From Magnetococcales bacterium (lineage in GTDB: Bacteria > Pseudomonadota > Magnetococcia > Magnetococcales > JADGAQ01), in NCBI GenBank assembly GCA_015231925.1, contig JADGAQ010000023.1, positions 1 through 32,664 of the forward strand: DNA of 32,664 nucleotides, written 5' to 3'. This document shows positions 1 to 32,664 of this stretch, piece by piece (position 1 is the stretch's first letter; each line of letters begins with the position of its first letter). Under the pieces are notes generated by a model. That model was given only the letters and a program-made list of their open reading frames with translations. It was not told where the DNA came from and ran no database searches. The position numbers and the translations under genes were made by a program.

Positions 1-112
1 GGTTCCCCCTGGACCCCTTGGGGTTGGAAGGTCAACAGCGAAAGGACAAGTCCCATGGGTTCCCCCTGGACCCCTTGGGGTTGGAAGGTCAACAGCGAAA
101 GGAAAAGTCCCA
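1..112. repeat. Tandem direct repeat, two 55-bp units with 57-bp period
   Basis: Bases 1-55 are repeated at 58-112 with one visible mismatch (c at 47, a at 104). Each unit starts with a short imperfect palindrome around CCCCTGGACCCCTTGGGG and ends in a purine-rich stretch. The second unit runs directly into the GC-rich double-hairpin repeat that follows. The array may continue beyond the left window edge. There is no coding potential; this looks like a non-coding repeat cluster upstream of the efflux operon. Confidence 0.9.
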
Positions 113-170
113 GGGCGCTGCCCTGGACCCGTCGGGGGGGATAATCCCCCCCGAACCCCCGTATACCTGA
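95..170 (+). repeat. GC-rich double-hairpin repeat, copy 1
   Basis: This 76-bp stretch matches 30465-30540 with about four mismatches. It contains two perfect inverted repeats: CCAGGGC/GCCCTGG (110-116, 120-126; loop GCT) and a C-G7-A / T-C7-G stem around 133-153 with a 3-nt loop. A third, reverse-oriented copy lies at the right window end. The structure resembles a REP-type extragenic palindrome. It could act as a transcription or mRNA-decay barrier, but no function is shown by the sequence. Confidence 0.85.
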
Positions 171-220
171 AAGATACGGCACTGGAATATGGACATAGTG
201 GTCATTTCGGGGAGGTTGCC

Positions 221-1483
221 ATGAAGCGGGCAGTGTTGACCTGGATGTTGCTGGCCTGGGCGGTTCCGGTTTGGGCGGATCCGGCATCCGGGGAGCAGCC
301 CGTGGGCGCGACGGTGGACGAGTTTCTCGCCCTGGCGCGTGAGATAAATCCTGAAATCGCCGCTCGCGCCCTGGAAGCGGAAGCGGCGGCGGCCTGGGTG
401 GAAGGAGCCGATGCCTTTCCGGACCCGAAGCTGCAAATCACCCTCGACGACATTTCCCGAAACGCCGCCGGACTTCCGGGGCGGGTGGCCACCACCAAGT
501 ACACGCTGCAGCAGGAGATTCCCTGGTGGGGCAAGCGGGCCTTGCAGCGGGAAATCGCCGTCGCCGCCAGCCGGGAGGCGGAGAGCGTGCGCGAGGAGCG
601 CAAACTGGAGGTGGCCATGAAGGTCAAAATGGCCTACGCCGACTACCACCGGGTTCACCTCTCCATGGATCAGACGGACGAGTTGATCCAAATCATGCGT
701 GTCCTGGTGGAGTTCGCCCGCTTTCGTTACGCCCAGGGCATGGGCTCGCAGCAGGAGGCCACCTCCGCCGAGGCGGAACGAGGAGCCTTGTCGATGGAAC
801 GGGTGCGGTTGCTGCAGGAACGGCACCGTATTCGGGCCCGGTTGAATGCTCTGGTCGGTCGTCCCGCCGAGGCTCCCGTTGTGGAACACCCCCATCTGCG
901 GGAGCTTCCGGAGACATCGCTCCTCGACTACCGGCAGTTGTTGGAACGGGGTTTGGCGGCCAATCCCTCTCTCGGCATGGCGCGGGCCCGAGTGGCCTCG
1001 GCGGAAGGGGAGACCCGTCTGGCCAAAAAGGCTTGGTATCCCGATTGGGAGGTGGGCTTCGGCGTGGTGGAGCGTCGCAACGTCGAGGAGATGGACAGCT
1101 ACGAAGCCATGGTGGGGGTGAGTCTGCCGTTGCAGTGGAGCGCGAAAAAAGCCAAAGAGCGGGAAACAGCCCTGAAGGAACAGGCAGCGCGGCAGGATCT
1201 GGTGGCGGAGCGACTGCGGGTGGAACTGGGCTTGAAGGAGGCGCTGTCAAGTCTGGAAGAGGCACAGGCCGTGGAGAAGGTGACTCGGGAAAGCTTGTTG
1301 CCTCAGGCGCGCATCGCTTTGCAATCGGCGTTGAAGGGATACGAAAACGGCAATACCGAAGCGGTGGCGGTACTGGATGCGGTGCAACGGCTGAAGAAGT
1401 TCCAGATCGAGCGGCTCAAGGCGCAATACGATCAACAGGTGCGTCTGGCGGAGATCGAACGTTTTGTGGGAGGTGAATGGTGA
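221..1483 (+). CDS. cusC: TolC-family outer-membrane efflux channel (CusC/CzcC type)
   Basis: A 420-residue protein, the outer-membrane exit duct of a tripartite heavy-metal efflux pump. The N-terminus (MKRAVLTWMLLAWAVPVWA) is a signal peptide with likely cleavage near residue 19. The rest has two long alpha-helical halves rich in Ala, Glu and Arg, as in the duplicated OEP repeat of TolC proteins. Length is close to the usual 420-460. The start is supported by GGGGAGG seven bases upstream. It overlaps the adaptor gene by 7 bp, so the two are translationally coupled. No N-terminal lipobox cysteine is seen, unlike E. coli CusC. The family is certain; the metal (Cu/Ag rather than Co/Zn/Cd) is inferred from the pump gene downstream. 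Confidence 0.9.
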   Translation: MKRAVLTWMLLAWAVPVWADPASGEQPVGATVDEFLALAREINPEIAARALEAEAAAAWVEGADAFPDPKLQITLDDISRNAAGLPGRVATTKYTLQQEIPWWGKRALQREIAVAASREAESVREERKLEVAMKVKMAYADYHRVHLSMDQTDELIQIMRVLVEFARFRYAQGMGSQQEATSAEAERGALSMERVRLLQERHRIRARLNALVGRPAEAPVVEHPHLRELPETSLLDYRQLLERGLAANPSLGMARARVASAEGETRLAKKAWYPDWEVGFGVVERRNVEEMDSYEAMVGVSLPLQWSAKKAKERETALKEQAARQDLVAERLRVELGLKEALSSLEEAQAVEKVTRESLLPQARIALQSALKGYENGNTEAVAVLDAVQRLKKFQIERLKAQYDQQVRLAEIERFVGGEW

Positions 1484-2763
1484 ACACGCGCCTGTCGGGC
1501 ATAGTGGCGTTGTCGGTCTTCCTGGCGGTGAGTCCGGCCTGGAGTGCGACGGAGAGTCACGAGAATCACGGGGGACACGAGGGTCACGAGGCGCCGCCTC
1601 CCCGGGCGGAGACGGGCCTCGGGAAGAGTGAGCGCAAGGTTCTCTACTACCGCAATCCCATGGGTTTGCCGGATACCTCTCCCGTGCCGAAAAAGGATGG
1701 CATGGGCATGGATTATGTGCCGGTCTACGCCGAGGATATGGCTCCCGCCGGCAGCAACGCCGTGCGCATCGGGCTCGACAAGGTGCAGAAGCTGGGGGTC
1801 AAGACCGAGGCGGTGGCGTTGCGTCCGTTGACTCGGGCCATTCGCGCGGTGGGGACGGTGCAGGTGGACGAGCGCAAGCTGCACATCGTTTCCCGGAAGT
1901 ACGAAGGCTGGATCGAGAAGCTGCACGCCGACGTGACCGGCCAGTCGGTGCGTCGGGGGCAGGCGTTGATGGAGGTCTACAGTCCGGCGCTGGTCTTGGC
2001 GCAGCAGGAGTTTCTGGCCGCCAGCCGGGCGGAAGAGACCTTGCGGGAGGCGGATGCGGAGACCCGGCGCACGGCTGCCGACCTGGCGGAAAGTTCCTTG
2101 ATTCGTCTGCGCAACTGGGATGCCTCGTCGGCCGAGGTGGAGCGTCTGCGCCGCGGGGGTGGCGTCAGCAAGACCATGACGGTGGTGTCCCCGGTTTCCG
2201 GAGTCATTCTGGAGAAGAACGCCATTCAGGGAATGCGCTTCATGCCCGGCGAGATGCTCTACCGCATTGCCGATCTTTCCTCCGTCTGGGTGTTGGCGGA
2301 TGTCTTCGAGCAGGACATGGGTATGGTGCGTCAGGGCCAGGAGGCGGAGGTGACCTTGAACGCTCTGCCGGGCAAGGTGTTTCGCGGCAAGGTAGCGTTC
2401 GTCTATCCCACGTTGAGCGTCGAGACCCGTACCGTCAAGGTGCGCATCGAGCTGGCCAATACCACCGGGGAATTGCGTCCCGCTCTGTATGCCACGGTGC
2501 AACTGGCGGCGCCGTCGGGGATGGGTGTGGTGCTGACGGTGCCCGATTCCGCCGTGTTGGACAGCGGATCCCGGCAGGTGGTGCTGGTGGATCGGGGGGA
2601 AGGGCTTTTCGAGCCGCGTCCGATCCGTCCGGGCGGCAAGGGCAATGGTTATGTCGAAATTCTGGAGGGGCTCAAGGAGGGGGAGAAGGTGGTGATCCGG
2701 GCCAATTTCCTCATCGACGCCGAAGCCAATCTGCGGGCGGCATTGGGCCACTATTCCCATTGA
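1477..2763 (+). CDS. cusB: RND periplasmic adaptor, CusB type, with heavy-metal-binding domain
   Basis: A 428-residue membrane-fusion protein linking the inner-membrane pump to the outer-membrane channel. A signal peptide covers about residues 1-23. A His-rich stretch (ESHENHGGHEGHE, about 27-39) follows, then a short heavy-metal-binding domain (about 55-85) with the PMGLPDTSPVPKKDGMGMDY signature common in CusB proteins. The barrel-sandwich/lipoyl, coiled-coil hairpin and beta-barrel regions fill about 95-350, and a membrane-proximal domain ends the protein. The extra histidines may collect periplasmic metal for the pump. The start ATG lies inside the end of the channel gene. A hairpin with the look of a terminator begins 8 bases after the stop, and an AT-rich inverted-repeat element separates this gene from the pump gene. 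Confidence 0.93.
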   Translation: MVNTRLSGIVALSVFLAVSPAWSATESHENHGGHEGHEAPPPRAETGLGKSERKVLYYRNPMGLPDTSPVPKKDGMGMDYVPVYAEDMAPAGSNAVRIGLDKVQKLGVKTEAVALRPLTRAIRAVGTVQVDERKLHIVSRKYEGWIEKLHADVTGQSVRRGQALMEVYSPALVLAQQEFLAASRAEETLREADAETRRTAADLAESSLIRLRNWDASSAEVERLRRGGGVSKTMTVVSPVSGVILEKNAIQGMRFMPGEMLYRIADLSSVWVLADVFEQDMGMVRQGQEAEVTLNALPGKVFRGKVAFVYPTLSVETRTVKVRIELANTTGELRPALYATVQLAAPSGMGVVLTVPDSAVLDSGSRQVVLVDRGEGLFEPRPIRPGGKGNGYVEILEGLKEGEKVVIRANFLIDAEANLRAALGHYSH

Positions 2764-2770
2764 TCCGTGT

Positions 2771-2795
2771 GGGAGGCCTCGGCCTCCCGCCTTTT
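2771..2795 (+). terminator. Putative intrinsic terminator after the adaptor gene
   Basis: A perfect 7-bp stem GGGAGGC/GCCTCCC with a CTCG loop (2771-2788) is followed by GCCTTTTAATATTT. It sits 8 bp after the adaptor stop codon. The T-run is short (four T) but the following bases stay A/T. If active, it would reduce transcription into the pump gene that completes the complex. Confidence 0.6.
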
Positions 2796-2972
2796 AATAT
2801 TTATCTTTTAAGTATCAAAAAAAGAAAATGTTCTGTCTTTTGACTTTTCTGATAATAATTAATATTATTATTTAATATATAAAAATTATTATAACTGATA
2901 AATAAATAATATAACAAAAATAAAAAGACAGAACATTTTCTTTTTTTGATACTTAAAAGAAAATATTGAAAG
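2791..2972. repeat. AT-rich inverted-repeat element A (complete, two arms)
   Basis: About 182 bp with near-identical inverted arms of about 50 bp: left arm 2791-2841, right arm 2921-2972. Both contain CTTTTAAGTATCAAAAAAAG and AAAATGTTCTGTC. The centre (2842-2920) is almost pure A/T. The same arm occurs at 7832-8016 (two arms), 10103-10164 (one arm) and 30341-30402 (one arm). No transposase and no convincing target-site duplication are visible. It looks like a miniature inverted-repeat (MITE-like) element between the adaptor and pump genes. Its right end touches the AGGAAG that serves as ribosome-binding site of the pump gene. Confidence 0.88.
2840..2868 (+). promoter_or_regulatory. Candidate promoter inside element A, facing the pump gene
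   Basis: TTGACT at 2840-2845, a 17-bp spacer and TATTAT at 2863-2868 match the sigma-70 consensus at five of six positions each. It lies at the inner edge of the left arm and points to the pump gene 115 bp downstream. The surrounding sequence is very AT-rich, so chance -10 matches are likely. What makes it worth listing is the -35 and the exact spacing. Confidence 0.4.
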
Positions 2973-2982
2973 GAAGAAGACC

Positions 2983-5900
2983 ATGATCGCCGCCATCATT
3001 CGCTGGTCGTGCCGCAATCTCCTGCTGGTGTGGTTGGCGACCTTCTTTCTGGTCGCCAGCGGTGTTTTCGCCGTTTTCAAGATTCCCCTGGACGCCATTC
3101 CCGATCTCTCCGACGCCCAGGTGATTCTCTACACCGAGTACCCCGGTCAGGCGCCTCAGGTGGTGGAGGACCAGGTGACCTATCCCCTGACCACGGCGCT
3201 GCTCTCGGTGCCGCGCTGCAAACTGGTGCGAGGCTTCTCCTTCTTCGGGGCCTCCTTCGTCTACGTCATCTTCGAAGACGGCACCGATATCTACTGGGCG
3301 CGCTCCCGGGTTCTGGAGTATCTCAACTTCGCCGCCAAACGGCTGCCGCCAGGGGTGACGCCCACCCTGGGACCGGATGCCACCGGCGTGGGGTGGGTCT
3401 ATCAATATGTCGTTCTCTCCGGCGAGAAGACCCTGGCCGAACTGCGCACGCTTCAGGACTGGTATCTGCGTTACCACCTGGCCAAGGCCGAAGGCGTGGC
3501 GGAGGTGGCCAGCGTCGGCGGCTACGTGCAGCAATACCAGGTGGTGGTCGATCCCCAGCAGTTGCAGGCCTACAACATTCCCCTTTCACGGGTCGGCCAG
3601 GCCATTGCCATGAGCAATCGCGACGTGGGCGGCCGGGTGGTGGAGATGGCCGAAACCGAGTACGTGGTGCGCGGGCGGGGTTATCTGCGCGGGGTGGAGG
3701 ATATCGAAAAGATCGTACTCAAGGAGGAGCACGGCATTCCGGTGCGACTGCGGGACGTGGCCCGGGTGGAGCTGGGACCGGACGAACGGCGCGGGCTTGC
3801 CGAACTCAACGGGGAAGGGGAGGTGGTTTCCGGCATCGTGTTGCAACGCTTCGGACAGAACGCCCTGACGGTGATCGAAAACGCCAAGAAGCGCCTGGCG
3901 GAGATTAGCGCCAGTCTGGGGGAGGGGGTGCGCATCGAAGCGGTCTATGACCGCTCCGAATTGATCCTGCGGGCGGTGGAGACGCTGAAACACACCCTGA
4001 TCGAAGAGAGTCTGATCGTGGCGGTGGTGTGCATCGTCTTTCTGCTGCATGTGCGTAGCGCCCTGGTGGCCATCCTCATGCTGCCGGTGGGGGTGTTGAT
4101 CGCCGTTCTGCTCATGCAGTCCCTGGGCATGACCTCCAACATCATGAGTCTGGGGGGCATCGCCATCGCCGTGGGGGCCATGGTGGACGCGGCCATCGTC
4201 ATGATCGAAAACGCCCACAAGCATCTGGAACGGGCCAGGCCGGGTCAATCACGGGTGGACATTCTGATGAACGCGGCCTGCGAGGTGGGACCACCGCTCT
4301 TCTTCAGCCTGCTGGTGATCACCGTCTCCTTCCTGCCGGTCTTCACCCTGGAGGCCCAGGAGGGACGTCTGTTCAAACCCCTGGCCTACACCAAAACCTT
4401 CGCCATGGCGGGTGCGGCCTTTCTCTCTATCACCCTGGTGCCGGTGCTGATGCTGCTCTTCGTGCGGGGGCGCATCCTGCCGGAACACCGGAACCCCGTC
4501 AACCGCTTTCTCATCCGGATCTACCGTCCCGTGATCCGGCTGGTGCTGCGCTTCAAGAAGAGCTTCATCCTGCTGGCCATCGTGGCGCTGGCAGCCAGCG
4601 TGATTCCCGCGCAGCGCCTGGGCAGCGAGTTCATGCCCAGCCTGAACGAAGGGTCGCTGCTCTACATGCCCACCACCCTGCCGGGTCTCTCCATGACCAA
4701 GGCGGAAGAGATGCTGCAAACCCAGGACAAGATCATCAAAAGCTTTCCCGAGGTGGCGCAGGTCTTCGGCAAGGCGGGGCGGGCCGCCACCGCTACCGAT
4801 CCCGCTCCCACCGAGATGTTCGAAACGGTGATCAACCTGAAACCCGAAGCGGCGTGGCGCGAGGGCATGACTCCGGAAAAACTGGTGGCGGAGCTGGACG
4901 AGGCTTTGCAGATGCCCGGTGTCAGCAACGCCTGGACCATGCCCCTCAAGGCGCGCATCGACATGCTTTCCACCGGCATTCGCACGCCCATCGGCATCAA
5001 GGTCTTCGGCAAGAACCTGGAGGAGCTGGAGCCTCTGGCGCAGCAGATCGAGCAGGTGGTCAAAGCGGTTCCCGGCACCACCAGCGCCTACGCCGAGCGG
5101 GTGGGCGGCGGTTATTATCTGACCATCGATCCGGACCGGGACGCCATCGCCCGTTACGGACTGACCATCGGCGATCTCCAGGAGGTGATTCTCACCGCCT
5201 TGGGCGGAGAGAGCGTCACCACCACCGTGGAGGGGCGGGAGCGCTTTTCCGTCAACGTGCGCTATCCCCGGGATTTTCGTTCCGATCCCGAATCCATTGC
5301 CCAGCGGGTGTTGGTGCGCACCGAAAGCGGGGCGCAGATTCCCCTGGGACAACTGGCTTCGGTGCGACCGGAGCAGGGACCGGCGGCGATTCGGACCGAA
5401 AACGCCCTGCTGTCGGTCTACATCTTCGTGGACATCCGTGACCGGGACATCGGCGGCTATGTGGCCGACGCCCAGCGGGCGGTGCGGGAACAGGTGCAAC
5501 TGCCCGCCGGCACCTTCCTGCAGTGGAGCGGTCAGTTCGAATACATGGAGCGGGCCAAGGCCAAACTGCAAATCGTGGTGCCCCTGACCCTGTTCATCAT
5601 CTTTCTGCTGCTCTACCTGAATTTCGGTCGCATCACCGAGACGCTGATCGTCATGCTCTCCCTGCCTTTTGCGCTGGTGGGCGGGGTCTGGCTGATGGAT
5701 CTGCTGCACTACAATCTGAGTGTCGCCGTGGCGGTGGGTTTCATCGCCCTGGCGGGGGTGGCGGCGGAGACGGGGGTGGTGATGCTGATCTATCTGGATC
5801 ACGCTCTGACGGAGCGTCGGCGCCACTGTGCCGCGGAAGGGTTGCCGTTCACCGGCGGAGACCTCTATCTGGCCATCATGGAAGGGGCGGTGGAGCGGGT

Positions 5901-6105
5901 GCGCCCCAAGATGATGACGGTGGTGGCCATCATGGCGGGGTTGCTGCCCATTCTGTGGAGTACGGGCACGGGTTCGGAGGTGATGCGCCGCATCGCCGCC
6001 CCCATGGTGGGGGGCATGGTCTCCTCCACCCTGCTGACTTTGATCGTCATTCCGGCCCTTTACGCCTGGATCAAGGGGTATTCCCTGGACCGGATCAAAG
6101 GGTGA
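2983..6105 (+). CDS. cusA: CusA-type heavy-metal RND efflux pump
   Basis: A 1040-residue inner-membrane proton/metal antiporter of the HME-RND family, of normal full length. TM1 lies near residues 8-30, with six-helix bundles at about 335-540 and 865-1035. The TM4 relay segment GAMVDAAIVMIENAHK is present with its acidic residue at D402. Three methionines, M562 (LLYMPTTLPG), M612 (TEMFETVI) and M661 (IDMLSTGI), fall at spacings of 50 and 49. These are the spacings of the M573/M623/M672 copper-silver site of E. coli CusA, which supports Cu(I)/Ag(I) export over Zn/Co/Cd. AGGAAG lies 7 bp before the ATG. The 3' end overlaps the convergent CDF gene by 11 bp. It is separated from the adaptor gene by a terminator-like hairpin and element A. 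Confidence 0.95.
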   Translation: MIAAIIRWSCRNLLLVWLATFFLVASGVFAVFKIPLDAIPDLSDAQVILYTEYPGQAPQVVEDQVTYPLTTALLSVPRCKLVRGFSFFGASFVYVIFEDGTDIYWARSRVLEYLNFAAKRLPPGVTPTLGPDATGVGWVYQYVVLSGEKTLAELRTLQDWYLRYHLAKAEGVAEVASVGGYVQQYQVVVDPQQLQAYNIPLSRVGQAIAMSNRDVGGRVVEMAETEYVVRGRGYLRGVEDIEKIVLKEEHGIPVRLRDVARVELGPDERRGLAELNGEGEVVSGIVLQRFGQNALTVIENAKKRLAEISASLGEGVRIEAVYDRSELILRAVETLKHTLIEESLIVAVVCIVFLLHVRSALVAILMLPVGVLIAVLLMQSLGMTSNIMSLGGIAIAVGAMVDAAIVMIENAHKHLERARPGQSRVDILMNAACEVGPPLFFSLLVITVSFLPVFTLEAQEGRLFKPLAYTKTFAMAGAAFLSITLVPVLMLLFVRGRILPEHRNPVNRFLIRIYRPVIRLVLRFKKSFILLAIVALAASVIPAQRLGSEFMPSLNEGSLLYMPTTLPGLSMTKAEEMLQTQDKIIKSFPEVAQVFGKAGRAATATDPAPTEMFETVINLKPEAAWREGMTPEKLVAELDEALQMPGVSNAWTMPLKARIDMLSTGIRTPIGIKVFGKNLEELEPLAQQIEQVVKAVPGTTSAYAERVGGGYYLTIDPDRDAIARYGLTIGDLQEVILTALGGESVTTTVEGRERFSVNVRYPRDFRSDPESIAQRVLVRTESGAQIPLGQLASVRPEQGPAAIRTENALLSVYIFVDIRDRDIGGYVADAQRAVREQVQLPAGTFLQWSGQFEYMERAKAKLQIVVPLTLFIIFLLLYLNFGRITETLIVMLSLPFALVGGVWLMDLLHYNLSVAVAVGFIALAGVAAETGVVMLIYLDHALTERRRHCAAEGLPFTGGDLYLAIMEGAVERVRPKMMTVVAIMAGLLPILWSTGTGSEVMRRIAAPMVGGMVSSTLLTLIVIPALYAWIKGYSLDRIKG

Positions 6106-7804
6106 CCCGCACCACCACTTCGCCCAGCAGGCGGATATGTTCCCGCAAGGAGCGCTCCACTGCACGGGCGATGGCGTCCGCCACATGCAACGGCAGGTCG
6201 GCATCGACGGCGATGGTTACGTCCGAATAGACCTTGTGGCCGACCCAGCGGGCGCGCACGGAGCGCACGCTCTTGACCCCGGCGACGTGGGAGGGGGCGT
6301 GGGCGATTTCATCCAGGATTTCGGGCTCGATGCCGTCGATCAGGCGATTCCACACGGCTTTGGCGGCATCCTTCACGATGAACAGAATGGCCACGGTGAT
6401 GCCGATGCCCACCAGGGGATCGACCAGCGGATAGCCCAGCCAGGTGCCGATGACGCCGATCAGCACCGAAAGGCTGGTGAAGCCGTCCACCCGTGAGTGG
6501 TGTCCGTCGGCGATCAGGGCGGCGGAGCCGATCTCCTTGCCCACCCGGATGCGAAACACCGCCACCGCTTCGTTGCCGATGAAGCCGACCAGTGCCGCCA
6601 GAGCCACCCAGCCGAGGTGCTGCATCGGTTCGGGCCGGATCAGCTTGAGCGCCGCTTCGTATCCGGCCACGCAGGCGGAAAAGAAGATCACTCCCACGAT
6701 GATCACCCCGGCCACATCCTCCGCTTTGCCGTAACCGTAGGTGAAGCGCCGATTGGCGCCCCGTTTGGCCAGGGCGAAGGCGATCCACAGCGGAATGCTG
6801 GTGGCGGCGTCGGCGAAGTTGTGGATGGTGTCCGCCAGCAGGGCCACCGATCCGGAATAGAGGACCACCAGCACCTGCAGGATGGCGGTGAGCCCCAGCC
6901 CCACCAGGGAGATCTTGAGGGCGCGGATGCCCTTTTCACTCGATTCCATGACCGAATCGACCTTGTCGGTCACGTCATGGGAGTGGGCGAAGGTACCCCG
7001 CAGCCAGCCCAGCAGACCCGTGCCGTGGTCGTGCCCGTGGTCGTGCCCGTGATCGTGTCCGTGATCGTGTCCGTGGTCGTGTCCGTGGTCGTGGTGTGCG
7101 GGTCCGTGATCATGGCCCTCTTCGGTAAAGGGGGTGACCAGCACTTGTTTCCCGTCTTGCCGGGAGATGTCGATCCGGGCTTCGAATTCGTGGGGTTCCG
7201 GGATATCGGTGGTGGATTCCAGGAAGTGTTCTTCTTGCCGGAAGAGGAACCGTTGGCTGCTGCCATCGGGGCGGGTGGTGGTCAGGGTGAGGCTGTCGGC
7301 GGGCAGGGGTTGGGCCGGTTGGGCTGCGTTGTCCAGGAAATAGAGGCGAAAGCGGGGCGGTACGCCGGTTTCGAAGACGCTGATTTCCAGCATGCCGTCG
7401 GCGTGGGCGATCAGGGGGCCGCCGTGGGTTCCGTGTTCCTCCCCGCCGTGGTGGTGATCGTGACCGGCTCCATGGTCATGGCCTTCTTCGGTGAAGAGGG
7501 TGATCAGACGTTGATGGGTTTCCGCCAGATCGAGTCGCGCCAGGAATTCGTGGGGTTCGGGGATATTGGTGGTGGATTCCAGAAAGGTCTCTTCCCGGCG
7601 GAAGGTGAAGTGTTGCCGGATGTCACCGGGACGTTCCGTCTCCAGGGTGATGCTGTCCGGGGCGGGTGGGGTTACCGGTTGCAGGGCGGCATCGGTGAAA
7701 TAGAGGCGGAAGCGGGGGGGCACGTCGGTTTCGAAGACGCTCATTTCCACGAAGCCGGCGGGGTGTTTCAGCAGGGGTCCGCCGTGGGGGCCGTGGGAAG
7801 TCAT
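6095..7804 (-). CDS. Cation diffusion facilitator with duplicated CzcB-like N-terminal domains and His-rich tract
   Basis: A 569-residue protein. The C-terminal half (about 290-569) is a standard CDF metal/proton antiporter: six membrane helices, the two metal-site motifs H328-x3-D332 and H436-x3-D440, and a cytoplasmic domain (about 490-569). Ahead of it stand two similar domains (about 7-108 and 127-229), each beginning HGGPL and sharing VFET-VPPRFRLYF, FLESTT-IPEPHEF and FTEEGHDHG. This domain resembles the N-terminal segment of some CzcB-type RND adaptors; that link is from memory of the family, not a search. A tract of repeated HDHG (about 231-261) follows the second copy. CDF proteins are usually 300-400 residues, so about 200 are additional. 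The start at 7804 rests on AGGAG nine bases upstream; an in-frame upstream ATG (7864) lies inside element B and is not credible. The substrate could be Zn, Co or Ni. Confidence 0.88.
   Translation of the reverse strand: MTSHGPHGGPLLKHPAGFVEMSVFETDVPPRFRLYFTDAALQPVTPPAPDSITLETERPGDIRQHFTFRREETFLESTTNIPEPHEFLARLDLAETHQRLITLFTEEGHDHGAGHDHHHGGEEHGTHGGPLIAHADGMLEISVFETGVPPRFRLYFLDNAAQPAQPLPADSLTLTTTRPDGSSQRFLFRQEEHFLESTTDIPEPHEFEARIDISRQDGKQVLVTPFTEEGHDHGPAHHDHGHDHGHDHGHDHGHDHGHDHGTGLLGWLRGTFAHSHDVTDKVDSVMESSEKGIRALKISLVGLGLTAILQVLVVLYSGSVALLADTIHNFADAATSIPLWIAFALAKRGANRRFTYGYGKAEDVAGVIIVGVIFFSACVAGYEAALKLIRPEPMQHLGWVALAALVGFIGNEAVAVFRIRVGKEIGSAALIADGHHSRVDGFTSLSVLIGVIGTWLGYPLVDPLVGIGITVAILFIVKDAAKAVWNRLIDGIEPEILDEIAHAPSHVAGVKSVRSVRARWVGHKVYSDVTIAVDADLPLHVADAIARAVERSLREHIRLLGEVVVRVTL
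7023..7094 (-). repeat. Six 12-bp tandem units encoding HDHG repeats
   Basis: Six consecutive units of the form CCGTGRTCGTGN on the plus strand encode repeated His-Asp-His-Gly in the CDF protein. Unit-to-unit differences are single bases, some synonymous. This is a slippage-prone tract, so the number of His units may vary between strains. Confidence 0.9.
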
Positions 7805-7831
7805 GATGTCGGGCTCCTGGATTTTTTGATG

Positions 7832-8016
7832 TTGACTTTCAATATTTAATCTTTTAAGTATCAAAAAAAGAAAATGTTCTATCCTTTGACTTTGTAAGTT
7901 TCTTTTTTATAAAAATAACTATAAAACTTATTGCTCATAAGGATTCATATAAACAGATTAAGGAAAAAGTCAAAACATTTCCCTTTTTTGATACTTAAAA
8001 GATAAAATATTGAAAG
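7832..8016. repeat. AT-rich inverted-repeat element B (complete, two arms)
   Basis: The second complete member of the family at 2791-2972. Left arm about 7832-7894, right arm about 7966-8016, each containing CTTTTAAGTATCAAAAAA and a form of GAAAATGTTCT. The centre is A/T-rich and differs from that of element A, so arms are conserved while centres drift. It lies between the metal-sensing repressor gene and the CDF gene, both leftward, so a joint transcript would contain it as a long hairpin. Confidence 0.88.
7946..7973 (-). promoter_or_regulatory. Candidate promoter inside element B, facing the CDF gene
   Basis: On the minus strand TTGACT (7973-7968) is followed after 16 bp by TATATG (7951-7946). 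The -35 lies at the inner edge of the right arm, the same place as in element A, and points to the CDF gene about 140 bp away. The -10 matches only four of six positions. Confidence 0.3.
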
Positions 8017-8044
8017 GCGCGTTAGTCATGGTTTTGAATGGGTA

Positions 8045-8314
8045 TTACAGATACTTGGCCATGGTTTTCAAGGCCTTCACCTGTCCGATCAGGTCGCGAG
8101 TCGTCATCTCTTCCCGAATGTCCAGGCAGTGTTCGATGTGATCGCTGACGTATTCCCGTTTGGCGGAGACCAGGGCGTTGCTGACGGCCTGGAGCTGCTG
8201 GGCCACTTTTTCGCACGGCTCTCCGGTCTCGATCATGGCTATGACCTTGATCAGATGGCCCGAGGCGCGTTTCAAACGGGTGACGATTTCCGGATGGCCA
8301 GCGTGTTTGTCCAT
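8045..8314 (-). CDS. CsoR/RcnR/DmeR-family metal-sensing transcriptional repressor
   Basis: An 89-residue all-helical repressor of the DUF156 family, which binds DNA without metal and lets go when its metal is bound. Potential ligands are C34, H59, H62 and C63, with H4 and H7 at the N-terminus. C34-H59-C63 has the spacing of the C-H-C copper site of CsoR. The run GHLIKVIAMIETGEPC and the DHIEHCL segment also recall the Ni/Co regulator DmeR, which is typically paired with a CDF exporter, as here. The metal therefore cannot be decided by eye. It is followed by element B and the CDF gene on the same strand. There is no Shine-Dalgarno sequence, and the promoter ends almost at the ATG (see the promoter entry), so the message may be leaderless. 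Confidence 0.85.
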   Translation of the reverse strand: MDKHAGHPEIVTRLKRASGHLIKVIAMIETGEPCEKVAQQLQAVSNALVSAKREYVSDHIEHCLDIREEMTTRDLIGQVKALKTMAKYL

Positions 8315-8321
8315 GGGCGGT

Positions 8322-8351
8322 ATCCTATCCTGGGGGATGGGTTAGTGTCAA
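8322..8351 (-). promoter_or_regulatory. Promoter of the metal repressor gene with overlapping G-tract operator
   Basis: The minus strand shows a perfect TTGACA -35 (8351-8346), an 18-bp spacer and TAGGAT (8327-8322) as -10. The spacer holds a five-base G/C tract (8332-8336) flanked by an inverted repeat, ATCC-TGGG-GGAT (8327-8338). CsoR/RcnR/DmeR proteins recognise G/C tracts with A/T-rich inverted flanks, so this is a good candidate for an autoregulatory operator. Transcription starting about 7 bp after the -10 would begin at about 8315, next to the ATG at 8314-8312. Confidence 0.55.
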
Positions 8352-8490
8352 CTGAAAGCCGATGTCGTGTACCATGTCATTGTTGCATCAGTCATGGCGA
8401 AGTGGAATACTTGAACAGGAAGGGAGCGTTTCGAATGGGTTGGTTCCCGGTTGGATAGCGCAACTCGGAGCAACTATTGGAGGAATGACC

Positions 8491-8667
8491 ATGTGGCAGG
8501 ATCCTCTTGTTGAGGAAATTCGTCAAATTCGGGAAGAACATGCAGCCCGCTTTCATTATGATCCGGAGGCTATTTATCAGGATTTGAAGCGGCTTGAACA
8601 GGAGTCGGGTCGGCAGACGGTTTCCTTGCAGCCGAAACCTGTCCAGGAGGTTTGCAAGGCGGGTTGA
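8491..8667 (+). CDS. Small conserved-looking protein, possible antitoxin-like partner
   Basis: A 58-residue protein beginning MWQDPLVEEIRQIREEHAAR. It is highly charged and mostly helical, with a short Gly-rich break (EQESGRQT) and a Pro/Lys tail. Small proteins of this look (W/N-DPIVEEIRxIREEHAxxFxxD) are common in proteobacteria and cyanobacteria, with no function I can name. The start at 8491 is chosen because TTGGAGGA ends 6 bp before it; an ATG at 8485 is too close to the same site. Its stop overlaps the start of the VapC-like remnant (TGATG), which is typical of toxin-antitoxin pairs. That pairing is an inference. Confidence 0.6.
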   Translation: MWQDPLVEEIRQIREEHAARFHYDPEAIYQDLKRLEQESGRQTVSLQPKPVQEVCKAG

Positions 8668-8852
8668 TGTCTGGTAGTGGTCCCATTATTGGAAATGTAT
8701 CTGTCGCCCTGTTGGCCTTGTTGAACGACGAACCGGGTGCGGACGGAGTGGATGTCTTATGGATTCTCCCGCAGATCAAGTTCCCATATTGCAAGGTCAA
8801 CTTCTTGAGGAATGCTTTTCAGTTGGACTGCAATGCGTCTGATTTCATCTAG
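8667..8852 (+). pseudogene. Truncated VapC-like PIN-domain toxin remnant
   Basis: The reading frame starting at the TGATG overlap gives a first 31 residues containing SVALLALLNDEPGAD. This strongly recalls the first strand and helix of VapC ribonucleases (D-x-S-x-LLALLNDEPGAE). The position of the first catalytic Asp holds Asn in this alignment. After about residue 31 (near 8757) resemblance stops, and the frame runs into the 3' end of the opposite-strand gene. A full VapC has about 130 residues and further acidic positions; none are seen. This is most likely a toxin gene cut off where the AT-rich island begins. Confidence 0.4.
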
Positions 8853-9314
8853 ATATTTTATATAATCATCTATATTAAAGCTCTTCTTCTTTTCCAGATT
8901 ATTGCCCCCCTGAAACAGTTGCCGCCAGCCTCGAAAGTCGATGACGCAATATCTTTCCGGTTCAACCAGTGCCAGAGCGGCGGAGGCGACAGGAATTCCA
9001 ACTCCGTGTAAAGTAGTAAGAATATTTATTTTTAGTTGTGTTGCGCACGAATAATCGTCCGATTCAGTAATGCTGAAAGCGGCCGTTGTTGTTAATTTAT
9101 AACAACTAGTTATATTATTATCCAAATTATGTTTATTCCGATTAAACTGATTGCCAAGTTTCCATAGGGCGATCTGGTGAAATTCTGTCTCCGTCAGGAA
9201 AAATGGATCTCTATTGGCTTTGATATTACGAAGAAAACATTTTAATTCTTCTGTTTCGCGATAATCTCTAGATTTATACAAAAAGAGACTGATTTTTTCT
9301 ATTAAGTCCGTCAT
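8757..9314 (-). CDS. Unknown protein with helix-hairpin-helix-like segment, downstream of higBA
   Basis: A 185-residue protein I cannot name. The segment ILTTLHGVGIPVASAALALV followed by YCVIDFRGWRQLF resembles a helix-hairpin-helix (G-V-G) plus Asp-containing helix, as in base-excision-repair glycosylase-like folds; this is an impression only. The N-terminal half is rich in Lys, Asn, Phe and Tyr. The start at 9314 is chosen for AGGAG eight bases upstream; a start at 9335 would abut the higA stop. It lies 21 bp after higA on the same strand, so it is probably cotranscribed with the toxin-antitoxin pair. Its AT-rich codon usage differs sharply from the efflux and translation genes on either side, which suggests acquisition. 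Confidence 0.65.
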   Translation of the reverse strand: MTDLIEKISLFLYKSRDYRETEELKCFLRNIKANRDPFFLTETEFHQIALWKLGNQFNRNKHNLDNNITSCYKLTTTAAFSITESDDYSCATQLKINILTTLHGVGIPVASAALALVEPERYCVIDFRGWRQLFQGGNNLEKKKSFNIDDYIKYLDEIRRIAVQLKSIPQEVDLAIWELDLRENP

Positions 9315-9335
9315 TATTGCTTCTCCTGGAATCAA

Positions 9336-9632
9336 TCAGATGTGCATATTTTGATGGGTGAATAATGGCTTGATACTGCATTGAATCCTTTCCTGATCAA
9401 GTTTGGCCAGATCGAATTGAGCCTGAAGCTGTAACCAGCTTTCGGGACTGCGACCAAAGGCTCGCGATAAACGGACCGCCATTTCCGGAGAAATACCCGA
9501 GTGGCCGTTCAATAAAAGCGACAGGGTTTTGCGCGTTACCCCAAGACCTTCGGCGGCTTGTGTTACCGAAAGGTGCAATGGCTTCAGACATAAATCACGA
9601 ATGATTTCTCCGGGGGAGACTGGATCGTTCAT
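9336..9632 (-). CDS. higA: HigA-family antitoxin, XRE-type HTH
   Basis: A 98-residue DNA-binding antitoxin. It opens with [10 protein letters not shown], the classic HigA N-terminus, followed by the helix-turn-helix (about 22-60: [20 protein letters not shown] and the [20 protein letters not shown] segment). Length is normal. It neutralises HigB and usually represses its own operon. AGGAAAC lies upstream of the ATG, and the gene begins 10 bp after higB. The toxin-first order (higB then higA) is the standard one for this family. Confidence 0.92.
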
Positions 9633-9642
9633 GGCTTGTTTC

Positions 9643-9921
9643 CTAGTGGTAGTCGATCAGGTCAACTGAGTTGGCATGCCCCTCTTCGAAACGAAAAATA
9701 ACTCGCCAGTTTCCTGAAACAGATACAGCGTAATATCCCGCCAATTCTCCGGAAAGGGAATGAAAGTGCAAACCGGGCAGGTTCATATCCTCGGCCACCA
9801 CGGCGGTATTCAGCAAGGAGAGAATTTGCCGTAATCTCTTGACAAGAGACTGCTTGACTCCCTTGCTTTGGCCCTCCTGGAACAGGAGGGAGAGACCTTT
9901 GTGCCGAATGTTCTGAATCAC
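9643..9921 (-). CDS. higB: HigB-family toxin (RelE-like mRNA interferase)
   Basis: A 92-residue RelE-superfamily toxin, expected to cleave mRNA on the ribosome. Family marks include [10 protein letters not shown] at the N-terminus, [11 protein letters not shown]-like [20 protein letters not shown], and [21 protein letters not shown] at the C-terminus, ending in the usual DYH. The start codon is GTG at 9921. The nearest Shine-Dalgarno match (ACGGGA) is weak, so translation may be low. Full length, no disruption seen; probably active together with HigA. Confidence 0.9.
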
Positions 9922-9934
9922 GGTTCCCGTTCCA

Positions 9935-9953
9935 TGTTACGTATCAGGTTACA
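9935..9953. promoter_or_regulatory. Imperfect dyad upstream of higB, possible HigA operator
   Basis: TGTTAC...GGTTACA forms an imperfect 19-bp dyad (outer TGTnAC/GTnACA conserved) 14 bp before the higB start. HigA-type antitoxins bind such sites in their own promoter. The match is modest and the call tentative. Confidence 0.3.
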
Positions 9954-10102
9954 CTCCATAAACACAGCATGCCAGCAAAATCAATACCCTAAATGGAAAG
10001 AGGGTGCAAAACTTCTGCGAACACGCAGCCGCCGTCTTCCAATATTATGGCCGATTGCAAAACTAATGAGTATTATATTAAAAATATATAAATTATAAAC
10101 AG
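9954..10102. other. Non-coding AT-rich gap upstream of higB
   Basis: Between the higB dyad and repeat arm C no supported gene, RNA or strong hairpin is seen. Short open frames here lack ribosome-binding sites and family resemblance. The end nearest the arm is almost pure A/T. Confidence 0.5.
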
Positions 10103-10110
10103 AAAGTCAA
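10083..10110 (-). promoter_or_regulatory. Candidate promoter at the inner edge of repeat arm C, facing higB
   Basis: On the minus strand TTGACT (10110-10105) is followed after 16 bp by TATATT (10088-10083), five of six -10 matches. As in elements A and B the -35 is part of the repeat arm and the -10 lies outside it. It points to higB about 160 bp away. The A/T-rich background weakens the call. Confidence 0.35.
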
Positions 10111-10164
10111 AGGACAGAACATTTTCTTTTTTTGATTATTAAAAGATAAAATATTGAAAGTCAA
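10103..10164 (-). repeat. AT-rich repeat arm C (solo)
   Basis: A single arm of the family seen at 2791-2972 and 7832-8016, in the right-arm orientation, running from AAAGTCAAAGGACAGAAC to ATATTGAAAGTCAA. It differs from the consensus arm by a few bases (GATTATT instead of GATACTT). No left arm is found between it and higB. The nearest left-oriented arm is in element B, so the two bracket the accessory island. Confidence 0.85.
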
Positions 10165-10225
10165 ATACATAAAAAATATCTTGGCTGTGGCTATATCGCA
10201 ATTGGCTCTGGTGGGGCTCATCTCC

Positions 10226-10260
10226 AAAAAAAAGGGACCGGAGCCTTACGCTCCGGTCCC
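10226..10260 (-). terminator. Intrinsic terminator of the rimP-pnp operon
   Basis: On the minus strand an 11-bp perfect stem GGGACCGGAGC/GCTCCGGTCCC with a 5-nt loop (10234-10260) is followed directly by eight T (10233-10226). It lies 33 bp after the pnp stop codon. This is the strongest terminator in the window. Confidence 0.92.
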
Positions 10261-10292
10261 CCGATCCATCACGGCCAGCGACGCTTTGCCGC

Positions 10293-12371
10293 TCAGATAT
10301 CCTTCATGGTCAGCTTGACCCGACCCTGTTTGTCCACATCCAAAACCTTCACCGCCACCACATCCCCTTCCTTGACCACGTCGGTGACCTTGGCCACCCG
10401 TTGTCCGGAGAGCTGGGAGATGTGAACCAGACCATCCCGGTTGGGCAGGATGTTGACGAAGGCGCCGAAGTCGGTGATGCGAACCACCTTGCCCTGGTAA
10501 ACCTGCCCCGTCACCACCTCGGCCACGATCTGCCGGATGATGCGTTCCGCCGCTTCGGCGCTGGGACCGTCCACGGAGGCGATGTTGACCGTGCCATCGT
10601 CGTTGATGTCGATGGAGCATCCCGTCTCTTCCGTAATGCCACGGATCACCTTGCCGCCCGACCCGATCACGTCGCGGATCTTGTCCGGATTGATCTTGAT
10701 GGTGATGATGCGCGGCGCGTAGTTCGACAGCTCGGACCGAACCTGCGGCATGGCCTCCTGCATCTTGCCCAGAATGTGCAAACGACCCCCGCGAGCCTGC
10801 CGCAGGGCCACTTCCAGGATCTCCCGGGTGATGCCGTTGATCTTGATGTCCATCTGCAGCGCGGTGATGCCGTCGGCATTGCCCGCCACCTTGAAGTCCA
10901 TGTCACCCAGATGATCTTCGTCACCCATGATGTCGGACAACACCGCGAAACGGGCGCCATCCTTGACCAGACCCATGGCGATACCCGCCACCGGTGCCTT
11001 GATGGGCACACCGCCGTCCATCATGGCCAGCACCGCACCACACACCGTGGCCATGGAGCTGGAGCCGTTGGACTCGGTGATCTCGGAGATCATGCGAATG
11101 GTGTAGGGGAAGGTCTCCTGATCCGGCAGAATGGCCGACAAGGCCCGTGTGGCCAGCTTGCCGTGACCGATCTCCCGACGGCCCGGCGCCCCGACACGAC
11201 CCGTCTCGCCCACACTGTAGGGAGGGAAGGAGTAGTTCAGGTAGAAATGCTCCCGGTCCTCGCCATCCAGCGATTCGACGATCTGCTGATCCCGTCCGCT
11301 GCCCAGCGTCAATGCCGCCAGGGCCTGGGTCTCGCCACGGGTGAAAAGGGCCGTGCCGTGTACCCGGGGCAACAGGCCCACCTCGCAGGTGATGGGACGC
11401 ACGTCCGTCAAGCCGCGCCCGTCGATGCGACGGCCTTCGCTGAGGATCTTCTCCCGCACCACCTGGGATTCCAGCGCCTTGAACTGCTCCTTCATCTCGC
11501 CTTCGCGGGGATCGCCTTCCGACAGGCCCAGGGCTTGCGGCATCTCCTTGCGAATGGCGGCCACACGATCCTGCCGCTTCATCTTGTCGGCGATGCTGTA
11601 GGCTTCCATCAAAGGCTGCTGGGCTTTCTCCCGCAACGCGGCGGCCAGGGCTTCGTCCGCCGGCTTGCTCTCCAGGGTCCAGGCCGGCTTGCCGCACTCG
11701 GCCACCAGCTCCCGAATCGCCTGAATCACCGGCTGATACCCCTGGAAGCCGAACATCACCGCATCCAGCATCTCTTCTTCGGTGAGGAAATCGACTTCCG
11801 ACTCCACCATGTTGATGGCGTCCGCCGTGCCCGCCACCACCAGGTCGAGACGGCTGTTCTCCATCTGACCACGAGTCGGGTTGAGCAGGAACTTGCCATC
11901 CACATAAGCCACCCGCGAGCCCCCGATGGGGCCGTGGAAGGGCATGCCCGACAGGGAGATGGCCGCCGAAGCGCCCACCATGGCGGCGATATCCGGCTGA
12001 AACTGCTGGTCGTAGGAGATGACCGTGGCAATCACCTGGGTATCGTTGTAGAACTTCTTGTCAAACAGGGGACGCAACGGCCGGTCGATCAGACGGGAGA
12101 TCAACACCTCCCGATCGGAAGGACGGGTCTCCCGTTTGATGAATCCACCGGGAATGCGTCCGGCCGCCCAGCTCTTCTCCTGGTAATGCACCCCCAGAGG
12201 GAAGAAGTCCATCCCCGGACGAACCGACTTTTCCGCCACCACGGTGACCAGAACCATGGTCTCGCCGTAGGTGACCAGCACCGCTCCGTCCGCCTGCCGG
12301 GCCACGCGCCCGGTCTCCAGGGTCAATTGCCCCGGGCCCCATTCAATGGTCTTGCGATGAATATCGAACAT
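10293..12371 (-). CDS. pnp: Polyribonucleotide nucleotidyltransferase (PNPase)
   Basis: A 692-residue phosphorolytic 3'-5' exoribonuclease, trimeric core of the RNA degradosome. Domain order: RNase PH-like 1 (about 10-145), all-helical linker domain (about 150-235), RNase PH-like 2 (about 325-545, with the SNGSSSMATVCG and GDEDHLGDMDFKVAG motifs of the active site), KH (about 555-610, IRDVIGSGGKVIRGI) and S1 (about 620-690, ending KLTMKDI). Length is close to the usual 700; the tail after S1 is missing, as in several alphaproteobacteria. AGGAAAA precedes the ATG. It is the last gene of the operon. A 9-bp hairpin between rpsO and this gene matches the place where RNase III starts PNPase autoregulation in E. 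coli. Confidence 0.98.
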   Translation of the reverse strand: MFDIHRKTIEWGPGQLTLETGRVARQADGAVLVTYGETMVLVTVVAEKSVRPGMDFFPLGVHYQEKSWAAGRIPGGFIKRETRPSDREVLISRLIDRPLRPLFDKKFYNDTQVIATVISYDQQFQPDIAAMVGASAAISLSGMPFHGPIGGSRVAYVDGKFLLNPTRGQMENSRLDLVVAGTADAINMVESEVDFLTEEEMLDAVMFGFQGYQPVIQAIRELVAECGKPAWTLESKPADEALAAALREKAQQPLMEAYSIADKMKRQDRVAAIRKEMPQALGLSEGDPREGEMKEQFKALESQVVREKILSEGRRIDGRGLTDVRPITCEVGLLPRVHGTALFTRGETQALAALTLGSGRDQQIVESLDGEDREHFYLNYSFPPYSVGETGRVGAPGRREIGHGKLATRALSAILPDQETFPYTIRMISEITESNGSSSMATVCGAVLAMMDGGVPIKAPVAGIAMGLVKDGARFAVLSDIMGDEDHLGDMDFKVAGNADGITALQMDIKINGITREILEVALRQARGGRLHILGKMQEAMPQVRSELSNYAPRIITIKINPDKIRDVIGSGGKVIRGITEETGCSIDINDDGTVNIASVDGPSAEAAERIIRQIVAEVVTGQVYQGKVVRITDFGAFVNILPNRDGLVHISQLSGQRVAKVTDVVKEGDVVAVKVLDVDKQGRVKLTMKDI

Positions 12372-12390
12372 GATTTTCCTTTTCCCGAGA

Positions 12391-12415
12391 CACCGGCGCC
12401 CCGATAGCGCCGGTG
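12391..12415 (-). promoter_or_regulatory. rpsO-pnp intergenic hairpin, candidate RNase III/PNPase autoregulation site
   Basis: CACCGGCGC (12391-12399) and GCGCCGGTG (12407-12415) form a perfect 9-bp stem with a 7-nt loop, 20 bp before the pnp start. No T-run follows on the coding strand, so it is not an intrinsic terminator. In E. coli a stem-loop in this place is cut by RNase III and PNPase then represses its own mRNA; the same role here is by analogy. The stem is shorter than the E. coli one. Confidence 0.5.
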
Positions 12416-12431
12416 GTATTCATCCAAGCAA

Positions 12432-12701
12432 CTATTTGCGCAGATTGAGACGTTGAATCAAGGAAAGATAACGATCCTGACTCTTATTGCGCACGTAGGT
12501 CAGCAGGCGACGCCGCAGGCCGACCATTTTCAACAGACCACGACGGGAGTGGTGGTCCTTCTTGTTGATGCGCAGGTGCTCGGTCAGATTGTTGATGCGT
12601 TCCGTCAAAATGGCCACCTGGACCTCCGGGGATCCGGTATCCCCCTCTTTGAGTCCGTAGGCTTTGATCAGTTCCTGTTTGCGATCCGGCGTAATCGACA
12701 T
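12432..12701 (-). CDS. rpsO: 30S ribosomal protein S15
   Basis: An 89-residue primary 16S rRNA-binding protein of the small-subunit platform. The whole sequence fits the family: [40 protein letters not shown] and the [20 protein letters not shown] segment with rRNA-contacting His and Arg residues. Exact family length. It stands between truB and pnp, the conserved order. The upstream AAGGAGA matches a ribosome-binding site. S15 often represses its own translation in this position; no clear pseudoknot was identified by eye. Confidence 0.98.
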
Positions 12702-12731
12702 CGTGTTCTCCTTAGGGGTATGAATGAGTTG

Positions 12732-13661
12732 TCACGACGGTACGCCTCCCAGGGAGAAGACCCGCTGCGGACGCACCAGAACCCGCCCCGCGCCCTCCGG
12801 TGAGACCTCACCGATGGCGCCGAAGCGTTGATTCGGGTCGTAGAGCCGGACCACGCCCGTGGTGCGCAGCTCCGTTTCCACCCGCACGGCCTGCCCCAAC
12901 GTGAGGCGCCGCCACTCCTCCTCCCCGAGACGAAGTACCGGGATGTCGTCCAGTACCCGATCCATGGGGAGAAGAATCGTTGGCAGACGGTTCTCCCGAA
13001 CCGCCTGTTCCACCATTTCCAGGGTTACGGCCTCCTGGAGATCGAATCCCAGGGTTTGCAGCCGTATCAAGCGGGTCAACGTGGCCCCGCACCCTAAAAG
13101 CCGGCCCAGATCCCGAACCAGGGACCGGATATAAGTTCCCTTGCCACACTGCACCAGCAGTTCCGCTTCTTCGGCGGTGCAGGAGAGGAGTTCCAGGCGG
13201 TCGATGCGCACCGTGCGGGCCGGCAGAACGACGTTTTCTCCCCGGCGGGCCAGTTGGTAAGCCCGTTCCCCCTCGACGTGGATGGCGGAAAAGAGGGGAG
13301 GGACCTGTTCGATCTCCCCCAGAAACCCTTGCAAGGCGGACGCCACTGCCGAGGGTTCGGGACGCTGCTCACTGCGGGCGATCACCGTTCCGGTGGGGTC
13401 GCCGCTGTCGGTCTCTTCGCCGAAGCGCAGCCGGCAGCGATAGCGTTTGTCCCCCTCCAGAACCAGGCCCAGCACTTTGGTCGCTTCGCCCAGGGCCAGG
13501 GGCAGCAGACCTTCGGCGAAGGGATCCAGAGTGCCGCCGTGACCCACCTTGGCCACGCCGGTGAGGTGGCGCACCCGTGCCACCACCTGAAAGGAACTCC
13601 AGCCCGCCGGTTTGTCGACAGCCAACCAGCCGTGCCAGACATTGCCACCCCGGCGTTTCAC
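12732..13661 (-). CDS. truB: tRNA pseudouridine(55) synthase
   Basis: A 309-residue enzyme that isomerises U55 in the T-loop of most tRNAs. The catalytic motif GHGGTLDPFAEGLLPLALG holds the nucleophilic Asp (about residue 46). Further family marks are KRYRCRLRFGEETDSGDPTG, PPLFSAIHVEGERAYQLAR and CGKGTYIRSLVRDLG. A C-terminal PUA-like part follows (about 240-309). The start overlaps the rbfA stop by 4 bp (ATGA), so translation is coupled. Ordinary length and order. Confidence 0.97.
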   Translation of the reverse strand: MKRRGGNVWHGWLAVDKPAGWSSFQVVARVRHLTGVAKVGHGGTLDPFAEGLLPLALGEATKVLGLVLEGDKRYRCRLRFGEETDSGDPTGTVIARSEQRPEPSAVASALQGFLGEIEQVPPLFSAIHVEGERAYQLARRGENVVLPARTVRIDRLELLSCTAEEAELLVQCGKGTYIRSLVRDLGRLLGCGATLTRLIRLQTLGFDLQEAVTLEMVEQAVRENRLPTILLPMDRVLDDIPVLRLGEEEWRRLTLGQAVRVETELRTTGVVRLYDPNQRFGAIGEVSPEGAGRVLVRPQRVFSLGGVPS

Positions 13662-14029
13662 GAGGCGGTGTCGTCCGCAGGGGGAATGTTCAGGCTTTTC
13701 AGCAACTCTTCGATGCGTTGTCCCTGTTCCACGGAGCGATCCACCAGAAAACGCAACTGGGGTACCAGGCGCAAGCGCATCTCCTGGCCCACCCGGGTGC
13801 GCATGAAGCCCGCCGCCCGGTTCAGCGCCGCCTCCACCTGCTGTTCCACCTCGGCTCCGCCCGATACCGCGAAGAAGATCGTGGCCAGGGAGAGATCCCG
13901 TGAAACCCGTACCTCGGTGAGGGTCACCAAGGCCCCCGACAGACCGGGGTCGCGGATTTCGCCCGACACCACCATCTCCGACAGAATCCGCCGGATCTGG
14001 TTGCCAACCCGCTCCACGCGCACGCTCAT
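13658..14029 (-). CDS. rbfA: Ribosome-binding factor A
   Basis: A 123-residue late 30S maturation factor with a KH-like fold. Seen are RVERVGNQIRRILSEMV at the N-terminus, the central DPGLSGALVTLTEVRVSRDL, and RLVPQLRFLVDRSVEQGQRI. The start at 14029 is set by GGAGGTGATCGC immediately upstream and by the family N-terminus; longer in-frame extension upstream would run through the preceding gene and is not coding. It overlaps both neighbours by 4 bp (ATGA each). Confidence 0.97.
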   Translation of the reverse strand: MSVRVERVGNQIRRILSEMVVSGEIRDPGLSGALVTLTEVRVSRDLSLATIFFAVSGGAEVEQQVEAALNRAAGFMRTRVGQEMRLRLVPQLRFLVDRSVEQGQRIEELLKSLNIPPADDTAS

Positions 14030-14310
14030 GCGATCACCTCCACCCGATAATCGGCCACCGCACCCAGATGTTCCCGCTCGATGAAGGAGACCACTTCCCG
14101 CAACCGGCTTTGAAGCGGACCCGCCTCGTTGCCGACCATGGCGAAACCCAGACCGGACGTGTTCCACAAATCCATGTGGGCCACTTCGGCGGCCGATATC
14201 TCGAAATGCTCTTTCACCCGGGACAACAGGCGACGCACGATGCTGCGCTTCTCCTTCAGGGAGCGCACCCCCGGCAAATCGAGGCGCACCTGCAGGATAC
14301 CCACGAGCAT
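14026..14310 (-). CDS. DUF503 (YlxP-like) protein
   Basis: A 94-residue protein of the DUF503 family, beginning MLVGILQVRLDLPGVRSLKE. It contains KEKRSIVRRLLSRVKEHFEI and the conserved VAHMDLWNTSGLGFAMVGN segment. The family sits between infB and rbfA in many bacteria and is thought to act in ribosome assembly or translation; its exact role is unknown. GGGGAG precedes the ATG at 14310. An upstream in-frame ATG at 14391 would add 27 residues with no family resemblance. It ends in a 4-bp overlap with rbfA. Confidence 0.9.
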   Translation of the reverse strand: MLVGILQVRLDLPGVRSLKEKRSIVRRLLSRVKEHFEISAAEVAHMDLWNTSGLGFAMVGNEAGPLQSRLREVVSFIEREHLGAVADYRVEVIA

Positions 14311-14333
14311 CGTCTCCCCGGACCACCCGAAAC

Positions 14334-14360
14334 GGCCCGGATCCCGATACCCTCCGGGCC
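14334..14360. repeat. Inverted repeat between infB and the DUF503 gene
   Basis: GGCCCGGA (14334-14341) and TCCGGGCC (14353-14360) form an 8-bp perfect stem with an 11-nt loop in the 134-bp gap. No T-run follows on the transcribed strand, so termination is unlikely. It could be an mRNA processing or stability hairpin inside the operon. Confidence 0.45.
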
Positions 14361-14411
14361 AGCCTCGTGTGGTGCGTTCGTCATCCGTCATGTCGGTTCA
14401 AAGGCTCGATG

Positions 14412-14443
14412 AAACAAGGACACGGTAAAACAAGGACACGGTC
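14412..14443. repeat. Two 16-bp tandem units just after infB
   Basis: AAACAAGGACACGGT is repeated exactly with a 16-bp period (14412-14426 and 14428-14442), ending 2 bp from the infB stop codon. Probably a recent local duplication in non-coding sequence. Confidence 0.8.
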
Positions 14444-14444
14444 C

Positions 14445-17333
14445 TCAGGAGTGGATGACCTGCCGAATTTCCTCCAGCATATAGGCTTCCAGCACATCCC
14501 CATTCTTGAAATCGTTGAAGCGGTGCAAGCTGATGCCGCATTCCATGCCTTCCCGAACTTCCTTGACATCGTCCTTGAAGCGTTTGAGGGCCAGCACCTC
14601 GCCCTCGAAGGCCACGATGTTGTCCCGCAGCACCCGCACCTTGCTGTTGGCGCGCAACACGCCTTCGGCCATCATGCAGCCCGCCACGTTGCCCACCTTG
14701 GAGATGCGGAAGACCTCCCGCACCAGGGCCCGGCCCAGAATGGTCTCTTCCACCTTGGGCGCCAGCAGCCCTTCCAGGGCGCGGGTCACGTCATCCACCA
14801 GATCGTAGATCACGTTGTAGAAACGCATGTCGATCTTTTCGCGCTTGGCCAGCTCCCGCGCCTTGGCGTCGGCCCGCACGTTGAAGCCCACCACGATGGC
14901 GCTGGAGGCCAGGGCCAGCATCAGATCCGATTCGGTGATGCCGCCCACGCCGGTGTGAATGACGTTGACCTGCACCTGCTCGTGCTTGACCCGCTTCACC
15001 GCTTCGGCGACCGCTTCCGTGGAGCCCTGAACGTCGGCTTTGACCACCACCTTCAGCTCGACCACCTGGCCCTGCTGAATCTGGTTGAAGAGATCGTCCA
15101 GCTTCGGGGCGTGGGCCTGTTTGGCCTGCTCCTGCTCCTTGATCTTGCGTTCGCGATAGGAGGCGATTTCACGGGCGCGCCGTTCGTCGCCGACCACCAC
15201 CAGGAACTCGCCGGCGCTGGGCACACCCGACAGACCGATGATCTCCACCGGCATGGCCGGCGTGGCTTCGGTGAGCCGCTGTCCCTTGTCGTTCAGCAGA
15301 CCGCGCACCTTGCCCCACTCCGTGCCCACCACGAAGATGTCTCCGTCCCGCAACGTGCCGCTCTGCACCAGACAGGTGGCCACCGGGCCCCGGCCTTTGT
15401 CCAGATTGGCCTCGATGATCACGCCACGGGCCCGTTTGTCGGGATTGGCCCGCAGATTGAGCATTTCCGCCTGCAGGAGAATCATCTCGCCCAGCTCGGG
15501 AACGCCCTGACCGGTCTTGGCCGACACCGGCACGAAGATGGTGTCGCCACCCCAGGCTTCCGACACCAGGCCGTATTCCGTGAGCTGCTGCATGACTTTT
15601 TCGGGATTGGCGTCCGGCTTGTCGATCTTGTTGACCGCCACCAGGATGGGCACCCCCGCCGCGCGGGCATGGTTGACCGCCTCGATGGTCTGGGGCATGA
15701 CCCCGTCTTCCGCCGCCACCACCAGCACCACCAGATCCGTCACCTTGGCGCCGCGAGCCCGCATGGCCGTGAAGGCCGCGTGTCCGGGGGTGTCCAGGAA
15801 GGTGATGCGATCCCCCTTCTCCGTCAGCACCTGATAGGCGCCGATGTGCTGGGTGATGCCGCCGAACTCCCGTGCCGCCACGTCGGTTTTGCGGATCGAG
15901 TCCAGCAGCGAGGTCTTGCCGTGGTCCACGTGACCCATGATGGTCACCACCGGGGGACGGGTGGCCAGATCCTGCTCGCCGTCCATCACCTCCGCCAGCT
16001 CCGCCTCGATGTCGGCCTCCTCCGAAACCTGCTTGGAGCGATGCCCCATCTCTTCCACCACCAGAACCGCCGTCTCCTGGTCGAGCATCTGGTTGATGGT
16101 GACCATGATGCCCTGCTTGAACAGCAGTTTGATCACTTCCGAGGACTTCACCGCCATACGGTTGGCCAGATCCCCCACCGAAATGGCTTCCGGAACCACC
16201 ACATCCCGCACCACCACCTGGGCGTGGACTTCGGGACGGCGTTCGTTGCGATCCCGCCGCGGGCGACGCCCGGGTTGCATCGGTTTCTCCGCCGGACCGT
16301 CCTCGGAGCGGCGACGCCGACCCCGCCGGCCACCCTCGCGCTCCTCCTCCTCGGTATCGGTGCTTTCCACCACCACTGCGGGTGCCGCAGTGCTGCGAGG
16401 CGCCACCACGGGCGGCACCACCTGGATATCCTGGCGCCGTTCGTCGTCCAGCCGTTTCTGTTCCCGCAAATCGCCGACCTGGGAGAGGCGTTTGGCCACC
16501 AACTCTTCCATGCGCTTGCGGGCCACATCCTCCCGTTGCGCCCGGGAGAGCTTCTTCTTGTCGCCGCTCTCGTCCTCCGCAGAGGTGATCAGCGAGGTCG
16601 TCGTGGTCTGCCCGGTCGCGCCGCGCCCGCCGCCGGGAGTCTCCGGGCGACGTTGGCCCGAGGCCTCCGGTCGGCCCCCCTGACGGGAACGGCCTTCCGC
16701 TTCGCCGCGTCCGCCCGAAGGGGACACCTTGACGCCGGCCGCCGCCGCTGGCTGGCCGCGTCCCGCACCGGGCTGGCCTCCCCGCTGCACCACGCTCATG
16801 CCTCCGGGGGTCGGAGCCGCCGTCGGTTTGGGATAGGAGCGCTCCATCGCCTCGACGGGTTTCTCCCGTACCGGCGGCGCAATCTCCACCTTCTCTTCCC
16901 GAGGGGGCTCCTCCGTGACGCTCACCTCCGTCACGACCGCCACGGCAACCTCTTCCGGCGGCTCTTCCCCATCGTCTCCGACGGGTTCGACCGACTCATC
17001 CCGGGAAACCGTCTCCGACGCCACATCCACGCTGGTCTCGAAGCTCTCGACCGTTTCCTGGAGCGGTGTTTGGGACGAATACGGGGATTGCGTCGCCTCG
17101 GTCACGGTCGTCGGCAGATCCGACTCGCCGGACTGAACCGGATTTTCCCCTTCGCCGCCCACCTTCACGAAGGTCTTCTTGCGGCGCACCTCCACCACGA
17201 CGCTCTTCGAGCGCCCATGGGGGAAATGCTGCCGGATGGCTCCGCTTTCCACCGTTTTCTTGAGCACAATGCTGCGTGGCGCTTTCAAACGCAGCTTGTT
17301 GTCGTTCTGTTCGTCCTGCTTGGAATCGCTCAA
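14445..17333 (-). CDS. infB: Translation initiation factor IF-2
   Basis: A 962-residue GTPase that places initiator tRNA on the 30S subunit. The N-terminus (residues about 9-50, [20 protein letters not shown] onward) is the IF2-associated domain, followed by a long charged, Pro/Gly-rich linker (about 60-355). A second IF2N domain lies at about 375-425. The G domain starts near 460, with GHVDHGKTS at about 467, DTPGH and NKIDK. Domains II-IV complete the protein. The likely start is TTG at 17333: it gives the usual MSDSK-like N-terminus, has GGAG seven bases upstream and overlaps the preceding stop by 4 bp (TTGA). The in-frame ATG at 17414 would lie deep in the upstream gene. Confidence 0.96.
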
Positions 17334-18160
17334 CCGCCTTCTCCGCTGCTGCCGCCCGTTCCGCCATCGGATCCGGTTCCACCACTCTCGAATGGGCCCG
17401 TGAAGGCCCGCCATCTCATGACATCCAGACGCAGGCGCGAGGCCTGCCGTCCGGGGACCAGCCCCAATACCGCCACCGGCCCGACACCGCAGGCCGCGCC
17501 CAGGGCATCCCGGAAACCCGCTTCCAGCAGGTCGCCCGGACCCTGTTTCCGCATCAGGCGCTCCACCTTTTCCCGGGTGTGATGCGCCGTATCCGTCGCC
17601 ATCAGCACCACCAGGGGCTCACCCCGTTCCAGCCGCTCCTTCACGATCTCGAAACCGAGATGGAGCAGACCGGCCCGCCGGGCCAGACCCAGACCGTCGT
17701 ACAGACGCCGTGTCAAAGCCGCAGCCAGGCGTTGCGTGAGAAGTTCCGCTTCCGGAAGCGCCACCCGACCCTCAAAGCCGCTCCAGCGTCCCATCTGACC
17801 CGAACGCCGCAACATCTGGCGAACTTCGTCGGCGGAGGGGTGCAGATAAAAGCCCCGTCCACCCAGTCGCTCCCCCAGATCCTCCACCAACTGCCCTTCC
17901 GGCGAGACGGTGAAGCGCAACAATTCGCCCGGAGAACGGCTTTCCCGGCACAGTACACACTGCCGCAAGGGTGTTTCCACCACCTTGACGGCGGACGGAT
18001 CCGTTGCCTCCGCCGTGGTGGCGACTTCGGCGCCGCGTCGCGCCCTTGCCGACGCACCCCGACCCCGACCGCCGCGTCCGGCCTTGCCGCCACCCGGCGC
18101 GGAGCCTTTGCCCGGCGTGGAACCTTTGCCCGGTGCGGTGTTAACCCTTCCGCTCCCCAT
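17330..18160 (-). CDS. YlxR domain fused to L7Ae-like RNA-binding domain
   Basis: A 276-residue two-domain protein. After a Gly/Lys/Arg-rich leader (1-45) comes the YlxR/DUF448 domain (about 62-125) with RQCVLCRESRSPGELLRF and GRGFYLHPS. Then comes an L7Ae-like domain (about 140-240) with LGLARRAGLLHLG, the glycine-rich fold and VVLMATDTA. In Firmicutes these are two genes (ylxR and ylxQ); the fused form between nusA and infB is typical of alphaproteobacteria. The C-terminus is a low-complexity Gly/Ser tail. The first 20 bp overlap the end of nusA, and no good Shine-Dalgarno precedes the ATG, so the start is coupled or uncertain. Presumed nucleoid or ribosome-associated RNA-binding protein. 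Confidence 0.9.
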   Translation of the reverse strand: MGSGRVNTAPGKGSTPGKGSAPGGGKAGRGGRGRGASARARRGAEVATTAEATDPSAVKVVETPLRQCVLCRESRSPGELLRFTVSPEGQLVEDLGERLGGRGFYLHPSADEVRQMLRRSGQMGRWSGFEGRVALPEAELLTQRLAAALTRRLYDGLGLARRAGLLHLGFEIVKERLERGEPLVVLMATDTAHHTREKVERLMRKQGPGDLLEAGFRDALGAACGVGPVAVLGLVPGRQASRLRLDVMRWRAFTGPFESGGTGSDGGTGGSSGEGG

Positions 18161-19658
18161 CGCTGAACCAACCCGCCTGTTTGCGGGCCGCCAGAATGAC
18201 GCTCTCCACGTTCTGACGCGGCAACGCCCCTCCGGTGGCGTCGAACAGCTCGTCCGACGACAGATCCGCCAGGGCTTCCAGGGAGCAGATGCCCTTTTCC
18301 GCCAGGATCACCACCAGCTCGTCCGACAGCCCTTCCAGTCGGGACAGCTCGGGATCCACCGACAGCTCTTCCTTGCGCTCTTCGGTGCGCAGCGCCTTCT
18401 GCAACAGGTACTCCCGGGCGCGGTTGCGCAGCTCCTGGGCGATATCCTCGTCGAAACCGTCGATGCTGACCAGCTCCTCCAGCGGCACGTAGGCCACCTC
18501 TTCGCAGGTGGTGAAGCCTTCCTGCACCAGGGCTCCGGCCACATCCTCGTCGAGATCCAGCTCGGTCATGAAGTTGCGCGCCAGCTCCTGGAACTCCTCG
18601 GCGCGAACGTCCATATCCTCCTGTTCCGCCACGATATCGATCTTCCAGCCCGTCAGCTCCGAGGCCAGACGCACGTTCTGTCCGCGACGACCGATGGCCA
18701 GGGAGAGCTGTTGCTCGTCCACCACCACCTTGATGCTGCGCTCCTCCTCGTCCATCACCACCTTGGAGACTTCGGCGGGGGCCAGCGCGTTGCAGACGAA
18801 GACCGCCGGATCCGGGGACCACTCGATGATATCGATGCGCTCGCCCTGGAGTTCCGTGACCACGCCCTGCACCCGTGAGCCCCGCATGCCGACGCAGGCG
18901 CCCACCGGGTCGACGTGGGAGTCGTTGGAGCGCACCGCGATCTTGCTGCGGAAACCCGGATCCCGAGCCACGGCCTTGATCTCCACGATGCCGTCGTAGA
19001 TCTCCGGGACTTCCATCTCGAAGAGACGGGCCACCATCTGGGGATGGGTGCGCGACAAGATCACCTGGGGACCGCGGGTGGCGTCCCGCACATCCAGGAT
19101 GTAGGCCCGGATGCGGTCGCCGGGGCGATAATGCTCCCGGGACAACTGTTCTTCGTAGGGCAGAAAGGCCGTGGTGCGTCCCAGGTCCACATGGATGTTG
19201 CTGCGGTCCACCCGCTTGACCAGTCCGTTGACCAGTTGCCCGCGACGACTGATGTACTCCTCGTAGATGCGATCCCGTTCCGCGTCCCGCACCTTCTGCA
19301 CGATGACCTGTTTGGCGGTCTGGGCCGCGATGCGTCCGAACTCGATGGGCGGCAGGGCTTCCGCCAGGATCTCTCCCGGCCGGATGGCCGGATCGATGCG
19401 ACGCGCTTCCGCGAAGGAGACCTGCAGATCCGCGTCCTCCACCTCGTCGCCTTCCGGAACCTCCACGACCTCGCGCAACAGATGCAGGCCGAACTCTCCG
19501 GTCTTGCCGTCGAAACGGGCCTGGATGTTTTTGTTGGCGCCGTATTTCTTGCGGGAGGCGGTCTGTATGGCCACCTCCATCGCTTCGATCACGATTTTGC
19601 GGTCGATTCCCTTTTCACGGGCGACCTGTTCCGCCACTTGCAAGATTTCCGAACTCAT
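18141..19658 (-). CDS. nusA: Transcription termination/antitermination factor NusA
   Basis: A 505-residue RNA polymerase-associated factor controlling pausing, termination and antitermination. Order of domains: N-terminal RNAP-binding domain (1-130), S1 (about 135-200), KH1 and KH2 (about 205-345, with [21 protein letters not shown] and [19 protein letters not shown]), and two acidic C-terminal repeats (about 365-500, including [20 protein letters not shown] and [17 protein letters not shown]). The two C-terminal repeats are the form seen in proteobacteria. It starts 15 bp after rimP. The ribosome-binding site is weak (GGTGG). Complete, nothing odd. Confidence 0.97.
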
Positions 19659-19673
19659 GACCGACCACCCATT

Positions 19674-20240
19674 CTAGCGGCTCCTCCGTCGCCCGTTGCG
19701 GGAAGGGGCTTTCCTTCCGAACAGCGCATCAACGTTCACCTGCAGCCTCGCCTTGGCGATTCCGGCCAAAGGCAGAGACACCTTTCCCTCGTCATCTCCC
19801 ACCAGCACGACCTCGTCCCCTTCCAGACCCTGCAATTGTCCGGTGAAGCGACGTCTGCCCCCCTCGTCCAGGGGTTCCAGAAGCTCCACGTGGACTCGCG
19901 ATCCGGCGAAACGCACGAAATCCTGCCGTTTCTTCAGCGGCCTTTCCACCCCTGGGGAGGAGACCTCCAGCCGGTAGGGCTGGGAGATGGGATCCTCCAC
20001 GTCCAGGATGCCCGTCATGCGTTCGCTGACGGCGCTGCACTCCTCCAGGGAGACCCCCGGCGGGGTGCCTTCGGGGTTGCCGTCGCCCGCGAGGGCGACC
20101 TTCTCCACCAGAACCCGCAACACCCAGCCGTAGTTGTCCTGTTTCAGCGATACATCCACCAGTTCGCAGCCCACGGCCTCCGCAGCGCCCTGCGCGACCT
20201 CTTCCACCCGCTGCCATTGCTCATCGGAGACCCGGCTCAT
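19674..20240 (-). CDS. rimP: Ribosome maturation factor RimP
   Basis: A 188-residue factor for 30S assembly and first gene of the nusA operon. It carries the family features GCELVDVSL, YGWVLRVLVE, DPISQPYRLEVSSPGVERPL and an SH3-like C-terminal domain (about 105-170) with FTGQLQGLEGDEVVL. An Arg-rich tail ends the protein. Two starts are possible: 20255 (MRGCRMSR) and 20240 (MSRVSDEQ). The latter gives the usual distance to the ELV motif, but neither has a strong Shine-Dalgarno. It follows a terminator that closes the ftsB unit, leaving about 25-40 bp for its own promoter unless that lies inside ftsB. Confidence 0.93.
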   Translation of the reverse strand: MSRVSDEQWQRVEEVAQGAAEAVGCELVDVSLKQDNYGWVLRVLVEKVALAGDGNPEGTPPGVSLEECSAVSERMTGILDVEDPISQPYRLEVSSPGVERPLKKRQDFVRFAGSRVHVELLEPLDEGGRRRFTGQLQGLEGDEVVLVGDDEGKVSLPLAGIAKARLQVNVDALFGRKAPSRNGRRRSR

Positions 20241-20265
20241 CCGACAACCCCGCATCCCGTCTCAA

Positions 20266-20289
20266 CAAAAAAAGCCGGCAGCGCCGACT
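20266..20289 (-). terminator. Intrinsic terminator between ftsB and rimP
   Basis: On the minus strand AGTCGGC/GCCGGCT (20289-20273, one G-T pair) with a GCT loop is followed by seven T. It lies 21 bp after the ftsB stop and insulates the translation operon from ftsB transcription. Confidence 0.75.
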
Positions 20290-20309
20290 TTCCGAAAAAA
20301 CACCAACCC

Positions 20310-20699
20310 TCACCTGCCACCAACGCCAACATGGTCATCTTCCGTCATGACGGCGGCTTTGTCAACGGAAACCTGGACGGCGGTCCGATGTCCCGGAAAG
20401 ACGAAGATCAGCTCATCCCGATAAACCAGTCCCAGGTTGCGCCGCGCCACCTCCTCCAGCACCCGCGGATCGGTCTCCACCAGGAGGATCTCCCGTTTCA
20501 GCGCGTTGATGCGCCCGGTGATCTCCTTGTTCTCCCGCTGGGAGAGGACCAGTTGCGCCTCCGTGCGCCGCCAGCGCACCAGCCCCTGTTCCCCGAACCA
20601 GAGCAGATACTGGGCCCAGACGTTGGCCACCACCAGGAACAGGCCGATCCACATGCTCCAGGGGCTGACGACATTTTCCTGTTCTTCCTCTTCTTCCAT
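20310..20699 (-). CDS. ftsB: Septum formation initiator FtsB/DivIC family
   Basis: A 129-residue bitopic membrane protein of the divisome. An acidic N-terminus (MEEEEEQEN) is followed by one membrane helix (about 17-36), then a coiled coil (about 45-85, [20 protein letters not shown]) and the [20 protein letters not shown] motif typical of FtsB/DivIC. The start at 20699 is set by GAGAGGGA upstream; a longer frame from 20789 has no family resemblance. It is divergent from pyrE and ends just before a terminator. Partners would be FtsL and FtsQ, which are not in this window. Confidence 0.88.
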
Positions 20700-20808
20700 G
20701 AACGTCCCTCTCTTCCGTCTCACCTTGCGAGCAGGGCTTGACTTCCCACGGTCTCCACACCATGGTTGCCATCCAGTAGCCCGCATCACACTCTACAAGG
20801 ATTGCCCC

Positions 20809-21456
20809 ATGTCCGCCAACACTCTGCAACACGATTTCCTGCGTTTCGCCATCGCCCGGGGCGTCCTGCGGTTCGGTTCCTTTCGCACCAAGGCCGGTCG
20901 CGACAGCCCCTATTTCTTCAACGCCGGGCTGTTCCACGGCGGGGCTGCCATCGACCGGCTGGGCTGTTTCTATGCCGCCACCATCGTCGGGGCCGACCTG
21001 CCCTGCGACATCCTCTTCGGTCCGGCCTACAAGGGTATCCCCCTGGTGGTCGCCACCGCTGCGGCCCTCTCCCGCGAACACGGTCGCGACCTGCCCTTCG
21101 CCTACAACCGCAAGGAGGTCAAGGACCACGGCGAAGGGGGGCTGCTGATCGGCGCTCCCCTGCAGGGGCGGGTACTCATCGTCGATGACGTGATCTCCGC
21201 CGGAACCTCGGTGCGCCAGTCCGTGGAGCTGATCCGGGAGGCGGGCGCCAGCCCCGCCGGCGTGCTGGTGGCCCTCGACCGGCAGGAGCGGGGCAGCGGC
21301 GACCTCAGCGCCACCCGGGAGGTGGCCGCCTCCTTCGGTATTCCCGTCACCGCCATCGCCACCCTCGACGATCTCCTCGGTCTTTTGGAACAGGAGGAGT
21401 CCCTCGGGGAGCATCTGCAGGCCATTCGGAACTATCGGGATCGGTATGGCGCCTGA
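20809..21456 (+). CDS. pyrE: Orotate phosphoribosyltransferase
   Basis: A 215-residue enzyme of pyrimidine synthesis, joining orotate to PRPP to give OMP. Family marks are [16 protein letters not shown] near the N-terminus, [23 protein letters not shown] in the flexible loop and the PRPP motif [13 protein letters not shown]. Normal length. The ATG at 20809 follows AAGGA by 8 bp. It is divergent from ftsB and convergent with the next gene at a 19-bp distance, where no terminator was found. Most likely monocistronic. Confidence 0.97.
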
Positions 21457-21475
21457 CTTCCGCCCACCGCGCGGC

Positions 21476-21988
21476 TCACTTCTGCTCCTTCTGACACTGC
21501 TGCAGTTTGTTCACCGCCTGCAGGCTGCCGGTCAGCTTCACCTCGAATTCGAAGTTGCGCTGCCCGTTGGAGAAGTTGAGCCGCATGACATTGCGTCGCT
21601 TGACCTCCGAGAGCAGATCGTCGCTCTTTTCCAGGTACTGCCAGCGCCAGTAGTTGTCCTTGGAGGCCTCGTCCTCCTTGAAGGCGATGGTGCGCGCCGG
21701 CTCCTGGTCGAAGCGTATCTCCAGCTGGTTGCGGGCCAGACCGACCCGACGCCGTTCCGTGAACAGCTCCGTGAAGAAGTCGTCGTTGGGGAACAGCGCC
21801 AGAATCAGCGCCGGTCCCAGCCCCTCCAGGGGAATGGCGATCTCCAGCTTGCACACCTTCTCACCGGGGCCGGTCTCCATGATGCGCACCGTGAAGGGAT
21901 CCTTGGCATAGTACTCCTGGGGCCCTCCCGCCGCGTGAACTCCCTCGGTGAACAGCACCAGGGCCAACAATCCGGTCAACCATCGCAT
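21476..21988 (-). CDS. Secreted protein of unknown function
   Basis: A 170-residue protein with a clear signal peptide (MRWLTGLLALVLFTEGVHA, cleavage near 19). The mature part has only two cysteines: one in VCKLEIAIP and one close to the C-terminus in KLQQCQKEQK, which could pair. The pattern VKLTGSLQAVNKLQQC at the end recalls small periplasmic proteins that end in F/L-x-L-x-G-S-x-x-A-x-x-x-L-x-x-C, such as the IalB-like group. That resemblance is weak and gives no function. GGGAGGTG upstream of the ATG at 21988 is an excellent ribosome-binding site and fixes the start. It stands alone between pyrE and metH. Confidence 0.75.
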   Translation of the reverse strand: MRWLTGLLALVLFTEGVHAAGGPQEYYAKDPFTVRIMETGPGEKVCKLEIAIPLEGLGPALILALFPNDDFFTELFTERRRVGLARNQLEIRFDQEPARTIAFKEDEASKDNYWRWQYLEKSDDLLSEVKRRNVMRLNFSNGQRNFEFEVKLTGSLQAVNKLQQCQKEQK

Positions 21989-22134
21989 CGAATCACCTCC
22001 CGCCGATTCGGTACGGCCGTTTCCCTTCGGCCTGAGTGTTTTCGTCCATTCGTTTTGGATACCCGGGGCCACTTTAACCTGCCCGGCCTCAAAGAACCAG
22101 ATCACTTGATCAATCCAGCCTTCAGGATACCCTC

Positions 22135-25100
22135 ATGACCACCCGCGACCAACGCCTGGCCCGTCTCGACGCCCTGCTTTCGCAACGCATCCTGCTCCTG
22201 GACGGGGCCATGGGCACCATGTTGCAAGGCTTCGAGCCGACTGAAGCCGATTTTCGTGGCCGACTCTTCGCCAACCACCCTTCCGAGCTGAAGGGCAACA
22301 ACGACCTGCTGAGCCTGACCCGGCCCGACATGGTGGCCAGCGTGCATCGGCAGTATCTGGAGGCCGGTTGCGACATCCTGGAGACCAACACCTTCAACGC
22401 CAATGCCGTCTCCCTGGCCGATTACGGTCTTTCCGGGATCGTCTTCGAGCTGAATCGCGGCGCGGCCCGCCTGGCCCGCGAAGTGGCCGACGCCGCCGAA
22501 GCGGAGAATCCCCACCATCTCCGTTATGTGGCCGGGGTTCTCGGGCCCACCAATCGCACCGCCTCCCTGTCGCCGGATGTCAACAATCCGGGTCTGCGCA
22601 ACGTCTCCTTCCAGGAGTTGGCCGAAACCTATCGCCTGGCGGCGGAAGGCCTGCTGGAGGGGGGCGCCGATCTCCTGATGGTGGAGACCATCTTCGATCC
22701 CCTCAACGCCAAGGCGGCCCTCTTCGCCATTCTGGAGCTGCTGGAAGAGCGGGGTCTGGCCATTCCCATCCTGATTTCCGGCACCATCACCGATCAGAGC
22801 GGACGCACCCTCACCGGGCAGACGGTCACCGCCTTCCGCAACGCCCTGATGCACGCCAAACCCCTCTCCATCGGCCTCAACTGCGCCCTGGGCGCCGATC
22901 AGATGCGGCCCTTCCTGGAGGAGCTGTCGCGGGATACGGAGACGCGCATCTCCGCCCATCCCAACGCGGGTCTGCCCAACCAGTTCGGCGGCTACGACGA
23001 GACCCCCGCCATGATGGCCGCCAAGATCCGCTCCTTTGCCGACGCCGGGCTGCTCAACATCGTCGGCGGTTGTTGCGGCACCACTCCCGACCACATCCGC
23101 GCCATGGCCCGAGCCGTGTCCGGTCTGGCCCCACGGGTGGTGCCTCCCGCCGCCGACCTCTGCCGTCTCGGCGGCCTCGAACCCCTGGCCATCGGAGCCG
23201 ACTCCCTCTTCGTCAACATCGGCGAGCGCACCAACGTGGCCGGTTCCCGCAAATTCGCCCGCCTCATCCGGGACGAGCAGTTCGACGAGGCGCTGCAAAT
23301 CGCCCGTGATCAGGTGGAAAACGGCGCTCAGGCCATCGACATCAACATGGACGACGCCATGCTGGATGCCAAACAGGCCATGGTGCGCTTTCTCAATCTG
23401 GTGGCCACCGAACCCGACATCAGCCGGGTGCCGGTGATGGTGGACTCCTCCTCCTGGGAGGTGCTGGAGGCGGGTTTGGCCTGTCTCCAGGGCAAGGGCA
23501 TCGTCAACTCCATCAGCCTCAAGGAGGGGGAGGAGCCCTTTCTGCGCCAGGCGCGACTGGCCAATCGCCTGGGAGCGGCCATGGTGGTCATGGCCTTCGA
23601 CGAAAACGGTCAGGCCGACACCCTGGAACGGCGCATCGCCATCTGCCGTCGCGCCTACGATCGGCTCACCGGCATCGGCATTCCCCCGACGGACATCGTC
23701 TTCGACCCCAACGTCTTCGCCGTGGGCACCGGCATCGAACAGCACAACAACTACGCCATCGATTTTATCGAGGCGGTGCGCTGGATCAAGACCAACCTGC
23801 CCGGCGCGCGCACCAGCGGCGGCATCAGCAACGTCTCCTTCTCCTTCCGGGGCCACGAACCGGTGCGGGAGGCCATGCACGCCGTCTTCCTCTACCACGC
23901 CGTCAAGGCGGGTCTCGACATGGGCATCGTCAACGCCTCCCAACTGGCGGTCTACGAGGAGATCGAGCCCGAGATGCTGCAACGGGTGGAGGATTTGCTC
24001 TTCAACCGCCGTCCCGATGCCACCGACCGTCTGCTGGAGCTGGCCCACGCCCGACAGGGTCAGGGGGGCGAAAGCGCCGCCCGCGCCGAGGAGAGCTGGC
24101 GTCAGGCCCCGGTGGGGGAGCGGCTGCGCCACGCCCTGATCAAGGGCATCGACAGCCATGTCGAAGCCGACGTGGAGGAGGCCCGGCAGCAGGTCAGCCA
24201 CCCCCTGGAGGTGGTGGAGGGCCCCCTCATGGAGGGCATGAACGCCGTGGGCGAGCTGTTCGGTGCCGGCAAGATGTTTCTGCCCCAGGTGGTCAAGAGC
24301 GCCCGGGTGATGAAAAAGGCCGTGGCGGTGCTGGAGCCCTACATCAAGGCCCTGCAGAGCGAGGGCCACGAGGGCCGGGGACGCATTCTCCTGGCCACGG
24401 TCAAGGGCGATGTACACGACATCGGCAAGAACATCGTCAAGGTGGTGCTGCAGTGCAACAACTTCGACGTCACCGATCTGGGGGTCATGGTGGCCACGGA
24501 GACCATTCTGGAAAAGGCCCGTGAAATCCGCGCCGACATGATCGGTCTCTCCGGGCTGATCACCCCCTCTCTGGAGCATATGGTGCGGGTGGCCGAGGAG
24601 ATGGAGCGTCAGGGCTTCACCATTCCCCTGCTCATCGGCGGGGCCACCACCTCCGCCGTTCACACCGCCGCCCGCATCGCGCCCAAGTACAGCCAGGCGG
24701 TGGTGCATGTGAAGGATGCCTCCCTGAGCGTCAACGTGGCCAGCTCCCTGCTGCACCCCGAAAAGAGCATGACCTTCATCCGGGAGCTGACCGCTTCCCA
24801 GGAGCGGTTGCGCCAGTCCCATCTGCGCAGTCAGGAGCGCCGCTCCCTGCTCACGCTCAAAGAGGCCCGGCTGCGGACGCTGCGCTTCGACTGGAACGAC
24901 TATCGTCCGCCCCGTCCCGCCAAGCCCGGTCTGCACATCTTCTCCGACCAGCCGCTGGAGGAGCTGGTCCCCTTCATCGACTGGACCCCCTTCTTCCACG
25001 TCTGGGAGCTTTCCGGGCGTTTCCCCGAGATTCTGGACCATCCCCGTCACGGCGCCGAGGCCGGCAAGGTCTATCGGGATGCCCGTCTGCTGCTGGATCG

Positions 25101-25812
25101 ACTGGTGGCGGAGCGCCGTCTGCAGGCCAAGGGGGTCTGTGGTCTCTTTCCCGCCGCCAGTCAGGAGGAGGATATCCTGCTCTTCCCCGACGAGTCGCGG
25201 GAGAACCCCATGGCCGTGCTGCACACCCTGCGTCGTCAGCAGGAGCCGGGTCCGTTCCGTGCGCTGGCCGATTTCGTGGCCACGCGGGAGTCCGACGACT
25301 ACGACTATTGTGGACTGTTCGCCGTTACGGCGGGTTTGGGACTGGAAGAGGAGGTGGCCCGTCTGGAAGCCGCCCACGACGACTATCAGGCCATCTTGAT
25401 GAAGGCCCTGGCGGATCGTCTGGCGGAGGCTTTCGCCGAGTATCTGCACCAGCGGGTGCGGCGGGAGTTCTGGGGATATGTGCGGGATGAGTCGCTCTCC
25501 CCGACGGAGTTGATCGCCGAGGCCTATCAGGGGATTCGTCCCGCGCCGGGTTATCCCGCCTGTCCCGATCACAGCGAGAAGGAGACCCTGTTCAAGGTGT
25601 TGGACGCCGGTCGTTACACCGGCATGCGGCTTACGGAGAGCGGGGCCATGCTGCCCCAGGCCTCGGTGTGCGGCTACTATTTCAGCCATCCTCAGGCCCG
25701 CTATTTCCATGTCGGACCGCTGGGCGAGGATCAGTTGAGCGACTATGCCCGCCGCAAGGGCATGAGTCTCGACGCGGTGAAAAAGCTGCTGTCGGCCAAT
25801 CTGGGGGTGTAA
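22135..25812 (+). CDS. metH: Cobalamin-dependent methionine synthase
   Basis: A 1225-residue enzyme moving the methyl group of 5-methyltetrahydrofolate to homocysteine through cobalamin. All four modules are present: homocysteine domain (about 1-330) with zinc ligands C250, C313 and C314; pterin domain (about 355-620, INIGERTNV-like [12 protein letters not shown]); B12 domain (about 650-900) with D-x-H-x-x-G, whose H761 is the cobalt ligand; and SAM-binding reactivation domain (about 910-1225, [12 protein letters not shown]). Residue numbers differ by only 2-3 from E. coli MetH. The start has CAGGATA upstream. No cobalamin or SAM riboswitch was recognised in the 146 bp before it. Confidence 0.98.
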
Positions 25813-25831
25813 TCGTTCTTCGGGAACGGTT
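25811..25831 (+). terminator. Weak hairpin after metH
   Basis: AATCGTTC and GAACGGTT pair around a TTCGG loop, overlapping the metH stop codon. There is no T-run, so termination efficiency is doubtful; it may only protect the mRNA end. Confidence 0.35.
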
Positions 25832-25877
25832 AACCTGAGTTCGGTGGATGAACAATAGGCGAAGGGGGGATCAAACC

Positions 25878-26141
25878 ATGAAACTATCCGGGCAAATCAA
25901 ACCCGTCCGTTATCTGAAAACCCACGCTCCGGAAGTTATTCGCGGTTTGGCCGATGGTAACGATCCGGTGATCATTACCTGTCATGGCGAGGCCAAGGCG
26001 GTCTTGCAGGATATCGGCGCCTACGAACAAACCCAGGAGACTCTGGCCCTGCTCAAACTCCTGGCCATGGGAAATCGGGAGATCGAGCAGGGAGAGGTGG
26101 TCCCCGCCATGGAGGTTGTGCGGCATCTGCGCCAAGCCTGA
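25878..26141 (+). CDS. Phd/YefM-family antitoxin
   Basis: An 87-residue antitoxin. The N-terminal part (KPVRYLKTHAPEVIRGLADG) and the following DPVIITCHGEAKAVLQDIGAYE are the Phd/YefM DNA-binding fold. The C-terminal helix (about 50-87) would wrap the toxin. It neutralises the ParE-like protein encoded 5 bp downstream and probably represses the pair. The start at 25878 is chosen for AGGGGGGA upstream; a 10-residue N-terminal extension is possible but lacks support. Confidence 0.9.
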   Translation: MKLSGQIKPVRYLKTHAPEVIRGLADGNDPVIITCHGEAKAVLQDIGAYEQTQETLALLKLLAMGNREIEQGEVVPAMEVVRHLRQA

Positions 26142-26146
26142 CGCCC

Positions 26147-26494
26147 ATGCGCTTCGAGGTGCTGATGACACATGGGGCCAGGCGCGATCTGGAGGAACTT
26201 CACGACTACATCGCCCGCCACGACAGCGCGGAAAAGGCGGCCCATGTACTCGATGCCGTCTTGGGGATCGTTGAAACCCTGGCCGAATTTCCGAAACGCG
26301 GTGCGCATCCCAGGGAGCTTCATGCCTTGGGTATCGAGGAGTTCCGTGAGATCGGCTTCAAGCCCTACCGGGTGATCTATCGGATTCAGGGGCAGCGCGT
26401 TTACATTCTTCTGGTTGCCGATGGTCGGCGGGATTTTCAAAACCTTCTCAAAAGTCGGTTCCTCAGGGCATGGGACAGACACGTGATGTCTTGA
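26147..26494 (+). CDS. RelE/ParE-family toxin
   Basis: A 115-residue toxin of the RelE/ParE superfamily. It shows ARRDLEELHDYIARHDS at the N-terminus, FPKRGAHPRELHALGIEEFR in the middle and YRVIYRIQGQRVYILLVADGRRDF near the end. The ParE-like spacing and the DGRRDF ending fit the plasmid-stabilisation group. Whether it hits gyrase or mRNA cannot be told from sequence. It follows the antitoxin at 5 bp. The C-terminus carries about 15 residues beyond the core. Apparently intact. Confidence 0.9.
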   Translation: MRFEVLMTHGARRDLEELHDYIARHDSAEKAAHVLDAVLGIVETLAEFPKRGAHPRELHALGIEEFREIGFKPYRVIYRIQGQRVYILLVADGRRDFQNLLKSRFLRAWDRHVMS

Positions 26495-26521
26495 AATCGC
26501 GCCGAATGTATTCTGATCCCC

Positions 26522-26827
26522 TCATCCCCACCAGATCACCTTGGGATCGGGGCGGGGCTCGAAATCGATGGCCGCGCGCCCGTCCCCGCGTTGTTTGCGC
26601 AGCTCCTCCTGCCGCTCCAGCAGGGCCTGCCGCACCAGATACTCCCCGATCTCGATACACCAGTCCAACTGCTTCGGTCGCAACGGCTCTCCCGCCTCCT
26701 GCACCAGGGTGCGCCCCGCCAGATCGAGGCGCAGCCGCACCCCGCCCTTCAGTTCCAGTCGTATGGCTACCGGAACCGCCTCTTCCCACTCCACGTCGTG
26801 GGAGACCAGTCCTCGCATTTGGGCCAT
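26522..26827 (-). CDS. Hypothetical protein
   Basis: A 101-residue protein I do not recognise. The centre is beta-rich (VPVAIRLELKGGVRLRLDLAG), followed by a helical stretch (LDWCIEIGEYLVRQALLERQEELRKQR) and a short acidic/Pro tail ending IWWG. AAAGGAG lies 8 bp before the ATG, which supports real translation. It begins 12 bp after the YhbY gene on the same strand, so they probably share a transcript, and ends 27 bp from the convergent ParE toxin gene. Confidence 0.65.
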   Translation of the reverse strand: MAQMRGLVSHDVEWEEAVPVAIRLELKGGVRLRLDLAGRTLVQEAGEPLRPKQLDWCIEIGEYLVRQALLERQEELRKQRGDGRAAIDFEPRPDPKVIWWG

Positions 26828-26839
26828 CTCCGCTCCTTT

Positions 26840-27133
26840 CTACGGCAGCACGATGACCCGCTTTTCCGGCTCCGCCGCCGCCCTGTAGAGGATCAGGACA
26901 TGACCGATCATGCCGGCCACGTCGCTGCCGGTGGACTCGGCGATCTGCTGGCTCAACGCCTCCTTCTCCTCCTTGAAGCCGCCGAAGCGCACCTTGATCA
27001 ACTCGTGATCCCGCAGGCCCCGGTCCACCTCTCCCAGAACCCCTGGCGTCACGCCGTCCTTGCCGATGGTCACCACCGGATTGAGTCCGTGGGCCAAGCC
27101 CCGCAGATATTTGCGCTGCGTTCCCGTCAACAT
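26840..27133 (-). CDS. yhbY: YhbY/CRS1-type RNA-binding protein
   Basis: A 97-residue single CRM-domain protein that associates with the pre-50S ribosome. Seen are LTGTQRKYLRGLAHGLNPVV at the start, the GKDGVTPGVLGEVDRGLRDH loop, and the helical region LIKVRFGGFKEEKEALSQQI. The full fold is covered with no extension. The start at 27133 has GGGGAG upstream; a longer frame from 27418 overlaps the divergent zinc-knuckle gene and is rejected. The neighbouring hypothetical gene follows at 12 bp. Confidence 0.93.
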   Translation of the reverse strand: MLTGTQRKYLRGLAHGLNPVVTIGKDGVTPGVLGEVDRGLRDHELIKVRFGGFKEEKEALSQQIAESTGSDVAGMIGHVLILYRAAAEPEKRVIVLP

Positions 27134-27232
27134 GCCATTCTCCCCAAAGGATCGTATCGCAAGGAGACCCTTGCGGCAGCCGCCGAAAAGCGGCCATGAT
27201 AGCGCGTTTGGCCCATACAGGAAGCGATTTTC

Positions 27233-27472
27233 ATGGAAAAGAGTTCCGAAACGACCCCGACCGCCCCGCGCCGACGCAAACCATTGCGCCATTCCAAAGG
27301 GCCGTGCGTGGCCTGCAAGGCCGTGGATCTGCCCTTCTTCTGGCTTTGCCGCCACTGCGCCTTCACCATGTGCCAGGCCTGCATGCAGGAGAACCTCTGG
27401 GGCATGACCTGCAACCATGTCATCTGGATCTGTCCCGACTGCGGGGCGGAAAACGACTTCGGCAACCGCTGA
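27233..27472 (+). CDS. Small cysteine-rich zinc-knuckle protein
   Basis: A 79-residue protein with four CxxC pairs (C25/C28, C39/C42, C47/C50, C67/C70) plus C60 and H62, all within 46 residues. The arrangement suggests two interleaved zinc sites, as in ZZ, RING or treble-clef domains, but it matches no family I can name. The first 22 residues are basic and unstructured (APRRRKPLRH). AGGAAG precedes the ATG. Its stop is followed by TC and the ATG of a membrane GTPase, so the two are translationally coupled. It is divergent from yhbY. A regulatory or adaptor role for the GTPases is plausible but unproven. Confidence 0.8.
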   Translation: MEKSSETTPTAPRRRKPLRHSKGPCVACKAVDLPFFWLCRHCAFTMCQACMQENLWGMTCNHVIWICPDCGAENDFGNR

Positions 27473-27474
27473 TC

Positions 27475-28974
27475 ATGGGCCTGAACCGGCATCTGCTGCT
27501 GCTCTTCGCCTTGCTGGCGGGAACCGTCTGGTTCGCCGTTCAGATCGTTCAGGGCGCCGAAGCCCTCGTTGACCTCTGGCTGCGGCTGCAACTCCTGCCC
27601 TCCTGGCTGCGCATCACCCTGATCAGCGTCGCTGCCGCTCTGTTCGGTCTGCTGCTCGCGGGCGGTTTCCTCTTCTACCGCCGTTTGAACAAACCGGTGG
27701 TTCCGGCCCGAAAAGCACCTCCGCTCACGGAAGAGGCTCTGACGGCCCGCCTCGAAACCATCGGGCAACAGAACATCGACACCCGCGCCGCACGGGAAGA
27801 GTTGGCGGAACTGATGCGCCGCCGCGCCACGGGGGAGATTCATATCGCACTTCTCGGCGCGGTCAACAGCGGCAAAAGCACCCTGGTGAAGGCGCTGGTG
27901 CCGGAAGCCCGGGTGGAGATCAGCCCGGTGGGGGGCACCACCCGCGCCATCACCCGCCACGTCTGGACCACGCCGGCGGGGGACCGTCTGCTGATCGCCG
28001 ATCTGCCGGGTCTCGACGACCCCGCTTCGGAGGAGCTTTCCCGGTTGGCTCGGGAAGAGGCGCAACGCGCCCATCTGGTCATCTCCCTCTGCACCGGCGA
28101 TTTGACCCGCAGCGAATACCGGGAGCTGGACTATCTGTCCACCTTGAACAAACCGGTCGTGGTGGCCATGAACAAGGCGGACCATTACAGCGAGGGGGAG
28201 ACCGCCAGCCTGCTGGCGCAGCTCGAAAAGCGGCTCGATGCCCTGTCGGGCCGGGAGAAGATGAGTCTGGTGGCCATTCGCAGCGGCGGTAGCCGGGAGG
28301 TCTTCCGCCTCTTGCCCAACGGCGAAGAGCAGCGTGAAATCCGCCTGCTGCCTCCCGCCGTGACGCCGCTGGCCCGGGCCATGCTGGCGGCTTTGGATCG
28401 CCACGGCGAAGTGCTGGAGAGCCTGCGGGACAGCGCCATCTTCGCCCTGTCCGCTCAAAAACTGGACCAGGCCTTGCGGGAGGCACGGCGGCAGCGGGCC
28501 GATGCGGCGATCGACAGCCATGCCCGTCGCGCCGTGGTCGGCGCGTTGGCCGCCGTCTCACCGGGCATGGATCTGCTGTTTCAGGGGATTCTCGGCCTGA
28601 GCCTGGTGAAGGAGTTGTCCGCCATTTACGAGGTTTCCGTCTCCACCCGTGAGGTGGAACAACTGCTCAAGAAGACCGATCTGCGGCTGCACCGCTCGTT
28701 GCCCCTCTTTCTGGCCATTGTGGGCAATCTGCTCAAAGCCTTTCCCGGCCTGGGCACCGTGGGCGGGGGGCTGCTGCACGCCGTGGCCTACGGCATGCTC
28801 TTCGACAGCCTGGGTCACGCCGTGGCCCGCTCCCTGGAAGAACAGGGCGTTCTGCTCTCCGAACCGGCCATCCGCCTCTTCGAGGAGAACCTGAGCCTCG
28901 ATCTGGAGGAGCGGGGCAAGCGGTTCGCCCGTCTGGCCCTGGACAGCCTGGGCCAAAAAGGGAGCAAGGCGTGA
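27475..28974 (+). CDS. Membrane-anchored GTPase with DUF697 C-terminal domain
   Basis: A 499-residue protein. Two membrane helices (about 5-25 and 47-67) precede an Era/HSR1-like G domain: G1 GAVNSGKST (128-136), G3 DLPG (176-179), G4 NKAD (233-236). The C-terminal third (about 340-499) is alpha-helical with hydrophobic stretches and the SPGMDLLFQGILGLSLVKEL segment typical of DUF697. No Shine-Dalgarno is seen; the start is coupled to the preceding gene through TGATCATGG. The following gene encodes a paralogue, coupled by the same sequence. Function unknown; membrane-associated GTPases of this kind may act in envelope or stress processes. Confidence 0.85.
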   Translation: MGLNRHLLLLFALLAGTVWFAVQIVQGAEALVDLWLRLQLLPSWLRITLISVAAALFGLLLAGGFLFYRRLNKPVVPARKAPPLTEEALTARLETIGQQNIDTRAAREELAELMRRRATGEIHIALLGAVNSGKSTLVKALVPEARVEISPVGGTTRAITRHVWTTPAGDRLLIADLPGLDDPASEELSRLAREEAQRAHLVISLCTGDLTRSEYRELDYLSTLNKPVVVAMNKADHYSEGETASLLAQLEKRLDALSGREKMSLVAIRSGGSREVFRLLPNGEEQREIRLLPPAVTPLARAMLAALDRHGEVLESLRDSAIFALSAQKLDQALREARRQRADAAIDSHARRAVVGALAAVSPGMDLLFQGILGLSLVKELSAIYEVSVSTREVEQLLKKTDLRLHRSLPLFLAIVGNLLKAFPGLGTVGGGLLHAVAYGMLFDSLGHAVARSLEEQGVLLSEPAIRLFEENLSLDLEERGKRFARLALDSLGQKGSKA

Positions 28975-28976
28975 TC

Positions 28977-30335
28977 ATGGACCTCTCACAACGGCTGCGT
29001 CAGTTGCTGGGTCGCAGGAAGACCGGGTTTTCCGACCTCCCCGCCGATGGCAGTCACCATCTGAATCTGGCCAAACAGAGCCTGCGGGATCTTCTCGACG
29101 ACCCCCATATCCCCCATCTGGTGCGTCAGGCGCTGCAACACGATTACCAGGAGCTGCAAACCCTGCTGGGCAAACTCGATGCCGGGCATATCCACATCGC
29201 CGTCTGCGGACGGGTGGGGGTGGGCAAGTCGGCTCTGCTCAACGCTTTGTTGGGCCAGGAGTGTTTTTCCGTCAGTCCGTTGCACGGCGAAACCAAAAAA
29301 CCCGGCGAGGCCCCGTGGGCGGTGGCCAATCTGGGGGAGGGGCTCTTCCTCATCGATACCCCTGGTCTCGACGAGGTGGACGGCGAAGCCCGTGAGACCA
29401 TGACCCGCCGTGTGGTACACGGCAGCGACCTGACCCTTTTCGTCACCGAGGGGGATCTGACCCACAGTGAGTTTCAGGCCTTCCGGGAGTTGATCTCCCA
29501 GGTTCACAAGCCCCTGATCCTCATTCTCAACAAGGCGGACCGCTTTACCCTGGAGGAGCGGGAGTTGCTGCTGGCCACCCTGCGGCAACGCACTGCGGGT
29601 TTGCTGCCGGCGGATCGCCTTCTGGCCTGCGCCGCCAAACCCCGCTCCCGAATCCACCTTGAAACCCTGCCCGACGGCTCCGAACGGGAGATCAGCCGAC
29701 CCAGTCCGCCGGAGGTGGAAAATCTGCGTCAACTGTTGACCACCATTCTGCTCGCCGAGGGCAAGACCCTGGCGGCCGTCAACGCCGGTCTGGCTGCCGG
29801 GCGCTTCTCCGACCAGCTTTCGGTGGAGCTGACCAGTCTGTTCCACGACGCCGCCGAACGGGTCATCCGCGCCTACTGCATCGGCAAGGGGGTGGCCGTG
29901 GCCATCAATCCGCTGCCTCTGGTGGATATCCTGGCCATGGCCGCCGACGGGGCCATGGTGATGAATCTGGCCCAGGTCTACCACATGCGCATCGACGCCC
30001 ACGAGGCGGGCCATCTGCTGCGCACCATCGCCGGGCAGATGCTCTTCCTGATGGGTACCGTTTACGGCACCCACCTGCTCTCTTCCGCCTTCAAGAGCGT
30101 CAGCGCCGGGCTTTCCACCTTCCTGACCGCCGGCGCCCAGGGCGCGGTGGCCTACTACGGCACCTACGCCATCGGACGCGCTGCGGAACGCTACTTCGCC
30201 CAGGGCAAATCCTGGGGTCCCGGCGGTCCCAAACAGGCGGTGCGGGAGATTCTCGACAGCCTGGACCGCCAGTCGATCCTCTCCCAGGCACGGGACGACA
30301 TCCTGGCGCGGCTGCGGCCCGGGAACAAATCATGA
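28977..30335 (+). CDS. Second DUF697-type GTPase, paralogue of the preceding gene
   Basis: A 452-residue protein. The G domain has G1 GRVGVGKS (78-85), G3 DTPG (127-130) and G4 NKAD (185-188). The helical C-terminal region (about 265-440) holds INPLPLVDILAMAADGAMV and further hydrophobic segments, the DUF697 signature. Unlike its partner it lacks the two N-terminal membrane helices. A GTG at 28971 with GGGAG upstream is an alternative start; ATG 28977 is preferred because the junction TGATCATGG is identical to the one before the first GTPase. The pair likely arose by duplication and may form a heterodimer, which is inference. Repeat arm D begins 5 bp after the stop. Confidence 0.85.
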   Translation: MDLSQRLRQLLGRRKTGFSDLPADGSHHLNLAKQSLRDLLDDPHIPHLVRQALQHDYQELQTLLGKLDAGHIHIAVCGRVGVGKSALLNALLGQECFSVSPLHGETKKPGEAPWAVANLGEGLFLIDTPGLDEVDGEARETMTRRVVHGSDLTLFVTEGDLTHSEFQAFRELISQVHKPLILILNKADRFTLEERELLLATLRQRTAGLLPADRLLACAAKPRSRIHLETLPDGSEREISRPSPPEVENLRQLLTTILLAEGKTLAAVNAGLAAGRFSDQLSVELTSLFHDAAERVIRAYCIGKGVAVAINPLPLVDILAMAADGAMVMNLAQVYHMRIDAHEAGHLLRTIAGQMLFLMGTVYGTHLLSSAFKSVSAGLSTFLTAGAQGAVAYYGTYAIGRAAERYFAQGKSWGPGGPKQAVREILDSLDRQSILSQARDDILARLRPGNKS

Positions 30336-30340
30336 ATCTT

Positions 30341-30402
30341 TTGACTTTCAATATGTTATCTTTTAAGTATCAAAAAAAGAAAATGTTCTATCCTTTGACT
30401 TT
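30341..30402 (+). repeat. AT-rich repeat arm D (solo)
   Basis: A single arm in left-arm orientation, TTGACTTTCAATATGTTATC through AAAATGTTCTATCCTTTGACT, nearly identical to the arms of elements A and B. No right arm follows; after an AT-rich stretch (30403-30450) the GC-rich repeat copy 2 begins. The TTGACT at its inner edge (30395-30400) has no -10 at normal spacing here. Confidence 0.85.
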
Positions 30403-30464
30403 TTATTATTTATAAATAAGCAAAATAAATAATTTTATTAAATCACGACATGACCGCATAAAAG

Positions 30465-30540
30465 GCGAAAAGAAAAATCCCAGGGCGCTGCCCTGGACCC
30501 GTCTGGGGGGATAATCCCCCCCGAACCCCCGTATATCTGA
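30465..30540 (+). repeat. GC-rich double-hairpin repeat, copy 2
   Basis: About 72 of 76 bases match copy 1 at 95-170, including both hairpins (CCAGGGC/GCCCTGG and the G6/C-run stem around ATAAT). It ends 4 bp before the first ATG of the membrane TPR gene and therefore occupies the place where a ribosome-binding site would be expected. Confidence 0.88.
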
Positions 30541-30544
30541 ACAG

Positions 30545-32167
30545 ATGCCCCAAGAATCTTCCGAAAGGATTTTGCAATTGTCTCCGGAGATGCGTCAGTC
30601 CTTTCCCACCGGCCCTTTTCTGTTGATTGCCCTGGCGCTGCTGACCGTCTATCACGCCGTGCCTTCCTTCCCCTACAGCGGCATGGACGATACCGCCTTC
30701 ATTCCCGGCAATCCCCAGGTGCGCAACGGTCTCTCCTGGGACGGCCTGCTTTGGGCGCTGCGCGGGGGGGAACCCTTCGGCCTGTGGACCCCTCTCGTCT
30801 GGCTCTCCTTCATGGCGGAAGTTTCGGTTTTCGGACTCTCCCCCTTCATCCACCATCTCGACAACCTGCTGTTGCATCTGGCCAATGTCTTCCTTTTCGC
30901 CCGGCTGCTGCATCGGTTGGGACAGTCTTCCCGGGTGGTGCTGACGGCTGCCGCCCTTTTTGCCCTCCACCCCATTCATGTGGAGTCGGTGGTTTGGATC
31001 GCCGAACGCAAGGATCTGTTGTTTCTCTTCTTTTCCCTGCTGACCCTGCTGGCCCATTGTCGGGGAGAGCGACTGACGACGCTGTTATTCTTCTTTCTGG
31101 CCACGACCGCCAAACCCATGGCCATCACCCTGCCGATCCTGCTGTTGTTGCTCGACTACGGACTCCTGGGTCGGGCCGCGTCGGGTTTTTGGCCTCTGCT
31201 GCGGCAAAAGGCCCTCCTTTTTCTCCTGGCGCTGCTCGTCGCCGTGGCTACCTTCCTGCTGCATGAAGCTCAGGGCAACCTGGCGGATACCCGGATTCTG
31301 CCTTTGTGGGCTCGTTTCGACAACGCCCTGGTCTCTTACCTCGCTTATCCCCTCAAACTGCTCTGGCCCTATCCCCTGGCCCCGAACTATCCCCATCCCG
31401 GCACGGAGCTGCCCCTGTGGAAGCCGCTGCTCGCCGCTCCGCTACTGCTCGGCCTGACCGTGCCGGTCTGGAAAAACCGTGAGCGTTGGCCCTTTCTGTT
31501 CACCGGCTGGTTCTGGTATCTCATCGCCTTGTTACCTGCCAGCGGCTTGGTGCAATTCGCCGATCAGGCCATGGCCGACCACTTCCTCTATCTGCCCGCC
31601 CTGGGGCTTTATCTGGCGGCTGCCGGTGGTGTGGACCGTCTCCTGCGGGAGAAACCCCGACTGACCCAAGCGGTAACGGGGGTGATTCTGGCTCTGTTGT
31701 TGTTGTTGTCCGTTCTGGCGCATCGCCAGAGTCTGTTGTGGAGCAGCGACGAGGTGTTGTTCCGCCATACCGCTGCCGTTACCGCACCCAATGCCCGAGC
31801 CCTGACCATGCTCGGACTCTCTCTGGGCAATCAGGAGCGCTGGCAGGAGGCGTTGCCGCTGCTCGAAGAGGCGGTTCGCCTCAAGCCGCGCATGGAGCAG
31901 GCCCGTCGTCTGCTGGGGCGCACGCTTCTGGCGCTGCAGCACCCGGAAGAGGCCCTGCCCCATCTGGAAAGCGCCGTGGCGCTTGGTCCTCAATCCGCCG
32001 TCAACCATTTGATGCTGGCTCGCGCTTTCCGGCAACTGCATCGGGACGATGCCGCCCGAAACCATCTGCGTCGGGCCAGGGAGTTGAAGCCGAACCTGAT
32101 TCCGCCTGTGGAGTTGGCTCCTCTGCTGGAGGAGGCTCCGCTTATGCTGCGTCGAGGCGCTCCCTGA
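30545..32167 (+). CDS. Multi-pass membrane protein with C-terminal TPR repeats (TMTC/O-mannosyltransferase-like)
   Basis: A 540-residue protein. About ten membrane helices fill residues 20-400. The loop after TM1 has SGMDDTAFIPGNPQVRNGLS, and further on come HPIHVESVVWIAERKDLL and FLATTAKPMAITLPILLLLLDYG, marks of a family related to GT-C glycosyltransferases and the TMTC proteins. The C-terminal part (about 410-515) has three TPR-like repeats (QERWQEALPLLEEAVRLKP, HPEEALPHLESAVALGP, HRDDAARNHLRRARELKP). The catalytic Asp pair is placed as DD in the first loop. The start is uncertain: the ATG at 30545 has no ribosome-binding site, while AAAGGA lies 8 bp before an in-frame TTG at 30578. Probable role: sugar transfer to surface molecules. 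Confidence 0.82.
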   Translation: MPQESSERILQLSPEMRQSFPTGPFLLIALALLTVYHAVPSFPYSGMDDTAFIPGNPQVRNGLSWDGLLWALRGGEPFGLWTPLVWLSFMAEVSVFGLSPFIHHLDNLLLHLANVFLFARLLHRLGQSSRVVLTAAALFALHPIHVESVVWIAERKDLLFLFFSLLTLLAHCRGERLTTLLFFFLATTAKPMAITLPILLLLLDYGLLGRAASGFWPLLRQKALLFLLALLVAVATFLLHEAQGNLADTRILPLWARFDNALVSYLAYPLKLLWPYPLAPNYPHPGTELPLWKPLLAAPLLLGLTVPVWKNRERWPFLFTGWFWYLIALLPASGLVQFADQAMADHFLYLPALGLYLAAAGGVDRLLREKPRLTQAVTGVILALLLLLSVLAHRQSLLWSSDEVLFRHTAAVTAPNARALTMLGLSLGNQERWQEALPLLEEAVRLKPRMEQARRLLGRTLLALQHPEEALPHLESAVALGPQSAVNHLMLARAFRQLHRDDAARNHLRRARELKPNLIPPVELAPLLEEAPLMLRRGAP

Positions 32168-32168
32168 C

Positions 32169-32558
32169 ATGGCGCTTGGCACCCGTCTGGACAAATGGCT
32201 TTGGGCCGCCCGTTTTTTCAAGACCCGCACCCTGGCTCAGGAGGCTGTTTCCGGTGGTCGGGTGCAACGCAACGGCGGGTCCACCTCGCCGGGGCAGGAG
32301 CTCAAGCCCGGCGATCGTTTGTTCATTCGCCGCGAGCCTTTCACCTTCGAAATCGTTGTTCTGGCTTTATCGGAACAGCGTGGTCCGGCGAGTGTGGCGG
32401 CCACCTTGTATCAGGAGACGGCGGAGAGTGTGGAGAACCGGCATAAGCAGGCTGACGAGGCGCGGTTGCAGGCCAGGGTGGCTGTTCGGTTCCATGAGAA
32501 GGGCCGTCCCACGAAGCGCGACCGTCGGGAGAGGGATCGGGTTTTCGAAGAGTCTTGA
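32169..32558 (+). CDS. hslR: S4-domain RNA-binding protein Hsp15
   Basis: A 129-residue protein that binds free 50S subunits carrying stalled nascent chains. The S4 domain spans about 6-65: TRLDKWLWAARFFKTRTLAQ, GGRVQRNG and LKPGDRLFIRR. The middle motif EQRGPASVAATLYQETAESV and the basic, charged C-terminal tail match the family. Length is that of E. coli Hsp15 (133). It begins one base after the stop of the membrane TPR gene, so it is probably cotranscribed, although a functional tie is not evident. Confidence 0.95.
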   Translation: MALGTRLDKWLWAARFFKTRTLAQEAVSGGRVQRNGGSTSPGQELKPGDRLFIRREPFTFEIVVLALSEQRGPASVAATLYQETAESVENRHKQADEARLQARVAVRFHEKGRPTKRDRRERDRVFEES

Positions 32559-32565
32559 GGGATGT

Positions 32566-32610
32566 AGGGAGAGGGGGAAGGAGAGGGAGAAGGAGTAAAG
32601 AGAGGGAGAA
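32566..32610. repeat. Polypurine tract after hslR
   Basis: Forty-five bases with a single pyrimidine (t at 32596), made of GGGAGA/GGAGAA-like units. Such tracts can form triplex DNA and pause polymerases; nothing else indicates a function. Confidence 0.75.
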
Positions 32611-32612
32611 TC

Positions 32613-32664
32613 ATACGGGGGTCCGGGGGGGATTATCCCCCCCGGCGGGGTTCGGGGCGGAGCC
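32613..32664 (-). repeat. GC-rich double-hairpin repeat, copy 3 (reverse, cut by window end)
   Basis: The reverse complement reads as in copies 1 and 2: a stretch of C with AACCCC, a G-run/ATAAT/C-run stem and a terminal ACCCCCGTAT. The first hairpin is missing or degenerate (GGCTCCGCCCC instead of AGGGCGCTGCCCTGG) and may extend beyond the window. It lies just after hslR and could stop transcription there. Confidence 0.75.

Follow-up and report, generated by a model that had tools for sequence, protein, structure and literature searches.

Bacterial GTPases that act as heterodimers are, to our knowledge, known from few systems, namely SRP–FtsY and some dynamin pairs. YcjX and YcjF of Escherichia coli also form a two-gene unit, comprising a DUF463 GTPase and an inner-membrane protein with DUF697. 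Cyanobacterial DUF697 GTPases make up the slr1306 family (NF049994), and slr1306 was named a putative component of the CO2-concentrating mechanism (CCM) in a 2008 J Bacteriol paper, as cited in PMC5472144. DO-GTPase systems comprise paired GTPases that are thought to be dimeric, often with zinc ribbons and sometimes with transmembrane (TM) segments (Kaur et al. 2020, PMC7159879). The papers found to name DUF697 state no function, in title or abstract, for this domain or for the GTPases that carry it.

Here we analyse a locus from a Magnetococcales bacterium in which a small Cys-rich protein (Zn) is encoded ahead of two DUF697 GTPases, G1 and G2. The window, meaning the whole stretch of 32,664 nucleotides analysed (contig JADGAQ010000023.1 of assembly GCA_015231925.1), was described in an initial annotation as holding a coupled trio. 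We find that the conserved unit is the G1–G2 pair rather than the trio, and that this pair is an uncharacterised, well-conserved GTPase module.

All three open reading frames (ORFs) have aligned orthologues and are real genes (Table 1). They stand in tandem with 2-bp gaps and identical junctions, as first described, both junctions reading TGATCATGG. By sequence reading, the ATG of G1 is preceded by no obvious Shine-Dalgarno sequence or ribosome-binding site, so in the source genome G1 is likely translated by re-initiation after the zinc gene, and thereby coupled to it. For G2, an in-frame GTG at 28971 provides an alternative start besides the ATG at 28977. Relatives' junctions differ: in genomes G016 and G017 the gap is 14 nt and the stop is overlapped by a Shine-Dalgarno-like GGAG, G014 has TGA followed by a short gap, and the gap in G006 is longer. 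The TGATCATGG junction was not found among the relatives compared, and the fixed stoichiometry that had been deduced from the identical junctions is thus unsupported. A promoter scan gave no signal above chance. The next gene 3′ of G2 encodes a membrane/TPR protein (Pfam scan).

Table 1 Features of the Zn–G1–G2 locus, in window positions
Feature	Position	Strand	Evidence
yhbY (CRM domain), divergent flank of the Zn–G1–G2 slot	26840..27133	-	Profile match, relatives' loci
Zn (79-aa Cys-rich protein, predicted binuclear zinc domain)	27233..27472	+	ORF, Cys pattern
Zn/G1 junction TGATCATGG, 2-nt gap	27470..27478	+	Sequence reading
G1 (499-aa GTPase)	27475..28974	+	ORF, Pfam, alignment, hydropathy
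Predicted N-terminal TM hairpin of G1	27490..27681	+	Hydropathy, orthologue alignment
G1/G2 junction TGATCATGG	28972..28980	+	Sequence reading
G2 (452-aa GTPase without N-terminal TM)	28977..30335	+	ORF, Pfam, alignment, AF2
DUF697 domain of G2 (helical)	29799..30269	+	Profile match, AF2
hslR-like gene (S4 domain, Hsp15-like), other slot flank	32169..32558	+	Profile match, relatives' loci

Both GTPases match MMR_HSR1 (57.3 and 57.9 bits against a Pfam cut-off of 21.9), which places them among the TRAFAC GTPases. DUF697 (PF05128) was matched strongly in G2 (102.9 bits, 1.9e-29) and only marginally and in part in G1 (28.7 bits against a gathering cut-off of 27.7), where the C-terminal region is a divergent DUF697; the source genome has no other DUF697 genes. 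That the two are paralogous, as initially annotated, is borne out over the G domain and DUF697 by hhalign (probability 100, E 3.5e-43, 338 columns). G1 carries the P-loop GAVNSGKST with DLPG and NKAD, and G2 the P-loop GRVGVGKSA with DTPG and NKAD. The P-loop, DxPG and NKxD motifs are present in 73, 72 and 74 of 75 G1 orthologues, and in 80, 80 and 79 of 80 G2 orthologues, respectively. With GTP motifs intact in nearly all members of both sets, neither protein looks like a dead paralogue. An idea that G1 might be activated by potassium through an Asn in its P-loop was dropped, as this residue is present in the source genome but in only 6 of 73 G1 sequences.

TM segments were predicted by a 19-residue Kyte-Doolittle hydropathy scan. 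G1 has one hydrophobic segment that starts at residue 6 and another that starts at residue 40 and extends to about residue 69, and G2 has none before its G domain. At least one segment ahead of the G domain was found in 71 of 75 G1 orthologues compared with 0 of 80 for G2. The membrane asymmetry first noticed in the window is therefore a property of the family.

The AlphaFold2 (AF2) model of G2 (pLDDT 83.6) has helices at residues 248–310, 316–334, 341–371 and 380–408. Its best Foldseek matches were BDLP, mitofusin, Era, Toc34, IRG GTPases, GIMAP7 and LeoA (E 1e-8 to 1e-6). It is the G domain that gives rise to these matches, with query TM-scores of 0.23–0.37; the DUF697 part is thus without a solved counterpart, and "dynamin-like" denotes resemblance only. 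A profile search of the PDB matched EngA/Der, Era, MnmE, Toc34 and GIMAP4.

A scan for G2 across 84,980 species genomes gave 506 relatives among the pattern matches, some of them perhaps non-orthologous. Pair statistics use the best 80 of these 506, which are the top-scoring relatives and no random sample. Of these 80 loci, drawn from Gammaproteobacteria and Magnetococcales, 75 have G1 immediately 5′ of G2 in the same orientation; the remaining five include contig edges and one locus dropped by an overlap filter. Hosts comprise Competibacteraceae, Chromatiales, Thiodiazotropha, Woeseiaceae, Sedimenticola, Achromatium and Magnetococcales, among others; one match labelled Phycisphaerales, which the tree places within Competibacteraceae, may come from a mis-binned contig. 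The pair is also carried by a named strain, Plasticicumulans lactativorans DSM 25287 (L117), which makes the question of its function accessible to experiment. In two genomes, around 2 kb of YceI/cytochrome b561-type genes lie between G1 and G2, with both partners present. Adjacency of the paralogues is, in itself, evidence of linkage and none of contact.

When 25 G1 and 25 G2 sequences were placed in one tree, a single branch separated the two sets (SH-aLRT 100), and both Magnetococcia and Gammaproteobacteria were found on either side of it. The duplication therefore predates the split between Gammaproteobacteria and Magnetococcia, and the tandem has been kept since. A close G2 (50–60% identity), each time with a neighbouring G1, is present in 8 of 48 Magnetococcia genomes, and the pair in 3 of about 350 other sampled genomes of the phylum. 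This patchiness has to be read with the fact that many of the genomes are fragmented MAGs, so that assembly gaps may account for some absences. The genes around the pair differ from locus to locus and point to no pathway. No general third partner was found in the gammaproteobacterial pairs, which have lineage-specific neighbours, a thioesterase-like gene upstream (17–18 loci) and DUF3301 downstream (13–17 loci).

Conservation of Zn next to the GTPases had been set beforehand as a test of the initial annotation, and it was upheld in part. Zn adjoins G1 in five of the eight Magnetococcia genomes that have the pair (G000, G006, G014, G016 and G017), in each case in the same direction, and these genomes belong to separate families; in G014, contigs C259 and C119 break inside G1. 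In G039, some 7 kb separate Zn from the pair, and it is encoded on the opposite strand; in G007 and G015 the pair is present and Zn is not detectable. G037 and G038 have the order yhbY–Zn–hslR without a close GTPase pair, at the same site that the trio occupies in the window. Pair and Zn orthologue occur together in 6 of 48 Magnetococcia, with eight genomes having each (Fisher p 6e-5, uncorrected for kinship). The Zn gene is absent from the gammaproteobacterial pairs, and a search for Cys-rich genes upstream of 60 of these returned two ORFs with at least three CxxC motifs, both spurious and out-of-frame by eye. On these counts (adjacent in five of eight, away in one, absent in two, alone in two further genomes) the trio was rejected as a conserved system. 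By present evidence, it is a lineage-specific arrangement and no distinct machine. What survives of the idea put forward at first is an uncharacterised machine of two paralogous GTPases, probably located at the membrane; the trio as its unit does not.

In Magnetococcia, yhbY on the minus strand and hslR on the plus strand border a variable slot. It is empty in G009–G011, where yhbY lies directly beside hslR; it holds Zn, G1 and G2 in G006, and the same three plus one further gene in the source genome; in several other Magnetococcia it encloses a gene for a membrane protein of about 1000 amino acids, with or without regulators. With such a slot, the close packing of the trio requires no fixed complex, and guesses made from neighbouring genes, for example a ribosomal role, lose weight.

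There is a substantial chance, which we nevertheless put below even, that Zn is functionally independent, a member of a Magnetococcia family that is merely co-transcribed with the GTPases since all three share the yhbY–hslR slot. The changing contents of the slot fit this reading, as do the occurrence of Zn without GTPases in G037 and G038, its remote position in G039 and the pairs without Zn in G007 and G015. A second group of Zn paralogues (30–40% identical), found in other Magnetococcia beside dsrA/dsrB/dsrL-type and CbbQ/NorQ-type genes, likewise has no GTPases next to it at the dsrABL-type loci. The co-directional placement of Zn next to G1 in five genomes of separate families argues for a connection, however, as does co-occurrence above chance (6 of 8), and the likely translational coupling at the source-genome junction suggests co-use.

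The same flanks bear on a second alternative, a ribosome-linked machine in which Era/EngA-type GTPases would operate beside yhbY and hslR, with Zn binding rRNA or the ribosome. EngA/Der, Era and MnmE are indeed the best PDB profile matches, yhbY is associated with 50S assembly and the Hsp15-like gene with stalled 50S subunits, and in G014, G016 and G017, too, the pair has hslR next to it. Yet the Pfam search gave no KH or other RNA-binding domain, G1 is predicted to be membrane-anchored, the gammaproteobacterial pairs have other neighbours, and many Magnetococcia have yhbY–hslR without the pair. We regard this explanation as improbable.

Zn has nine Cys and one His within about 46 residues, as initially counted, arranged as C25-x2-C28-x10-C39-x2-C42-x4-C47-x2-C50-x16-C67-x2-C70, plus C60. 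Eight Cys are invariant in 23 Zn homologues and nine in the eight orthologues, Cys60 being partial across the 23. The His fared less well: His62 is unique to the source genome and is replaced by Asn or another residue in relatives. The protein had been labelled a zinc knuckle (CCHC, C-x2-C-x4-H-x4-C), which is ruled out by the spacing C2C-10-C2C-4-C2C-16-C2C together with the unconserved His62. We take the eight-Cys spacing to recall the RING/FYVE cross-brace series, which is a lead and no proof. A similar C-x2-C ... C-x2-C-x4-C-x2-C ... C-x2-C pattern is present in the two-zinc protein HVO_2753 and in RING/FYVE/ZZ cross-brace fingers. The AF2 model of Zn is of low confidence (pLDDT 70) and gave weak structural matches to HVO_2753 (E 0.04) and to RING, U-box and ZZ domains (E 0.16–0.8), with none at E ≤ 0.001. 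We therefore put forward as a proposal that Zn is a predicted binuclear zinc domain with a RING/FYVE-like cross-brace fold. Orthologues with 51–66% identity were found in eight Magnetococcia genomes among 398 of the phylum, with two marginal matches elsewhere. The Zn proteins make up a small family of Magnetococcia, with a Cys spacing reminiscent of eukaryotic cross-brace fingers.

A GTP-dependent heterodimer at the inner membrane best accounts for two full GTPases, one of them tethered, whose genes are nearly always neighbours. We tentatively favour, at slightly less than even confidence, a reading in which G1 and G2 form a GTPase heterodimer that is anchored in the membrane and activated by dimerisation, joined in some Magnetococcales by a zinc adaptor specific to that lineage. 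G1 and G2 would represent an ancient paralogous TRAFAC-class pair of the Era/EngA/Toc34-like branch with a C-terminal DUF697. The inner membrane would hold G1 via its N-terminal TM hairpin, leaving the G domain in the cytoplasm. Cytosolic G2 would dock on G1 by pairing of their G domains when both are GTP-bound, bringing the DUF697 helices to or into the membrane, and dimerisation-activated hydrolysis would then free G2, by analogy with Toc34/Toc159, GIMAP, MnmE and dynamin-like proteins. In some Magnetococcales, a putative binuclear zinc-finger protein translated just ahead of G1 would probably act as an adaptor or regulator; elsewhere the GTPases would manage without it. Heterodimerisation, a joint need for both GTPases, the membrane site of G2 and the adaptor role of Zn are our inferences, and our guess for the process served is envelope maintenance or a transport function. 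A further-reaching version, which we consider rather unlikely, would make this a new class of tethered and recruited DUF697 GTPases at the inner membrane of Gammaproteobacteria and Magnetococcia, to which Magnetococcales add a RING/FYVE-like adaptor towards a partner or lipid. With its old duplication, a tandem that has been kept and intact motifs in both copies, the pair clearly qualifies as a candidate obligate GTPase heterodimer of the bacterial inner membrane.

Toc34/Toc159, GIMAP/IRG and LeoA/LeoBC, which are membrane-linked, dimer-activated GTPases, share the G-domain fold with G1 and G2. In contrast to the Toc34, GIMAP and LeoA kinds, the C-terminal DUF697 region of G1 and G2 is unmatched, and no common helical paddle or GED is evident. 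The slr1306 family has a G domain and DUF697 over most of its length, as have G1 and G2, and was the best NCBIfam match of both (G1, 87.1 bits, 9.7e-25; G2, 143.5 bits, 7.8e-42). This top match would suit the role proposed for the slr1306 family in the cyanobacterial CCM, a GTP switch that controls a transporter of the inner membrane. However, the family cut-off is 490 bits, far above either score, which leaves G1 and G2 outside the family, and no transporter gene was seen travelling with the pair; such a switch is therefore a weak contender, with little probability in our judgement. YcjX/YcjF differs in how its domains are distributed, since YcjF is without a G domain and YcjX without DUF697, whereas G1 and G2 each carry both. 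G2 resembles YcjF weakly around an "NPLPLVD..YG" core (TIGR01620 E 4e-4; hhalign E 0.014, probability 3%), but there is no DUF463 match and the TIGR01620 score of 20 bits compares with a cut-off of 160, so the locus is not a YcjX/YcjF system.

DO-GTPases are two paralogous TRAFAC GTPases, like G1 and G2, and their combination of GTPase pair, zinc module and membrane segment (PMC7159879) makes the initial statement that no described system has this make-up too strong, although the locus is indeed not one of them. An anti-phage conflict system, whether of the DO-GTPase or the Leo/dynamin-pair type, would account for that make-up, for the patchy distribution and for the PADLOC matches of LeoA and LeoBC to the G domains (E 1e-11 to 1e-13). 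These matches are confined to about 150 residues of the G domain, however, on which ground a defence assignment was rejected; no effector-like gene adjoins the pair, a Pfam scan of the window showed no GAP1 match beside the locus, and the single clade formed by Magnetococcia G2 in a separate G2 tree (100/98) speaks against scattered acquisitions. We consider an anti-phage role very improbable. No Pfam DO-GTPase match was obtained up to E 0.1, and DO-GTPase2 (PF19993) is absent from the genome. Unlike DO-GTPases, G1 and G2 show DLPG and DTPG, respectively, with no Walker-B glutamate signature, and the zinc module is on a separate gene. The nearest described relatives of the pair are thus the slr1306 family by sequence, and DO-GTPases and YcjX/YcjF by make-up.

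The interval between the divergent yhbY and hslR-like genes varies in content across Magnetococcia (26840-32558 in the window, together with its relatives). When the window was compared with genomes G006, G008-G011, G037, G038 and G040-G045, this slot was found to be empty, to hold the gene for the Cys-rich zinc protein alone, to hold that gene together with the GTPases, or to encode a membrane protein of ~1000 amino acids.

Six loci (L077, L078, L080, L081, L082 and L085) carry a zinc-protein paralogue together with an unnamed protein of 120 amino acids next to dsrA/dsrB/dsrL-type genes, and in some cases this gene group lies upstream of CbbQ/NorQ-type AAA and VWA genes. The zinc-paralogue loci of Magnetococcia possibly include a dsr accessory gene that has gone unrecognised.

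Two further Pseudomonadota genomes have a YceI - cytochrome b561 - YceI-like trio, named by sequence recognition rather than family search, between the paralogous GTPases G1 (with predicted N-terminal membrane helices) and G2 (with a full DUF697 domain). This arrangement could be a hint of an inner-membrane or isoprenoid setting. A DUF3301 protein with a hydrophobic N-terminal helix is encoded closely 3′ of G2 (median offset ~6 nt) in 17 gammaproteobacterial loci, where it is a possible third component of the G1-G2 module.

Coordinates of neighbouring genes and repeat copies
Feature	Position	Remarks
YceI - cytochrome b561 - YceI-like trio	L217 10508-12367; L218 8115-9926	between G1 and G2
DUF3301 protein gene	L117 (Plasticicumulans lactativorans DSM 25287) 9326-9679; 16 more loci	after G2
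Phd/YefM-type antitoxin and ParE-type toxin pair	window 25848-26494	between metH and yhbY group
GC-rich repeat element, 70-75 bp	window 30472-30545	further window copies 102-171 and near 32616-32641

The repeat element has an inverted core, GGGGGATAATCCCCC..GAACCCCC, and its copy at 30472-30545 closely precedes the TPR membrane gene. At least 40 copies with 93-97% identity are present in the genome, a lower bound, as 40 of 433 first-look candidates were scored. This dispersed element looks like a REP/MITE-type repeat.
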